DNA of 64,000 nucleotides from an uncultured Bacteroidota bacterium (GTDB lineage: Bacteria > Bacteroidota > Bacteroidia > 2-12-FULL-35-15): the NCBI GenBank assembly GCA_903926385.1, contig CAIYIS010000033.1, positions 1-64,000 of the forward strand, given 5' to 3'. Below are positions 1-64,000 of the stretch, piece after piece. The translations under genes were made by a program, and so were the position numbers. Under the pieces are notes generated by a model that had not been told where the DNA came from, made no database searches, and saw only the letters and a program-made list of their open reading frames with translations. Each line of letters starts with the position of its first letter. Positions within the stretch are counted from its first letter, which is position 1.

Positions 1-1146
1 ATAATCGGATGTAGCACCCGAAACATTGTTCAGGTCTTTCTTTACCAGGGAGCGATTGTAATAAGCATCGGCAAAATCGGGGAAGAGTTCTATCACTTTG
101 TCGTAATCTTTAAGCGCACCTTTTAAATCTTTATTCTCCGATTTTACAATGGCACGATTAAAATAAGCAAGAATATTTTGAGGATTTAATTCGAGCACCT
201 TGTCGTAATCGTGTAATGATTCTCTGTATTTTTTGGAGTTTCCATAAATCATGGCTCTGTTAAAATAGGCCGAAGCATAGTCGGGCGAAAGACGAATAGC
301 TGTGTTCAAATCGCGCAGAGCTTCATCGGGTTTGGAGTCGTTCATATAAACAATAGAACGATTAAAGAACGCATCAATATTTACCGAATCTATTTTCAAC
401 ACCGCATTAAAATCGGTAAGAGCCGAATCTTTTTTATGCAGCTCAGATAGCGCTTTGCCTCGCTGATTAAGCGCATACGTGTTTTTAGGATGATTGGAAA
501 TAACTTTGTTAAAATCCATAATGGCGCTGTAATAGGAAGTAAGACCAGCTTTGGCGGCACCTCTAACTATGTACAAATTCTCGTTTTTGTATCTCAACCG
601 CTCGGCATGATTGCAGTCTTCGATAGATGCTTCGAACTGATTTAAGGAAAGCAAAGTGATAGCTCTGTTGAAATAAATATTCGCATCGGCAGAATCGAGT
701 TCAATGGCTTTTGTGTAATCATCAAACGCTCCAGAAAAGTTGAAGCGCTTGTCTCGTGTCACTGCACGTTCGGTAAACACTTCCGCACGATTGGCGTAAA
801 TAGAGATGGCGTGAGTAAAATCTTGTTCGGCTCCCACATAATCTTCCAGCGCTTGTTTGGCCAACCCTCTGAAATAATAACCATAATATAAATCGGGTTG
901 TTGCTGAAGTGCGTAGTTTAAGTCTTCTATGGCTCGTGAGTAATGCCCCCAGCTTAATTCATACTTTGCCATTTCGAGATGGCTGATGCGTTGTTGGGCT
1001 GAACAAAAATGCGATGAGAAAAAATAAAAACTGAATACTAAAATTATTTTCTCTTTAAAATTTACCTCCACACTTTTTCTTTTCTTATTTATAACTGCGC
1101 CATCATTACCCAAAGGATGATGAAAAAACTTTTCATTCTGACTCAT
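1..1146 (-). CDS. Exported tetratricopeptide-repeat protein, C-terminus cut by window edge
   Basis: An open frame of 382 codons runs from an ATG at 1146 to base 1 without a stop, so the C-terminus lies outside the window. The frame is closed two codons upstream of this ATG, so no longer start exists. Residues of about 30-52 form a hydrophobic segment ending in FCSAQQ, which looks like a signal peptide; a GTG just before it could be an alternative start. The rest is a solenoid of TPR units of about 34 residues, with motifs such as AYFNRAIVKSENKDLKGALK and ALKDYDKVIELFPDFADAYY. TPR arrays bind proteins, and exported ones are common around Bacteroidota envelope complexes. It lies downstream of two other exported-protein genes on the same strand. 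No specific function can be assigned. Confidence 0.85.
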   Translation of the reverse strand, partial: MSQNEKFFHHPLGNDGAVINKKRKSVEVNFKEKIILVFSFYFFSSHFCSAQQRISHLEMAKYELSWGHYSRAIEDLNYALQQQPDLYYGYYFRGLAKQALEDYVGAEQDFTHAISIYANRAEVFTERAVTRDKRFNFSGAFDDYTKAIELDSADANIYFNRAITLLSLNQFEASIEDCNHAERLRYKNENLYIVRGAAKAGLTSYYSAIMDFNKVISNHPKNTYALNQRGKALSELHKKDSALTDFNAVLKIDSVNIDAFFNRSIVYMNDSKPDEALRDLNTAIRLSPDYASAYFNRAMIYGNSKKYRESLHDYDKVLELNPQNILAYFNRAIVKSENKDLKGALKDYDKVIELFPDFADAYYNRSLVKKDLNNVSGATSDY

Positions 1147-1306
1147 CAATTAAAAGCAGAACAGTTAAGGACGACTTTTCTGTTGATACAGATGTGGTAA
1201 AATTATTAAATAACAGATTTGTGTTTCTGCCTCTTTTCGCTTTTGACTTTATTTAACAATACTTGAGTGATGGGCAACCTCAATTAGGACAGGGAATAAT
1301 CAGTGG

Positions 1307-2275
1307 TTATTTGTCTGTTTCGTACACTACATCCACCTTAAACTTATACTTAGGAATGCCTCCGGCAGGATAGCTATACATGGGCAGTGCCTGATTAGTT
1401 TCGTCTGTAATATTAAACGTCATATCATTCAAGATGTCTAGTTTTTTTATGAACTGAATGTCGAGAGATGTGTTTCTTTCGTCTTTGCTAATCTCTTCTT
1501 TACTTATTTCCCAGTTGCCGTCAGCAGAAGGTTTCATATCATGGCATTTTTTATTGATGGAAGTAATTCGGATGTAACCATCTTTATCAAAATCGAAATT
1601 ATTTAGTTTTACCGAGGTGGTGGTATTCTCCATGCGAGGAAACAAATGCCCAACATCACCAACCTGGCTTTTTAATCGGAAACTAATTTCATAGGCAAAT
1701 GCATTACCACCTTCAATTGCTTTATTAGTGGTCTTATCAGAGCTCAGGAAAAAGCGATACATATTGCCGTCATCGCCATCCAAACCTTCAACCACAATTT
1801 TAAATACTGCAGCATTCATTGTTTTGTCGAACTCCCCATCCTGAGGATTAAATGGGCCAAAGGTGTACCATGTATTATCCAACTTTGCATCATCTTGAGT
1901 AAAAGTTTTTGAGGCCAACTGATTTCCGCTCTTGAAATTTCCTGTTGAATTAACTCCTCTTGCCTCTTTATTGGTATATGCCCCTACTCCACCATAAACA
2001 CTGAAACGAGTTGAAGAGTTATAAGCTTCATTCAACATATCATTACTTCCGCTTATTTCCGGATCAAAAACACGTATGTAAAATGGTGCTTTAATAGTTG
2101 TAGGAATAGTGAAAAAATAAATTTGAACATGGTCATCATCTCCCCATGTAGGATTAGCTCCTTTGCTAAACGTGACCAAATAATCGATATTCTCTAACGC
2201 TGATGGCACTTCCTGCGCCTGCGAAACAGGAATAGCGATGATTAAAAAACTTATGAATAAAAAAATGGCTCTCAT
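1307..2275 (-). CDS. Secreted protein of unknown function
   Basis: The 322-residue product starts with a typical signal peptide (hydrophobic residues 3-16, cleavage probably after VSQAQ). The mature part is rich in Asp, Asn, Gly and aromatic residues, which suggests a beta-rich extracellular domain. Acidic runs such as GDDDH near residue 45 and GLDGDDG near residue 164 might bind calcium, but this is only a guess. There is no C-terminal T9SS sorting domain and no transmembrane segment after the signal. The gene begins 27 nt after the stop of the upstream TPR/PD40/PKD gene, so the two are probably co-transcribed and may act together at the cell surface. I do not recognise the family. Confidence 0.75.
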   Translation of the reverse strand: MRAIFLFISFLIIAIPVSQAQEVPSALENIDYLVTFSKGANPTWGDDDHVQIYFFTIPTTIKAPFYIRVFDPEISGSNDMLNEAYNSSTRFSVYGGVGAYTNKEARGVNSTGNFKSGNQLASKTFTQDDAKLDNTWYTFGPFNPQDGEFDKTMNAAVFKIVVEGLDGDDGNMYRFFLSSDKTTNKAIEGGNAFAYEISFRLKSQVGDVGHLFPRMENTTTSVKLNNFDFDKDGYIRITSINKKCHDMKPSADGNWEISKEEISKDERNTSLDIQFIKKLDILNDMTFNITDETNQALPMYSYPAGGIPKYKFKVDVVYETDK

Positions 2276-2302
2276 TGTATAATGTCTTTATTTATTTTAA
2301 AA

Positions 2303-4156
2303 CTATTTTTTCTGTTTGTCTCTTCTGTTTCCTTCTAACACAGTTATTACTTTCGAATAACAATAACTTTCGTTTTCCTTACAATTAGTACATTTAAAAT
2401 CGATCTGAACTTTCAGATTAAATCGTCCCGAATTTTTAAATGTATAACTGCTCATGCTTCCTCCTTTTCCAAATTCGGTGTCGTTTATTTTCCATGCATA
2501 TTTAACGGGAGTCTTGGATGGAATAACAGAAGATGATGCATCCAAGTTTACTTCCTCATTTTGATAAACCGTATCAGCCGACACAAATTCAATATGGGAA
2601 GCATTTTTGAACGTTACCGGAAATACAGCTTCATTCTTTTCAACTCTTCCCGAAATAGAATCTTTTGTGGTAAGTATTACATCATAGTCGCCCGGGCGCT
2701 TGTACACATGGGTAAACTTTATTCCATGTTCTTTCGTTCCATCAGCCATGTCCCATTCGTAAGAGAGTTTAACTCCTTTGGGGTCGATAGATTTTGAAGC
2801 ATCGAACGAAACAGGATAAGCTGTTTTGTTCTTTAAAAGTTTGCAATCAATATCAACTACTTTGGTTACCCTATAAATATCCATATCTCCATATCCTTTG
2901 ATACGCCCAGAAGACAGATAGCCAACATCACCGGCTTTATTGAACTTTAAAAACAAATCGTCTGCTGAGGAATTGTAAGGTCGCCCCATATTAACCGGAG
3001 TTGATAAATTTTTATCATGTATGTCCGATTTAAAAATATCGAAACCTCCGAATCCAACCAATCCTTTTGAAGCGAAGTAAAAAGTTTTACCATCTGCCGA
3101 AACAAAAGGCCCGTCTTCGTCCTGTGGAGTATTTATTGTTTTACCCAAATTAATTGGTGCTCCCCAGCTACCATTCTTCGACAGTTCACATCTGTAAATA
3201 TCCAAACCACCGAAGCCCCCAGTAATATTTGCAGCAAAATAAAGTGTCTGCCCATCTGGGGTAACCATTGCATGATTTTGAGAAAAACCACTGTTCACCG
3301 TATCACTCATCATCACTGGCATTCCCCATGTAGTATCTTTTCCTGACGAAACATATAGTCGTTCATCTTTACTAACATAAAATTTAGAATTATCAGGAGA
3401 TATGGAACCGGCAGCTATATTGGTTCGCCCTATTTCCAAACTATCGAAAATTCGATAATGATGAGCCTTTTCAAAACTGCCCTTCTTTTTTGTTGCGACA
3501 TAAATCGATTGAAGCGCTTCCTCATCCACAGTTTTGCCTTCTGTTTTCTGTCCAAAACGCATGGTGGTAAAAAACAAGTTATTGTCCGACTCTAAAGGAA
3601 CTGGGTCGAATTCCGGAAAGGCGGTGTTAACTCCGGCACCCAAATTACTGCACACAATTCCTTTTGTTGGTTTTGTATGATCTTGCGCAAACATGCATTG
3701 TTCAATTGCAAAATTGGCTTCCTTCTTCAATAGTATTCCACCTTCGTTGTTTTGCAATTTGCGAATAAACGATTCGTAAAACTCCAAGGCTTTATCATAA
3801 TTTTCGACAAACTGATAAGATTTACCTAATGCATTACACACCTCAGGCAATGTATCCTTTTTACTCTTAGAATGACGAATAAATCGTTCGAGATTAGTAA
3901 TTGCTTCTTCCCTTTTGAACATAAAAGTGAATTCCATCATACCCAATTCATAGTATACATCCGAATTGGTGGTGTCTTTATTCAAATACAAATTGTAGGT
4001 ATTTTCAGCTTGTTCGAAAAACAATTGATCACTATAAGCTCTGGCAAGTTTAAGAATAGATTTGGCAGAAACGGTGGAAGTATCACCAGCCGCTTTCGAA
4101 GTAAAATGAAAACACAGAAAAGATAATAAAACAGCTGCTGTAGTCTTAATCCGCAT
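2303..4156 (-). CDS. Exported TPR / PD40 beta-propeller / PKD protein
   Basis: The frame is open further upstream (to 4225), but the ATG at 4156 directly precedes a good signal peptide (MRIKTTAAVLLSFLCFHFTS) and lies 25 nt after a promoter -7 box, so I choose it (617 residues). After the signal come TPR-like helices (about residues 30-165), then PD40/WD40-like propeller blades with repeated GGxDIYR and DGxTFYFAS motifs (about 190-430), then two PKD-like domains (about 435-600), the first containing SYEWDMADGT. This order resembles PorE-type and OmpA-associated envelope proteins of Bacteroidota, but the C-terminal OmpA peptidoglycan-binding domain is missing. It is probably a periplasmic or outer-membrane scaffold. 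A direct role in the T9SS is possible but cannot be shown from sequence. Confidence 0.8.
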   Translation of the reverse strand: MRIKTTAAVLLSFLCFHFTSKAAGDTSTVSAKSILKLARAYSDQLFFEQAENTYNLYLNKDTTNSDVYYELGMMEFTFMFKREEAITNLERFIRHSKSKKDTLPEVCNALGKSYQFVENYDKALEFYESFIRKLQNNEGGILLKKEANFAIEQCMFAQDHTKPTKGIVCSNLGAGVNTAFPEFDPVPLESDNNLFFTTMRFGQKTEGKTVDEEALQSIYVATKKKGSFEKAHHYRIFDSLEIGRTNIAAGSISPDNSKFYVSKDERLYVSSGKDTTWGMPVMMSDTVNSGFSQNHAMVTPDGQTLYFAANITGGFGGLDIYRCELSKNGSWGAPINLGKTINTPQDEDGPFVSADGKTFYFASKGLVGFGGFDIFKSDIHDKNLSTPVNMGRPYNSSADDLFLKFNKAGDVGYLSSGRIKGYGDMDIYRVTKVVDIDCKLLKNKTAYPVSFDASKSIDPKGVKLSYEWDMADGTKEHGIKFTHVYKRPGDYDVILTTKDSISGRVEKNEAVFPVTFKNASHIEFVSADTVYQNEEVNLDASSSVIPSKTPVKYAWKINDTEFGKGGSMSSYTFKNSGRFNLKVQIDFKCTNCKENESYCYSKVITVLEGNRRDKQKK

Positions 4157-4180
4157 ATTTTTTTGAATTGGTTCGTGGTG

Positions 4181-4214
4181 CAAAAGTACTAAATTATAAG
4201 TAGTGAATTTCAAA
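4181..4214 (-). promoter_or_regulatory. Predicted Bacteroidota-type promoter for the TPR/PD40/PKD gene
   Basis: On the minus strand a TACTTTTG box (4181-4188) fits TAnnTTTG. It is preceded 22 nt upstream by TTTG (4211-4214). Transcription would start near 4174, giving a leader of about 18 nt before the ATG at 4156. Confidence 0.55.
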
Positions 4215-4261
4215 ATTAACAGCAACGAAACAGTCGATTTTATTTTTTAATTGCACCTTAC

Positions 4262-4813
4262 CTACAACTTCTTTTTTGGATTATCCGCCAAAAAAGCTTT
4301 CCATCCCGAATAAGATTTTGCCGCACTACCGGGCTTTCGCTGAAAGTAATGACATACGGCAGCTGCCAGTCCATCTGTTGCATCCAGAAACTCCGGGGTT
4401 TCTTTAAAATTCAGAAGCGATTTAAGCATAGCAGACACCTGCTCTTTCGAGGCATTTCCGTTTCCGGTTATCGATTGTTTTATTTTTTTTGGTGAGTATT
4501 CCTGAATAGGCATATTTCGCGATAATGCGGCAGCTATGGCTACACCTTGTGCTCGTCCCAACTTAAGCATCGATTGAACATTTTTTCCGAAAAACGGAGC
4601 TTCAATGGCTAGTTCGTCTGGTTTATATTCATCTATCAGGGCTATGGTACGGTCGAAAATACGTTGCAGTTTTAATGGATGATTCTCCACTTTCTCAAGC
4701 CTGAGCACTCCCATCACAATAAGTTCCATTTTATTTCCTTTGATGTGTATCAGCCCGTATCCCATTATATTGGTGCCCGGGTCGATGCCCAAAATGATTC
4801 TATCTGTTACCAT
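4262..4813 (-). CDS. ruvC: Holliday junction resolvase RuvC
   Basis: The product is crossover junction endodeoxyribonuclease RuvC, which cuts Holliday junctions symmetrically in complex with RuvAB during recombination repair. The start at 4813 gives a 183-residue protein that begins just before the first catalytic strand; the ATG at 4876 would add 21 hydrophobic/basic residues not seen in the family and would overlap the divergent gene. The RNase H-like active site is visible: Asp11 in GIDPGT, Glu71 in [10 protein letters not shown], and Asp144/Asp147 in [14 protein letters not shown]. The divergent membrane-protein gene starts 43 nt away, so their promoters must overlap. Confidence 0.96.
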
Positions 4814-4856
4814 TGTTTTTCTGCCTTTTGTTTTTTTTACTATCATTGTCATTATT

Positions 4857-5822
4857 ATGACAACAAAACCTACCAAACGTTTTTACAAAGTTATAAGTCT
4901 TTTGATTAAGACCGTAATTTTAATTTTGTCATTTTGCTATATCTGGCAAAAAATTGCCATTGCAGTTCACACCACAGGATTCTCTGCCGTTTTTCAAAAC
5001 ACTAACTTTTCATACCTTTTGCCGACCATTTGTCTCATATTTGTCAACTGGGGCATAGAGGCCGTTAAGTGGAAAATACTCATTGCAAAATTCGAAAAAA
5101 TATCGTTTCCAAAAAGTCTTTCTTCGGTTTTATCAGGTGTTACCATCAGCATTTTTACGCCAAACCGTGTTGGTGAATTTGCGGGGCGAATATTTTATCT
5201 CCAAAAAGCCGACAAGATGCAAGCCGCTATCGCCAGTATGATTGGAGGTTTTATTCAACTCCTCATTACTATACTTGCAGGTATTGCGGCATATTATATT
5301 CTCGAAAATGTGTACGAAGATTTTTTTCAAACCGCGCAGTTTGTTTCTCCTAACATGGCCATTCTTTTGTTTGTTCTCTTCGTGCTTTTTGTGATCGCTT
5401 TGCTTTTTATTTATGCTAAACGAAACCGACAATTTGCCAGATATAAAAAGTATATTGATGTGCTTGGCAATTATTCTTCATCCGAATTGCTCGGTATTGC
5501 TGCTTTATCCGCCCTGAGATATGCTGTGTTCTCGTTTCAGTATTTTCTTGTTTTACGTTTGTTTGGTGTCAATGCAGGACCATTAATATTCTTTTCATTA
5601 ATAGCTCTCACGTTTTTTGTTACATCTGTAATACCTACATTTGCCTTATCCGAAATAGCCGTAAGAGGAGCTACAGCAGTTTATTTTTTCGGGCCATTGT
5701 ACCCTAATTCCACTGCTATTGTTGCGGCTTCATTGCTGCTATGGATACTCAACCTGGCCATTCCTGCATTAGTAGGAGGTCTGTTTATCTGGAAACTTAA
5801 ATTCTTTAACGAACAGGAATGA
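4857..5822 (+). CDS. LPG-synthase-TM / UPF0104-like integral membrane protein
   Basis: The start at 4857 is chosen because earlier ATGs (from 4740) would run through ruvC; it gives 321 residues. The protein has about eight hydrophobic segments. The motif around [12 protein letters not shown] and [14 protein letters not shown] is typical of the lysylphosphatidylglycerol-synthase transmembrane family (flippase-like, also called UPF0104 or AglD-like). These proteins are thought to move or modify lipids in the cytoplasmic membrane. The soluble MprF synthase domain is absent. The stop overlaps the start of the next gene (ATGA at 5819-5822), so it is translationally coupled to a glycosyltransferase, which suggests a joint role in envelope lipid or glycan handling. 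The substrate is unknown. Confidence 0.85.
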
Positions 5823-6973
5823 TAATATTTACCACCATCCTTATATGCATCACCATTGCTGTTGGTCTGGTTTATCTTTTTACCATCGCTATGTTTGGCT
5901 TCGGTTGGCTCAGTATTCCTTCTTTACGTTATCAAAAATCCGAGTCATACATATTTGCCTCCGTTATTATTCCTGTGAGAAACGAAAAAAATAACATTAT
6001 AAGATGTCTCGAAGGTGTATTAGCGCAGCATTACCAGCCCGACTATTTTGAAATCATTATTGTTGACGACCATTCTACAGACAATACTTCCGACATTATT
6101 AAATCGAAATACAGTTCTTGCAAAAACATTATTCTAATTTCAAATCAAGGCCAAGGAAAAAAAGATGCAATAACTTCTGCCATTAAAATAGCCAAAGGCG
6201 AAATCATTATTACCCTCGATGGCGATTGTGTTGTAGAGCAACATTGGCTTGCTTCTTTTATTGAATATTACAAAGCAACGAATGCTAAAATGATTGTTGG
6301 CTCCGTCAAGTTATTGTATTCTCATTCCGTTTTCACCCGTATGCAATCTCTAGAGTTTATGGCCCTATCGCTCACTACAGGGGGAGCATTAGCCTTCAAG
6401 AATGCCGTATTGTGCAATGGTGCCAATCTCGCTTTTACCAGTGAAGTGTTTAATCAAGTAAACGGTTACCAAGACATCGACTCTTACGCCACAGGCGATG
6501 ATGTTTTACTCATGTATAAAATCAACCAACAATTTCCTCAAAGTATTAAGTTTTTGAAAAGCCGATACGCAATAGCTTCCACCTATGCCCAACCAACAGT
6601 TTCCGGGTTTGTTCAACAGCGCAGGCGATGGGCTTCCAAAAAGTTTTCCGACCTCAACACCGAAACCAAACTCACTTCGCTTACCGTATTTTTCTTCAGT
6701 CTCTTTTTGTTGATTTTACCTTTCACAGCATTAGTCACTCCCCATATAACCTTTTTTAATTATTCCATTATTCAAATTTGGATGATTATTTTTGTCGCCA
6801 AATGCATCATCGATTTTTGGATATTATACATGGCTACTTCTTTTTTCAGGGAAAAAACACTCTTACTCTTTTTTCTCCCCGAACAAATCATTTACCTGTT
6901 TTATATAGTAATCATAGGCCTTATGGGACGCGCACGAACTTATTCATGGAAAGAACGAACGTATAATGAATAA
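5819..6973 (+). CDS. Membrane-anchored family 2 glycosyltransferase
   Basis: The 384-residue protein has an N-terminal transmembrane segment (about residues 3-26), a GT-A catalytic domain, and three C-terminal transmembrane segments (about 285-370). Catalytic motifs include IIVDDHSTDNT (residues 80-90, nucleotide binding), LDGDC (133-137, metal-binding DxD region) and QQRRRW (near 263), the processive-type signature. It should transfer a sugar from a nucleotide-activated donor at the inner face of the cytoplasmic membrane. The substrate cannot be named. It overlaps the gene before it by 4 nt (ATGA) and the gene after it by 8 nt, so the three form a tight operon. Confidence 0.9.
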   Translation: MIIFTTILICITIAVGLVYLFTIAMFGFGWLSIPSLRYQKSESYIFASVIIPVRNEKNNIIRCLEGVLAQHYQPDYFEIIIVDDHSTDNTSDIIKSKYSSCKNIILISNQGQGKKDAITSAIKIAKGEIIITLDGDCVVEQHWLASFIEYYKATNAKMIVGSVKLLYSHSVFTRMQSLEFMALSLTTGGALAFKNAVLCNGANLAFTSEVFNQVNGYQDIDSYATGDDVLLMYKINQQFPQSIKFLKSRYAIASTYAQPTVSGFVQQRRRWASKKFSDLNTETKLTSLTVFFFSLFLLILPFTALVTPHITFFNYSIIQIWMIIFVAKCIIDFWILYMATSFFREKTLLLFFLPEQIIYLFYIVIIGLMGRARTYSWKERTYNE

Positions 6974-8207
6974 TAAATCAATCACCGTTTCTCAGTCGCA
7001 GTCGGCTATTGCATGGCATCGCCTCAAAAAAAACAAACTAGCCATGTTTGGTTTAATTATCATTTCTGCCTTTATTGTTATTGCTATGCTTGGTTTTCTT
7101 ATCACCCCCGACAGCACCCCTGATGCCAACGAACAGCTTCTCGAAATCTCCAAACAGTCACCAGGATTTTCTGTGCAGATGCTCTTGGTTCGCAAAAACG
7201 AAGAACCTCATCATGTTAATTTTTTAACCAGAATGATGTACGGCCAAATATCCGATTACCGCTCTGTACCTATTGCCGATTACCACTTTCAGGCATCCGA
7301 TATTGTTTACCACGAATTTTCTTCAGCAAAAAAACATATTTCTTTCGAAAAGAAAATAAACATTGCCGATGTAGCATTCGCGCTTCAGGACAACACTCCT
7401 GTCAACTACAATCAAGCTACACAGCAACTGCAGTTCTTCGAAAAAGGCTGCAACGCGCCTACTATCAAAACCATTTCAGAAATACAAAACCTCATCACGC
7501 AAAACAATATTAAAACACGTACCTTTTACCTTGGTACCGACCCTGCAGGTCGCGATTTACTAAGCCGACTCATGATTGGCACTCGTGTTTCATTTTCCGT
7601 TGGCTTTATTTCGGTTTTTATTTCCCTGCTTATTGGCGTTTCTCTGGGCTCTCTCGCAGGCTATTTCAGAGGGCGACTAGATAACATCATCATCTGGATT
7701 ATCAATGTCGTTTGGAGCATCCCCACCCTGCTTCTGGTAATTGCCATCACACTCGCACTTGGCAAAGGCTTTTGGCAAGTTTTCGTTGCCGTAGGGCTTA
7801 CCATGTGGGTAGAAGTAGCCCGTGTTATCCGTGGGCAGGTAATGAGTCTCCGCGAAAAAGAATTTATCGAAGCCGCACGTGCACTCGGTTTCTCTCACTT
7901 CCGCATCATCGCTCGCCAAATATTACCCAACGTTATGGGCCCTGTTATTGTTATCTCTGCAGCTAATTTCGCCTCCGCCATTCTTATAGAAGCCGGACTT
8001 AGCTTTCTTGGCATCGGAGCACAACCGCCCACAGCCTCATGGGGGCAAATGATAAACGCCCACCGAGGTTTCATCATCGGCCATTCGCCTTATCTGGCCA
8101 TACTTCCCGGCATTGCCATCATGCTCATGGTTCTCTCCTTTGTCCTCCTTGGTAATGGCCTCCGCGATGCCCTCGACACAAAACTCAAAGACAACGCTAT
8201 GATTTAG
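6966..8207 (+). CDS. OppC/DppC-like ABC transporter permease with an enlarged first loop
   Basis: This is an inner-membrane permease of the oligopeptide/dipeptide ABC importer family. It shows the OppC_N-type first helix (KKNKLAMFGLIIISAF), the GTDPAGRDLLSRLMIG motif (about residues 189-205), the BPD transport domain, and the EAA loop EAARALGFSHFRIIARQILP that contacts the ATPase. At 413 residues it is about 100 longer than typical OppC. The extra length lies in the periplasmic loop between helix 1 and the GTDxxGRD motif. No solute-binding protein, partner permease or ATPase is adjacent, so partners must be encoded elsewhere. The overlap with the glycosyltransferase suggests coupled expression. 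Confidence 0.9.
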   Translation: MNNKSITVSQSQSAIAWHRLKKNKLAMFGLIIISAFIVIAMLGFLITPDSTPDANEQLLEISKQSPGFSVQMLLVRKNEEPHHVNFLTRMMYGQISDYRSVPIADYHFQASDIVYHEFSSAKKHISFEKKINIADVAFALQDNTPVNYNQATQQLQFFEKGCNAPTIKTISEIQNLITQNNIKTRTFYLGTDPAGRDLLSRLMIGTRVSFSVGFISVFISLLIGVSLGSLAGYFRGRLDNIIIWIINVVWSIPTLLLVIAITLALGKGFWQVFVAVGLTMWVEVARVIRGQVMSLREKEFIEAARALGFSHFRIIARQILPNVMGPVIVISAANFASAILIEAGLSFLGIGAQPPTASWGQMINAHRGFIIGHSPYLAILPGIAIMLMVLSFVLLGNGLRDALDTKLKDNAMI

Positions 8208-8307
8208 TTCAAAGTTTAAAGTTAGAAAGTTTCAGGTTTCGGGTTACGCCCTTTATTAAAAATTAAAATGTTCAATTCAGCAATGGTCAATAAACATTAA
8301 TCAAGGC

Positions 8308-8422
8308 ACTAATCCCTAAGATTATTTATTTAATTGCAAAACGCCTCACCCCCGCCCCCTCTCCTTTGGAGAGGGGATAAAGGGGTGAGGCGTTCAGACG
8401 AATATAATCTTAGGGATAGGTG
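8308..8422. repeat. Nested palindromic (MITE/REP-like) intergenic element
   Basis: An outer inverted repeat (8308-8325 and 8404-8422, core CCCTAAGATTAT) encloses a second one (8341-8352 and 8382-8393, ACGCCTCACCCC and its complement). The centre is CCCTCTCC/GGAGAGGG. The GC-rich core differs sharply from the AT-rich surroundings. Such palindromes occur in many copies in Bacteroidota genomes and are probably non-autonomous mobile elements. It could also act as a terminator for the permease operon. Confidence 0.65.
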
Positions 8423-8550
8423 TATTAATCAATAAACAATCGCCAATACGCCTTCGTAAAAAAGAATACACCTTCGTAAAAAAGTTGATTTGTCTTTTTA
8501 AAGAAAATATTATTTTCGCTGACGAAAATTTATTCATCAATAATTAGGTG

Positions 8551-8600
8551 GTAAAACAAAAACGCAATGCAAGCTATTGATAGGAAAATTTTTGTTTTAC
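8551..8600. repeat. Perfect 12-bp inverted repeat in intergenic DNA
   Basis: GTAAAACAAAAA at 8551-8562 is the exact complement of 8589-8600, with a 26-nt spacer. Just upstream, ACCTTCGTAAAAAAG-like segments occur twice about 20 nt apart (near 8450 and 8470). No ORF is convincing here. It might be an operator or a small structured RNA, but there is no direct evidence. Confidence 0.4.
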
Positions 8601-8638
8601 TCTTTGTCTAAAAGTTCTTTTGTAATACGAATCGTGAG

Positions 8639-8827
8639 GTTTTAAACCTAGCCCGTAAGGTTTTAAATGTCTCGAGCGTAGTTTTAAACGTGGAGTTTGT
8701 AGTTTTAAATGTCGCCCGTGTAGTTTAAAATGTCTCGCGTGTAGTTTAAAATGTCGAGGTCGAAGTTTAAAATGTCGAGGTCGAAGTTTAAAACGTGGAG
8801 CGTGTAGTTTTAAATGTCATAAAAACT
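8639..8827. repeat. 21-nt periodic intergenic array A (9 units)
   Basis: Nine units start at 8639, 8660, 8681, 8702, 8723, 8744, 8765, 8786 and 8807, each exactly 21 nt apart. Units begin with GTTTTAAA or GTTTAAAA; positions 9-11 are mostly TGT or CGT, positions 12-18 vary most, and most units end in GTA or GAA. Unit 1 instead carries CCTAGCCCGTAAG and matches array B's type with two differences. There are no unique spacers. The array lies 22 nt beyond the terminator of the pyruvate:ferredoxin oxidoreductase gene. Function unknown. Confidence 0.9.
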
Positions 8828-8849
8828 GAAATTATCCATCTTTAAACTA

Positions 8850-8887
8850 AAAACCCCCGTCAAGCAACATAGCTTGACGGGGGTTTT
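8850..8887 (-). terminator. Intrinsic terminator of the Hcr/PFOR operon
   Basis: Arms AAAACCCCCGTCAAGC (8850-8865) and its exact complement (8872-8887) enclose a 6-nt loop. The 16-bp perfect stem is flanked by A/T runs, and the minus-strand transcript ends in a U-tract. It lies 24 nt after the PFOR stop. Confidence 0.9.
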
Positions 8888-8910
8888 ACGAACCTTTTAA
8901 AAGTTAATTT

Positions 8911-11900
8911 TTACAGCGATTTGAGAGCCATCAATCGATCCCAACGTTTGCTTACACCTTTTTCAGCTTGTTCAAGCAGCAGAGCAGCATGTTCCGGCCC
9001 TGTGCGTACAAGAGTACTGAAACGGGTTTCGTTGTACAAGAAATCTTTCAACGGCAACGTAGCTTCTTTACTATCGAGCGAAAAACGTTCGCCTTTTGCT
9101 TTAAGCGGATTGTATCTAAACAATGGCCAGTAACCCGATTTTACAGCATTAACCTGATGTTCGGCTCCCTGAGCCATATCGTAACCATGCGCGATGCAAT
9201 GGCTGTAAGCTATTACGATAGAAGTGCCCGGAAATGCCTCGGCTTCTTGTATCGTTCGGATAGCATGCACATCATTCGCCCCCATTGCCACTTGGGCCAC
9301 ATAAGCCGAGCCGTGAGCAATGGCTTGCAGTGCAAGGTCTTTTTTACCGTTTTCTTTTCCATTAACCGAAAACTTGGCACTAGCTGCTATAGGAGTAGAT
9401 TTAGATTTTTGTCCTCCTGTATTGGAATATACTTCTGTGTCGAGCACAATAATGTTTACATTTTCACCAGTAGAAAGTACATGGTCTAATCCTCCAAAAC
9501 CAATATCATAAGCCCATCCATCACCTCCCACTATCCAGTGCGATTTCTTTACTAAGTGGTCGGCAATGATGGTAAGTTGGTTCATTTCGAAATTATTAAT
9601 GGCAGCAATGCGTTTGCGAAGCTCTTTCACATTTTCGCGTTGTTTGCGAATTCCAGCTTCGTTGCTTTGGTCGGTATTTATTAAATCGTTGACCAAACTT
9701 TCTCCAATAATATCTTTGTTTCGGTCGAGAAGGGTAAATGCAATTTCAATCTTTTTATCAAAAGCCATTTTTATACCCAATCCAAACTCAGCATTATCTT
9801 CGAACAATGAATTAGCCCATGAAGGCCCGAATCCATCATCGTTAGTAGTCCAAGGAGTAGTAGGCAAATTACCACTATAAATGGAAGAACAACCGGTGGC
9901 ATTGGCCACTACCATTCTTTCGCCATATAATTGAGAAAGTAATTTCACATAAGGTGTTTCCCCGCAACCTGAACATGCACCCGAAAATTCAAACAATGGT
10001 TGAAGAAACTGAGTTCCTTTAACGGTATTGGTATTGGCGCGAGAACGATCGAGTTCGGGCAGTGATAAGAAGAAATCCCAGTTTTTTATTTCTGTATTTT
10101 TGAGCGGTAACTGGTCTGTCATATTTATTGCCTTGTGATTAGGCTCGGTTTTACTGGTGATAGGACAGTATTCCACACACAAATTACAACCTGTACAATC
10201 TTCAACCGATACCTGAAGTGTGTATGCTTCGTTATCTTTTTCAAATTCTTTACCAATAGGAGCAATTGCTTTGAATGTTTCGGGCGCATTACTCAATTCG
10301 CCTTTGTCGTATACTTTGCAACGAATGGCTGCATGAGGACAAATTAAAAAGCACTTACCGCACTGCGAACATAAATCGGCATCCCATACCGGAACCTTAT
10401 CAGCAATGTTTCTTTTCTCGTATTGTGTGGTTCCTACTGGGTATGTACCATCCATAGGGAAAGCACTCACCGGAAGGTCATCTCCTTCGAACATTAATAT
10501 TTTAGCAAGCACATTTTTTACAAAATCAGGTGAGTTATCTGTAACACCTTTTTCGGTAGCGATGTTTCCTGTTTTAAATGTTGAATAATCGATAAGCACG
10601 AGATTTTCTAAAGTTTTATCAACGGCTTCAAAATTTTTCAATACCACCTTTTCGCCTTTGGCAGCGTATGTTTTTTTGATAGCATCTTTGATTCGTTGAA
10701 TGGCATCTTCTTTAGATAAAATCCCTGCAATGGCAAAGAAGCAGGTCTGCAATATCGTGTTAATGCGAGAACCCATTCCGGTTTCGCGTGCCACTTTAGT
10801 AGCATTGATAACATAAAACTTCAGTTCTTTTTCTATAATTTCTTCCTGAACATGCTGAGGCAACTTGTTCCAGACATCTTTAGAATCGTGAGGAGTATTT
10901 AATAGAAAGGTTGCCCCTTTTTCAGCATCTCTCAAAATATCATATTTATTGATAAAGTTGGATTGATGACAAGCAATGAAATTGGCAGAGTTTATGAGGT
11001 ATGTAGATTGAATAGGATTTTTACCAAAACGAAGATGAGACACCGTTAACGACCCCGACTTCTTGGAGTCGTAAACAAAATACCCTTGAACATAATTATC
11101 TGTAGTATCACCAATAATTTTAATAGAGTTTTTATTAGCACTTACAGTACCATCAGCTCCGAGCCCATAAAACAAACCTCTGAACAAATGTTGTTTTTCA
11201 AGTGAAAATGATTTATCGTAATGCAAACTTTTATGTGTTACATCGTCTTCAATACCCACCGTAAAGTGATTTTTTGGAGTACTTTGTTTTAATTCCTCAA
11301 ACACAGCTTTCACCATAGCTGGAGTAAATTCTTTTGAAGCTAACCCGAAACGACCTGCAACAATGCGAGGTTTATCACCTTGCCATTCTTCAGCTATTAC
11401 ATTCACCACATCCATATATAATGGGTCTCCAATCGAGCCAGGCTCTTTGCATCTGTCGAGGACGGAAATACTTTTCACCGATTTAGGAATGGAATTCACA
11501 AACTCTTTTGCATCTACAGGGCGGAACATACGCACATATAAATATCCAACCTTTTCTCCGTTTTCGTTTAGATAATTTACTGTTTCGTTCACCGCACCCG
11601 AACCCGAACCCATTATAATGATGATTCTTTCAGGAGCCGAATGACCATAATATTCATATAATTTGTAGCTTCTTCCAGTAAGTGCTTCAAACTTCTTCAT
11701 CATGTCCGTAATGATTCCGGGAGTATTTGCATAGTATGTATTAGAAGCTTCTCTGCTTTGGAAAAATACATCTGGGTTTTGTGCAGTCCCTCTTATCGAA
11801 GGGTTTTCGGGCGACATGGAACGTTTGCGGAAAGCAAGAATATCGTTCTCATCAATCATTTTCAAAATAACATCATCCGGAATTACTTCCACTTTAGTTA

Positions 11901-12438
11901 ATTCGTGAGAGGTACGGAATCCGTCAAAAATATTTAGAAAAGGTAAATGAGATTTTAAAGTAGCAGCTTGTGCTATCAACGCCATATCCATTGCCTCCTG
12001 AGAATTGCGGCCAAACAACATGGCCCAGCCTGTCTGACGAACTGACATAACATCAGAATGGTCTCCAAAAATACTCAACGCATGAGTGGCAAGTGTACGA
12101 GCCGCGATGTGAAAAACAGTAGGAGTTAACTCTCCTGCTATTTTGTACATGTTCGGAATCATCAGCAATAATCCCTGAGAACAGGTAAAAGTAGATGACA
12201 ATGCTCCTGCTTGCAACGAACCATGTATGGCTCCTGCTGCACCACCTTCGCTTTGCATTTCCATTACTCTTGGTACTTCACCAAATATGTTTTTTATTTG
12301 CGCAGCCGACCATTCATCGCAGAATTCGCCCATGGCAGATGAAGGCGTTATCGGATAAATGGCGCAAACCTCACTTGTTTTGTAAGCAATGTAAGCTGCC
12401 GCCTCATTGCCATCCATTATTTTAGTTTTACTTTTCAT
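8911..12438 (-). CDS. nifJ: Pyruvate:ferredoxin (flavodoxin) oxidoreductase, single-chain
   Basis: This cytoplasmic enzyme oxidises pyruvate with CoA to acetyl-CoA and CO2 and passes two low-potential electrons to ferredoxin. The 1175-residue chain has the full single-chain domain order: N-terminal TPP-binding pyrimidine domain (YPITPSSAMGE), domain II, the gamma domain, a two-[4Fe-4S] ferredoxin domain at about residues 690-760 (CSQCGKCFLICPHAAIRC and CTGCNLCVEYCP), and a C-terminal TPP domain with GDGWAYDIGFGG and NTGGQKSKSTP. The extra cluster-binding motif CSGCGETPYVK is present too. It is the last gene of the Hcr operon, 12 nt after the hemerythrin-like gene. Benzoyl-CoA reductase needs reduced ferredoxin, so a supply role is likely but inferred. 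General pyruvate metabolism is the alternative. Confidence 0.96.
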   Translation of the reverse strand: MKSKTKIMDGNEAAAYIAYKTSEVCAIYPITPSSAMGEFCDEWSAAQIKNIFGEVPRVMEMQSEGGAAGAIHGSLQAGALSSTFTCSQGLLLMIPNMYKIAGELTPTVFHIAARTLATHALSIFGDHSDVMSVRQTGWAMLFGRNSQEAMDMALIAQAATLKSHLPFLNIFDGFRTSHELTKVEVIPDDVILKMIDENDILAFRKRSMSPENPSIRGTAQNPDVFFQSREASNTYYANTPGIITDMMKKFEALTGRSYKLYEYYGHSAPERIIIIMGSGSGAVNETVNYLNENGEKVGYLYVRMFRPVDAKEFVNSIPKSVKSISVLDRCKEPGSIGDPLYMDVVNVIAEEWQGDKPRIVAGRFGLASKEFTPAMVKAVFEELKQSTPKNHFTVGIEDDVTHKSLHYDKSFSLEKQHLFRGLFYGLGADGTVSANKNSIKIIGDTTDNYVQGYFVYDSKKSGSLTVSHLRFGKNPIQSTYLINSANFIACHQSNFINKYDILRDAEKGATFLLNTPHDSKDVWNKLPQHVQEEIIEKELKFYVINATKVARETGMGSRINTILQTCFFAIAGILSKEDAIQRIKDAIKKTYAAKGEKVVLKNFEAVDKTLENLVLIDYSTFKTGNIATEKGVTDNSPDFVKNVLAKILMFEGDDLPVSAFPMDGTYPVGTTQYEKRNIADKVPVWDADLCSQCGKCFLICPHAAIRCKVYDKGELSNAPETFKAIAPIGKEFEKDNEAYTLQVSVEDCTGCNLCVEYCPITSKTEPNHKAINMTDQLPLKNTEIKNWDFFLSLPELDRSRANTNTVKGTQFLQPLFEFSGACSGCGETPYVKLLSQLYGERMVVANATGCSSIYSGNLPTTPWTTNDDGFGPSWANSLFEDNAEFGLGIKMAFDKKIEIAFTLLDRNKDIIGESLVNDLINTDQSNEAGIRKQRENVKELRKRIAAINNFEMNQLTIIADHLVKKSHWIVGGDGWAYDIGFGGLDHVLSTGENVNIIVLDTEVYSNTGGQKSKSTPIAASAKFSVNGKENGKKDLALQAIAHGSAYVAQVAMGANDVHAIRTIQEAEAFPGTSIVIAYSHCIAHGYDMAQGAEHQVNAVKSGYWPLFRYNPLKAKGERFSLDSKEATLPLKDFLYNETRFSTLVRTGPEHAALLLEQAEKGVSKRWDRLMALKSL

Positions 12439-12450
12439 AATTATTGTTTA

Positions 12451-12981
12451 TTAGGTTGGTTCTTCAAATTGTAAATTTATTTTCCATATCATATTTAATA
12501 ACTTCTCTTTTTCTCCATGCTGTTTATCGAGTGCATTAAACTCTTCAAGTATGAATTCAGCTTCCTCCTCTGTAAGAAGAACTCCCGCGACACTTAATAT
12601 TATGGAATTCTCTTTTCGAATGTGTTCTTCCAAAAGGGTCAAATATTCATCTGTAACTTTTCTCAGTGTTCTCAAATCAGAAGTGTTGTGCGCCACTTCT
12701 ATTTCTTTCATCAAACTTTTGAAATCTTCATGATGGTCACAGATTTCATGAATAAACTCAACACTCATGTAATGCGAACGCTTCACCAAAAGCGGATACA
12801 ATATTTTCTCTTCTTTTGGGTAATGATAAATTTCTGAAAATGTTTTAAAACATGAAATCACCCCTTGCATGACCTCAAGATAGAATTTATTGTCCTCTAT
12901 CTTCTGGATTTTTTCAGCAGTTTTTATCGCCTTTAACAGCAAACTGTGTTCATCAAGCAATATGGAAATAGCGTTGTTCAT
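12451..12981 (-). CDS. Hemerythrin HHE-domain protein
   Basis: This 176-residue helical protein has the spaced His/Glu set of the hemerythrin HHE fold: His12, His53 with Glu57 (YHYPKEEKILYP), His78 with His83/His84 (DHHEDF), and His120 with Glu124 (EEHIRKEN). Such domains bind a di-iron centre and react with O2, NO or peroxide. Its start abuts the HcrB stop (TAAATG), and PFOR follows 12 nt later. Hcr, PFOR and benzoyl-CoA reductase are all oxygen-sensitive, so oxygen sensing or scavenging is the most economical idea, but it is inferred from context. It could instead help Fe-S repair, as other HHE proteins do. Confidence 0.85.
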   Translation of the reverse strand: MNNAISILLDEHSLLLKAIKTAEKIQKIEDNKFYLEVMQGVISCFKTFSEIYHYPKEEKILYPLLVKRSHYMSVEFIHEICDHHEDFKSLMKEIEVAHNTSDLRTLRKVTDEYLTLLEEHIRKENSIILSVAGVLLTEEEAEFILEEFNALDKQHGEKEKLLNMIWKINLQFEEPT

Positions 12982-13914
12982 TTATTTCAATAACTCATCA
13001 AAACATTGATTGAGAAATACCGTTATCATCTCTTTGCGGTATCCGCGCGAGTACACATCGTTATCCACAATACGGGCTTTCTTCACCGCTTGTTTTATCA
13101 ATTCGTTTTTATCATCCTTGGTAGTGCCCGTTATCAGCACTGGTTTCGGGTCAACACCACCCACCACTATACGCACATTTCCTGATTTGTCAATACTCAC
13201 AGCTGTTGTGAGTGAAGTAAAATCAACAGCTTCGCGAGGACGAAGTTTTCGGAATGCCGATTTCCATTCGTTCGCCATCGGCAGAATGATGTTTTGGATG
13301 AGCGCTGTTTTACTGAGGTTTCGCGGTGCTATGCCATCGCCCGTATAAATACTTTCGAGTGCTACCTCTTTCACTCCATCCACATCAGCTAGCTCCAACA
13401 TAGCGCCCATGCTAATGAGGACAGGTGCTGTGTCGGAAACAAATTTCGAGAAACAACTCTTTTTACCACCAGTAGCAATACAAAGCACACCTTCGCATTT
13501 CAAGCAATAGCCCACTGCTTCGCGCCACCATTCGCTTTGGTTGTAAAACGAACAACGATTTTCGCAAAGCACATTTCCGCCTATAGTAGCCGTTTTGCGC
13601 AGCATTGGCGATGCCACTTCATGTGCCACAGCTATCAATGCCGGAAAATGATTGGCAAGTGTTTTGTCTTTTTTCAAATCGTCCAATCGCACCAAAGCAC
13701 CTATCTTTACATATGTTTTCGATGCTTCCACTTTTTTTAGTTCGGCTATTTCGGTAATGTCAATCAAGCAATCCGACAATTCGTTTCCTTGAAATTTATT
13801 TACCAATACATCTGTTCCTCCGGCCAGAAACCTGAACGAACTGCTGTTGGCAATGGCCATATCAATGGCTTGTTTCACGTTAGCAGGTTTTAAATATGTT
13901 CTTTCGGTAATCAT
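12982..13914 (-). CDS. hcrB: 4-hydroxybenzoyl-CoA reductase beta (FAD / [4Fe-4S]) subunit
   Basis: This is the FAD-binding medium subunit of a xanthine-oxidase-family enzyme (310 residues). The FAD motifs AGGTD (31-35) and TIGGN (110-114) are present. The decisive feature is an inserted loop with Cys121, Cys137, Cys145 and Cys154. Their spacing (16, 8, 9) equals that of the four cysteines I recall as holding the extra [4Fe-4S] cluster in the Thauera aromatica HcrB structure (122, 138, 146, 155), and the NQSEWWR stretch in the loop also fits. Ordinary xanthine dehydrogenases and CO dehydrogenases lack this loop. The cluster helps draw ferredoxin-level electrons towards the Mo site to dehydroxylate 4-hydroxybenzoyl-CoA. 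It starts 2 nt after the fused Hcr gene. The substrate could be a related hydroxyaryl-CoA. Confidence 0.87.
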   Translation of the reverse strand: MITERTYLKPANVKQAIDMAIANSSSFRFLAGGTDVLVNKFQGNELSDCLIDITEIAELKKVEASKTYVKIGALVRLDDLKKDKTLANHFPALIAVAHEVASPMLRKTATIGGNVLCENRCSFYNQSEWWREAVGYCLKCEGVLCIATGGKKSCFSKFVSDTAPVLISMGAMLELADVDGVKEVALESIYTGDGIAPRNLSKTALIQNIILPMANEWKSAFRKLRPREAVDFTSLTTAVSIDKSGNVRIVVGGVDPKPVLITGTTKDDKNELIKQAVKKARIVDNDVYSRGYRKEMITVFLNQCFDELLK

Positions 13915-13916
13915 CG

Positions 13917-16715
13917 TTAACTCACTTTTTCAGGTTGATTTAATTTTTCTTTTTCTTTCAACAATCGCAATACATCTTCTGATTTAATCGGAAGTTTGGT
14001 GATGCGTATTCCTACTGCATCGTACACAGCATTGGCCACAGCAGGCAGCATGGCATGTATAGCGCCTTCGCCTGTTTCTTTCGCACCAAAAGGTCCTTCG
14101 GGGTCAATCGTTTCGATAATGTTGGTATGGATAGGAGGCGTATCGAGCGAAGTAGGAATTTTATAATCGAGGAAATTATTATTCACCAACAAACCATTGT
14201 AGTATTGCATCTCTTCGGTCATCACTTGTCCAATGCCCATATGCCACGAACCTTCCAATTGACCTTCTACAGCCAATGGATTCAATGCTTTCCCACAGTC
14301 GTGTGCTCCCCACACGTTCAGTATTTTAACATGACCTGTTTCGGTATCTACTTTTACTTCGGCAACACATGAGCTAAACGAATACGAAGGACTTAAGCCA
14401 GCACCAGCGCCTTTGAAGTCGCCTCCCAGTTTTGGCGAAATGTATTTTCCACTCACACTCACCGCACCTCGGTTGGCTACTAGCATTTCCACACCGTCTT
14501 CCCAAGTAATGTCTAACGATTTATCATTACTGAAAATTCTGTTTTCGGAGAAATGAAGTTCTTCGGCATTGATGTTTTTCTTTTTCGAAATAGCTTCTAC
14601 CATTTCTTTCCTCAAGTTCTCGGCAGCGTCCTTAGCGGCATTACCAGCCATAAACGTCACACGACTCGAGTAACTTCCCAAATCTACAGGTGTTATCAAC
14701 GTGTCGGCAGCTATCACAAACGTACGGTCCATGCTGATACCTAATACTTCCGAAACAATGATGGCCAACATCGTATCGCTACCTTGGCCTATATCGTTGG
14801 CTCCCGAAGTAATCAACACTCTTCCATCAAAATCTAATTTAAGATGAACCACCGATTGAGGCAATTCGTTCCAGATAATAGGCAATGCACTTCCGCTTAT
14901 AAAAAATCCGCAAGCCACACCAAAGCCATGTCCCATTGGCATTTTGCCATGTTTGTTTTTCCAGTCAGCTTGTTCAGCCACCACCGAAATGGCTTGTTTT
15001 ATTCCATTTGAAGTAATACGATATTTACCAACGGTCAATGAATTCGGATCGAGGAAATTCTTCATTCGCATTTCAATCGGGTCCATTTTTATTTGATGCG
15101 CAATGTCATCAATCATCGACTCAACCGCAAATCGTGTATTCACCGCACCATGCCCACGCATCGCTCCGCATTGCGGTTTATTGGTGTACACGCGATGAGT
15201 AACAAAACCAAAGTTATCTAATTTATAAGGAGCCTGAAGCAATACTCCATTGTAATACGAAGTTACAACACCGAAACTACCATACGCTCCACCATCAATA
15301 GCCACAGCTGCATCCAATACTTTTAGCATTCCATCTTTATTGGCTCCCAATTGAATGGTCATTTTTGTTGGATGTCTACCGTGATTATTCAAAAACACTT
15401 CCTCGCGCGAAAGGCGTACTTTCACAGGTTTTCCCGTTTTGCGAGCAATGTGTGCAACTATTATTTCGTGAGCAAAAGGATCACCCTTTCCTCCAAAACC
15501 ACCACCAATATGAGGTTTTATTACCCTCACACGGCTCAATGGAACTTCCATTGTTTTAGCCAAAGCACGATGCAGGTAATGAGTAACCTGTGTTGCCGAA
15601 ATCATCGTTAATCCATTCTCATCCCAGAAAGCAGTGGTAGCATGTGGTTCAGTAAACCCATGATTGATACCAATCATCTCGAAATCCATCTTCAATTTCA
15701 CTTCCGCATCCTTCAAACCTTGTTGTTGGTCACCAAAGCGCAACTCTGCTTTTTTATGTACGTTGTTATTAAATTTGGTCGTGTTATGTATTTTTTCAGC
15801 AGTGCCAATATCATTCAAAGATTCTTCGATAGTGAGGAAAGCCTTGATGGGTTCGTATTTTACTTTCACCAATTTACAAGCGTGTGCAGCTATCTCTTCA
15901 GTATCAGCAGCCACAGCGGCTACTATTTCACCTACATACCTTGTTTTATCAATCGCTATTGCTTCTTCATCCTGCGACAATGGAAGCACTCCAAAAGTGA
16001 TGGGCAATTCTTTTCCAATGGCTATATAACGCACGCCTTCGTATGCAAGAGCTTCGGAAGTATCGATGCTCACTATCTTTGCATGAGCATGAAGACCACG
16101 CACAAACTTAACGTGCAATACATCTTTCAGATTATAATCATCCGCATAATCAGCAATCCCTTGTACCTTTTTTGTTGCTTCAATGTAAGGGCGAGGAACT
16201 CCCACACTTCCTTTTGGTGTTGGTTTCTTTATTTCTGTTTTAGGTTTTCCTGTTCTTCGTTCTTCGGCATATTCTGCTACTGCTTCAATTATTTTTTTGT
16301 AGCCTGTGCATCGGCAAACATTTCCTGCCATCGCATCTTTTATCTCATGTATGCTTGGGTTCGGATTTTTATTAACGAAATCAAGGGCGGTCATCACCAT
16401 ACCTGGAGTACAGAATCCACACTGGATAGAGCCCTTTTCTACAAATTTTGCTTGTAATAAATCAAGTTCACCATTTTTCGAAACACCTTCAATGGTGGTA
16501 ATTTCGGCACCATCGTATCTCAATGCAGGAGTGATGCAGCTAAGCACAGGTTCTTTGTTTACCATCACTGTGCATGCTCCGCAACTTCCCTGCTCACATC
16601 CTATTTTGGTTCCGGTAAGGCCTGCTTTCTCGCGAATAACATTCGAAAGCATTTCGTGGTCGTTCACCAAAAAAACATATTGCTTTCCGTTTATCTTCAG
16701 TTTAATTTGTTTCAT
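13917..16715 (-). CDS. Fused [2Fe-2S] and molybdopterin subunits of a 4-hydroxybenzoyl-CoA reductase (HcrC-HcrA fusion)
   Basis: The 932-residue protein joins two chains that are separate in Thauera. Residues 1-155 are the small iron-sulfur subunit: a plant-type [2Fe-2S] site (Cys40, 45, 48, 60) and a helical-bundle [2Fe-2S] site (Cys99, 102, 134, 136). After a Lys/Pro-rich linker (about 155-172) comes the large Mo-cofactor subunit. It contains the glycine-rich HIGGGFGGKGDPF motif, the GQGSDT loop, and the C-terminal GAKETGEGA holding the catalytic Glu of the family. With HcrB it would reductively remove the para-hydroxyl of 4-hydroxybenzoyl-CoA to give benzoyl-CoA in the cytoplasm. XdhC and MocA homologues upstream fit its need for a sulfurated dinucleotide Mo cofactor. 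Substrate assignment rests mainly on HcrB and the neighbouring bcr genes. Confidence 0.87.
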   Translation of the reverse strand: MKQIKLKINGKQYVFLVNDHEMLSNVIREKAGLTGTKIGCEQGSCGACTVMVNKEPVLSCITPALRYDGAEITTIEGVSKNGELDLLQAKFVEKGSIQCGFCTPGMVMTALDFVNKNPNPSIHEIKDAMAGNVCRCTGYKKIIEAVAEYAEERRTGKPKTEIKKPTPKGSVGVPRPYIEATKKVQGIADYADDYNLKDVLHVKFVRGLHAHAKIVSIDTSEALAYEGVRYIAIGKELPITFGVLPLSQDEEAIAIDKTRYVGEIVAAVAADTEEIAAHACKLVKVKYEPIKAFLTIEESLNDIGTAEKIHNTTKFNNNVHKKAELRFGDQQQGLKDAEVKLKMDFEMIGINHGFTEPHATTAFWDENGLTMISATQVTHYLHRALAKTMEVPLSRVRVIKPHIGGGFGGKGDPFAHEIIVAHIARKTGKPVKVRLSREEVFLNNHGRHPTKMTIQLGANKDGMLKVLDAAVAIDGGAYGSFGVVTSYYNGVLLQAPYKLDNFGFVTHRVYTNKPQCGAMRGHGAVNTRFAVESMIDDIAHQIKMDPIEMRMKNFLDPNSLTVGKYRITSNGIKQAISVVAEQADWKNKHGKMPMGHGFGVACGFFISGSALPIIWNELPQSVVHLKLDFDGRVLITSGANDIGQGSDTMLAIIVSEVLGISMDRTFVIAADTLITPVDLGSYSSRVTFMAGNAAKDAAENLRKEMVEAISKKKNINAEELHFSENRIFSNDKSLDITWEDGVEMLVANRGAVSVSGKYISPKLGGDFKGAGAGLSPSYSFSSCVAEVKVDTETGHVKILNVWGAHDCGKALNPLAVEGQLEGSWHMGIGQVMTEEMQYYNGLLVNNNFLDYKIPTSLDTPPIHTNIIETIDPEGPFGAKETGEGAIHAMLPAVANAVYDAVGIRITKLPIKSEDVLRLLKEKEKLNQPEKVS

Positions 16716-16791
16716 TCCTGCTCACTTAATAATCGTTGTATTTATTGGTGTTTACGCTAAATTACGCTTTACTACCCTTCATTTTCTTACA

Positions 16792-16820
16792 CAAAGGTTG
16801 AAAGAATTGGTTAGAACAAA
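16792..16820 (-). promoter_or_regulatory. Possible promoter for the Hcr operon
   Basis: On the minus strand TTTG (16817-16820) is followed after 17 nt by AACCTTTG (16792-16799), one mismatch from TAnnTTTG. It lies in the 154-nt gap between the SDR and fused Hcr genes and would give a leader of about 70 nt. The Hcr genes could therefore be expressed apart from the MocA-XdhC-SDR genes. Confidence 0.4.
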
Positions 16821-16869
16821 CATGACATTAATCATACAAAATATCTTGAGTAGACTGGTAGCGCAAAAG

Positions 16870-17610
16870 CTACATACCGGCACCTATACTTTTCCCTCCA
16901 TCCACATAAATGGTTTGTCCAGTAATGAAATTTGTTTTGTCGGAAGCTAAAAAGGCAACAGCATTGGCCACATCTCCAGGCTTGCCCATTGTTCGTGTTG
17001 GTTGGGCTTCAATTAATTTTTGCAGTACATTTTCTTCTAACTTTTGAGTGAGAGGAGTGTCTATAAGTCCAGGAGCAACAGCATTTACACAAACATTGTA
17101 TTTCCCCAATTCCAATGCCAACACACGTGTCATGCTCACCACTCCAGCTTTCGAAGCAGAGTAATTACTTTGTCCTCTATTACCCAACCAAGCTCTAGAC
17201 GCAATGTTTACTATTCGACCAAAATTTTGCGCTTTCATCAATTTAGCCGCTTCTCTACAGAGTAACCATGTTCCTTTTAAATTAACATTTACCACCAAAT
17301 CAAAATCTTCAACGGGCATGTTCCAAATCATATTATCGCGGATAATGCCAGCATTATTTACCAATACATCCAATTGCTTGTATTCTGTTTTTATTTTCGA
17401 AAATAGATTCTGAATTTCGAGTTCGTTACAAATATCCGCTTTTACAAACATCAATTTTGCAGCGTCATATTCGGCTACTAAGGCTTTACCTGATGCTTCA
17501 TCAATATCTACGGCAATAACAAAATAATTTTCTGAAATAAATTTATCTACTATTGCTTTTCCAATTCCTTTTGCTGCACCAGTTACCAGTGCTGTTTTTT
17601 TGCTTGTCAT
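16870..17610 (-). CDS. Short-chain dehydrogenase/reductase (FabG-like)
   Basis: A classical SDR of 246 residues with a Rossmann fold: cofactor loop TGAAKGIG (10-17), NNAG (85-88), catalytic Ser138, Tyr150 and Lys154 (SNYSASKAG). An acidic Asp34-Ile-Asp36 after strand 2 suggests NAD(H) rather than NADP(H). It would oxidise or reduce a hydroxyacyl/ketoacyl group. In known class I benzoyl-CoA pathways the 6-hydroxycyclohex-1-ene-1-carboxyl-CoA dehydrogenase (Had) is a zinc-type medium-chain enzyme. An SDR in this position might replace it, but that is speculation. Its ATG overlaps the XdhC stop (ATGA), so they are co-translated. It could also serve an unrelated 3-hydroxyacyl step. Confidence 0.9.
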   Translation of the reverse strand: MTSKKTALVTGAAKGIGKAIVDKFISENYFVIAVDIDEASGKALVAEYDAAKLMFVKADICNELEIQNLFSKIKTEYKQLDVLVNNAGIIRDNMIWNMPVEDFDLVVNVNLKGTWLLCREAAKLMKAQNFGRIVNIASRAWLGNRGQSNYSASKAGVVSMTRVLALELGKYNVCVNAVAPGLIDTPLTQKLEENVLQKLIEAQPTRTMGKPGDVANAVAFLASDKTNFITGQTIYVDGGKSIGAGM

Positions 17611-18374
17611 AATTTTATTGTTTGTTTGGTTTCAATTAGTTTCGCAATTATGCTTATAGCTATTTCTTTCGGACTTTCCCCCTTTATGTCAATTCCCATG
17701 GGCATATCCACTTCATTCAGTTCATCCAAAGTAGCTATTCCTCCTTCGGTAAACATTTTTTTAGTCATCTCCACTTTCCTTAAACTGCCTATCATTCCGA
17801 GGTAAGCATGTTTCTTTTTGACGCAGAATGCAAGTATCGTTCTGTCGATGGGATGGCTGTAAGTTAATATGGCCACATAGGTTTGTTCATCAAAAGGTAA
17901 TACACTTAATGCTTGTTCAAAGTCCAGATGCATTTTATTTATCTCTGGTGTTTTGATTTGATCAATGTACTCTTTTCTATCATCAATCACAACCACTTCG
18001 AAATTCATATCCAGTGCATACTTCGCCAAAGCCTGACCTGTATGACCTGCTCCAAAAATATATAGTTTGTTTTTTTTCATAATAGGTTCAATATAGATGT
18101 CAACTGTTCCTCCACAACACATATTATGCTGATGTAATAAATCGTGTCGAAAGGTTTGTGGTTTGTTTTTTTCAATTACCTGGACAGCATTTTCAATAAC
18201 CTTTTTTTCCAATGCTCCTCCGCCTATTGTACCAAGAATGGATTTGTTTTTAGTCACCAACATCTTAGCACCAACCTTTCGCGGAGTGGATCCTTTAGTG
18301 GCAACAATAATACAAAGCGCAAGCGGTTCGCTTGAATCATTAAGAGCCTTTTCTATTTCGGTTAAATGAAACAC
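17607..18374 (-). CDS. xdhC: XdhC/CoxI-family molybdenum-cofactor maturation protein
   Basis: XdhC binds the Mo cofactor, protects it during sulfuration and hands it to xanthine-oxidase-family enzymes. The 255-residue protein has the N-terminal XdhC/CoxI domain with ATKGSTPR (25-32), GTIGGGALE (48-56) and MCCGG (85-89, with the Cys pair), then a Rossmann domain with IFGAGHTG (106-113). The start is a GTG at 18374 that shares its G with the MocA stop codon (TAGTG), indicating coupled translation. Its place between MocA and the Hcr genes marks the fused Hcr protein as its likely client. Confidence 0.92.
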   Translation of the reverse strand: MFHLTEIEKALNDSSEPLALCIIVATKGSTPRKVGAKMLVTKNKSILGTIGGGALEKKVIENAVQVIEKNKPQTFRHDLLHQHNMCCGGTVDIYIEPIMKKNKLYIFGAGHTGQALAKYALDMNFEVVVIDDRKEYIDQIKTPEINKMHLDFEQALSVLPFDEQTYVAILTYSHPIDRTILAFCVKKKHAYLGMIGSLRKVEMTKKMFTEGGIATLDELNEVDMPMGIDIKGESPKEIAISIIAKLIETKQTIKL

Positions 18375-18988
18375 TAGCTTTTTTTATTTAGATAACTTTT
18401 CCATTCTTCTTGAGTATTCAAATTAAGCAAAACATTATTTGATGAAGCCTCCACTTTTACTTTACTAAATCTTTTCAATTCATCTTTTAATATCCATTCA
18501 GAACCATTCATCTGTTTTAAATGGTTTATAATTTCCTTACCAACTAAAATTGGATGCCCTCCAATTCCTGTATTACATGCAACAACAAAATTATCACTTT
18601 CTAATTCTTGAAACATATTTCTTAACAACTCTACACTGATGTCAGGATTGTCAATATTCTGAATAAAACAAGCGACATTTTTATCTAATAATTTCAGACC
18701 TATTTCTAGAGAATAACTACGTCCTAAATCAGGAAATTCATTTTTAACTAAACAATTATTTAAGGACAACGCGTTAATATTGTTCATCCAATTATCTGAA
18801 TACAATTCTTTATTAAGCACTATAATTGGGTTTTTTACACCAAAATTTCTATAGACATTTGAAATATGTTGCACTAAAAGATTGTTGTCAATTTCCAAAA
18901 AAGGTTTTGGAAATCCCATTCGTGAGGAGTAACCTCCGCAAAGTATAATAACTTCTACCTTATCGCCAAATATTGCATTCATCTTCAT
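18374..18988 (-). CDS. mocA: MocA/MobA-like molybdenum cofactor nucleotidyltransferase
   Basis: This protein belongs to the NTP-transferase family that attaches a nucleotide (CMP for MocA) to molybdopterin, as needed by xanthine-oxidase-family enzymes. Near its start it carries ILCGGYSSRMGFPKP, a variant of the LAGGxSxRMGxPK nucleotide-binding signature, with Cys where Ala is usual. A downstream NIDNPDIS stretch probably supplies metal-binding Asp residues. The frame is open to an ATG at 19033, but the ATG at 18988 or 18982 places the first strand at the usual distance. It is the first gene of the minus-strand cluster and diverges from bcrC. Confidence 0.82.
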   Translation of the reverse strand: MKMNAIFGDKVEVIILCGGYSSRMGFPKPFLEIDNNLLVQHISNVYRNFGVKNPIIVLNKELYSDNWMNNINALSLNNCLVKNEFPDLGRSYSLEIGLKLLDKNVACFIQNIDNPDISVELLRNMFQELESDNFVVACNTGIGGHPILVGKEIINHLKQMNGSEWILKDELKRFSKVKVEASSNNVLLNLNTQEEWKSYLNKKS

Positions 18989-19049
18989 GCAAAATTGCCG
19001 TTTAATGAATTTCCAAACTATGATAAAAGTCATAGTTTGTATGTGTCTT

Positions 19050-19063
19050 CAAAAATACCTTTG
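19050..19063. promoter_or_regulatory. Overlapping divergent -7 boxes between mocA and bcrC
   Basis: TACCTTTG at 19056-19063 fits a plus-strand TAnnTTTG box for bcrC, with TTG (19037-19039) 16 nt upstream. On the minus strand 19050-19057 reads TATTTTTG, also a match, for the mocA-xdhC-SDR genes. The two boxes share 2 bp, so polymerases could not bind both at once. This would tie the two halves of the pathway together in a mutually exclusive or co-regulated way. Confidence 0.5.
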
Positions 19064-19114
19064 TCACGTAAAGTAACAGAAATTATTAAATAAACAGTAT
19101 ATCAAGAATAAAAA

Positions 19115-20302
19115 ATGAAGACTTTAGAAGAAATAATAAAATTTTGTGAAGATGTGTCCTTCGACCTGAATTTTTCACATGCAAAAAAATGGAAAGAAGC
19201 CGAGAAAGGCAGAGTACTTGTTGGCTATATGCCCATTTATTTTCCAAGAGAAATAATTCATGCTGCCGGAGGAATGGCTGTTGGAGTTTTTGGTGGTGGC
19301 GACCGCAAACAAATTATTAAGGGAGACGCTTACTATCAGTCATACATTTGCCATATTCCAAGAAGCATTATGGAACTTGCTCTGGATAAACACATGGCAC
19401 ATTTTGACGGATTTATTTTCCCTTCTATCTGTGATGTAATTCGTAACTTATCCGGGATATTTAAACAACACAAAATTGGAAAATTTGTGAAATATATGGA
19501 CTTTCCACAAAATTTCCTTCCTCAAATTGGTGGAGTGTTTTATCAGCAAGAAATGGAACATGTGTTGAAATACATCAAAGAAATAAATGGTGTTGAAATT
19601 ACTACAGAAAAATTAAATCATTCCATTGAATTATACAATATAAACAGAAGATTAATAGAAACCATATACAAAATTCGTCAGGATTATCCTTGGAGAATTA
19701 GCATTGTGGATGTTTACCACATTATAAGAGCAGGTACCGTCATTACTGTTGAAGAACACAACGATATTTTGACTCAGGTATGCGAATACATTAAACAAGA
19801 TATTGGAGTTCCTCAGGATAAAATCAAAATTGTTATTTCTGGAGCTTTCTGCGAACAACCTGCTGTTGGATTAATAAAAGCTATTGAAGAAGCCGGATGT
19901 TATGTTGTGGACGATGACTATATGCTAGGATCGCGTATGATCCTTGGTGATATAGATTCGAAAAGCAACAAGCCTTTGGAAGCTATTTCTAATTCATATA
20001 TTAAGCAAAGCCAGTATTCGTCTTCAATATATGATGTGAACGATCCAAAAGAGTTTCGTCTTGCAAAAATAGTGAAGGACAGAGGGGCTAACGGTGTTGT
20101 ATTTGCTGCAGCCAGTTTCTGTGACCCAAGTTTATTAGATGCACCTATCTTTCAAAATGCATTCAATAAATTAGGTATTCGTTACATTGCATTCCAGTTC
20201 AGCGAAAACATCAATCAATTTAAAGTTATTAAAGAACAAGTAGGAGCATTTTCAGATTCCATTAAACTTTGGGAAGATGAACCGGTAACAGCAAATTCAT
20301 AA
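19115..20302 (+). CDS. bcrC: Benzoyl-CoA reductase subunit C (class I, BcrC)
   Basis: BcrC and BcrB form the aromatic-ring-reducing module of ATP-dependent benzoyl-CoA reductase, which makes cyclohexa-1,5-diene-1-carboxyl-CoA. The 395-residue protein belongs to the 2-hydroxyacyl-CoA dehydratase D-component family. From memory it looks much more like Thauera BcrC than like amino-acid-fermentation dehydratases: YQSYICHIPRS (Cys79), FPSICDVIRNLSG (Cys106), GAFCEQP (Cys246), GCYVVDDDYM (Cys262), SFCDPSLL (Cys336) and C-terminal FSDSIKLW. Several of these cysteines should hold a [4Fe-4S] cluster. It opens a four-gene operon in the order C-B-A-D, as in Thauera, 19 nt before bcrB. The family makes a radical dehydratase the main alternative, but the full gene set argues against it. 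Confidence 0.9.
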   Translation: MKTLEEIIKFCEDVSFDLNFSHAKKWKEAEKGRVLVGYMPIYFPREIIHAAGGMAVGVFGGGDRKQIIKGDAYYQSYICHIPRSIMELALDKHMAHFDGFIFPSICDVIRNLSGIFKQHKIGKFVKYMDFPQNFLPQIGGVFYQQEMEHVLKYIKEINGVEITTEKLNHSIELYNINRRLIETIYKIRQDYPWRISIVDVYHIIRAGTVITVEEHNDILTQVCEYIKQDIGVPQDKIKIVISGAFCEQPAVGLIKAIEEAGCYVVDDDYMLGSRMILGDIDSKSNKPLEAISNSYIKQSQYSSSIYDVNDPKEFRLAKIVKDRGANGVVFAAASFCDPSLLDAPIFQNAFNKLGIRYIAFQFSENINQFKVIKEQVGAFSDSIKLWEDEPVTANS

Positions 20303-20320
20303 AATAAAAAACCAAACCAT

Positions 20321-21610
20321 ATGTCACAAGAAGCACAAAAAGAAAGAAGTATGATTCTCCAAAAGGAGATGACTGAAGGACTTTTTAACGATTTAGGAAA
20401 AGCGAAAGAAACTGGGAAAAAAGTATGTTACACTTTTGTACCGGGAAACCTTTCCGAATTAATCCGGACGTTTGATATGTTGCCTGTTTATCCCGAAATT
20501 AATGCATTGCAAAGTGCTATGCGTAAAAAATCCGCATCTTATATTAAAGAAGCAGAAAGACACGCTCACTCAGAAGATGTTTGCACCTATGTTAAATGCG
20601 ATGTAGGGATGATGATGAAAGGTAACATCGGGCCTACAGGGGAAAAAATTCCTGAACCGGATATATTATTGTTGAGTTATACTGGATGTTTTACTTTCCT
20701 TAAATGGTTTGAAACCTTAAAAAGAGAATATCCTAATGCAAAGGTAATCATGGTGCACACTCCGTATCAGGAGAACGCTAAAATTACACCTGAGATGACT
20801 GAATACATGGTTAAGCAATTTAAGGAAGAAGTAATTCCTCAAATGGAAGCCGTTACAGGTATTAAATATGATGAAGAAAAATTGAAAAAAATTCTAGCTT
20901 TATCAAAAGAAGCAGAAGATTTAATTACAAAAATATTCGACACCACTAAACATAAACCATCTCCTATCGATGCATATTTTGCTGGAGTGTATTATATCGG
21001 CCCGATTAATATCGGATTCAGAGGTACTCAGCAGGCAGTGGATTATTACAAGGAATTGTATAAAGAAATTCAAGAACGTGTTCGTCTTGGTTTAGGCCCA
21101 ATCACACCAGAAGGCGAAATGAAAGAAGAGAAATACCGTCTTGTTGTAGAAGGCCCGCCAAACTGGACATCGTTCAGAGAGTTCTGGAAAATTTTCTACG
21201 ATATGGGAGCAGTTATTGTTGCTTCTTCTTACACCAAAGTTGGGGGAGTATACGATATGGGCTGGAGACACGACCCTTCACGACCACTTGAATCGTTATC
21301 GGAATATTGTATGAACTGCTATACTAATTTGAATATTCCTCAGCGTATCGATTTATTGTCGAAATGCATCACTGATTATGCTGCGGATGGATATGTAACC
21401 AATTCGATCAAGAGTTGCAATTCGTTTTCGGCAGGTCAATTAGGAATGATGAGAGAAATAGAAGACAGATTGGAAGTTCCTGTTGGATTTATTGAATCCG
21501 ATTTGGTAGACCCGCGTTATTTCTCGTATTCTAATATTAAAAACAGATTGGAATCGTATTTCCAAATGTTAGAACAGCGAAAAATTATTCATGAAAAAGA
21601 AAGTGTATAA
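20321..21610 (+). CDS. bcrB: Benzoyl-CoA reductase subunit B (class I, BcrB)
   Basis: BcrB partners BcrC in the ring-reducing half of the enzyme. The 429-residue protein is a second 2-hydroxyacyl-CoA dehydratase-family member, close to the usual BcrB length. Candidate cluster ligands lie in DVCTYVKCDVG (near residues 87-94), SYTGCF (near 126) and EYCMNCYTN (near 329-332). Other family-like segments are EGPPNW and the C-terminal IESDLVDPRYFS. It lies 18 nt after bcrC and 21 nt before bcrA. Reaction and complex are inferred from family and gene order; the sequence itself shows the domain and cysteines. Confidence 0.9.
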   Translation: MSQEAQKERSMILQKEMTEGLFNDLGKAKETGKKVCYTFVPGNLSELIRTFDMLPVYPEINALQSAMRKKSASYIKEAERHAHSEDVCTYVKCDVGMMMKGNIGPTGEKIPEPDILLLSYTGCFTFLKWFETLKREYPNAKVIMVHTPYQENAKITPEMTEYMVKQFKEEVIPQMEAVTGIKYDEEKLKKILALSKEAEDLITKIFDTTKHKPSPIDAYFAGVYYIGPINIGFRGTQQAVDYYKELYKEIQERVRLGLGPITPEGEMKEEKYRLVVEGPPNWTSFREFWKIFYDMGAVIVASSYTKVGGVYDMGWRHDPSRPLESLSEYCMNCYTNLNIPQRIDLLSKCITDYAADGYVTNSIKSCNSFSAGQLGMMREIEDRLEVPVGFIESDLVDPRYFSYSNIKNRLESYFQMLEQRKIIHEKESV

Positions 21611-21631
21611 TCATTAAAAACCACAACAGAG

Positions 21632-23044
21632 ATGAAAAAATATTATTTAGGAATAGACCTAGGGTCGACCACTTCGAAAGCGGTTATCATTAACGAAAAA
21701 GATGAAATAGTTGGTAGGGGTATTACCAATACAAGAGCCAACTATAAAGTAGCAGCTGATATAGCCCGCGAAGAAGCGATATATGATGCACGTTTTACTC
21801 TTTTATCCAATAAAATTAAATTGGATATGGAGGCAAAACCTGAATTTAAAAAATACATGGAAGATATTCGTTCTGTATTTCAATATCAGCAATTCAAGAG
21901 GAGAATGGAAAGTTTGGAGAAAATGTTGAACAAAACAGTTTCTGAATTCTCGTATGGAAACAAAGCTGAAATTACTGAAAAACTTCACGCAATTATTGAG
22001 AACATTCGACCTCAAATACGCGATGAATTTGTTCACGGAAACCTTGGTTCAAAAAATCAATTCTTCCGCGATATCGTAAGCGAAAAATACAATGTAGGGG
22101 TGGATGCTTTGGGACGTGAGTTTTACGAACCTTTGATGCTTGCATTCGACAAAAGTATTACACCTGTGGAAAACGAAATGGTTCAATACAACTTTAAGGA
22201 GCTTGTGTTGGAATCGATGACTGTACTGGAAGAAAAATACAAAGGTTTGGTTAATCAACAGGAAGACGGAAGTAAAGAGGACTGGTATTACGCAGAACTA
22301 AATGCTGTAAAAAATAATTACAAGAATGTTGAATTTTCTTTGCGCGAACATATCGAAGATATAGCCAACGAAGATATCCATATTGCTAAAATGGTAGGTA
22401 CAGGTTACGGAAGAGCTTTATTGCCTTTCCCAGAAGATTGTATTAAATCTGAAATTCTTTGCCATGCATTTGGTGCACATGCCATTTTCCCTAATACACG
22501 AACTGTACTTGACATTGGAGGACAAGATACAAAGGCTATCCAGGTTGACAGCCATGGACTAGTTACCAGTTTCCACATGAACGACAGATGTGCTGCCGGT
22601 TGCGGACGTTATCTCGGATACATTGCTGATGAGTTTGGTTTATCATTAAACGAACTAGGACCTGAAGCAATGTCTTCAACAAAAGAAACAACCATTTGTT
22701 CTACTTGTACAGTGTTTGCAGGTGCTGAAGTAAAAGAACTTTTACACAACGGTGAGCAACGCCCTAATATCTTAGCTGGTTTACACAAAGCCATTGTACA
22801 ACGTGCGATGTCGTTAATAGCCCGCTCCGGTGGCGTTAGAAACGAATTTACCTTTACAGGTGGTGTTGCTCGTAACCAAGCTGTATTAAAATATGTAAAG
22901 CAAATGGTGACTGATTCGTATGGAGAAGTGACCATGAACATTCACACCGACTCTATATTTATGGGAGCTTTGGGAGGAGCCATGTTCGCTCGCAGAAACA
23001 TTAGTGCTGATTTACCTAAAGCAGGAAAATCTGTTGAAGCATAA
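21632..23044 (+). CDS. bcrA: Benzoyl-CoA reductase ATPase subunit A (class I, BcrA)
   Basis: BcrA and BcrD are the ATP-hydrolysing electron activators: they share a [4Fe-4S] cluster and couple ATP hydrolysis to electron transfer into BcrBC. The 470-residue protein has the ASKHA ATPase fold: phosphate-1 loop LGIDLGSTTSKAV (residues 6-18), DIGGQDTKAI (294-303) and FTGGVARN near the C-terminus. Between the first motif and the second half sits an insertion of about 190 residues (about 50-245), rich in charged and aromatic residues, which separates BcrA from the shorter BcrD. Likely cluster cysteines are in DRCAAGCGRY (Cys320, 324) and ICSTCT (Cys356, 359). It lies between bcrB and bcrD. Confidence 0.92.
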   Translation: MKKYYLGIDLGSTTSKAVIINEKDEIVGRGITNTRANYKVAADIAREEAIYDARFTLLSNKIKLDMEAKPEFKKYMEDIRSVFQYQQFKRRMESLEKMLNKTVSEFSYGNKAEITEKLHAIIENIRPQIRDEFVHGNLGSKNQFFRDIVSEKYNVGVDALGREFYEPLMLAFDKSITPVENEMVQYNFKELVLESMTVLEEKYKGLVNQQEDGSKEDWYYAELNAVKNNYKNVEFSLREHIEDIANEDIHIAKMVGTGYGRALLPFPEDCIKSEILCHAFGAHAIFPNTRTVLDIGGQDTKAIQVDSHGLVTSFHMNDRCAAGCGRYLGYIADEFGLSLNELGPEAMSSTKETTICSTCTVFAGAEVKELLHNGEQRPNILAGLHKAIVQRAMSLIARSGGVRNEFTFTGGVARNQAVLKYVKQMVTDSYGEVTMNIHTDSIFMGALGGAMFARRNISADLPKAGKSVEA

Positions 23045-23074
23045 TTATTATTAATCGAATTAAAAAAAATCAAT

Positions 23075-23935
23075 ATGAAAGATACAATTTATACAATGGG
23101 CGTTGATGTAGGCGCAAGCTACGTGAAAGCCGTTTTAATGTCGTATAACAACATTACTCAGGATCATAAATTAATTGATAAACAAACTGAGAAAATCAGA
23201 AAACGTAACCCCAAAGATGTAGTGAAGGAAGCTGTTGATGTGCTTTTGGAACGTAACAATCTGAAGTATGATAAAGACATTGCTTATTTAGCTTCGACAG
23301 GAGAAGGCGAAATGGTAGAAAGAAAAACAGGTCACTTTTACAGCATGACTTCTCATGCAAGAGGTGGAGTTTATTTTGTACCGGGAGCAAAAACTGTTGT
23401 AGATATGGGCGGGCACTATGTTAGAGCCATCATGGTCGATCCGAGAGGAAAAGTAATGGACTATAAAATGACAGGACAATGTGCATCGGGTTCGGGACAG
23501 TTTATCGAAAACATTTCTCGTTATCTTGGATTAGCCATTGAAGAAGTAGGTGCTATGTCGCTTAAAGCCGATAATCCTGAAATCCCATCCGGAATATGCG
23601 CAGTATTGGCCGAAACAGATGTAATCAATCTTGTGTCGAAAGGACTCTCGACGCCTAATATTGTAAAAGGAATCAACATTTCCATTGCACAACGTGTTAT
23701 AAAATTATTAGGTTCGTTACGTGCCGAAGGCCCGATTGCTCTGGTAGGAGGAATGGGAATGAATGCCGGAATGATTCAGGCGATTGAAGAATTATCAACT
23801 GAAAACAAAAAGAGTCCTTTAAAATTTGTTGCTCATCCCGATGCTATTTATTCGGGTGCTATCGGTGCTGCTCTTTGGGGTGGATACAGATATCACAAGT
23901 TGAAAGAAAAAGATTTATTACACGCAATAAAATAA
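23075..23935 (+). CDS. bcrD: Benzoyl-CoA reductase ATPase subunit D (class I, BcrD)
   Basis: BcrD is the second ATPase/activator subunit, paired with BcrA. The 286-residue protein is a compact BadF/BadG/BcrA/BcrD ATPase: MGVDVGASYVKAV (8-20), VVDMGGHYVRA (108-118) and LVGGMGMNAG. The shared cluster ligands are expected at Cys136 (TGQCASGSGQF) and Cys175 (SGICAVLAETD). It lacks the long BcrA insertion. This completes a bcrCBAD set in the Thauera order, 30 nt after bcrA. A secreted-protein gene follows only 10 nt later, which may reflect read-through rather than shared function. Confidence 0.92.
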   Translation: MKDTIYTMGVDVGASYVKAVLMSYNNITQDHKLIDKQTEKIRKRNPKDVVKEAVDVLLERNNLKYDKDIAYLASTGEGEMVERKTGHFYSMTSHARGGVYFVPGAKTVVDMGGHYVRAIMVDPRGKVMDYKMTGQCASGSGQFIENISRYLGLAIEEVGAMSLKADNPEIPSGICAVLAETDVINLVSKGLSTPNIVKGINISIAQRVIKLLGSLRAEGPIALVGGMGMNAGMIQAIEELSTENKKSPLKFVAHPDAIYSGAIGAALWGGYRYHKLKEKDLLHAIK

Positions 23936-23945
23936 AAATAAAACT

Positions 23946-25052
23946 ATGAAGAAAATTTTTGCACTGCTTACGTTGGTATTTGGTATTAGTTATCTGAATG
24001 CGCAAATCACCATCACTGTGGCCGATTTACCTCAGATAGGTGATACTTATTTTACATCTACCGATACTACACCCACCATTTCGTTGGGTGCTCCCAGTGC
24101 AAGTTTTCAATCGTGGAACTTTAGTGCATTAACTCAGGATTACCCTAGTTTTCCTACGTATGGAAATACGGCATCAACTGCATTTGCCAGTGTTTATCCC
24201 ACTTCCAACATTTACACCTACGGGCCGGCTGCTATGTTCAGCAGTTTGTATGGAAGTACTGCTGTTGCGGGACAAGGGATGAGTCAGGGACACATGTTTT
24301 GGAGAACTGACAACTCAGGTTTGTGGATTGAAGGATTCAGAGCCGATTCAGGAACATTCGGAGGGATGAATATTCACGAAAATCCTACCGAATTGCTTAT
24401 TGGCACGCCTACTACTTACGGAACAAGTTTTAATAACAGTGGGAAATATATTTTGCCGATGAATCAAAATGTGAGTAATCAAGATACGTTTTATGTAAAC
24501 AGAGTTTCGAAAACATTAACTACTGATGCCTGGGGAAGCATTACCACTCCGGGTGGCACGTATCCTAATGTTATTCGTATTCACGAATACGATTGGAAAG
24601 TGGATAGTGCGTATATAAAAGTTGGCACTGTAACAGTGTTCTCAATGGAAATTAGCAGAGACACACTCAATAATTATATTTTTATGGCCAACGGAGTTCA
24701 TTATCCGGTTTGCATTGTTCATGCTAATAAAAATAATGTTGTGAAAAGTGTCGAGTACTATACCCTCACCATTCATAATTTAGGAATAAACGAACAGGCA
24801 TTGGCTGATGATGTAATGGCCTATCCGAATCCGTTTACCACATCGTGTACTATTCAAATTCCAAAATCGTATTCTGTTAGCAATGCTTCTTTGCAACTTT
24901 TCGAAATCACCGGAAAACAAGTTTATGCTTGTTCTTTAAAATCAAATTTGGTGGATGTAAAGAACGAAAATTATACAGCCGGACTTTATTTCTACATTAT
25001 TCGTAATGCCGAAGGAAAAGAACTAAAAGGAAAACTGCTACTGGAAAACTAG
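23946..25052 (+). CDS. Secreted protein with T9SS type A sorting domain
   Basis: The 368-residue protein has a signal peptide (residues 1-19, ending YLNAQ) and a C-terminal type A T9SS sorting domain: AYPNPFTTSCTIQI, then GKQVYAC, GLYFYI and a terminal KGKLLLEN. The middle (20-285) is Thr/Ser/Tyr-rich and probably a beta-sandwich; I recognise no enzyme motif. It should cross the outer membrane through the T9SS and be anchored or released after cleavage of the sorting domain. It begins 10 nt after bcrD on the same strand, so it could be expressed with the benzoyl-CoA reductase, but no link in function is visible. Confidence 0.88.
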   Translation: MKKIFALLTLVFGISYLNAQITITVADLPQIGDTYFTSTDTTPTISLGAPSASFQSWNFSALTQDYPSFPTYGNTASTAFASVYPTSNIYTYGPAAMFSSLYGSTAVAGQGMSQGHMFWRTDNSGLWIEGFRADSGTFGGMNIHENPTELLIGTPTTYGTSFNNSGKYILPMNQNVSNQDTFYVNRVSKTLTTDAWGSITTPGGTYPNVIRIHEYDWKVDSAYIKVGTVTVFSMEISRDTLNNYIFMANGVHYPVCIVHANKNNVVKSVEYYTLTIHNLGINEQALADDVMAYPNPFTTSCTIQIPKSYSVSNASLQLFEITGKQVYACSLKSNLVDVKNENYTAGLYFYIIRNAEGKELKGKLLLEN

Positions 25053-25057
25053 CCAAC

Positions 25058-25579
25058 ATGCCAACCACCGGAAAAATAAACCATACCGCCACACATGTGC
25101 TTAATGTAAAAGGACGATTGAGCAGCAATCATGAAATTGAGGTGGAAGTGCCTTCTGATTTTCTGGACTTTTATAACAATAGAGAAGATAAACGGGTAAA
25201 CTTTACTACCGACAATTGGTATCGCACCGGCATCACCGGAAAAATGAAGGATGGTTTGTTAATAATGGAAGCAAAAGGAGCATTGGATACTAATAAAATT
25301 GAAGCCGATATAAAGCTGGTGATTGAAGGCAAATGCCATTATATTTCTACTTCTCTCATTGTAGGTGCCGACCAGGATTACACAGTGGCCATTGTTTTTC
25401 CGAATAATCAAATGGATAAACCACATTACGAAATATCGCCTTTGGATGGCTGTTTTTGTCCGAAAGATATGAACGAACTCAACAAGTGCCTTACGGGTTG
25501 TTTGCACGATGCCAACTCTCAGATAGGCCAAAAATTCTCGAAAGTAAAAACATTTCTAATTGTAGAAATGAACTCTTAA
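25058..25579 (+). CDS. Conserved-looking cytoplasmic protein of unknown function
   Basis: The 173-residue product has no signal peptide or transmembrane segment and begins 5 nt after the preceding stop, so it is probably translationally linked to the T9SS protein. The sequence alternates polar and hydrophobic residues (VLNVKGRLSS, IEADIKLVIEG), as in a beta-sheet protein. Three cysteines cluster near the C-terminus (DGCFCPKDM and KCLTGC a little later), which could bind a metal. I do not recognise the family. It is the last plus-strand gene before the convergent ribosomal operon. Confidence 0.7.
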   Translation: MPTTGKINHTATHVLNVKGRLSSNHEIEVEVPSDFLDFYNNREDKRVNFTTDNWYRTGITGKMKDGLLIMEAKGALDTNKIEADIKLVIEGKCHYISTSLIVGADQDYTVAIVFPNNQMDKPHYEISPLDGCFCPKDMNELNKCLTGCLHDANSQIGQKFSKVKTFLIVEMNS

Positions 25580-25732
25580 TATTGGTTGTTGTTGTTGCTT
25601 AAAAGGTTCTTTACTTAATTGTAAGGGCCTTTTTTGTTTTTGGACTATCGTTAGTTTTTTTTCAATCTGTTCCTTTGGATTAGCGGAATGTTTTTTAGAG
25701 CCTATCATGATATTTAAAATTGCACCCATTAT

Positions 25733-25942
25733 GTTTTAAACCTCATCCATGAGGTTTTAAAACTAAACCATGAGGTTTTAAACCTAGACCATGAGCTTTT
25801 AAACCTAGACCTTGAAGTTTTAAACCTAAACCGTGAGGTTTTAAACCTAAACCGTGAGGTTTTAAACCTAGACCGTGAGGTTTTAAACCTAGACCGTGAG
25901 GTTTTAAACCTAGACCTTGAAGTTTTAAACCTAAAGTAGGTG
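25733..25942. repeat. 21-nt periodic intergenic array B (10 units)
   Basis: Ten units start at 25733, 25754, 25775, 25796, 25817, 25838, 25859, 25880, 25901 and 25922, always 21 nt apart. The unit begins GTTTTAAACCTA, then GACC or AACC, then an ATGAG, GTGAG or TTGAA ending. Because 21 is a multiple of 3, a minus-strand frame through it stays open and reads as KPHGLGL repeats; this is probably not a gene. The array lies 166 nt beyond the rplP terminator, exactly where rpmC (L29) would be expected. Function unknown. Confidence 0.9.
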
Positions 25943-26108
25943 TATCTCCCGCAAACATAAACATAAAAACAAATTTAAAACTCTTTTTATAGATGTTCGA
26001 GATGTATTTGTCAACTATCCCCTGCCTAATTGCCCAATTAAAATCTGTGCATCTGTGGCTTTGTTTCTCAACCATCCAACTTTCAAACTTATAAGTTATA
26101 GGCATAAA

Positions 26109-26136
26109 AAAAGTCCCGAATCGCTTCGGGACTTTT
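26109..26136. terminator. Bidirectional terminator at the end of rplP
   Basis: GTCCCGAA (26113-26120) and TTCGGGAC (26125-26132) form an 8-bp stem closed by A/T pairs, with a TCGC loop, A-run on one side and T-run on the other. It can end both the minus-strand ribosomal operon and the convergent plus-strand transcript. Almost the same hairpin occurs at 33298 and 50973. Confidence 0.9.
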
Positions 26137-26173
26137 AATAAACAATCAATTATTAACCTAAAATCAACTATTA

Positions 26174-26599
26174 TTACGCTTCAGCAGCATAATCTCTTCT
26201 TACAATAAATTTGGTGGTTACCGGCAATTTTTGAGCAGCTAAACGCAATGCTTCTTTTGCAATTTCCATTGGCACGCCTTCTGCTTCGAACATAATACGT
26301 CCTGGTTTAACAACCGCTACCCAATATTCAGGGCTACCTTTACCTTTACCCATACGAACCTCAGCAGGTTTTTTGGTAATTGGTTTGTCAGGAAACACAC
26401 GAATCCATATCTGACCCTCACGTTTCATATAACGAGTTACTGCAACCCTCGCAGCTTCTATCTGACGGGCAGTTACCCAGCATCCTTCTGTAGCTTTTAG
26501 TCCAAATGATCCAAATGAAAGTTGATCGCCACGCTTAGCGTTTCCTTTCATCTTCATTTTATGCATTTTTCTAAATTTGGTTCTTTTCGGCTGTAACAT
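26174..26599 (-). CDS. rplP: Ribosomal protein L16
   Basis: Large-subunit protein L16, which lines the A-site region of the 50S subunit. The 141 residues begin with the canonical [20 protein letters not shown] and include the conserved RIFPDKPIT-like (here RVFPDKPIT), [18 protein letters not shown] and MFEAEGV segments. It is full length. It is the last gene of this operon segment. Bacteria normally continue with rpmC and rpsQ, but here a terminator follows within 40 nt and then repeat array B, so the operon is broken at this point. Confidence 0.98.
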
Positions 26600-26679
26600 T
26601 TTTTCTATTTAGATTTAGGATTTTAGAATCAGGATAGACCTTTTCAAAAATCTTGTTATTATTATTTTTAATTCTTTAA

Positions 26680-27453
26680 TTAGTTTCTAGGCTCTCTTCT
26701 TTCTCCGTCTCTTCCGCCTTTACGAGGACCTTTGTCGAATTTGCGGTCTCCGCCTTTTCCTCCAAATCCAGGTTTGCTGTCTTTTACACCTGCAGTAGAG
26801 TTACCTATATTTGGCGACAAATCGCGTTTTCCGTAAACTTCGCCTTTGCAAATCCACACTTTTACACCAATACGGCCATAAGTTGTGTGAGCTTCTGCCA
26901 ATGCGTAATCGATATCAGCACGCAATGTATGCAATGGAGTACGACCTTCTTTGTATCCTTCTACACGTGCCATTTCAGCACCTGCCAAACGACCAGAACA
27001 TTTAACTTTGATACCTTCAGCACCCATTCTCATGGTCGAAGCTACCGTCATTTTCATCGCTCTACGGAAAGAGATACGGCCTTCGATTTGACGAGCAATA
27101 CTGTCGGCAACCAAACGAGCATCCAATTCAGGTCTTTTAATTTCAAAAATGTTGATTTGAATATCTTTTTTAGTGATTTTTTTCAACTCTTCTTTAATTT
27201 TATCTACCTCTTGACCACCTTTACCAATAATAATTCCGGGACGGGAAGTATTAATAGTTACTGTAATAATTTTTACAGTGCGTTCAATCACTATTTTCGA
27301 AATGCTTGCTTTCGCCAAACGAGCTTTCAAGTAAGTTCTTATTTTGTGGTCTTCCACTAATTTGTCAGAAAAATCTTTCCCGCCATACCAGTTAGAATCC
27401 CATCCTTTAATGATTCCTAAACGTAAGCCTATTGGATTTGCTTTTTGTCCCAT
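26680..27453 (-). CDS. rpsC: Ribosomal protein S3
   Basis: Small-subunit protein S3, part of the mRNA entry tunnel. The 257-residue protein starts [18 protein letters not shown], contains the KH-domain loop [13 protein letters not shown], and has the conserved C-terminal domain ([20 protein letters not shown], then GVKVWI). A basic Gly/Arg/Lys/Asp-rich tail of about 35 residues follows ([20 protein letters not shown]), as often seen in Bacteroidota S3. It lies between rplV (9 nt upstream) and rplP. Confidence 0.98.
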
Positions 27454-27462
27454 TTAATATAA

Positions 27463-27897
27463 TTATTTGTTATTTGTTTCTTCTTGTTTATTACTTACCA
27501 CAGCTATTTTTTTGCTGTCAACTACTATTGTAACGTGATTAGAACGTTTTCTGATTCTGTTGGCACGGCCTTGAGGAGCTGTTCTCAAACGTTTCATTTG
27601 AAGAGCGCTGTCCACAAAAATTTCTTTTACAATCAGATTACTGTCTTCCGGACGTTGACCGGTTTTTGCTTCAAAATTGGAGATAGCTGAAGTCAGCAAT
27701 TTCTCTAATCTTCCGGAAGCTTCTTTCGGATTGAATTTTAAAATATTCAAAGCCATAAATACTTCTTTACCTCTGATAAGGTCGGCTAGCAATCTCATTT
27801 TACGGGGAGATGTAGGGCAATTTCTCAATTCAGCAAAATATCTGCTTTTGTTTGCCTCTTTGCGTGCGTCCGCTGCGTTTTTTTTTCTAACACCCAT
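27463..27897 (-). CDS. rplV: Ribosomal protein L22
   Basis: Large-subunit protein L22, which helps form the peptide exit tunnel. The 144-residue protein has the expected core: [20 protein letters not shown], then [20 protein letters not shown] and the tunnel hairpin region [20 protein letters not shown]. The N-terminus is somewhat extended ([20 protein letters not shown]), which is common in this phylum. It lies between rpsS and rpsC in the usual S10-operon order. Confidence 0.97.
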
Positions 27898-28026
27898 TTT
27901 TAGTTCGGATTTCGGATTTTCGATTCAGTTTGCCTGAATCAACCACCCTTTATTATTAAATTATTATTTACTTTATTTTTATTTCCTTTCAGTTCTCAAT
28001 GCTTATTCAGCATTTCGTTCCGAATT

Positions 28027-28305
28027 TTATTTGCTTGCTTTATCCTTGTTTCCGGAGTGACCTCTGAAAGTTCTGGTTGGCGCAAACTCACCAAATTTAT
28101 GACCTACCATGTTTTCGGTAACATACACCGGGATAAATTTATTTCCATTGTGTACAGCAACTGTCAAACCTACGAAATCAGGAGAAATCATTGATCTGCG
28201 CGACCAAGTTTTGATTACTGTCTTTTTTCCTGATGCCTGAACTGCCATCAACTTTTTTTCAAGTTTCCAATCGATGAAAGGACCTTTTTTTAACGAACGA
28301 GCCAT
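28027..28305 (-). CDS. rpsS: Ribosomal protein S19
   Basis: Small-subunit protein S19, in the head of the 30S subunit near the A site. The 92-residue protein starts [18 protein letters not shown] and has the signature [39 protein letters not shown] and [11 protein letters not shown]. It is complete and in the usual place between rplB and rplV. The gaps on either side (about 110-130 nt) are AT-rich and longer than normal for this operon. Confidence 0.98.
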
Positions 28306-28418
28306 TTTTTTATTTTTTTGTGTTGTGAAACTCTTCCTTTCAAAAGAGCCATTAAACTATTTAATTATTTACTATTTCAATTTTAATTATAGAAATCTAA
28401 AATTCTGAAAATCTAAAA

Positions 28419-29243
28419 TTATTTCTTTCTTCTTTCGATGATGTATTTGTTCGAAGCTTTCTTAGGATAACGAGTTTTGTATCCTTTAGAAGGCAATCCG
28501 GTGCGTGAGCGCGGGTGACCTCCTGATGCTCTTCCTTCACCTCCACCCATAGGATGATCCACAGGGTTCATTGCTACCGGACGAGTTCTTGGTCTGCGTC
28601 CTTGCCAACGTGTACGTCCAGCTTTTCCGCTTATTTCCAAGTTATGATCTGCATTCGAAACAGCTCCGATAGTAGCCATACATGTAATCAAAATCATTCT
28701 GGTTTCGCCAGAAGGCATTTTAACTACTGCATATTTACCATCTCTTGCACTCAACTGAGCAGCCGAACCAGCACTACGAGCCATGATAGCTCCTTGTCCC
28801 GGACGTAACTCAATGTTGTGAATAGTTGTTCCCAATGGAATATCCGACAAATACAATGCATTTCCAATTTCTGGAGTTGCATCTTTACCCGACATAATTT
28901 TTTGTCCAACTTTTAATCCGGTTGGAGCAACAATATAACGTTTTTCACCATCAGCATATACTACCAAAGCAATACGTGCAGTACGATTTGGATCGTACTC
29001 AATAGTTTTAACTGTTGCAGGAACTCCTGCTTTTTCTCTTTTGAAATCGATAATACGATACTGTTGTTTGTGACCACCGCCTATATAGCGCATTGTCATT
29101 TTACCTGTATTATCACGTCCCCCAGATTTTTTTACGGGTACTAACAAACTTTTTTCCGGTTTGCCAGTTGTAATGTCTGCGTTGTCGCTTACTAATTTAA
29201 AGCGTTGCCCTGGTGTTAAGGGTCTTAATTTTTTTAAAGCCAT
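28419..29243 (-). CDS. rplB: Ribosomal protein L2
   Basis: Large-subunit protein L2, needed for the peptidyl-transferase centre and subunit joining. The start at 29243 ([15 protein letters not shown]) is chosen over the in-frame ATG at 29264 because it matches the family N-terminus; it gives 274 residues. Conserved segments include TGRNN-like [19 protein letters not shown], the central [15 protein letters not shown], and the C-terminal [20 protein letters not shown] that carries the catalytically important His region. Order and strand fit the S10 operon. Confidence 0.98.
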
Positions 29244-29339
29244 GTCAGTTTTTTTTATTTTCACAGGTCACTAACCTGTATATTTACTTTAATTATGAAT
29301 TATAAACTCATTTATAATTCATAATTTATAATTACTCTA

Positions 29340-29630
29340 TTAAATGCTTGCGTAAAAGTCAATCGTTTCGCCTTCTTTTAAGGTAACAATTGCTTTTTTC
29401 AATTGATTTACTCTTCCTATAGCAACACCCTGTGTTGTATTACGGGTTTTAACTTTTCCTACATAATTCTGAGTATTTACAGCTACAACAGATACACCGT
29501 ACAATTTTTCAATTGCCGTTTTTATCTGTACTTTATTAGCCGTTTTTTCAACCACAAATCCGTAGCGCCCTTGTTTTTCGCCTTGAGCGGTCATTTTTTC
29601 GGTGATAACCGGTTTTAGTATTATGTTCAT
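29340..29630 (-). CDS. rplW: Ribosomal protein L23
   Basis: Large-subunit protein L23, which sits at the peptide tunnel exit and docks trigger factor and SRP. The 96-residue protein begins MNIILKPVITEKMTAQGEK and includes the KANKVQIKTAIEKLYGV-type core (here TANKVQIKTAIEKLYGV) and VNTQNYVGK. It lies 4 nt after rplD and before rplB, the standard order. Confidence 0.97.
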   Translation of the reverse strand: MNIILKPVITEKMTAQGEKQGRYGFVVEKTANKVQIKTAIEKLYGVSVVAVNTQNYVGKVKTRNTTQGVAIGRVNQLKKAIVTLKEGETIDFYASI

Positions 29631-29634
29631 TTTG

Positions 29635-30264
29635 TTAATTGCTTAATAAGTTTTCTAATTCCTTTACCGAACTTTCCACTAATACCAAGTTGGTGGCATT
29701 CAAAATATCGTATGTGTTCAAATCTGAAGCACAAACAACTTTTGCATTGGTCAAATTTCGGGACGACAAAAATATGTTTTTATTTGATGCGCCCAACACT
29801 AACAATGTTTTTTTGTCTGCAAGCTTCAAATTGTTTATCAAATCAGCATATTTCTTTGTTTTTGGAGCATCAAAACTGAAATCTTCCAATACAGTAATAT
29901 TACTTTCTTTTGCTTTATATGTTAAAGCTGATAAACGGGCAAGGCGTTTTAGTTTTTTATTCAATTTGAATGAATAATCTTTAGGACGTGGTCCGAAAAT
30001 ACGACCTCCACCCACTTTGGTTCCCGATTTGATACTACCAGAACGAGCTCCACCAGTACCTTTTTGTTTCTTTAGTTTTTTAGTCGACCCGGATACTTCA
30101 TTTCTTTCTTTCGATTTATGAGTTCCCTGACGTTTATTTGCTAAATGTTGTTTAACATCCAAATAAATGGCATGGTCATTCGGCTCGATGCCAAAGATTG
30201 CATCGTTTAAACTTACTTTCTTTGAAGTAGCTTTACCGCTTATATTTGTTACTGATACTTCCAT
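29635..30264 (-). CDS. rplD: Ribosomal protein L4
   Basis: Large-subunit protein L4, part of the peptide tunnel constriction. I choose the ATG at 30264 ([11 protein letters not shown]), which begins one nucleotide after the rplC stop; a further in-frame ATG at 30276 would overlap rplC by 11 nt. The 209-residue protein shows the conserved [19 protein letters not shown] and [16 protein letters not shown] segments, then [16 protein letters not shown]. In many bacteria L4 also represses its own operon; there is no sequence evidence for or against that here. Confidence 0.97.
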
Positions 30265-30265
30265 T

Positions 30266-30883
30266 TTATTTTTCAATTGTTACGTAACTACCTTTTGAAC
30301 CAGCTATAGAACCTTTAATAATTAAAAGATTTTTTTCAGCTATCACTTTTACTACTTCTAGATTTTGAATTTTCACACGGTCACCACCCATACGTCCACC
30401 CATGCGCATTCCTTTGAATACGCGTGATGGCCATGATGAAGCCCCTAATGAACCCGGAGCACGTAATCTGTCGTGCTGACCGTGAGTAGTTCCACCTACT
30501 CCTCCAAATCCATGGCGTTTTACAACACCCTGAAATCCTTTTCCTTTAGAAGTTCCCACAACATCCACAAAATCACCTTCTACAAATAAGTTAACGTCAA
30601 CAATTCCTCCAAGAGTTTGTGCCGTTTCAAAATATTTGAATTCAACAATTTTACGTTTAGGAGTGGTGGCTGCTTTAGCAAAGTGACCTTTCATTGCAGA
30701 AGAAGTGTGTTTTTCTTTCTTCTCATCAAAAGCCAATTGTACTGATGCATATCCGTCTTTCTCCAAGGTTTTTACTTGCGTTACTACGCAAGGACCAGCT
30801 TCGATTACTGTGCATGGTATGTATTTACCATTGGCACCGAAGATACTGGTCATTCCTACTTTTTTACCTATTATTCCAGACAT
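30266..30883 (-). CDS. rplC: Ribosomal protein L3
   Basis: Large-subunit protein L3, which nucleates 50S assembly near the peptidyl-transferase centre. The 205-residue protein starts [20 protein letters not shown] and contains the conserved [35 protein letters not shown] and [13 protein letters not shown] segments. Normally L3 follows rpsJ within a few dozen bases. Here rpsJ is 2.5 kb upstream and an unrelated plus-strand gene lies between, so rplC starts a separate transcript from its own promoter (see 30912-30985). Confidence 0.98.
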
Positions 30884-30911
30884 TCTTATTAATTATTTAT
30901 TAAAAATATAT

Positions 30912-30985
30912 ACGTCCCCTTTTTTTTGGGACGGCAAAAGTAGAAAAATTATTTATATAAACAACACCGAGTTGAAAATATTTTT
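30912..30985 (-). promoter_or_regulatory. rplC promoter with 5' leader hairpin, twin of the rpsL promoter
   Basis: On the minus strand TTG (30962-30964) is followed after exactly 19 nt by TACTTTTG (30935-30942). Upstream is an A/T block AAAAATATTTTCAAC (30971-30985), a possible UP element. The transcript would begin at or within a small hairpin: CGTCCC (30928-30933), eight A residues as loop, GGGGACG (30913-30919). The rpsL promoter at 36899-36967 has the same parts and spacings. Confidence 0.75.
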
Positions 30986-31251
30986 ATATAACTACCATTT
31001 TTCAGTAAAAAAAATGCACAATCGCAAACCAAGTCCTTCTTTTTGTTCCCAAAACTCTTCTCCACAGTTTCATTCTTAATCATCCTTTCCATTTATAGGT
31101 ATATAAAAAAATCTTCTATCTCGATATTAAAAATTGCTTACTTTCGCTTACCAATTCGTTTTTAGAATGTAGAATTCACAATAAATACTTAGCCTAATGA
31201 ACTCTGCAAATCTAATCTCATTTCGAATCATGAATTCTTAATAATTGAAAT

Positions 31252-32817
31252 ATGAAATCAAAAACTACCTTACTCTCTCTGTTTCTGCTGCTGATTTTGG
31301 TTAGCAAAGCCCAGCAACCTGTTTTCTCCTATATGTATTACGATACCACAAAAGCGGTGCAGGCAAATGCCGTGGCGAATGCTTTTGACAATGGCTTTAT
31401 AATAGCCGGAAATTACGATTACAAACCGGCAGTGATGAAAATGGATTCGGCAGGCAATGTGATTTGGAATAAAATAATTGCCGTTAATTATCAATCTTGG
31501 GTGAATACGGTTGGGTTTTATTGCCTCACCCGAACCATAGATTCCTGCTACATGTTGGCAGGAGTGGTGCATGATAGTGCCAGCAATTTGGATGAAATAG
31601 TGGGTGTGAAAATAAATAGAATGGGCGACACGCTTTGGTGTCGCAAGCTAAGTGCAGGCAATTCGGATGTGCCGCACTCTATCCAGCAAACAGCCGATGG
31701 CGGATATGTTATTGCAGGCATCAATCATGGCACCTCTGATTTTACAGTAGCACTGAAAATAGATTCAGCAGGGAATTTGCACTGGCGCCAATTAATGGTT
31801 AGCGGCACTTATCAGAATACGGGCTCCATCAAACAAGCTACAGATGGCGGTTACGTAATGGCAACCACCATTACCATTTCGGCTAACCAGTATGCAACGT
31901 TAGTAAAATTGAATACTGCGGGGAATCCTGTTTGGACAAAAACATATTCGATTGGTTCCTTATTGAATTCGACTGGATGTGATGTTTTGACTGACAGCAC
32001 AGGTTTCTTATTTTATATGATGCGAAGTAATACGGCTTATCTTGTTAAAACAGATACAGCAGGAAGCCTAGTTTCCGCTTTGTCTTATAGTGGTTTTTAT
32101 AGTTTTGGAGGAATGGTTTTCAATAATCAACCTCTTACAAATCATCTAAAACGTACTGCCGAAAAGGGGTATCTGATATCGAACGGAGTGTGGGATGGCA
32201 ATAACATAATAAAATTAGATTCATTATTTAATACTCAATGGATTTCAAATGTGCAGATGATGGGTTCAGATGCTTTGGAAACCAATGATGGTGGTTATTT
32301 AGCTTTAGGCAATGGGCCAATACCTGGAATGAAATTTATGCCTACTAATTTTGTTTTTGGAATAACAAAGTTAGATTCTAATGGCAATAGTATGATGTGC
32401 GTGAACCATTACACAACAAATTTTCAACCGGAAACTATAACAGGTAGTAATACTATTGCCACGTTTAGTTCAGGCGGCAGTTCAGTTCCGTTTTATCCCT
32501 TCGTTTTTTCTCCACCTTTATATAAAGACAGTTCGTGTGTGCCTCAAGGCGGTGGCATAAAAGAGTATTCCGACTTCGGAGATATAACACTTTCACCCAA
32601 TCCCTTTACAACTGCCACCATTATTACATTTTCCAAAGAACAGAAAAACACTTCACTACTTATATATGATTTAACAGGTCGCATAGTAAAGAAAACAACA
32701 ATTAACAAGGCAACAAAAGCAACAATTGAAAAAGGAGAAATGCAACCAGGTATTTACTTTGTAGAATTTATCAACGACAAGAACCAATACATCAATAAAA
32801 AACTAATCGTGCAATAA
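31252..32817 (+). CDS. Secreted repeat protein with T9SS type A sorting domain, inserted in the ribosomal locus
   Basis: The 521-residue protein has a signal peptide (about 1-20, ending VSKAQQ) and a C-terminal type A sorting domain (LSPNPFTTATIITF, LLIYDLTGRIV, GIYFVEF, final NKKLIVQ). The body carries blade-like repeats with the theme TxDGGYVIAG or TDGGYVMAT followed by KIDSAGNxxW, as in SBBP/delta-60-type beta-propellers. It is therefore probably a surface-exposed or released propeller protein of unknown ligand. It lies on the strand opposite to the ribosomal genes, between rpsJ and rplC, and must have been placed there by a rearrangement. Confidence 0.88.
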   Translation: MKSKTTLLSLFLLLILVSKAQQPVFSYMYYDTTKAVQANAVANAFDNGFIIAGNYDYKPAVMKMDSAGNVIWNKIIAVNYQSWVNTVGFYCLTRTIDSCYMLAGVVHDSASNLDEIVGVKINRMGDTLWCRKLSAGNSDVPHSIQQTADGGYVIAGINHGTSDFTVALKIDSAGNLHWRQLMVSGTYQNTGSIKQATDGGYVMATTITISANQYATLVKLNTAGNPVWTKTYSIGSLLNSTGCDVLTDSTGFLFYMMRSNTAYLVKTDTAGSLVSALSYSGFYSFGGMVFNNQPLTNHLKRTAEKGYLISNGVWDGNNIIKLDSLFNTQWISNVQMMGSDALETNDGGYLALGNGPIPGMKFMPTNFVFGITKLDSNGNSMMCVNHYTTNFQPETITGSNTIATFSSGGSSVPFYPFVFSPPLYKDSSCVPQGGGIKEYSDFGDITLSPNPFTTATIITFSKEQKNTSLLIYDLTGRIVKKTTINKATKATIEKGEMQPGIYFVEFINDKNQYINKKLIVQ

Positions 32818-32920
32818 AGATTTCCCCCCCTGTTGGTGTCCTATTTCCTTTAAAATATACAGAAACGATGCTTTGAAGGCGTTTTTTCAACTGTTGGGCT
32901 GAGGTCTCACCTCCAACTTT

Positions 32921-33046
32921 CTTAGAGACTACGACAGCAATCTTAGAGACTACGACAACAATCCTAGAGACTACGACAACAATCTTAGAGACTACGACAG
33001 CAATCTTAGAGACTACGACAGCAATCTTAGAACCATTGTCAGCTTT
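32921..33046. repeat. 21-nt periodic intergenic array C (6 units)
   Basis: Units start at 32921, 32942, 32963, 32984, 33005 and 33026, exactly 21 nt apart. Each begins CTTAGAGACTACGACA (once CCTAGAG...) followed by GCAAT or ACAAT; the last unit is degenerate after CTTAGA. The array lies 254 nt beyond the terminator of rpsJ, inside the break between rpsJ and rplC. The rest of 32818-33297 is AT-rich with short CTTTAAACTT-type repeats and no convincing ORF. Confidence 0.88.
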
Positions 33047-33297
33047 CTTTTCCTCAAATTCTTTCTAAAACACCAACAATACCCCTGTCTTCCGCGACAG
33101 CCCTGCATTTCTGGCTTCCTATAATATTATTTTGCTCTATTATTCTTATCTGTCTATTAAATCTGTTATTCTGGCACCTTTTATAGCCATTCATAATTTC
33201 CCATTCTAAAATTCAACAAATCTATAATTCTAAAATCCCCTTCAACCTCCAACTTTAAACTTTCCACCTTTAAACTTTATACCTTTTTAAACAAAAA

Positions 33298-33323
33298 AAA
33301 GTCCCGAATCTCTTCGGGACTTT
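33298..33323. terminator. Bidirectional terminator after rpsJ
   Basis: GTCCCGAA (33301-33308) pairs with TTCGGGAC (33313-33320) around a TCTC loop, extended by A/T pairs and followed by T-rich DNA on both strands. It ends the rpsL-rpsG-fusA-rpsJ transcript 35 nt after rpsJ. The core matches the hairpins at 26109 and 50973 almost exactly. Confidence 0.9.
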
Positions 33324-33354
33324 ACTTTTTTTATCAGTATTTAATTCTTCAATC

Positions 33355-33666
33355 TTAAGAAGCTTTTATTTCTACTTCCACACCACTTGGCAATTCAAGT
33401 TTCATCAAAGCATCAACAGTTTTAGAAGTCGAATTGTAAATATCAAGCAAACGTTTGTAAGAACACAATTGAAATTGTTCACGCGCTTTTTTGTTAACGT
33501 GTGGCGAACGTAATACAGTGTAAATCTTTTTTTGCGTTGGCAATGGAATTGGCCCACTTACCACAGCTCCGGTCATTTTTACTGTTTTTACAATTTTTTC
33601 AGCCGACTTGTCAACCAAGTTGAAGTCGTACGATTTTAATTTGATTCTGATTTTTTGACTGCTCAT
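33355..33666 (-). CDS. rpsJ: Ribosomal protein S10
   Basis: Small-subunit protein S10, also the NusE transcription-antitermination factor. The 103-residue protein contains [40 protein letters not shown] and the C-terminal [13 protein letters not shown]. It is full length. Here it is the last gene of the rpsL-rpsG-fusA-rpsJ group instead of leading directly into rplC; a terminator and array C follow. Confidence 0.98.
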
Positions 33667-33721
33667 AGTTTTTAATTAAAGAACGATTTTTTATTATTAA
33701 TTATTTGTTTTATTTTAATGA

Positions 33722-35845
33722 TTAAGCTTTCTCTGCTCTTGCACCTTTTGCTTTTGCAATTACTTCTTCAGATGTGTTACGTGGCGCTTCTGCGTAATGC
33801 GAAAACTCCATAGTAGAAGTTGCACGTCCAGAAGTGATGGTACGCAATGTTGTAACGTATCCAAACATTTCGCTCAATGGCACTTTCGCTTTGATTACCT
33901 GCGAACCTGCTCTTTGATCCATTCCTTCTATCTGGCCTCTGCGTTTATTTAAGTCACCTACCACATCACCCATGTTTGGTTCTGGTGTAAGTACTTCTAT
34001 TTTCATGATAGGCTCCAACAAAATTGGTTTAGCTTTTGGCACAGCCTCACGGAATGCGGTACGAGCACAAATCTCGAAAGATAAAGCATCCGAATCGACA
34101 TTGTGATATGAACCGTCAATCAAACGAACTTTTAAACTATCTACAGGATATCCTGCAAGCACACCATTTACCATGGCAGCTTTAAATCCTTTTTCTACAG
34201 CCGGAATAAACTCACGAGGAATGTTACCTCCCGAAATTTCGTTTACAAACTGTAAACCTCCTGCTTTAGTTGTCATATCAAAATCTGCATCCACTGGTGA
34301 TAACACAAACTGAATATCCGCGAACTTACCACGACCACCTGTTTGTTTTTTGTACACCTCTCTGTGTTGCACCTCTCCGGTAATAGCTTCCTTATAGGCT
34401 ACCTGAGGTGGCCCTTGGTTAACTTCTACCTTAAACTCTCTGCGCAAACGGTCAACGATAATCTCCAAGTGAAGCTCACCCATTCCGCTAACAATTGTCT
34501 GACCGCTATCTTCGTCTGTTTTTACACGGAAGGTAGGATCTTCTTCAGCTAATTTATTTAATGAAACTCCTAATCTGTCTAAGTCCGCTTGAGTTTTAGG
34601 CTCTATAGCTACACCAATAACCGGCTCAGGGAAATTCATTGCCTCTAATACTATCGGGTGTTTTTCATCACACAAAGTATCTCCTGTTTTAATATCTTTA
34701 AATCCTACAGCAGCACCAATGTCTCCTGCTTCAATAAAATCAATCGCATTTTGTTTGTTAGCATGCATCTGGAAGATACGAGAAATACGCTCTTTATTTC
34801 CGCTACGTGTGTTCAACACATACGATCCTGCATCCAAACGACCTGAATAAGCACGGAAGAAACACAAACGACCAACAAATGGGTCAGTTGCAATTTTAAA
34901 TGCAAGTGCCGTGAATGGCTCTTTCACATCTGGTTTACGGGTTACTTCTTCTTCTGTATCAGGATTAATTCCGGTGATATGGTCTTTATCCATTGGGCTT
35001 GGCATCAATTCCATTACCAAATCCAGCATGGTTTGAACTCCTTTATTTTTGAAAGCCGATCCGCAAAGCATTGGTACCACTTTATTAGCAACACAAGCCT
35101 GACGTAATGCTGTCAATACTTCTCTTTCTGTAATTGATTCAGGATCTTCAAAGAATTTCTCCATCAATTTATCGTCAAATTCTGCTATCGCTTCAAGTAA
35201 TTTACCTCTCCACTCTAACACATCATCCTTCATATCATCAGGAATAGGAACCACTTTATAGGTCATTCCTTTGTCTTCTTCATTCCAAACAATACCTCTG
35301 TTGTTAATCAAATCAACAACACCAGTAAAGTTTTCTTCCGAACCAATTGGCAATTGTAATGGCAATGGATTACCTCCCAATACTTCTTTCACCTGTTTTA
35401 CAACAGCTAAAAAGTCAGCACCCGAACGATCCATTTTATTTACAAAACCCAAACGAGTTACGTTATAGTTATTAGCAAGTCTCCAGTTAGTTTCCGATTG
35501 AGGCTCTACACCGTCAACTGCAGAAAACAAAAACACCAATCCATCCAATACACGTAACGAACGATTCACCTCAACAGTAAAGTCAACGTGTCCCGGAGTA
35601 TCAATAATATTTACTTTATATTGTTGGTCTCTGTATTTCCAAAAACAAGTAGTAGCTGCCGATGTGATAGTTATACCACGCTCCTGCTCTTGTACCATCC
35701 AGTCCATAGTTGCAGCACCATCATGCACCTCCCCTATTTTGTGATTAACACCGGTATAATATAATATACGTTCTGTGCAGGTGGTTTTACCTGCATCAAT
35801 ATGCGCAGCAATTCCAATGTTTCTTGTAAATCTTAAATCAGCCAT
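33722..35845 (-). CDS. fusA: Elongation factor G
   Basis: EF-G is the GTPase that drives ribosomal translocation and, with RRF, ribosome recycling. The start at 35845 ([20 protein letters not shown]) fits the family better than the upstream ATG at 35869; it gives 707 residues. GTPase motifs are G1 [10 protein letters not shown]2 region [10 protein letters not shown]3 DTPGHVD and G4 NKMD. Domains II-V follow, with conserved [18 protein letters not shown] and the C-terminal MSEMFGY-like [19 protein letters not shown]. It lies in the standard place between rpsG and rpsJ. Confidence 0.98.
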
Positions 35846-35922
35846 TTCTTTTTTATTTGTTCGGCACATGCCGAACCTCTTCTCTTTTTATTTGGTTAGT
35901 ATTGCTTTCGCGTATTTATTAA

Positions 35923-36393
35923 TTAGAATCTAAAATGAGAGAAAGCTTTGTTAGCTTCTGCCATCTTATGAACGTCTTCTTTCTTTTTGAAAGCAGCTCC
36001 TTCTTCTTTTGCACCTGCAATGATTTCTCCGGCTAATTTCTGAGCCATCGATTTCTCATTACGTTTACGTGCATACAGAATCATCCATTTAATTCCCATT
36101 GAAAGTTTTCTTTCCGGACGAATTTCTGATGGTATCTGAAATGTTGCTCCACCTACTCTGCGGCTTCTAACCTCTACAGATGGTGTAACATTACTCAACG
36201 CTTTTTTAAATACTTCTAAACCGTTCGAATCTGGTGTTCTTTTCTCAACTATTTCAATAGCTTCGTAAAACACATCATACGATTTACTCTTTTTCCCATC
36301 GTACATTAAGTTGTTTACAAAACGTGTTACCAAAATATCATTGAATTTCGGATCAGGTAAAAGGATTCTTTTTTTTGCTTTGGTTTTTCTCAT
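35923..36393 (-). CDS. rpsG: Ribosomal protein S7
   Basis: Small-subunit protein S7, a primary 16S rRNA binder that starts assembly of the 30S head. The 156-residue protein includes [20 protein letters not shown]-like [39 protein letters not shown] and the C-terminal [15 protein letters not shown]. It is complete and lies between rpsL and fusA. Short AATTAGCTAATT-like repeats lie in the 53-nt gap before it. Confidence 0.98.
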
Positions 36394-36446
36394 TGTTTAT
36401 ATAATTTGGTAATTAGCATATCAGCTAATTAGCTAATTGAATTTTA

Positions 36447-36851
36447 TTATTTTTTCTTAGGTGCTGCTTTTGCTGCTCCTGCTTTTGGTTTTTTAGTTCC
36501 GTATTTACTTCTTCTTTGGTTACGTCCGTCAACACCTGATGTATCCAATGCCCCGCGAACAATGTGATAACGTACCCCCGGTAAATCTTTTACCCTTCCA
36601 CCACGAATAAGTACAATTGAGTGTTCCTGCAAATTGTGACCTTCTCCCGGTATGTATGCATTCACTTCTTTCTTGTTGGTCAAGCGAACACGAGCCACTT
36701 TACGCATGGCAGAGTTAGGTTTTTTCGGAGTTGTTGTGTACACACGTGTACAAACTCCGCGTTTTTGAGGACAAGAATCCAATGCTGCTGACTTACTTTT
36801 GTTAGCCGCTTTTAGTCTTCCTTTACGCACTAATTGTGATATTGTAGGCAT
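36447..36851 (-). CDS. rpsL: Ribosomal protein S12
   Basis: Small-subunit protein S12, in the decoding centre. The 134-residue protein starts [12 protein letters not shown] and has the conserved [20 protein letters not shown] region and [15 protein letters not shown]. In the decoding loop [10 protein letters not shown] both lysines of the KKPN stretch are present, the wild-type state at the position where streptomycin resistance changes usually occur. The C-terminal tail is Lys/Ala-rich ([14 protein letters not shown]), as in other Bacteroidota. It is the first gene of the str group. Confidence 0.98.
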
Positions 36852-36898
36852 TTCTTAATTATTTGTTTTTATTCTTTTTTTGTTAAATAGTATATACA

Positions 36899-36967
36899 CC
36901 CTTTTTTTAGGGACGGCAAAGGTAATAAAGTATTTATTATAAACAACAAGTGGTTGAAAATATTTTT
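36899..36967 (-). promoter_or_regulatory. rpsL promoter with 5' leader hairpin, twin of the rplC promoter
   Basis: On the minus strand TTG (36944-36946) is followed after 19 nt by TACCTTTG (36917-36924). A conserved A/T block AAAATATTTTCAAC lies just upstream (36953-36967). The predicted start region carries CCC (36910-36912), an A-rich loop and GGG (36899-36901). The same arrangement precedes rplC. Confidence 0.75.
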
Positions 36968-36997
36968 TCAGGGCAATTTATCTTTATTACTACCCTG

Positions 36998-38284
36998 TTA
37001 GGGGGTAAAGGTCAACTGACTTATAAAATCAAGTATCACTTCGTACACTTTATTTAATTCTTCCGGGGTGATGCAATACGGTGGCATTATATATATTGTG
37101 TTGCCCAGCGGGCGAAGCAATACCCCCCTTTCCATAAAGTAAGAATAGGCTTCTTTTTGAATAGTATTAAAATAAGAACTGCCTTCGGGGGTGATTATTT
37201 CAAACGCCAAAATCGTTCCCTGCATCCTCACATTTGTTACCTTCTTAAGATTTTTTAACATTTGAAGAAAGTTGACATGAGCCGACACTATCGCATTTAT
37301 TTCTGTTCTACATTTCTCTTCCGACAATAAAAACAAACTGGCATTTGCCGCTTCGCAAGCTAACGGATTGGCCGTATACGAATGTCCATGAAAAAAAGTC
37401 TTTTCTTTTTCATCCGAATAAAAGGCTTCGAAAATACGTTCGGAGCAAACGGTTACTCCAAGGGGCATAAACCCTCCGGTTATTCCTTTCGACAAACAAA
37501 TAATATCCGGTTGCTGTTTCAGATAATTAATGGCAAAGGTTCTTCCCGTTCGTCCGAAACCGGTCATCACCTCATCGGCAATACAAATTACAGAATGTGC
37601 ATTAGCTATCTTCAATAATTCGTCCAGGTGTTCGGGTGTATACATCAGCATACCTCCCGCTCCTAGTATCAACGGCTCAAAAATAAATGCCGCCACATTA
37701 TATTCTTTTACGAGTGCCTCCAGTTGAGTTTTTAATTGCTCTATGTTATTTTCATTGGGCAGGGCAATATGAGTAACATCAAAAAGATATTCCTGAAATG
37801 GTTTGTTGAATGCGCTCTTCCCTCCTACACTCATGGCTCCAAACGTATCGCCATGGTAGGCATTTTCGAAGGCTATTATTTTTGTTTTCTGAAAACAGTT
37901 TTTATTGTGCCAGTATTGAAGCGCCATCTTTACGGCCACTTCTACACTCGTTGAACCATTGTCCGAAAAAAACACTTTTGAAAAATGTTCGGGAAGCAAT
38001 TCAATCAGTCGCTCGGCAAGCTCTATGGCGGGGGTATGCGTAAATCCGGCAAAAATAACATGCTCCAGTTTTTTAGCTTGTTCTGCTATTCGGTTTGCTA
38101 TATACTCGTTCGAATGCCCGTGAATATTTACCCACCACGATGAAACCGCATCAATATATTGTATGCCGTCTGCAGCAATCAACATTGCCCCCTTCGCCCT
38201 TTCGATATGAACAGGAGGAAATGCCGTTTTCATTTGTGTAAACGGATGCCAAATATTCTGCTTGTCTCTCTCTATGAAATTCAT
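36998..38284 (-). CDS. bioA: Adenosylmethionine-8-amino-7-oxononanoate aminotransferase
   Basis: BioA is a PLP-dependent aminotransferase that turns 7-keto-8-aminopelargonate into 7,8-diaminopelargonate, using S-adenosylmethionine as amino donor, in biotin synthesis. The 428-residue class III aminotransferase begins with RDKQNIWHPFTQMK, has Trp50-Trp51 in the substrate pocket, the PLP-binding SDNGSTSVEVA, IADEVMTGFGRTG, and the Schiff-base Lys266 in CLSKGITGG. It is the last gene of bioBFDA, 3 nt after bioD. Its stop is only about 30 nt from the rpsL promoter, so biotin-operon read-through could reach rpsL. Confidence 0.97.
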   Translation of the reverse strand: MNFIERDKQNIWHPFTQMKTAFPPVHIERAKGAMLIAADGIQYIDAVSSWWVNIHGHSNEYIANRIAEQAKKLEHVIFAGFTHTPAIELAERLIELLPEHFSKVFFSDNGSTSVEVAVKMALQYWHNKNCFQKTKIIAFENAYHGDTFGAMSVGGKSAFNKPFQEYLFDVTHIALPNENNIEQLKTQLEALVKEYNVAAFIFEPLILGAGGMLMYTPEHLDELLKIANAHSVICIADEVMTGFGRTGRTFAINYLKQQPDIICLSKGITGGFMPLGVTVCSERIFEAFYSDEKEKTFFHGHSYTANPLACEAANASLFLLSEEKCRTEINAIVSAHVNFLQMLKNLKKVTNVRMQGTILAFEIITPEGSSYFNTIQKEAYSYFMERGVLLRPLGNTIYIMPPYCITPEELNKVYEVILDFISQLTFTP

Positions 38285-38287
38285 TTC

Positions 38288-38899
38288 CTAAAAATTCAGG
38301 GTAACGGTTTTTGCAAATGCTTGTATGGTTTCTGCATTTAAAGTTTCAAAAGCTGGAACAGAGAAAAGTTTAGGAAGCTTTGTATATTTTATAATATAAT
38401 CCTCGCTTGCTTTGTTTTCTCCCTGATTAAATATTATCCCTAATATTATAACTCCACGACTTTTTAATAAGGAATAACTTAATAAGGTATGATTAACACT
38501 GCCCAGATAATTATTCGAAACCAGAATAACCGGCAAATGAAAATGCTCGATCAAATCTATATTTAATAAATCCTTACCCAGCGGACTCATCAACCCTCCT
38601 GCTGTTTCGATTACTATGTCATTATCCGAAGCAGGAAGAACAATCCCTTCTTTCCGGATTTCTATTCCTTCTTGTTCGGCTGCAAAATGAGGCGATGCAG
38701 CCAATTTTAATTTATAACTCTCGGGATGCACCGTACAAGCTGTATTGCTCACCAGTTGCCTCACCAGCATACTGTCGGTGTTATCGAGTTCTCCTGCCTG
38801 CACCGGTTTAAAATAATCGGAGTCCAACATTTCGCATAATATGGCCGAACAAATTGTTTTGCCTATGCCGGTATGTATGCCTGCAATAGCTATGTTCAT
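38288..38899 (-). CDS. bioD: Dethiobiotin synthetase
   Basis: BioD closes the ureido ring of dethiobiotin from 7,8-diaminopelargonate, CO2 and ATP. The 203-residue protein has the P-loop GIHTGIGKT (7-15), a KPVQAGELDNTDS segment in the expected place, and VIETAGGLMSPLG, the family's substrate and metal loop. It overlaps bioF by 4 nt (ATGA at 38896-38899) and precedes bioA by 3 nt, so the pathway enzymes are tightly co-translated. Confidence 0.96.
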   Translation of the reverse strand: MNIAIAGIHTGIGKTICSAILCEMLDSDYFKPVQAGELDNTDSMLVRQLVSNTACTVHPESYKLKLAASPHFAAEQEGIEIRKEGIVLPASDNDIVIETAGGLMSPLGKDLLNIDLIEHFHLPVILVSNNYLGSVNHTLLSYSLLKSRGVIILGIIFNQGENKASEDYIIKYTKLPKLFSVPAFETLNAETIQAFAKTVTLNF

Positions 38900-40011
38900 G
38901 CGAAATAGTTTTTCACTTCGGTTAACAATACATCTATTTCCTGTGTTGTATTAAAGGCATGTAAACACACCCGCAGCCTTTCTTTCCCTACCGGAACAGT
39001 AGGCGAAAGTATAGCTCGTACAAAAAATCCTTTTTCGGAAAGATGCTGTGCCAATGCTTTTGCTTTAAAATTATCGCCTATCAATACACCTTGAATAGGA
39101 GAATAACTTTCCAGAAATTCCACACCTTTCAGTTGCTCGGCTTGCTTTCTGAAATAAGCAATGCGTTCTTTCAATGTCTTACGGTCGGCTGTTGGCAATA
39201 ACTGATAAGCATTCTTTATTTGCATATAGGTATGAGGAGGCAATGCTGTAGTAAAAATAAACGAACGTGCATTATTAATCAAATAATCCCTCAACTCCTT
39301 ACTACCCGCCACCGCAGCTCCATGCAGTCCTATAGCTTTACCGAAGGTATACACCACAGCATACACATCCTTCTGCAAATTATAAGCACATACCAACCCC
39401 TCCCCTTTCTCTCCGTATATTCCGGTGGCATGGGCTTCGTCCACCAGCAGCAAAGCTCCGTGTTTATGGCACAATGCCGCTATCTCCACCAAGGGTGCTT
39501 CATCTCCATCCATCGAATAAATCGACTCTACCACCACAAACACTCGCCCCTGGGTATGTATTAATTTCTTCTCTAAATCTTCGGTATCGTTATGCTTAAA
39601 CTTTAACCTCCCTGCATGGCTCAGGCGCATACCATCTATTATACTGGCATGAATATATTCATCCGAAATATAGGTATCTCCCTTGCCGGCTATAGTCGAA
39701 AACAACCCAACATTGGCCATATATCCCGAATTAAAAATAAGCGCAGCTTCCTGTTTGTGAAACGCAGCCACCGTCCGCTCGGCTTCTTCGGCAGCAGCAC
39801 AGTTACCCGTAATGGAGCGCGACCCGGTGCCACCAAAGCCCACATCTTCTCCCGTTATATTATAGAGAGCCGATGTAGAAAATCCAAAATAATCGTTGGA
39901 ACTAAAATCCGTTTTACCGGCATTGCTCACCAGCGTACGCAGCAATCCTTTTGCCTCGCGCTCGTCCAGCTTTTCCTGTAGATAGTTATTAAACCGTTCT
40001 GCTGTATTCAC
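38896..40011 (-). CDS. bioF: 8-amino-7-oxononanoate synthase
   Basis: BioF is a PLP enzyme of the alpha-oxoamine synthase family that condenses pimeloyl-ACP/CoA with alanine. The 371-residue protein shows SSNDYFGFS, GTGSRSITGN, the cofactor-binding DEAHATGIYG (191-200) and the Schiff-base Lys225 in TFGKAIGLHG. Its start lies 3 nt after the bioB stop and its end overlaps bioD. The pimeloyl-forming genes bioC and bioH are not in the window. Confidence 0.95.
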   Translation of the reverse strand: MNTAERFNNYLQEKLDEREAKGLLRTLVSNAGKTDFSSNDYFGFSTSALYNITGEDVGFGGTGSRSITGNCAAAEEAERTVAAFHKQEAALIFNSGYMANVGLFSTIAGKGDTYISDEYIHASIIDGMRLSHAGRLKFKHNDTEDLEKKLIHTQGRVFVVVESIYSMDGDEAPLVEIAALCHKHGALLLVDEAHATGIYGEKGEGLVCAYNLQKDVYAVVYTFGKAIGLHGAAVAGSKELRDYLINNARSFIFTTALPPHTYMQIKNAYQLLPTADRKTLKERIAYFRKQAEQLKGVEFLESYSPIQGVLIGDNFKAKALAQHLSEKGFFVRAILSPTVPVGKERLRVCLHAFNTTQEIDVLLTEVKNYFA

Positions 40012-40014
40012 TGT

Positions 40015-41010
40015 TTAGGCCACAGTTTCTTCCTTCTTTTCCTCCGGCTTTTTATCCTTAAATGCTTTGCGGGGAGTTAATCCAAGCACTTTGAACATTT
40101 GCATATCGGTATCAAAATCGGGATTAGGGGTAGTCAATAGTTTTTCGCCTGCAAAAATGGAGTTGGCTCCTGCCATAAAACACATGGCTTGTTCGGCTAT
40201 ACTCATTTCATTTCGTCCGGCCGACAGACGAACCATTGTTTTCGGCATCAATATACGAGCCGTAGCAATCATTCTTACCATTTCGTCCATTCCTGTACGT
40301 TTGTTATCCTGCAATGGCGTTCCCTCCACAGGCACCAGTGCATTAATAGGCACCGAATCGGGATGAACCTCGAACGTACTTAACGTATGCAACATTTTGA
40401 TGCGGTCATCGTCCGTTTCGCCAAGGCCCACTATACCTCCGCTGCACACACTCAGCTTGGCTTTTCTCACATTGTTCAGCGTGTTCAGCCTGTCGTCATA
40501 CGTGCGGGTGGTTATTACATTCTGATAATTATCCGATGATGTATCTAAATTATGATTGTAGGCATAACACCCTGCGTTTTTCAACCGTTCGGCCTGCTCG
40601 TAAGTAAGCATCCCCAGTGTGCAACATACCTCCAGCCCCATATCATTTACCTTGGTTACCATTTCGAGCACCCGCTCAAAATCGCTGTTATCTCTCACCT
40701 CTCTCCATGCAGCACCCATACACAGGCGCGATGCCCCGTTTCGTTGTGCCACCTCTGCCCTTTTCATCACCTGGTCTATAGCCATCAGAGGCTGAACATC
40801 CACATCTGTTGTGTACCGAGCCGCCTGCGAACAGTAAGAACAATCTTCCTTACATCCTCCCGTTTTTATACTTATCAAACTACTTATCTGCACCTCTGCA
40901 TACGCCTTATTCTCCCGGTGCACGGTGGCTGCCCTATACACCAAATCCAGCAAAGGGGTGTTATATATTTCTTTTACTTCTGCTAATGTCCAGTTGGTTT
41001 TTACCTGCAT
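40015..41010 (-). CDS. bioB: Biotin synthase
   Basis: BioB is the radical-SAM enzyme that inserts sulfur into dethiobiotin to give biotin. The 331-residue protein has the radical-SAM cluster motif Cys53-x3-Cys57-x2-Cys60 ([16 protein letters not shown]), and the [15 protein letters not shown] and GGIVGLGET segments of the family. A Lys/Glu-rich tail ([15 protein letters not shown]) extends the C-terminus. It is the first gene of the bioBFDA operon. A TATCTTTG promoter box lies about 24 nt upstream. No BirA-type operator palindrome could be identified. Confidence 0.97.
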
Positions 41011-41033
41011 TGTTTCGCTTTTTTATTTTTGTG

Positions 41034-41041
41034 CAAAGATA
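41034..41041 (-). promoter_or_regulatory. Predicted -7 box of the bio operon
   Basis: The minus strand reads TATCTTTG, an exact TAnnTTTG match. The transcript would start near 41028 and leave a leader of only about 18 nt before the bioB ATG. No clear TTG is seen at the normal -33 distance. Confidence 0.5.
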
Positions 41042-41069
41042 TTTATATTGTGCATTGATTAAAATAAAA

Positions 41070-41101
41070 AAAAACTCCGAACATTTCTGTTCGGAGTTTT
41101 T
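41070..41101. terminator. Hairpin terminator upstream of the bio promoter
   Basis: A 13-bp stem (41070-41082 with 41089-41101, core ACTCCGAAC/GTTCGGAGT) with a 6-nt loop is flanked by an A-run and a T-run. No gene on either strand ends directly before it. It may insulate the bio promoter from transcription out of the repeat-rich region to the right. Confidence 0.75.
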
Positions 41102-41249
41102 TAGTTTAAAGTTGGAAAGCATAAGATAAATGGATGCTTATGATTTGAAGAGATGAAAAAAATTGAAAGTTCTTTTCAGTACAATCAACAATTTTTAAAT
41201 TATTTTTAGAAACATGAGCCAAGTCATAGTTTAGAAGAGAAGCACATTT

Positions 41250-41257
41250 TACATTTG
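41250..41257 (+). promoter_or_regulatory. Predicted -7 box for the 42-residue ORF
   Basis: TACATTTG matches TAnnTTTG. Transcription would start near 41264, giving a leader of about 20 nt before the ATG at 41284. This short leader length is also seen for bioB and the gene at 2303. Confidence 0.5.
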
Positions 41258-41283
41258 TCGCGGATTACTAATACTTGATTTGA

Positions 41284-41412
41284 ATGATTGTTGAATTAAT
41301 TCTAATGCTGGTTGCTTTAATAGCCTTACTTTATAATACCGGGTATACAACGAAATACTCGATATTTAATAAAACTGGTTTAGGATTATATAATATAGTG
41401 AACGTTCTTTAA
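41284..41412 (+). CDS. Small hydrophobic protein (42 residues), likely single-pass membrane peptide
   Basis: An ATG at 41284 opens a 42-codon frame ending in TAA at 41410-41412. The product starts MIVELILMLVALIALLY, an almost uninterrupted transmembrane helix, then a polar tail (NTGYTTKYSIFNKTGLGLYN). The ORF fits exactly between a promoter box (41250-41257) and a strong intrinsic terminator (41423-41457), so it looks like a stand-alone transcription unit of about 190 nt. Small hydrophobic proteins of this type can be membrane-complex regulators or toxins of toxin-antitoxin pairs; no antitoxin is visible. Alternatively the unit makes a non-coding RNA and the ORF is chance. I do not recognise the sequence. 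Confidence 0.5.
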   Translation: MIVELILMLVALIALLYNTGYTTKYSIFNKTGLGLYNIVNVL

Positions 41413-41422
41413 AAATTTATTT

Positions 41423-41457
41423 CCTCGATTGCTGAAAAGCAGTCGGGGATTTTTTTT
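41423..41457 (+). terminator. Intrinsic terminator of the small-ORF unit
   Basis: CCTCGATTGCT (41423-41433) pairs with AGCAGTCGGGG (41438-41448) around a GAAA tetraloop and is followed by eight T residues (41450-41457). The orientation serves a plus-strand transcript. Confidence 0.88.
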
Positions 41458-41534
41458 GACCGCAAAGGAAGGGAAGGGAGTTTTGAATTTTAGAGTTGGA
41501 GATTTTTAGAATTCTAGAATTTTGAGGTGGAAAA

Positions 41535-41786
41535 GTCTTGGATGCGTGTCGAGAAGTCTTGGATGGATGTCGAGAGGTCTTGGATACGTGTCGAGAAGTC
41601 TTGGATGGGTGTCGAGAAGTCTTGGATGGATGTCGAGAGGTCTTGGATGCGTGTCGAGAAGTCTTGGATGGGTGTCGAGAAGTCTTGGATGCGTGTCGAG
41701 AAGTCTTGGATGGGTGTCGAGAAGTCTTGGATGGGTGTCGAGAGGTCTTGGATGCGTGTCGAGAAGTCTTGGATGAGTGTCGAGAG
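41535..41786. repeat. 21-nt periodic intergenic array D (12 units)
   Basis: Twelve units start every 21 nt from 41535 to 41766. The unit is GTCTTGGAT, a variable triplet (positions 10-12: GCG, GGA, ACG, GGG or GAG), then TGTCGAGA and a final A or G. All variation in 252 nt is confined to positions 10-12 and 21. All three forward frames are open through it because 21 is divisible by 3. The array starts 78 nt after the terminator at 41423-41457. Function unknown. Confidence 0.93.
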
Positions 41787-41787
41787 G

Positions 41788-41843
41788 GGAATTTTAGAAT
41801 TTTAGAGGTGAGATTTTTAGAATGAAAGGATTTACGAAATACG
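41788..41843. repeat. Left copy of a 56-bp direct repeat
   Basis: The 56 bp match 42957-43012 with two mismatches in the same orientation. They start GGAATTTTAGAATTTTAGAG and end with TTTACGAAATACG. Together the copies flank the 42038-42952 gene. Short ACGAAATACGAAT-type repeats continue to about 41950; the rest of 41844-42037 shows nothing else. Confidence 0.9.
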
Positions 41844-42037
41844 AATGAAGGTCTTTAAGAAATACGAATAGTAGGAATTTACGAATGAGGGACTTTACGA
41901 AATACGAATGGAACGAATTTACGAAATACGAATAGTACGAATGTACGAATTGAAAAGGAATTAGTAAAACAATAAATAAATAAATAAAAACAAAAACAAA
42001 TAAAGCCGCCTGAGTAAAGTAGGGCGCAAAATGAAAA

Positions 42038-42952
42038 ATGACAGATCTGCAAAGGGCTGATTTGGAAGCCGGAAAAAGGATTAAAAAGTTTAATGATGAT
42101 AATAGTGTTGAATTGGCAACTATTACAGATGATTCGATGGGGCCAGTGATAGTTGGGGTGAGTGATCAGGTGGCGGCTGTGGAGCTGGCCGAGAGTAAAC
42201 AACAGGCTGATGGGGGTGATGTGAGTGGAGCAAAGGAATTGGCTAAGAAAGCAATGGGAAAGGTGATTTATAAGTATGCGGTAAGAGGACAGGTGAAGGC
42301 GGAGATGATTGGTAATTTATTGTTGGCGTCATCGCTGGACCATCCGTTAACTTATATTACTGAGGTGGATGATGTATTGAGTGTGACAAGAGCAAAAGAG
42401 TTGAAACAGATAATGGATACAAATAAAGGTCCGGCAGGAGTGTTGACCAATATAGTGGCGGCTGATGTGACGATAATGACAAATATAATTAAGGGATTTA
42501 CGGATTTGGAGACTTTGCCAACTGATGTGATAAAGGAGAAAAAGTCGGAGGGTACGGATAAGATACAACCGGCTATTGATTTGTTGAATGCTTTTGTGGC
42601 GAGAGAGGGAAAATTGTTGCATAGTTACTGGAGTGGAGGGGCGAATGATGCCTTGGTGGATGAGTTTGATTTGAAATCGCATGCGGTGGTGCTAGGAAAG
42701 AGACATAATATAGTGGAGGTAACGATGGTGAGAGAGGAAGATGGTGGGCCTGTGATAAGAGGAACGTTTACTTGTTTGAAAAATAATAAGGTGAGTGATG
42801 GAGGAGGAACGAATGTATATAAAATAGAAGGGATTCCGCAAGGTGTGCAGCCATTTAAGGCAGAAGCACCCGGTAGAAAAACAGAAAGTTTGGATGTGAT
42901 AGTGAAAAAGGGAACTACTGTGGAGGTGATTGTGAAAATGAGGTTGGCGTAA
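42038..42952 (+). CDS. Protein of unknown function inside a direct-repeat cassette
   Basis: The 304-residue protein has no signal peptide or transmembrane helix. The first 200 residues are probably alpha-helical (LAESKQQADGGD, KELAKKAMGKVIYKYAVRGQ). The last 90 look beta-rich and may form a carboxypeptidase-regulatory/CnaB-like sandwich (VIRGTFTCLKNNK, KIEGIPQGVQPFKAEAPG, then DVIVKKGTTVEVIVKM). Codon choice favours G-rich synonyms (GTG, GGA, TTG), unlike the neighbours, which suggests transfer or a recent arrival. The gene is bounded by 56-bp direct repeats. I do not recognise the family. Confidence 0.75.
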   Translation: MTDLQRADLEAGKRIKKFNDDNSVELATITDDSMGPVIVGVSDQVAAVELAESKQQADGGDVSGAKELAKKAMGKVIYKYAVRGQVKAEMIGNLLLASSLDHPLTYITEVDDVLSVTRAKELKQIMDTNKGPAGVLTNIVAADVTIMTNIIKGFTDLETLPTDVIKEKKSEGTDKIQPAIDLLNAFVAREGKLLHSYWSGGANDALVDEFDLKSHAVVLGKRHNIVEVTMVREEDGGPVIRGTFTCLKNNKVSDGGGTNVYKIEGIPQGVQPFKAEAPGRKTESLDVIVKKGTTVEVIVKMRLA

Positions 42953-42956
42953 GAAA

Positions 42957-43012
42957 GGAATTTTAGAATTTTAGAGTTGAGATTTTTAGAATGAAAGGCT
43001 TTACGAAATACG
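42957..43012. repeat. Right copy of the 56-bp direct repeat
   Basis: This copy starts 4 nt after the stop of the gene at 42038-42952. It differs from the left copy at two of 56 positions. It is followed directly by a REP-like palindrome that is absent from the left copy. Confidence 0.9.
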
Positions 43013-43037
43013 CCCTTCGACCATGCTCAGGGTGACA
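43013..43037. repeat. REP-like palindrome inserted next to the right direct repeat
   Basis: The 25 bp beginning CCCTTCGACCATGCTCAGGG form a small imperfect palindrome. Related CTTCGAC...GCTCAGGGTGACA elements are widespread in bacterial intergenic DNA, including Bacteroidota, so it is probably a dispersed REP-type element. Both sides continue with sequence like that at the left direct repeat. Confidence 0.65.
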
Positions 43038-43137
43038 GTAGGAATTTACGAACGAGAGTCTTTACGAAATACGAATTTTACGAATGTACGAATGAGGAGG
43101 AAATGATGAGTTGAGGTAGGAATTAAAGGATTGAAAT

Positions 43138-43252
43138 AAAAAAGCCAAGCTGACACCCCTAAGCGAGACTTTATGATATGATTGCCATTTTGAAGAAAAG
43201 TGGTGTATATATATGTATAGAGTTTTTATTAGGGTGATGGTTTGGCTTTTTT
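43138..43252. ncRNA. Possible structured element upstream of the giant RCC1/beta-helix gene
   Basis: AAAAAAGCCAA (43138-43148) complements TTGGCTTTTTT (43242-43252), and CACCCCTAA (43154-43162) pairs with TTAGGGTG (43229-43236). A long hairpin with a loop of about 66 nt results. The outer A-run and T-run resemble a terminator on either strand. It lies 74 nt before the start of the 2071-residue protein gene. It could be a small RNA, a leader element or a MITE; nothing distinguishes these. Confidence 0.4.
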
Positions 43253-43325
43253 GATGAAAATAGAATTACCGATTAAAATGAATAATTATTAACTAAAAAC
43301 AAGAAGTATAAAAAAAACAAAACAA

Positions 43326-46300
43326 TTGATTACTGCTGTGGCTATATGCTTGCTGGCAGTGTTTGCGCCTAGAGGGGCGATGGGGCAAACTACCTGTGCA
43401 ACCCGCACCATGCTGGGCGCACACGATACGGTGAAAGCACCGTTTACACTCTCCGATACCACCTTGTGGTACGACATCGATGCGAGTGATTCTACGGTGT
43501 TTATTGCCGTACAAGGGGACACCACCAACGCTCCGATATTTCGATTGGAACTTTATTCGGGTAGTTGTTCGGGTCTTTCAGGAATTATTGGAGATACCGC
43601 AATGGGCTTTGTCAACTTTACAGCACGGGGCTTATCTATTGGTACGCATTATAAGTTAAAACTAACAATTGATAACCCTGCTGCCTTGTCGGTAAATGAT
43701 GTTGGTTTGACTGTAAAATCAATGGGAGGCGGTGGCGGAGGGCTACATTCGCTATTTCTTTGCAACAAAGAGTTAAACGGACCGCTGTATCAAACCATCT
43801 GGAGTTCGGGAGAAAATAATTGGGGGCAATTAGGTCAATGCATCCCTATCCCATGTGCTCCTGGGCAAGTGACAAGTACAAATGCTAACTGGACAGGCAG
43901 ACGATTCAGCGCAGTTGCGGCAGGTGCATTTTTTTCATTGGCGCTCGATGACCAAGGACATGTGTGGTCGTGGGGACGAAATGATAACGGGGAGTTGGGA
44001 ATAGGTTTTTCTGATGCTTCTCCACACTGTAATCCGGAAAGAGTGCTAGGTGTAGGGGGTAGTGGGTTATTGTCAAATATCGTAGCAATTTCTGCCGGTA
44101 ATGAATTTGCACTTGCATTAGATAATAATGGGACTGTTTATGGTTGGGGATTTAATCGTTTAGCTCCTTTCAATAATTTTTGGTTAATGGGAAATTCTGC
44201 AACTTATAGTGCAGATTTTTATACTTCACCAGTGGTAATTACAATTCCAACCACCAACCAAATTATTGCTATTTCGGCAGGTGGAAGATATGCGCTGGCA
44301 ATGGATAATTTTGCAAATGCTACTTCAGGACATGTTTGGGCATGGGGAGATAATAATGATGGAGAATACGGCAATAATCAAATAGGAAATACAAGCTTAA
44401 ATCATGTACCACAGGAAATGCAAGGCGTTTGGCCAAATACAGGTGTAGGTACTGCTGTTGTTGCATTAGCCATATCAGCTAGCGGAGGTTTTATCTTTGG
44501 CGGACAATCAATGGTAATTTATGATGATAATGGGTTGCATAGATTAGCAATTTGCGGTGCAAATAATGCCGGACAATTAGGAAATGGCACTACTACTAAT
44601 TCATTATTTCTTCAGGCTCCAAGTTTTGCAGCTAATAATGCTGCACCAGGTATTGGCGCAATAGGTGGGGCACGTGAGCATTCGCTGGCAGTAGATAACA
44701 ATGGTATTGTATGGGGAGCAGGGAGAAATGAGGATGGAGATTTGACAAATCTATTTAATAATTATACTCCTCTTGTTACTACTTTTACACAACTACCCGG
44801 TTTAACCAACATAAGGGCTGTAACCGGAGGGAATTTTAAAACAATGGCTTACCGAGATGATGGAGTTATATTCTCATTTGGTCAAAATTTTACAGGTGAA
44901 TTAGGAATAGGATATTGCAATGCATCTCCTATTATTCCTCCTTTTCCTTTTTATTCAGTTCCTGTTGCAACAGAGGTGGTGCTTTGTCCTTTACATGTAA
45001 ATGATACAACAATATGCAATGGCCAAACTCTCACACTTACTCTTGCAAATGGCAACCTTTCCTATCCCGATTATGGATTAGCTACAGGTACAGTAATGCC
45101 GTGGCCTACTTTGCCGCCCCCTGACCATTATAATTGGATGCCAAATACAAGTATTACACCCCTCAATGATTACTGGAGCCAGGTAACGGTATCTCCAACC
45201 ACTACCACCATTTACACAGTAAGCATGGGAAACCAAACAACTACTTTTACGGTAACAGTTATCGCTAATACAATTGCAAATGCAGGCCCAAATCAAATAG
45301 TATGCGGAACAACTGCTACAATGGCCGGAAATGTTGCAACAGTTGGAACAGGGTTATGGACATTGGTTAGTGGAAGTGGAACAATCACTACTCCAAGTTC
45401 ACCAACCACAACAATAACTGGATTAGGTGCCGGAGCCAATGTGTTTCAATGGACAATCACGAATCCGAATCCTTTTTGCTCTCCTACCAGTTCACAAGTA
45501 ACCATTACCGTTGCATCTCCTCCAACTGCATCCTATGCGGGACTTGCTCAAACAGTGTGCGGCACTATTGCAACACTTGCCGGAAATACCCCAGTTGCAG
45601 GAACAGGACTTTGGACATTAGTTAGCGGAACGGGTACAATTACAAATCCTGCATTGGCTGCATCAGGTATTACAGGATTGGGAGCAGGAGCCAATGTGTT
45701 TCAATGGACAATATCCAATCCACCATGCTTGGCATCCACATCGCAGGTAACTATTAACAGCGTAATACCGCCAACAGTTGCAGCTGCAGGACCAAATCAA
45801 ACAGTGTGTGGAACAACAGCTACAATGGGGGCTAATACACCTCTGGTAGGAACAGGTTTATGGACAGTGGTAAGTGGAAGTGGAACAATTACAACACCAA
45901 CTTCTGAAATTACAACAATAACAGGATTGGGAGTTGGTACTAATGTGTTTCAATGGGAAATAGATAATTTACCATGTCCTCCATCTACCTCGCAGGTTAC
46001 GATAACAGGAGTGGCAAACCCTGATGTTTCGGTAGCAGGACCAAATCAAACGGTTTGTGGAACAACAGCTACAATGGGGGCTAATACACCAAGTGTTGGA
46101 ACAGGATTATGGACAGTGGTAAGTGGAAGTGGTACAATTACAACACCCACTTCGGCAACTACAACAATTACAGGATTGGGAGTTGGTCCTAATTTGTTTC
46201 AGTGGACGATAAGCAATTTACCATGTCCTTCGACTAATTCGCAGGTGACGATAATAGGAGCAACCGTACCCACAGCATCAGCGGGAGGAAGCTCTACCAT

Positions 46301-49300
46301 TTGTTATCCAGGTTCTGCAACAGTTAGCGGTGCAAGTGCATCAGGCGGTACTATATTATGGACATCAATCGGAGCAGGTACACTTAGTGGAGTAAACACA
46401 TTAGCACCAATTTATACTGCGGATGCAACGGATGTTGGAACTACAGTAATATTAACCATGACAGTTTCCAATTCCCCTTGTCCTACAGCATCTGCCACTT
46501 ATTCTATAACTGTAAATGCTACACCTGCAGCATCAGCTGGTGGAAGTGCAACAATTTGTTTTCCGGGTTCTGCAACTGTTAGCGGTGCAAGTGCATCAGG
46601 CGGTACTATATTATGGACATCAAGCGGACCGGGAACTTTCACAGGAACGACAACATTAACACCTACCTATACAGCGGCAGCATCTGATGTTGGAACAACT
46701 GTAACATTAACTATGACTGTTTCTAATCCTCCTTGCACACCTGCAACAGCAACTTTTACAATTGTTGTAACTGCTACCTGTGCTCCTTGCTCTATTTCTG
46801 TTTTTGATTACACTGTATATACAGGTACCACAGTTACCTCAACTGCATTATTCGGAACATCTTTAGTAATTGGCAATTTACCGAACATCATTAACATAAG
46901 TATAGAGGCTGGGGCTACTTTAAAAGTAAATAGTTCGAGCATGCTAACCATTGCCGGATGTAATATAAAGATGGGTACAGGGGCGAAAATAGAATTAAAT
47001 GCAACCGGAACTGGTACATCTGGCGATTTAACATTAACGAAACAAACTCATGTTTATTCATGCGGTAACATGTGGGATGGCATATATGTACCTGCAGGAA
47101 GAAATTTATATATAACTCAGAACACACTGATAGAAGATGCAAAACACGCAGTGGTTTCGCAGAGTGGTGGTAATTTTAAAATTGAAACATCCATTTTTAA
47201 TCTGAACTACACAGGGGTCGAAGTTCAGTCCTTTGGCAGTGCGCACCCTGGAAGTATTGTTAATACAATTTTCACCAGCAGGGATTTGGATGCCATACTT
47301 TGGGCAAATGTATTACAAAATCCTACTGTTAATGATTTGAAAAACATTACCCCAATAGGTGGTTTTAATGCTGGGACGATGAATAATTACTGTTCGGGAG
47401 GTGTGTTTGGAGTTAGGGTAACAAATGTAAATTCTATTAATATTGGCGATGGTTCTAATACCACTTTAGGATCAAATATTTTTGATAATCTAGGGGATGG
47501 GATTTTACTGGTTAAGACAAATTCAAAAATAATGAACAATACATTTCAGAATATTGTAAAGGTTGTGCCTTGCACAGGACCACTGCCTAATGCTATTCCT
47601 AATAATCTTATTTTCAATAATGGTATTTTTGCATTTGGTGACATAGCTGGACAATTTCAACTTCAGGTAGGAAATACTGGAGGATTTAATTCTAACACCT
47701 TTCAGGATGTTTATTCAGCGATAAATGTTTATTATTATCAGGAAAACATTATGATTGATAATAAAATTGATAATACATCTACCTGTAACTCTCCTTACAC
47801 AACTGGAATAGGTAGAAGGGGGATACAAATTTTCCGTCCGGCTAAAGGCAATGGAATTAGAATAATAGGAAACGGCATTAATAATTGTGCTTACGGGGTT
47901 TATATCGACCGTACACATTATAACAGTGTTCAAACTCATGGAGTGGATGTGGATGGAAATACTATTTCCGCAACAACCGGAACAACTAATCCGGGTTATT
48001 GCCTCAAAGCCATTTACATTGGCGATATATTAAACACGCCAAACGCAATGACCGGGATGGTGAATGTAATGCATAACTATATAGAACAGGTGGATGGCGG
48101 CATTTTTGCGATTAATGTGATGAACAATTTGCAAGTTTATCAAAATCATCACATAGAACTAAGGGGCACTAATGCCGCGGGCGGTGACGGTATTTATGTA
48201 TCTAATTGTATTGGGGCTAAAGTACATTATAATGATAATATTTTTGCTAATCCCCCAAACTTGAATACAAATTATAAGGGAATAGAAGTATTTACAAGCA
48301 ATTACATAAGTGTAACCTGCAACAAAACCTTTGATGTAGGCGACCATCTTGTATTTAACGGGGCAAGCCAAAAAGCACATATCAGAAATAACACAATGAC
48401 ACACGGAACTCGTGGTTTTGTACTCCTCAATAGTGGCTTAGTGGGTCCTCAGGGAACTCCTAACCAGCCAGTAGGGTTATGGTGGCAAAGTGCAACTCCG
48501 GATTTCCCGGGCGGGCAAACGTTTAACCAGGTAGTTACAAGTTTAGATAATGCTAATATAACATCATTTATGTATGTTCATAATTTTGGTGCGCCAAGCA
48601 GTAGTTATACTGGTATTCCGACTAATAATGCAGGAACAGGACCTCCTCCAACTTTTTATTACTTACCTGGTGCCTCCCTTGGTTTACGCCCAATGTTTTC
48701 ACCAATTACCGACCCATTTGATTGTAGCCTGGGGCCTCTCTTATTTACTCCTCCTCCTTTTGGAGAAGAAAATTTAAAAGCGTTAGTTACCGATACTACC
48801 AGCTATACCCAATACGACAGCGCACAAAAGTACATGGATAAAATAACTGCTTATACAGTGCTTGAAAGTACCAATGGAGTATCGCCAGATAGCAGTGCCG
48901 ATTTGCAGCAATTTTATGACAGCACTAAAGTAGCATCGCTGGGTCAACTCAAAGCAGTGGAAAAAGAGATGGCAGACAGTAATTTTGTTCAGGCGAATAC
49001 ACGGAATAACAATGTGTATGTAAATAACACAATAGAAAGCAATCAAAAAGAAATTAACCGGTTGTATTTACTGTTGCTAACCGATACGGCTTATACCTAT
49101 TCATCTGCCGATTCGGAAGCCATTTATAATATTGCTGTTCAATGCCCGTCCGAAGGAGGCGCAGGAGTGTGGGGAGCACGCACGCTTTATTATAGTATAT
49201 TGGATGATTATATCGAATTTGAGGCAGACTGTGAGGCACAAGGCAAGAGCCTTTTATATCATAACGGCAGCAAACCTATAACAGATGTTTCTGATAATTT

Positions 49301-49541
49301 CAAGGTTTACCCGAACCCAAACAACGGAAGTATGACGCTTGAATATCATTTGGCTGAAAATGAAAATGCCTTGGTTAGTATATATGATTTGGTAGGTAGA
49401 ATAATTAAAAGCTATCCTATCAACTCAAAAAGCAATTCAATTTTTATTAACGAAAACGAATTGAATGCAGGAACTTATTATTACACCATTCAATTAAATG
49501 ATAAAGTAATCAAAACTGAAAAACTGGTAATAATAAAATAA
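43326..49541 (+). CDS. Giant secreted protein: RCC1 repeats, Ig-like modules, beta-helix, T9SS type A sorting domain
   Basis: From a TTG at 43326 the frame gives 2071 residues. The N-terminus (ITAVAICLLAVFAPRGAMGQ) is a signal peptide without the usual basic start. The frame is open 11 codons further up, and an ATA at 43308 would add KKTKQ and make a perfect signal peptide, so the true start is uncertain. Domains: RCC1-type propeller repeats (about 155-525; WSSGENNWGQLGQ, VWSWGRNDNGELG), four 83-residue Ig-like modules with VCGTTATM and LPCP (about 648-978), two related modules with GGSxTICxPGSATVSGA (about 982-1150), a parallel beta-helix-like region rich in N and G (about 1155-1790), and a type A sorting domain (VYPNPNNGSMTLEY; final KTEKLVIIK). 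A surface adhesin or exopolymer-binding role is plausible. No enzyme motif was recognised. Confidence 0.88.
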   Translation: MITAVAICLLAVFAPRGAMGQTTCATRTMLGAHDTVKAPFTLSDTTLWYDIDASDSTVFIAVQGDTTNAPIFRLELYSGSCSGLSGIIGDTAMGFVNFTARGLSIGTHYKLKLTIDNPAALSVNDVGLTVKSMGGGGGGLHSLFLCNKELNGPLYQTIWSSGENNWGQLGQCIPIPCAPGQVTSTNANWTGRRFSAVAAGAFFSLALDDQGHVWSWGRNDNGELGIGFSDASPHCNPERVLGVGGSGLLSNIVAISAGNEFALALDNNGTVYGWGFNRLAPFNNFWLMGNSATYSADFYTSPVVITIPTTNQIIAISAGGRYALAMDNFANATSGHVWAWGDNNDGEYGNNQIGNTSLNHVPQEMQGVWPNTGVGTAVVALAISASGGFIFGGQSMVIYDDNGLHRLAICGANNAGQLGNGTTTNSLFLQAPSFAANNAAPGIGAIGGAREHSLAVDNNGIVWGAGRNEDGDLTNLFNNYTPLVTTFTQLPGLTNIRAVTGGNFKTMAYRDDGVIFSFGQNFTGELGIGYCNASPIIPPFPFYSVPVATEVVLCPLHVNDTTICNGQTLTLTLANGNLSYPDYGLATGTVMPWPTLPPPDHYNWMPNTSITPLNDYWSQVTVSPTTTTIYTVSMGNQTTTFTVTVIANTIANAGPNQIVCGTTATMAGNVATVGTGLWTLVSGSGTITTPSSPTTTITGLGAGANVFQWTITNPNPFCSPTSSQVTITVASPPTASYAGLAQTVCGTIATLAGNTPVAGTGLWTLVSGTGTITNPALAASGITGLGAGANVFQWTISNPPCLASTSQVTINSVIPPTVAAAGPNQTVCGTTATMGANTPLVGTGLWTVVSGSGTITTPTSEITTITGLGVGTNVFQWEIDNLPCPPSTSQVTITGVANPDVSVAGPNQTVCGTTATMGANTPSVGTGLWTVVSGSGTITTPTSATTTITGLGVGPNLFQWTISNLPCPSTNSQVTIIGATVPTASAGGSSTICYPGSATVSGASASGGTILWTSIGAGTLSGVNTLAPIYTADATDVGTTVILTMTVSNSPCPTASATYSITVNATPAASAGGSATICFPGSATVSGASASGGTILWTSSGPGTFTGTTTLTPTYTAAASDVGTTVTLTMTVSNPPCTPATATFTIVVTATCAPCSISVFDYTVYTGTTVTSTALFGTSLVIGNLPNIINISIEAGATLKVNSSSMLTIAGCNIKMGTGAKIELNATGTGTSGDLTLTKQTHVYSCGNMWDGIYVPAGRNLYITQNTLIEDAKHAVVSQSGGNFKIETSIFNLNYTGVEVQSFGSAHPGSIVNTIFTSRDLDAILWANVLQNPTVNDLKNITPIGGFNAGTMNNYCSGGVFGVRVTNVNSINIGDGSNTTLGSNIFDNLGDGILLVKTNSKIMNNTFQNIVKVVPCTGPLPNAIPNNLIFNNGIFAFGDIAGQFQLQVGNTGGFNSNTFQDVYSAINVYYYQENIMIDNKIDNTSTCNSPYTTGIGRRGIQIFRPAKGNGIRIIGNGINNCAYGVYIDRTHYNSVQTHGVDVDGNTISATTGTTNPGYCLKAIYIGDILNTPNAMTGMVNVMHNYIEQVDGGIFAINVMNNLQVYQNHHIELRGTNAAGGDGIYVSNCIGAKVHYNDNIFANPPNLNTNYKGIEVFTSNYISVTCNKTFDVGDHLVFNGASQKAHIRNNTMTHGTRGFVLLNSGLVGPQGTPNQPVGLWWQSATPDFPGGQTFNQVVTSLDNANITSFMYVHNFGAPSSSYTGIPTNNAGTGPPPTFYYLPGASLGLRPMFSPITDPFDCSLGPLLFTPPPFGEENLKALVTDTTSYTQYDSAQKYMDKITAYTVLESTNGVSPDSSADLQQFYDSTKVASLGQLKAVEKEMADSNFVQANTRNNNVYVNNTIESNQKEINRLYLLLLTDTAYTYSSADSEAIYNIAVQCPSEGGAGVWGARTLYYSILDDYIEFEADCEAQGKSLLYHNGSKPITDVSDNFKVYPNPNNGSMTLEYHLAENENALVSIYDLVGRIIKSYPINSKSNSIFINENELNAGTYYYTIQLNDKVIKTEKLVIIK

Positions 49542-49545
49542 ATTA

Positions 49546-49588
49546 TTTGATGGAAATCTTTTGCATACATTTGCAAAAGGTTTCCATC
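49546..49588 (+). promoter_or_regulatory. Palindrome with embedded promoter before the 393-residue T9SS gene
   Basis: A 17-bp inverted repeat (49549-49565 and 49572-49588, one G-T mismatch) surrounds TACATTTG (49566-49573), an exact TAnnTTTG box; TTTG (49546-49549) lies 16 nt upstream. The ATG follows about 19 nt after the expected start point. A repressor binding the palindrome would cover the promoter. A terminator role is less likely because there is no T-run. Confidence 0.5.
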
Positions 49589-49598
49589 ATACTTTAAC

Positions 49599-50780
49599 AT
49601 GAAAAAAAATATATTCTTTATCTTGTTCTTATTCTCTTATGGAATACAGGGGTGGATCACTGCACAAAATCTGGTTCCAAATGGAGATTTTGAATATTAT
49701 ACATCGTGCCCAACTTGGAGTAATCAAATATATAGTGCCTTTCCTTGGTACGACCCAAATGGAGCAACGCCTGATTATTTTAATGCATGTGCACTACCTA
49801 CTTCATATATGAGCGTGCCTGATCAGCTTTTGGGAGTTTGGCAGTATGCTCATTCTGGTGTTGCATATGCTGGATTAATTACAGGACAAGGTTTTGGATT
49901 TGGAAGCAACTATAGAGAATACATTCAGGTATTACTTACTGATACATTAATTTATCAGAAATGTTATGCTATATGCTTTTATGTAAATTTATATAATAAA
50001 TTAAAATATGGGGCTAACAATCTTGGTGCCTATATTTCACAAACAGCAGTTACAAGTATAGCTCCTAGCCCTATACCAGTTGCGCCACAAATATTGCTTT
50101 CAGGCAATTCTCCTATCGTAGATACAGTAAACTGGATACAAATATCGGGATTATATCATGCAAATGGTGGAGAACAGTATATTACAATAGGGAATTTTAA
50201 TTATGATAGCACTACTGTAACACAAATAGTTGATGCTAATAGTTCATGGAATGCAGCCTATTACTACATAGATGATGTAAGCGTATATGAAATAAAAACA
50301 AGCAACGCAGGCAGAGATACAACAGTATGTCATGGGGATAGTGTGCAGTTGGGCACTACTAATTATGAAGGTGTAACCTATAGCTGGCAACCTACTACAG
50401 GGTTAAGCAATGCAAATATTGGCAAACCGATGGCAAGTCCAAGTATTACTACTACTTATTATTTAACACAAACAACGCCTTGTGAAACCACCGTGGATAC
50501 GGTGATGGTGAGTGTTTGTGATGGGGTAGGGGTAAATGAAAACAATAAGGAGGATATGGTAGAGGTTTATCCAAACCCTGCAACAAATAGCCTCACACTT
50601 ACCTTTGCAAAAGGAGGTGGAACAATAACCATCTATAATGTATTGGGAGAAATTGTGTTTACTTCACCAAATACAACCCACACAAAAGAAATAGATATTT
50701 CTGCTCTCCCTTCGGGCGTTTATTTTGTCAGAGTGCAAAATGAAAAACAAAACTTTTATAAGAAGTTTGTAAAAGAGTAG
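49599..50780 (+). CDS. Secreted protein with T9SS type A sorting domain
   Basis: The 393-residue protein has a signal peptide (MKKNIFFILFLFSYGIQG, cleavage near TAQN) followed by LVPNGDFEYY, the start of a carbohydrate-binding-like/galactose-binding beta-sandwich common in surface proteins. An Ig-like segment (about 230-300; GRDTTVCHGDSVQLGTTNY) precedes the type A sorting domain (VYPNPATNSLTLTF, ITIYNVLGEIV, GVYFVRV, YKKFVKE). It probably binds a glycan or other surface ligand. It follows the giant gene after a 57-nt gap carrying a promoter-bearing palindrome, so it may be expressed on its own. Confidence 0.87.
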   Translation: MKKNIFFILFLFSYGIQGWITAQNLVPNGDFEYYTSCPTWSNQIYSAFPWYDPNGATPDYFNACALPTSYMSVPDQLLGVWQYAHSGVAYAGLITGQGFGFGSNYREYIQVLLTDTLIYQKCYAICFYVNLYNKLKYGANNLGAYISQTAVTSIAPSPIPVAPQILLSGNSPIVDTVNWIQISGLYHANGGEQYITIGNFNYDSTTVTQIVDANSSWNAAYYYIDDVSVYEIKTSNAGRDTTVCHGDSVQLGTTNYEGVTYSWQPTTGLSNANIGKPMASPSITTTYYLTQTTPCETTVDTVMVSVCDGVGVNENNKEDMVEVYPNPATNSLTLTFAKGGGTITIYNVLGEIVFTSPNTTHTKEIDISALPSGVYFVRVQNEKQNFYKKFVKE

Positions 50781-50903
50781 AGGAAATTATAAATTATGTA
50801 TTATAAATTATGAATGGGGCTCGGGGCAGAAATGTTCGGGGCCTTTTTTATTGGTGATTGGCGAATGGTGAAGGTTGATTGGTGATTGCCCAATGGTACT
50901 ATA

Positions 50904-50933
50904 GAGATTGCTGCGCTACGCTGGCAATGACAA
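50904..50933. repeat. REP-like dispersed element
   Basis: The segment starts GAGATTGCTGCGCTACGCTG and ends GGCAATGACAA. The GATTGC...GCAATGACA pattern around a short GCGCTACGC core is a common bacterial intergenic repeat. Adjacent 50850-50900 has short GGTGATTGG-type repeats, and CTTTAAACTT-type repeats follow it. Confidence 0.5.
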
Positions 50934-50972
50934 CTTTAAACTTTCTAACTTTAAACTTATGTAACCAAAAAA

Positions 50973-51000
50973 AAAGTCCCGAATCTCTTCGGGACCTTTT
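50973..51000. terminator. Bidirectional terminator between convergent T9SS genes
   Basis: GTCCCGAA (50976-50983) pairs with TTCGGGAC (50988-50995) around a TCTC loop, with an A-run before and a T-run after. It serves both the plus-strand gene ending at 50780 and the minus-strand gene ending at 51026. It is the third copy of this hairpin core in the window. Confidence 0.9.
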
Positions 51001-51025
51001 TTCCAATCAACCAACCAACCACACG

Positions 51026-54000
51026 CTAATTACGTATTAGCGTAAACGATCCTTTATAATTATGACCCAATCCGGCAGCATCTATCAAATCGAGCATAAA
51101 ATAATACGTACCATCAGCCGCATTTTGTCCGCTGGCATTATGTCCATCCCATCCTCCCTGCACAGTATGCCATTCGTATATCTTCAATCCCCAGCGGTCG
51201 AACACTACACAATTTAAACTAGCCACTGCCGTAGATTGAATGGTAAACACATCATTCACCAAGTCGTTATTAGGCGTAAACACATTCGGAATAATAACTG
51301 AGAATCCGTCATACACCACCACTATCACTTCCGATGAATCTATACAATTACCATCATACGATACATAAAGCATTACCGGATAACTTCCCGTTCCGTTAAA
51401 CACATGAGTAGGGTTATCGAGCGTACTCGAAGTTCCGTCACCAAAAGTCCACAACACCGAGTTGGCATTGGTACTTGTATTGGTAAATGTAATGGTAAGC
51501 GGAACTATTCCTGTAGCCGGGTCGGGCGAAGTGGTAAACGAAGCCACCGGTGGCGGAATATCCTGAACAGTTACTGTATCCGTTTCCGAACATCCGGTAG
51601 ATGTATCAGTAACCAGCAAGGTATATACTCCCGATTGGTTAATTGTAGCAGTGTTAGTAGTACCTCCCGAAACTATATTTCCTCCTGCTGTATTCCACAT
51701 ATAAGTAATAGTATTACCCGAGCTCGAACCTGTTCCGTTTAGCTGAAGAGTACCATTACATCCCAAGTTTTGCAACGGTCCTGCATTAGCTGTAGGAGCC
51801 CCTATTACGGTTAATGAAGTCGATACGGTATTAGGGCAAACTCCCGAAGTGGTATAATTCACCGTGTAGGTTCCTGCCGCTACCGGCATTGTAATTTCTC
51901 CTGTTGAACTATTCAAACTACCGCCAAGCGTACTTGCAAACACCCCACCAGAAGTACCGGTAATGGTCGGTAGAGGATTAACTGCATTAGAGCAATACGT
52001 AGTATTTGGATACGTTATGGTAGCTGCATCCAAGGCTGTAATTACAACCACTGCGCTATCTACTGCCGCTGCACATCCTCCCGATGGAGCAATACTATTA
52101 ATAATAGTATAAACACCAGCCACACTATTAGCCATATCTATTTGTCCGGTTCCGCTATTAATAATTAATCCTCCCGGAAAATAGGTAAACGAACCAGGAC
52201 TTCCTGTTCCCACGTAGGTAGGCATTGGGTCGGGCTGACTGTGTTCGCAATAAGGTCCGTTATAATGAAACGATGCCACATTGGCATTGGTTATTGTAAT
52301 TTGTACCGTTGCCGAATCAGGACAAACTCCGGTGGTATGATACATCACCCCAAAAGTTCCTGCCTGAGATGTAGCCAATATTATTTCTCCTGTTACCGGA
52401 TTAACGCTAAGTCCACTCGGTGATGCTGTAAATATTCCACCTGCTAGGCCGGTTACCGTAGGTACAGGATTTACTCCCGATTGACAGAACGTACTTCCGG
52501 TATAAGAAAATGCTGCGCTATCGCGAGGAGTAATGGTTAAGGTAATGCTATCGGTAACCGATGCACATTCTCCTACCGGGTCGTTTGATGAATAAACCAA
52601 TATCACACTTCCTGCTGCATCATCTCCTGCCGAAGGGGTATAGGTTGCATTTGGTATGGTTGTATTATCAAATGTTCCTGTTCCAAGCGTGCTCCATGTT
52701 CCCGAAATTCCTCCTCCACCTATTACACCTGATAGTGTATAGTTAGAAGTAGCACAAATAGTAGCATTAGCCCCTGCATTCGAAGTAGCTGTTGGCTGAA
52801 TAAATAAAGTCATTGCATCAGTTGCTGTTCCGCATGGCCCCACAGGGTCGTTGGTAGTAGCCGTAAGCACCACACTTCCTGCTGCTATATCAGCTGCCGA
52901 AGGTGTATAAACAGCGTTAACCGAAGTAGCGTTGGTAAATGTCCCTGTTCCGCTTGTAGTCCATAGCATGGATGTGGCTACTCCTCCCATTATTCCTTCC
53001 ATGATATATGTATTTCCTGAACAAATGGTGTCATCTACATTGGCATTCATAGTAGCCGGAGGATTGATGGTAATTGTACCTATAACAGTATCGGCAGCAC
53101 AACCACCCGAAGCAGCAATATAATTAGTCACCTGATAAGTTCCCACTGCACTTGCTGTTAAATCTACCACTCCTGTCATTGAGTTTACAAACACTAACCC
53201 GAAAGGAATAGATGTAAATACTCCCGCACTCGAACCTGAAGGGAATACCGGCACCGCATTCGCACTATTCTTACAATAGATATTCGGGTTGTAACTGAAC
53301 AATGCCGAAATAGAATTTGTAATGGTTATAGTTGCCGAATCGCTTTTCGGACACACTCCGTTAGTTGTATAATGAACCGTATAGGTATTTAATCCGGAAG
53401 CTCCCAAATTAATGGTTCCTGTGGAAGCATTAATTATTAAACCTGCCGGTGATGCTGTAAAGGTTCCTCCCAAAGTTCCGTTTATGGTCGGTGTCGGATT
53501 TGTTCCAGTCTGACAGAATGTAGAACCTGAATAGGCAAACGAAGCATTGTCGAGAGGATTTACAGTTAGAAGCATCGTATCTGCTACACTTCCGCAAATT
53601 CCCTGAGGGTCGTTCGATGTAAATATCAACATCACACTTCCTGCTGTTGCATCGGCATTACTGGCTGTATAAATAGCCGATGGCAATGAAGTGTTATTAA
53701 AAGTTCCCGTTCCTGTCGTGCTCCAAACGCCTGCTGTAGCACCTCCTCCAAAACTGCCTGATAACGTATAGCCTGACAAAGCACAAACTGTGGCATCTCC
53801 ACCTGCATTTACACTGGCAAATGGATTAATGGTTAAAACTACACTTGCATTCTGCGAAGTACATGGTCCGGCAGGGTCGTTACTGGTTATGGTTAGAGTT
53901 ACCGTACCTGCTGTGATATCTGCTACCGAAGGTGTGTAAACTGCATTTGGCAAAGTAGCATTATTAAATGTTCCGCTTCCAGAAGTAGTCCACAATATTG

Positions 54001-57000
54001 AGGTGGCTCCTCCTCCAAATGTTCCGTTTAGTGTATAACTTCCTCCCGAACATAAATTATCATTACTTCCTGCACTTATGGTAACAATCGGATTAATGGT
54101 TAATACCATACTATCCGACAATGCCGTACAAGGTCCTGTAGGGTCGTTAGAGGTTGCCGTTAAGGTTACGCTACCTGCAGCAATATCTGCTGCTGATGGT
54201 GTGTACACTGCATTAGCAAGCGATGCATTATTAAATGGACCTGTTCCACTGGTAGTCCATGTCAAGGCAGTGGCTCCGTTAGAAAATGTTCCTGATAAAG
54301 TATATGCATTTCCAGAGCAAATTGCATCATCTGTTCCTGCATTAATTATTACTTCCGGACTAATGGTAATTACTGTAGAAGCATTTGCTGCGGCACAACC
54401 ATCTGCTGCTGCAATGGTATTAGTAATAGTATACGTTCCCGGTGTGCTTAGTGTAAGATTTATTTCTCCTGTCAATGAATCTAACACAATACCTGCCGGT
54501 GTAGCGGTGTACAATTGCCCAAATGCAGGTGGAATAAATACCGGTAATGGATTAGTACCCCCATGACAAAACACTTGTGTTCCATAATTAAATGTAGCCG
54601 ATGGTGCAGTTGTTATCGAAAAACTTACCGAACTCGAATTCGGACAAACACCGTTGGTCTGATAAGTTATGGTATAAGAACTAAGTCCCGAAGCTGATAA
54701 ATCTACCAAACCTGTACTGCTGTTTATCACTAATCCGGCAGGAGTTGATGTAAACGTTCCGCCTCCTGTTCCTGTTACCAATGGTAACGGGTCCGTCCCT
54801 GTTTGACAAAAAGTAATAGATGAATATGTAAATGCTGCACTGTCCATCGGATTCACAGTTACCGATACTGTTTGTGGTGTAAGCGAAACACAACCTCCTT
54901 GTGTGGAAGTAGGAGTTACCGTATACGTTACTATCTGAGCAACTGTTCCCGGATTAAAGATAACATCTGTTAATGTTCCGGTAGTTTGCAATGTTGTTGT
55001 TTCTCCACTTGTATTTGGATTATCTCCCGCTATCCATGTATAAGAAGATGCCAAATTTGATGTCAACTGAATGGTTACTGTACTTCCACTACAAATGGTT
55101 GCAGAGTTTGCCGATGTCATACTTGGAGAAGGATTAACCGTCACTGAAACCGTTTGACTAACTCCCACACATCCGCCAGTGGTGGCAGTTGGAATAACTG
55201 TATATGTTACCGTTTGAGGAACTCCTGTATTATTGATAATATTATCTGTTAATGTCGAACTGTTTTGAAGTGTTGTTGTCTCCCCGGTTGTATTCGGATT
55301 GTTGGCAGCTACCCATGTGTAGGTGCTCGGCACTGCCGATGTAAGCGGAATGCTTACCACAGAACCACTGCATATAATAGCAGCATTTGTTGACGACATC
55401 ACCGGTTTAGGATTTACTATTACTGTTACCGTTTGCCCTGCACCCGAACATCCACCTGCAGTAGCTATCGGAGTTACGGTATACGTTACCGTTTCCGGCA
55501 CGGTAGAGTTATTGGTTATGGTATTATTAATAGTAGAGGTCGATTGAAGAGCTGTACTTTCTCCTGTTGTATTCGGATTGTTAGCAGCAATCCAGGTAAA
55601 CGAAGAGGCCATGTTAGATGTCAAAGGAATGGATAAAGCACTTCCACTGCATATCGTTGCCAAAGCACTGGATGTCATGCTAGGAGTTGGATTAACCGTT
55701 ACCGTTAATGTTTGCGATGCTCCTGCACATCCTCCAACTGTTGCTGTTGGAATAATGGTGTAAGTTACCGTTTGAGGAACATTGCTGGTATTGGTAATAA
55801 TATCCGTTACTGTTGATGTAGACTGTGAAGTTGTGCTTTCTCCTGTGGTGTTGGCGTTATCTGCAGCTATCCATGTAAATGTTCCGGCAATGTTTGCCAC
55901 AAGAGCAATGTTCAAAGCAGTTCCGCTACACACCGTAGCCGTATTCTGACTAATCATAACCGGAGTAGGATTAACCAGCACCGATAATGATTGAGCAGCA
56001 CCCACACAACTTCCGATAGTACTAGTTGGAATTACCGAATAAGTTACCGTTTGAGGAATAGTGGAGGTATTAATTATAGTATTGTTTATGGTAGATGTAG
56101 ATTGTGTAGTCAAACTTTCACCTGTGGTATTCGTGTTGTCTGCAGCTATCCATGTAAATGTTCCGTTCACAGAAGCAGTTAATGGAAAGTTCAGAGCCGT
56201 TCCGCTACATACAGTTGTATTATTCGAACTGGTCATAGCCGGCACAGGATTAACTGTTACCGTTACAATTTGAGGAGAAGCTGTTGCACATCCAAACTGT
56301 GTTCCTGTTGGTGTTACTGTATAAGTAACCGTTTGAGGAACCAGAGAAGTATTCACTAAGGTATTACTTAATGTGGTGGTAGTTTGTGTTGTCGTGCTTT
56401 CTCCTGTTACATTTGGATTATCTGTTGCTATCCATGTGTAAGTCGAAGCAACTGATGCAGTCAAAGGTATACTCACCGTGCCTCCCGAACAAATGGTTGC
56501 TGAACTTGCACTGGTCATTGCCGGTGCAGGATTAACAGTTACAGTAACAGTTTGTGTAGCTCCCGCACAATTACTCGAAGATGCTATTGGGGTTACAGTA
56601 TACGTTACCGTTTGAGGAACGGCTGATGTATTAATTATAGTATTGCTTAAGGTGGAAGTAGTTTGTAAAGTTGTACTCTCTCCGGTTGTATTTGCATTAT
56701 CAGCAGCTATCCATGTAAATGTTCCTGCCAAACTAGAGGTCAGAGGAATTGAAAATGTTCCACCACTGCAAATAGTTGCCGTATTTCCTGATGTCATAGT
56801 CGGTGTTGGGTTTACAGAAACCGATGTGGAAGTAGCAGTAAAAGTACAGTTAGTTCCGGTGACCGAAATGGTAACTGTATAAGGACCGGCATTGGCTGCA
56901 GTAACATTGGTTAATACAGGATTTTGCTGGTTAGATGTAAATCCGTTTGGCCCTGTCCAAGAATAAGTGGCGTTAGGAGATGATTCTACAAACAAATTTA

Positions 57001-58690
57001 TATTTCCGCCTATACATGCCGGTGAATTATTGGTGGCAACTGGTGGCTGGCAAACAATGGAAGTTATCGGAGTGTTGGTTGTTCCCTGGACGGGACATCC
57101 TCCGGAATCGAATATGGTAGGATTACTACCCGAGTCGAATGTATTGCCCGAAACAAATCCACTACCGACCACATGAAAGCGGTTTGCAATAACACTATTA
57201 CATAATAAGACTATACAATCGGTGGTGGCAGTTACTCTGAACTTTACCTGAGTACTATCGCTTCCAAATATCGAATTTTGGATGATTCCTCCTGCTACTG
57301 CGTTGGCTCCCGTTCCTATTCTAATTTTTATGGCACCCGCTACTGAGAAAAAATCGCCTTGATCATCGCCTAAGACATCTGTTTTTAACCCTGTATTTGG
57401 TCCATACACTACCTGCATGGAACCTGGAACAAAATGACAATTTATCGGAAATGTATCTACAACATAAGTATTGATGGATGGATTGGAACCAATGTTTTTT
57501 ATGGTTGCCGTGTATTCAAGTGTATCGCCAGCCTGTACCGTTCCTCCGTTCAAATCCACCACGGTTAACCCTCCCCTGTTATCAGGCTCAAACACGTCTA
57601 TGGCAGAAGTAACCACCTGTGTCAAGTAAGTCTCTCCTCCTGTTTTCTGCCTGATGGTGGCGGTTGTCGCGTTGTTACCAATGTATAATTTCGAGGCATT
57701 GTTGGGAACAAATGTATTAACATCGTGCCCTAAGGTATTTCCAAAATTCGGATTTCGATACGGATTCATTACTCCGTTATTGGAAATGGTACTATTAAAC
57801 ACATCATTTGCCGGATGCAATGCATCCGAGATAGACCTAAATGTTCCCGCACCGTTAAACAAAAGTGAATCGCCTTTATAAGTTGTTGCACATGATGATG
57901 CCGATGCTCCTCTGTCACCATCATACGTTAATAATCCAAGTTCAAAGTTAACAGGTCCTGTTGGAGGTGTTAAAAACCCGGAAAGAGGAATATCGGTAAT
58001 TGTATTTGTTGATGACACATTTGTCAAACCGTTAAAAACAATAAGATTTCGCAATGCCATCAAATCATTTCTATAAACGATGACAATCATCCACCCTCCC
58101 CAACGATTGGTGGTACTACCGGCATCATTAATAATCGGCATGTTGGCTACGGTGTATCTACCGTTTCTTCCTGCAGCACTTACAATACTGGTAATATCCT
58201 TAAAGTTATGATAAGATTTATAACCGGTTGTATTGTCAAAAGTGGCGTCAGCGGTCAAGGTTTGATAAGCACCGTTGTTCACTTTTAATTTTACAGTTGT
58301 TCTGGTTGCCCAGTGTGTTCCGTTGGCCTCATTTGTAGCCCCTCCTGCGCCCCAATATAAACCTGCAAATGATATCAAACTACAATTCGGCAAAGCCAAA
58401 CTGTCGCTACTCGACATAAATGTGGAGGCATCGGCATCCACATCTGCATAAGACTGAACAAAATCATTGTCCACCCCAACACCGGCAGGAGCCACTTCAG
58501 CATGCGCCACAGCACAAGTGTGAGACAAACATGATGAAACAGCAGCCCCGCAACTTGTTGCTGTATTCCCAATCATGGTTATTCCTCCTTTTTGAGTAAC
58601 TCCATACCTTATTGTGAATGGAGTTATCAACTGAGCAATCGAGACCGAGCCTATTGATAAAAATAAAAAGAATAGTAGATTTTTTTTCAT
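51026..58690 (-). CDS. Giant secreted adhesin-like protein with T9SS type B (gliding-associated) sorting domain
   Basis: The 2554-residue protein has a signal peptide (1-19) and an N-terminal beta-rich domain to about residue 360. A DUF11-like repeat domain follows (about 365-470; TVQAGDTLEYTATIKNIG), then an Ig-like domain near 577. Next come seven 90-residue modules with an A-T-I-C-S-G start and T-W-I-A core, seven modules with a TFCQTG or YCxN start, and five with INAGxDxxICSGxxYTLSG. Near the end are an Ig-like domain, a PKD domain (NSVLWTFGDGTSSTLDNPTH), and a type B CHU_C sorting domain (VFTPNNDLVNDVF, VFDRWGLKIYEW, GWDGHNASGQNAADGTYYF). Most modules carry two Cys, suggesting one disulfide each. 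It is probably a long surface fibre for adhesion or gliding. It follows the 134-residue secreted protein by 18 nt. Confidence 0.9.
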   Translation of the reverse strand: MKKNLLFFLFLSIGSVSIAQLITPFTIRYGVTQKGGITMIGNTATSCGAAVSSCLSHTCAVAHAEVAPAGVGVDNDFVQSYADVDADASTFMSSSDSLALPNCSLISFAGLYWGAGGATNEANGTHWATRTTVKLKVNNGAYQTLTADATFDNTTGYKSYHNFKDITSIVSAAGRNGRYTVANMPIINDAGSTTNRWGGWMIVIVYRNDLMALRNLIVFNGLTNVSSTNTITDIPLSGFLTPPTGPVNFELGLLTYDGDRGASASSCATTYKGDSLLFNGAGTFRSISDALHPANDVFNSTISNNGVMNPYRNPNFGNTLGHDVNTFVPNNASKLYIGNNATTATIRQKTGGETYLTQVVTSAIDVFEPDNRGGLTVVDLNGGTVQAGDTLEYTATIKNIGSNPSINTYVVDTFPINCHFVPGSMQVVYGPNTGLKTDVLGDDQGDFFSVAGAIKIRIGTGANAVAGGIIQNSIFGSDSTQVKFRVTATTDCIVLLCNSVIANRFHVVGSGFVSGNTFDSGSNPTIFDSGGCPVQGTTNTPITSIVCQPPVATNNSPACIGGNINLFVESSPNATYSWTGPNGFTSNQQNPVLTNVTAANAGPYTVTISVTGTNCTFTATSTSVSVNPTPTMTSGNTATICSGGTFSIPLTSSLAGTFTWIAADNANTTGESTTLQTTSTLSNTIINTSAVPQTVTYTVTPIASSSNCAGATQTVTVTVNPAPAMTSASSATICSGGTVSIPLTASVASTYTWIATDNPNVTGESTTTQTTTTLSNTLVNTSLVPQTVTYTVTPTGTQFGCATASPQIVTVTVNPVPAMTSSNNTTVCSGTALNFPLTASVNGTFTWIAADNTNTTGESLTTQSTSTINNTIINTSTIPQTVTYSVIPTSTIGSCVGAAQSLSVLVNPTPVMISQNTATVCSGTALNIALVANIAGTFTWIAADNANTTGESTTSQSTSTVTDIITNTSNVPQTVTYTIIPTATVGGCAGASQTLTVTVNPTPSMTSSALATICSGSALSIPLTSNMASSFTWIAANNPNTTGESTALQSTSTINNTITNNSTVPETVTYTVTPIATAGGCSGAGQTVTVIVNPKPVMSSTNAAIICSGSVVSIPLTSAVPSTYTWVAANNPNTTGETTTLQNSSTLTDNIINNTGVPQTVTYTVIPTATTGGCVGVSQTVSVTVNPSPSMTSANSATICSGSTVTIQLTSNLASSYTWIAGDNPNTSGETTTLQTTGTLTDVIFNPGTVAQIVTYTVTPTSTQGGCVSLTPQTVSVTVNPMDSAAFTYSSITFCQTGTDPLPLVTGTGGGTFTSTPAGLVINSSTGLVDLSASGLSSYTITYQTNGVCPNSSSVSFSITTAPSATFNYGTQVFCHGGTNPLPVFIPPAFGQLYTATPAGIVLDSLTGEINLTLSTPGTYTITNTIAAADGCAAANASTVITISPEVIINAGTDDAICSGNAYTLSGTFSNGATALTWTTSGTGPFNNASLANAVYTPSAADIAAGSVTLTATSNDPTGPCTALSDSMVLTINPIVTISAGSNDNLCSGGSYTLNGTFGGGATSILWTTSGSGTFNNATLPNAVYTPSVADITAGTVTLTITSNDPAGPCTSQNASVVLTINPFASVNAGGDATVCALSGYTLSGSFGGGATAGVWSTTGTGTFNNTSLPSAIYTASNADATAGSVMLIFTSNDPQGICGSVADTMLLTVNPLDNASFAYSGSTFCQTGTNPTPTINGTLGGTFTASPAGLIINASTGTINLGASGLNTYTVHYTTNGVCPKSDSATITITNSISALFSYNPNIYCKNSANAVPVFPSGSSAGVFTSIPFGLVFVNSMTGVVDLTASAVGTYQVTNYIAASGGCAADTVIGTITINPPATMNANVDDTICSGNTYIMEGIMGGVATSMLWTTSGTGTFTNATSVNAVYTPSAADIAAGSVVLTATTNDPVGPCGTATDAMTLFIQPTATSNAGANATICATSNYTLSGVIGGGGISGTWSTLGTGTFDNTTIPNATYTPSAGDDAAGSVILVYSSNDPVGECASVTDSITLTITPRDSAAFSYTGSTFCQSGVNPVPTVTGLAGGIFTASPSGLSVNPVTGEIILATSQAGTFGVMYHTTGVCPDSATVQITITNANVASFHYNGPYCEHSQPDPMPTYVGTGSPGSFTYFPGGLIINSGTGQIDMANSVAGVYTIINSIAPSGGCAAAVDSAVVVITALDAATITYPNTTYCSNAVNPLPTITGTSGGVFASTLGGSLNSSTGEITMPVAAGTYTVNYTTSGVCPNTVSTSLTVIGAPTANAGPLQNLGCNGTLQLNGTGSSSGNTITYMWNTAGGNIVSGGTTNTATINQSGVYTLLVTDTSTGCSETDTVTVQDIPPPVASFTTSPDPATGIVPLTITFTNTSTNANSVLWTFGDGTSSTLDNPTHVFNGTGSYPVMLYVSYDGNCIDSSEVIVVVYDGFSVIIPNVFTPNNDLVNDVFTIQSTAVASLNCVVFDRWGLKIYEWHTVQGGWDGHNASGQNAADGTYYFMLDLIDAAGLGHNYKGSFTLIRN

Positions 58691-58708
58691 TGGTTTTATT
58701 TTTTGAAA

Positions 58709-59113
58709 TTAATCGATGGTTAAATGAGTAATGTGAACAGAAGTGGAAGTGGTTAATTCGAAGGTGTAAACACCCGGAGCAAATTCTGTTAAGTTAATAA
58801 CTGAAAAATCGGGTGCATGAACAAGAGTGATTTCATTTTGGTTTACCAATTGATTATTGGCATTTATTATTTTAACTGTTCCTCGGCTTCCTTCCGTTCC
58901 GTTAAATGAAACATGGGCATCCATATCTCCTCCATTTTTCGACAATGTTACAATAAAGCTAGGGTCATCATTCGTTGAATTATTTCCGATTGCAGAAACA
59001 ATCAATTGAGAGAATGTTGAACTGGAAAACGGACCGGCTGTTACCGAAAATTGTGTAGTCCCCGCTATGAAGAATACTAGTAATAAGGCCATACGTGCGT
59101 AATTGTGTTTCAT
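58709..59113 (-). CDS. Small secreted beta-sandwich protein
   Basis: The 134-residue protein has a signal peptide (about 1-26; LLLVFFIAGTTQFSVTAG) and a single beta-rich domain. The domain resembles the fold of T9SS type A tails (GTVKIINANNQLV, FAPGVYTFELTTS) but lacks the YPNP start and the basic end, so it is probably not a sorting signal. It lies 18 nt upstream of the 2554-residue protein gene on the same strand, so the two are likely co-expressed. It may be an accessory or capping subunit of that fibre, which is inference from position only. Confidence 0.75.
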   Translation of the reverse strand: MKHNYARMALLLVFFIAGTTQFSVTAGPFSSSTFSQLIVSAIGNNSTNDDPSFIVTLSKNGGDMDAHVSFNGTEGSRGTVKIINANNQLVNQNEITLVHAPDFSVINLTEFAPGVYTFELTTSTSVHITHLTID

Positions 59114-59418
59114 ATTATTTTTTTTAATTGGTTGATACTAAAAAACAATACAGCAAGCGGGTTCAGTCATTCGACATACCAACTCGAGTACTATTAATTT
59201 ACTGATTTAGTTAGGTTTTTAATGTATTTTTCTTCTTACGTTTTTATATAATTCGAGAACAAAAGTGCGAAAGAATTGCCAATTTATCAACAAAACGCCC
59301 CTTAGTTATTAACACCCTTATAAACAAGACGTTTTTTTTACTACAAAGGTTGCATCAAAATTAGAGATTTCTGAAGTTTTTTAGGTAATAATAGAATTTG
59401 GACAAAAGCACCTAAAAC
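59114..59418. other. AT-rich upstream region of the giant-protein operon
   Basis: No ORF is convincing here. A possible minus-strand promoter has CACTTTTG (59260-59267, one mismatch to TAnnTTTG) with TTG 20 nt upstream (59288-59290). It would give a leader of about 140 nt before the ATG at 59113. The end of the region merges into array E. Confidence 0.3.
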
Positions 59419-59481
59419 GTTTACATGTCTGCAAGACCTGTTTGCATGCTTGCAAAGCTAATTTACATAGTTACAAAAAAA
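59419..59481. repeat. 21-nt periodic intergenic array E (3 degenerate units)
   Basis: Units start at 59419 (GTTTACATGTCTGCAAG...), 59440 (GTTTGCATGCTTGCAAAG...) and 59461 (ATTTACATAGTTACAAAA...), exactly 21 nt apart. Each has the theme TTTRCAT followed by TTGCAA or a relative. The last unit touches the terminator of the downstream minus-strand gene. It has only three units, so chance similarity is possible, but period and position match arrays A-D. Confidence 0.65.
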
Positions 59482-59512
59482 GAACCTCAAGGATTTTACT
59501 CCCTTGAGGTTC
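59474..59512 (-). terminator. Intrinsic terminator of the type B surface protein gene
   Basis: GAACCTCAAGG (59482-59492) pairs with CCTTGAGGTTC (59502-59512) around a 9-nt loop. The A-run at 59475-59481 gives a U-tract at the end of the minus-strand transcript. It lies 56 nt after the stop at 59568. Confidence 0.88.
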
Positions 59513-59567
59513 TCTGAAATCTAACCGCAGATTTGCGGCTATTACTATGTTTTACTTATTATTAAAT

Positions 59568-62500
59568 TTATCTGGTCAATAAGAAGAAACCTTGATCGGT
59601 ATGTTCCGTACTACCATATCCAGCAGAAGTAATAATATAATAGTATGTTCCGTCCTGAGCTAATCCTCCCGATTTGTTATGCCCATCCCAGCCTTTTGTA
59701 ACATCCGACCATTCATACATCTTCAATCCCCATCTGTCATAAATAGCTCCTGAGAAGGAAGTAACTCCGGTAGAAATAAGTGTAAAGAAATCGTTTATAC
59801 CATCTCCGTTTGGACTAAATACGTTTGGAATTAACATTGTATATCCATCATGAACCAAAATTGTTTCGATAGTACTGTCAACACATGCGCCATTATATGC
59901 ATACAGAATCACACTGTAAGCACCTGTAGTGCTATACGTCACAGGAGGTGGGTTGCTTCCGAAATAGTTAGCAGGGTCTCCTCCCGGGAATGACCAAATA
60001 TAATTCGTTGAATTGGAACTTGTATTTGTAAAATTAACTATCAATGGAGGTGTTCCTGAAGTTGGATTAGCTGTAAAGCTTGACGTAGGAGCAGGAGTTG
60101 AATTTACAACCACTGTACTAGTAGAAGAACATGCTGCTGAAGAGTTATCCGTTACCGTAAGTGTATAGGTTCCAGTAGCACTAACAACAGGAGTTAATGT
60201 TGTTCCTCCCGAAACTATTGTTCCACCCGTCCAATTGTAGGTACATGTTGAACATGGACTTGTTCCAGATAAAGTAACTGTTCCCGCTCCGCAAGATAAA
60301 GTTTGAGTAGAACCCGCATTAGCAACTGGTGAAGCATTCACAGTAACCGTTTGAGTACTTGTAGATGCACATGGTCCCGGAGTTGTATAAGTTACAACAT
60401 AAGTTCCTGCGGTACTTGATGACGGTGTAATAGTACCTGAAGATGATATGGTCAATCCGATAGTGGACGAGAAAGTACCTCCTGCAGTTACCACATTAGA
60501 AGGACTTACAGGTGAACTGGAAGTACAATAGGTACTTGCTCCATATGCAAATGTAGCATTCTGAATTCCATTCACTATAATAGATGTACTAGCTGAAATC
60601 TGAGGACAACCTCCTAATGCAGCCAATGTATTGGTAATTGTATAGGTTCCTGGAAGTGCTGTGGCCATGTTCACCTCACCAGTCACCGAATTAATTGGCA
60701 AACCACCTGTAGCTGTATATGTTCCTGCTGTAGCTCCGGCTCCTAAAGTAGGAAGCGGGTTAGTCACATTCTGACAGAAAGGACTGCCTGTGTAACTAAA
60801 TGTAGCAACACCAGGAGCTGTAATGGAAATAGAAGCAGAGGATGTAGCGGCAGGACAACCAGAAGCTGTAACCACATTGGTTACTGTATAAGTTCCAGGT
60901 GTACTTCCCATCAAATTTACTGTGCCTGTTGTTGGATTAATACTTAATCCTCCCGGACTAAATGTAAAATTACCTGCAACTCCGCCTCCACTATATGTAG
61001 GATTTGGATTTGGTGCATTCTGACAATATGGAGTACCTAAGTAACTAAAAGTAGATACAGGAGCAAGTCCAATAGTAATTGTAGATGTCGCTACTGCAGG
61101 TGAACAACCAGCAGCAGCACTAACTGTATTGGTTACTGTATATGTACCCGCAATGCTTGTTAATAAATCAACATCTCCAGTTGTAGAGTTAATTATCAAA
61201 CCAGGAGTGGAAGTAAATGTTCCGGCTACACCTAAACCACTATATGTTACAGAAGCAGTACCTGCTCCCTGACAATATGGTGAACCTGTATAACTAAAAT
61301 TACCGAATACAGGAGCTGCTATGGTTATTGTCGAACTATCTATTGCTGAAGGACAGCCCACCGTTGTAATGGTGTTCACAACCATATAAGTTCCGGGAGT
61401 ACTTGAAGCCAATGTTACCAAACCTGTAGAAGGGTTAATCACTAATCCTGAAGTTGAAGTAAATGTTCCTGCAACTCCACTATTAACAAAAGTTGGAGAA
61501 GGATCAATTCCATTCTGACAATAAGGAGTTCCTGCGTAATTAAACGATGCAACAAACGTACCTACTATAGAAACAGAAGCTGTGGAGGTGATTGTTCCGC
61601 AGGCAGCCGAGAATATTTGATTAGTTACTGTATAATTGCCCGGAGTAGAACTTGCAAGGTCAATTAAACCGGTTGAAGGGTTAATAATCAAACCTGCAGT
61701 TGAAGAGAATGTACCAGCCGTTCCTCCTCCATTAAATGTAGGCAAAGGATTTGTTCCTCCCTGACAGTATGGTGTTCCGGTATAGCTGAAGTTTGTAACA
61801 GGCAATGCTACTATAACAACTAAACCAGTATCCGAAGCAGCAGCACAGCCTCCAACAGCGGCAATACTGTTTGTAACAATATAAGTCCCCGGTGTACTTG
61901 AAGCGAGATCAACAATTCCAGTTGCCGCATCAATTACTAATCCAGTAGTTGAAGTAAAGTTGCCCGCTGAACCTCCTCCTGAATAAGAAGGAACAGGATT
62001 ACTAGCGTTCTGGCAATATGGGTTACCTGTGTACATATATGTAGCAACCGCCATTGTATTAATAGTAATAGAAGATGTTGCTGTAACCACAGGACAACCT
62101 CCTGCTGATGCAATGGTATTAGTAATCACATACGTTCCCGGTGTACTCGATCCTAAATCTACAACTCCTGTTGAAGGGTTAATAATCAAACCGAGAGTGG
62201 ATGTAAACGTTCCTGCAACTCCGCCCGGTCCAAATGTTGGTCCTGGATTCGCTGCTCCGGTACAATAAGGAGTTCCTGTATAACTGAATGTAGCAATTGG
62301 CTCCGCTGTTATTGTTATGGTAGTTGTAGCCGCCACTAATGGACATCCGCCGGAAGCCGCTATAGTATTTGTAACTGTATAGGTTCCTGGTGTACTCAAT
62401 GCTAGGTTCACAATTCCTGTTGTTCCGTCAATAGTTAACCCTGAAGTAGAAGTAAACGCTCCTGCAACTCCGCCTCCTGTGAAGTTTGGCGAAGGGTTAC

Positions 62501-64000
62501 CAGCATTTTGACAATAAGGAGTTCCTGAATAGTTAAATGAAGCTGCAAAGGCTGTTGCAACCGTAATAGTCGCTGTTGCAGTTACAGCAGGACATGCTCC
62601 CACAGCAGCAATTGTATTTGTTACAGTATAGGTTCCTGGAGTCGTCAAAGCTAGATTCACAACACCTGTTGATGCATCAATTGACAATCCTAGAGTTGAA
62701 CTGAATGTTCCGGCAATTGCACCAGAACCAAGAGTAGGTGAAGGGTTGGCACCACCAACACAGTATGGTGTACCAGTATAACTGAATGCAGCATCAGCAA
62801 CGGCATCTATTGTGATGGTTGATGTTGAGGCGACTGAAGGACATCCTGTAGGCGAAACAGTATTTGTTACTGTATACGTTCCTGCTGTACTCGAAACCAA
62901 GTCAACTAAACCTGTTGCTGGATTGATAACTAAACCAGGTGTTGAAGAAAATACGCCACCGATTCCTCCGCTGTTAAATGTCGGAGTTGGATTACTTCCA
63001 TTTTGACAATATGGAGTATTTACATAACCGAAGGTTGCCACTGGTGCAGATGTAATTGTTACCTGTGTCGAATCTAGCACATCAGGACAACCATCAGAAG
63101 CAGGTAATAAGTTATACACCCAATATGTTCCTGGTTGGCTACTTGAAATATCAATATCTGCAGAGTTAGGATCTACTACTAAATTCAATGATGACGATGA
63201 AAATATTCCAGGTTGGCCAATACCAATAAAATTTGCTGAAACAATTCCTGCTGTTTGGCAAAATGGATTTCCTGGATAATCAAATGTCCCAGATGGCAAC
63301 TCCGTAATCGAAATTGTTGTGGAGTAAGATACCGATGCACATCCATTCATTGGAGGTAAGGTATTTGTCACATTGTAGGTTCCTGCAGGTGTAGCTGACA
63401 AATCGACTAATCCGGATCCTGGTGTAATTACTAATCCAGGGTCTCCCGAAAACACACCACCTATTCCACCTCCACTAAAAGTAGGAAGAGGGTTTCCTGC
63501 GCCCTGACAATAAGGATCGCCTAAATAACTAAATGTAGCAATAGCTCCCGGAACAATGGTAATGGTAGCGGTTGCCAACACAGCCGGGCAGCCATTTGCT
63601 GCAGGTAAAGTATTGGTCACGGTATAAGTTCCCACACTAGAAGTCGTAAGATTCACAAGCCCTGTTGTAGGATTAATAACTAAACCTACCGGTGAAGCCG
63701 TAAATGTTCCCCCTACTCCTGCACCAGAAAAAGTAGGCAAGGGATTAACAGAACCTCCATGACAATAAGGTGATCCGGTAAAACTGAATGTCCCCACAGG
63801 AGGAGCTGTTATTGTGATGGTCGCTGTGTAAGTCTGAGCAGGACAAGGTCCCATAGCGGGAAGAGTATTTGTTACAGAATATGTACCCGCAGCACTAGCT
63901 GATAAATTTACAGTCCCAGAACCTGCCACAATAACCAAACCTGCAGGTGTTGCCGTAAAAGTTCCTGCTATTCCCCCTCCAAAATATGTAGGAGATGGAT
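59568..64000 (-). CDS. Giant secreted modular protein with T9SS type B sorting domain, N-terminus beyond the window
   Basis: The frame stays open to the right window edge. An internal TTG at 63938 is not the real start, because the repeat pattern (PSPTYFGGGIAGTFTATPAG) continues above it. About 1477 residues are visible. Some 15 tandem modules of about 80 residues make up most of it; each has FSYTGTPYCQN, a GGxxGxFxSTxGLVI strand and GTYTVTNTI, then GGCP. Each carries two Cys, so a disulfide per module is likely. Near the C-terminus come an Ig-like module (about 100 residues), a PKD domain (NSTNYIWSFPGGDPANYFGS) and a CHU_C type B sorting domain (IPNVFSPNGDGINDFF, IYDRWGLKMYEW, GWDGHNKSGGLAQDGTYYY). 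It is a paralogue of the 2554-residue protein, probably a surface fibre. Confidence 0.92.
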   Translation of the reverse strand, partial: PSPTYFGGGIAGTFTATPAGLVIVAGSGTVNLSASAAGTYSVTNTLPAMGPCPAQTYTATITITAPPVGTFSFTGSPYCHGGSVNPLPTFSGAGVGGTFTASPVGLVINPTTGLVNLTTSSVGTYTVTNTLPAANGCPAVLATATITIVPGAIATFSYLGDPYCQGAGNPLPTFSGGGIGGVFSGDPGLVITPGSGLVDLSATPAGTYNVTNTLPPMNGCASVSYSTTISITELPSGTFDYPGNPFCQTAGIVSANFIGIGQPGIFSSSSLNLVVDPNSADIDISSSQPGTYWVYNLLPASDGCPDVLDSTQVTITSAPVATFGYVNTPYCQNGSNPTPTFNSGGIGGVFSSTPGLVINPATGLVDLVSSTAGTYTVTNTVSPTGCPSVASTSTITIDAVADAAFSYTGTPYCVGGANPSPTLGSGAIAGTFSSTLGLSIDASTGVVNLALTTPGTYTVTNTIAAVGACPAVTATATITVATAFAASFNYSGTPYCQNAGNPSPNFTGGGVAGAFTSTSGLTIDGTTGIVNLALSTPGTYTVTNTIAASGGCPLVAATTTITITAEPIATFSYTGTPYCTGAANPGPTFGPGGVAGTFTSTLGLIINPSTGVVDLGSSTPGTYVITNTIASAGGCPVVTATSSITINTMAVATYMYTGNPYCQNASNPVPSYSGGGSAGNFTSTTGLVIDAATGIVDLASSTPGTYIVTNSIAAVGGCAAASDTGLVVIVALPVTNFSYTGTPYCQGGTNPLPTFNGGGTAGTFSSTAGLIINPSTGLIDLASSTPGNYTVTNQIFSAACGTITSTASVSIVGTFVASFNYAGTPYCQNGIDPSPTFVNSGVAGTFTSTSGLVINPSTGLVTLASSTPGTYMVVNTITTVGCPSAIDSSTITIAAPVFGNFSYTGSPYCQGAGTASVTYSGLGVAGTFTSTPGLIINSTTGDVDLLTSIAGTYTVTNTVSAAAGCSPAVATSTITIGLAPVSTFSYLGTPYCQNAPNPNPTYSGGGVAGNFTFSPGGLSINPTTGTVNLMGSTPGTYTVTNVVTASGCPAATSSASISITAPGVATFSYTGSPFCQNVTNPLPTLGAGATAGTYTATGGLPINSVTGEVNMATALPGTYTITNTLAALGGCPQISASTSIIVNGIQNATFAYGASTYCTSSSPVSPSNVVTAGGTFSSTIGLTISSSGTITPSSSTAGTYVVTYTTPGPCASTSTQTVTVNASPVANAGSTQTLSCGAGTVTLSGTSPCSTCTYNWTGGTIVSGGTTLTPVVSATGTYTLTVTDNSSAACSSTSTVVVNSTPAPTSSFTANPTSGTPPLIVNFTNTSSNSTNYIWSFPGGDPANYFGSNPPPVTYSTTGAYSVILYAYNGACVDSTIETILVHDGYTMLIPNVFSPNGDGINDFFTLISTGVTSFSGAIYDRWGLKMYEWSDVTKGWDGHNKSGGLAQDGTYYYIITSAGYGSTEHTDQGFFLLTR

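Follow-up and report, generated by a model that had tools for sequence, protein, structure and literature searches.

Tandem 21- and 42-bp arrays lie 5' of three uncharacterised gene families in Bacteroidia, with a period that follows the family

We found that a 12-unit tandem array (array D) of an uncultured Bacteroidota bacterium (GTDB lineage Bacteria; Bacteroidota; Bacteroidia; 2-12-FULL-35-15) is one of many non-coding arrays of this genome with units of 21 or 42 bp, and that such arrays stand just 5' of the genes of three uncharacterised protein families. The association between arrays and genes is solid, and the period of the array follows the family of the protein encoded next to it. 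Together, the arrays and their adjacent genes point to an undescribed DNA-protein system. In what follows, the window is the whole stretch of DNA that was analysed, that is, the 64,000 nucleotides at positions 1 to 64,000 of contig CAIYIS010000033.1 (assembly GCA_903926385.1, forward strand).

Results

Array D and its surroundings

The features of the array D region are as follows.

41197..41480, forward strand: 5' flank of array D, with a second copy next to the paralogous array on contig C82 of this genome (97% identity over 286 bp; query 41175-41480, match 23-306)
41231..41257, forward strand: promoter-like TTAG-N-TACATTTG of the Bacteroidota type, a consensus match only
41423..41457, forward strand: terminator-like hairpin and T run, just 5' of array D; the C82 copy has one too
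41535..41786, forward strand: array D, 12 direct 21-bp units of GTCTTGGATNNNTGTCGAGAR, sequence read directly
41787..41960, forward strand: degenerate simple repeats (GAATTTTAGA, TACGAAATACGAAT) between array D and the gene
42038..42952, forward strand: gene of array D, encoding a 304-aa family A1 protein, with its start codon 252 bp after the array

Array D is made of head-to-tail 21-mers of the form GTCTTGGAT-NNN-TGTCGAGA-R. The triplet at positions 10-12 is GCG or GGG in four units each, GGA in two, and ACG and GAG in one each (n=12), and position 21 is A in eight units and G in four. The remaining 17 columns are invariant. Direct reading therefore bears out what the first-pass annotation had described, 12 units with variation confined to positions 10-12 and 21. 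With a Tandem Repeats Finder score of 422, array D is not a product of chance. The same annotation had judged the pacing of this variation to be unlike neutral decay, a claim that fails for array D taken alone, since the permutation test for clustering of variable columns gave p=0.12; for the C82 copy it gave p=0.33. Across 54 arrays with period 21, the mean lag-1 autocorrelation of variable columns was 0.164 vs -0.051 after permutation (standard error 0.032), indicating that a conserved core with a variable segment is a general tendency. Clustering was also seen in the 42-bp arrays (0.191 vs -0.022 permuted). Multi-base mutation or conversion tracts could be an alternative cause of the clustered variable columns.

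The invariant stretches on either side of the triplet had been read as two half-sites for a dimeric binding protein. This did not hold up: the best dyad score of the D unit is 3, vs 2.7 in shuffled sequence (p=0.6). As a class, 21-bp units showed no dyad enrichment either (A1, 3.26 vs 3.15 shuffled; A2, 3.59 vs 3.17). An early impression of dyad or dimer half-sites in 21-bp units had come from a few arrays and was ruled out against shuffles. The half-sites of array D have no dyad relation, so that its unit is not a usual dimer site. Other identities were also rejected. Array D is not a CRISPR array, since the 21-bp units are contiguous without spacers and the adjoining gene has no Cas match, nor is it a TAACTGA repeat, the D unit being GTCTTGGATNNNTGTCGAGAR. 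Translation of the arrays was rejected because open frames are near expectation in A2 and A3 (slightly above it in A1) and because 41-bp arrays exist. No known RNA family was found in the window at the gathering threshold.

The promoter-like site at 41231-41257 is the nearest one to array D; it is followed by the terminator-like hairpin at 41423-41457 and then by the array. On this arrangement, the site possibly serves a short transcript separate from array D. The segment 41197-41480 (284 bp) holds the promoter-like site, about 190 nt without a long open reading frame and the terminator-like hairpin, and is duplicated on C82; a small RNA gene is one possibility for it. Partial matches to C46 and C45 were also seen for the first ~54 bp of the query 41175-41480. 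Degenerate simple repeats (GAATTTTAGAATTTTAGAG, TACGAAATACGAAT) lie on both sides of array D and its gene, at 41460-41534, 41787-41960 and 42953-43093. Further downstream, at 43326-49541, the window contains an open reading frame of 2071 aa with a 249-bp coding tandem repeat (tandem 45672-46260), and large secreted-looking proteins are encoded downstream of some other family genes as well (L031, L041, L207, L210).

The 304-aa protein itself has no Pfam family. Its family A1 relatives have a transthyretin/carboxypeptidase-regulatory-like C-terminal domain, some of them matching CarboxypepD_reg, and secondary structure suggests a helical N-terminal region followed by a beta C-terminal domain for the family. 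A single-sequence AlphaFold prediction of the protein had a pLDDT of 34, a very low confidence that gave no usable model.

A recent duplicate of array D

The D pattern occurs 12 times in the window. On contig C82, it was found in four exact occurrences and in 12 when one mismatch was allowed, and it is absent, even with one mismatch, from the 35 other genomes of the genus. Viral contigs gave six single chance matches to the D unit and no array. Seventeen units, again of 21 bp, make up the C82 array (L027:228-583, reverse strand), in which columns 5 and 6 (TG, CG, CC) are variable too and column 16 differs once. The first-pass annotation had named variable positions throughout the unit, in related strains, as what would speak against its reading; this same-genome copy goes part of the way there. 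The 97% identity of the flanks indicates that the D and C82 arrays are recent duplicates. Divergence in their units and in the order of these already far exceeds that in the flanks, in an assembly fragmented into 85 contigs, so that unit number and order may be affected.

Arrays across the genome and the genus

Four arrays of 21-bp period are present in the window: array D and the three listed here.

8639..8818, forward strand: array A, 21-bp period, orphan, at the 3' end of 8911-12438
25726..25933, forward strand: array B, 21-bp period, orphan, between convergent genes
32920..33031, forward strand: array C, 21-bp period, orphan, between convergent genes

No family gene adjoins arrays A, B and C. 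Over the genome, we counted 50 non-coding arrays of the 21/42 type in 0.80 Mb sampled, a number biased upward because family genes or contig starts had guided the choice of some stretches. In nine stretches picked without regard to family genes, 180 kb in total, there were nine arrays, which extrapolates to about 200 arrays genome-wide. Every array has its own unit sequence and many are orphans; unit lengths of 21 and 42 dominate among the non-coding arrays. Families A1-A3 are present in a subset of the genus, with many paralogues per genome. Genus members without these families had no non-coding 21/42-type array in 0.40 Mb of random stretches, and other members carrying them had 11 arrays in 0.31 Mb, part of which was chosen at family genes. 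Because the genomes compared are fragmented assemblies with several arrays close to the ends of contigs, unit counts may contain errors, and array density is biased.

Arrays stand 5' of three orphan families

The three families with an array just 5' of the gene are A1 (~305 aa), which includes the window gene 42038-42952, A2 (~208 aa), one distant relative of which has an FN3 domain above the Pfam cut-off, and A3 (~320 aa), which has no Pfam match. A fourth small group, A4 (two members used), has 21-bp arrays too. We detected no clear homology among A1, A2 and A3, and no DNA-binding domain was recognised in the array-linked proteins with Pfam, NCBIfam and PDB profiles. In other genomes, homologues of the window gene are immediately preceded by a 21-bp array of unrelated sequence.

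Within the genus, an array was present at most 600 bp 5' of 60 of the 76 family genes, vs 18 of 232 background genes from array-bearing genomes (Fisher 1e-32); related loci are not fully independent, which makes the association p-values optimistic, but the effect is still large. On the 3' side, an array was found for only one of these 76 genes and for none of 20 A2-family loci outside the genus. A detectable array is missing in about 20% of the family genes of the genus and in more of those outside. The median gap between the array end and the start codon is 168 bp in A1, 89 bp in A2 and 55 bp in A3; the 252-bp gap of array D exceeds these medians.

The period follows the family

In the genus, 38 genes of A1 and A2 have direct 21/22-bp arrays vs two with 41-44-bp arrays only, and in A3 the respective numbers are 0 and 24 (coupling p=1e-15). 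The coupling was also observed outside the genus, among homologues from other families of class Bacteroidia, where the ratio of 41-44-bp to direct arrays is 14:0 in A3 and 3:25 in A1 and A2 together (p=1.3e-8). Fundamental periods are nearly all 21, 22, 41-44, 66, 84 or 105 bp, which we infer to be close to whole numbers of helical turns. Two variants were noted beside A2-like genes. In family f8, arrays upstream of such genes (L241, L252) have GC-rich units of 22 or 44 bp, some with a clear inverted repeat (TTCTGTTACCCAACAGAA). Upstream of another one (L249, genome G166, family f15), a perfect 7-bp repeat, CCCAGAA, lies beside a degenerate 21-bp array, which suggests that arrays can also carry one-third-unit periods.

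Symmetric 42-bp units and nearly free unit sequence

The consensus of the 42-bp unit is two-fold symmetric over the whole unit, with 12.3 complementary pairs vs 10.0 in shuffled sequence in the genus. Outside the genus, the values are 12.6 vs 9.9 (Wilcoxon 1e-4) and 14 of 14 units exceed the shuffled mean; nine orphan 42-bp arrays have the same symmetry (p=0.02). The 41-42-bp units of A3 are inverted pairs of 21-bp half-units. RNA hairpins were rejected as the cause of this symmetry. Folding of the 42-bp units is alike on both strands (z -3.2 sense, z -3.4 antisense), and among the non-Watson-Crick dyad pairs, G.T and A.C stand at 357:342. This absence of strand bias in folding and mismatches indicates a symmetry of the DNA rather than RNA hairpins.

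Similarity between units hardly rises with protein identity in A1 and A2 and rises only weakly in A3, as judged by an ungapped comparison that misses similarity across one-base shifts (e.g., L120/L123). This weak tie led us to reject a fixed sequence recognised family-wide. Pairs of proteins with 66-76% identity often have unrelated units of the same period, and some close pairs share most of the unit. The closest homologue of the window protein (L055, 48% protein identity) has a unit that shares TGTCG and TGGATG with the D unit at a different spacing, indicating that the half-site words are loosely kept. Between loci, conservation extends to the 21-bp period and to the position of the array in front of the gene, and not to the sequence. 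Array sequence turns over faster than array period.

Discussion

A helix-phased platform as the leading reading

The reading that we favour, with a confidence that falls a little short of even, is that array D serves at the DNA level as a helix-phased platform of many sites, with a protein assembling at each 21-bp step, in a polar or alternating manner according to the family. The first-pass annotation had already suggested that the unit may bind a protein; a multi-site platform is still the best form of this idea, and its half-sites were given up since the unit contains no dyad. Array D would be the 5' element of a two-part locus consisting of a homogenised tandem array that repeats every ~21 bp (two helical turns) and the gene 42038-42952, and the array would act as DNA. 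Units of a whole number of helical turns place equivalent sites on one face of the duplex, which is how a protein could assemble every 21 bp. In A1 and A2, assembly would be polar, on direct units of 21-22 bp, and in A3 it would be alternating, on 42-bp units formed by inverted pairs of 21-bp half-units. The unit sequence could drift because regular spacing and identity between neighbouring units are what matters, and both would be maintained by duplication and loss of units. The protein encoded next to the array, or else a dedicated factor of the family, would be the likely partner, and the outcome may be control of the expression of the adjacent gene or local DNA organisation. This reading is favoured by the array-gene association, the coupling of period to family, the quantised periods, the strand-neutral symmetry of the 42-bp units, the lack of arrays in sampled genus members without the families and the persistence of the period where unit similarity drops to background. 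Weighing against it are the lack of a recognised DNA-binding domain or usable structural model, the loci in which the array is probably transcribed as leader, the many orphan arrays, the family genes with no detectable array, the lack of clear homology among A1, A2 and A3 and the unusually long gap between array D and its start codon.

Other explanations of the arrays

The array could instead work as RNA, as a transcribed 5' leader that is a multivalent binding site or a structured leader controlling translation or mRNA fate. On the gene strand, about 11 loci have a promoter-like site of the Bacteroidota type at most 100 bp 5' of the array, vs two on the reverse strand, and there the array is probably transcribed as a leader. 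In A2 and A3, the 55-90 bp that separate the array from the start codon are AT-rich and mostly promoter-free, which is consistent with this explanation too. Other loci, however, have promoter-like sites between array and gene, and orphan arrays stand at gene 3' ends. The 21-nt arrays are unstructured, and both the helical-turn quantisation of the periods and the lack of a sense-strand bias in folding or wobble pairs argue against an RNA leader. From the placement of promoter-like sites, the array would often, not always, be part of the leader, and we consider it unlikely, although worth serious attention, that the array acts in this form.

Arrays made by slippage between genes could also be a passive by-product, in which, near genes, only units of whole helical turns survive, as the gain or loss of such units leaves promoter phasing unchanged. 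This is in accordance with the fast turnover of unit sequence and order between array D and its C82 copy, with the existence of orphan arrays and with the constant-size classes of 20-21 and 52 nt of other bacteria (PMC8161180). We hold it to be improbable, because it leaves unexplained the period following the protein family, the symmetry of the 42-bp units, the concentration of arrays 5' of A1-A3 genes and the absence of arrays from the sampled relatives that lack the families.

Finally, array and gene could form an iteron-like or selfish cassette, in which the product would bind the array and so govern the maintenance, copy number or movement of the cassette. This might account for the presence of direct repeats about two turns long in front of a gene, for unit sequences that differ from locus to locus, for joint duplication of array and 5' flank on C82 and for many paralogues per genome, but it is very improbable given that the proteins have no replication, recombination or transposition domain, that two A2-type queries found no plasmid homologue, that viral contigs gave no A2 relative and that no sign of mobility was seen.

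Relation to known repeats

Plasmid iterons differ in sequence between replicons. With their Rep proteins, they are direct repeats near a gene that are bound by an oligomerising protein (reviewed in PMC4980987). The arrays described here resemble them as direct repeats 5' of a gene. They differ in that the adjacent proteins have no Rep-type or winged-helix domain (no Rep-type match with Pfam, NCBIfam or PDB profiles) and carry an FN3 or transthyretin-like C-terminal domain instead, and in that there is no replicon but dozens of chromosomal copies. Heptamer TAACTGA direct repeats are intergenic, lie close to start codons and are present in some Bacteroidetes too (MacGregor 2015, PMC4679880). These are one fixed 7-mer with no downstream gene pattern, whereas our arrays combine free sequence with a fixed period and a gene family.

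The closest class, known and unexplained, comprises bacterial tandem repeats whose unit size is constant (20-21 and 52 nt) and whose sequence varies (Subirana and Messeguer, PMC8161180). They are non-coding, have a fixed unit size and unrelated sequences, and abound in certain species, their relatives having none; the authors equated 20-21 nt with two helical turns and suggested nucleoid proteins. The arrays of this genome belong to this class, which they match in constant unit size, unrelated non-coding sequences and species-specific distribution. Unlike the repeats of that study, they have a period tied to protein families and include a 42-bp class whose units pair two inverted 21-bp halves. 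That study reports no connection with a family of downstream genes, and 'upstream' or 'intergenic' are not mentioned. In the open-access papers searched, we found no gene-linked 21/42-bp system in Bacteroidetes.

Significance

Array D may be one case of a Bacteroidia-wide gene-array system, a possibility that we put forward tentatively. In it, members of several orphan families would each assemble on a locus-specific, helix-phased array of their own, recognised by its period and not by a fixed sequence, with polar assembly on direct 21-bp units and alternating assembly on 42-bp inverted pairs. Both inside and outside the genus, knowing which orphan family is encoded next to an array predicts its period, two or four helical turns and direct or inverted, which makes the orphan protein a candidate partner. 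If true, such a system would explain at least some of the bacterial repeats that vary in sequence and not in size. Confirmation would make it a case of DNA recognition by regular geometry instead of a motif, at dozens of paralogous loci in one genome.
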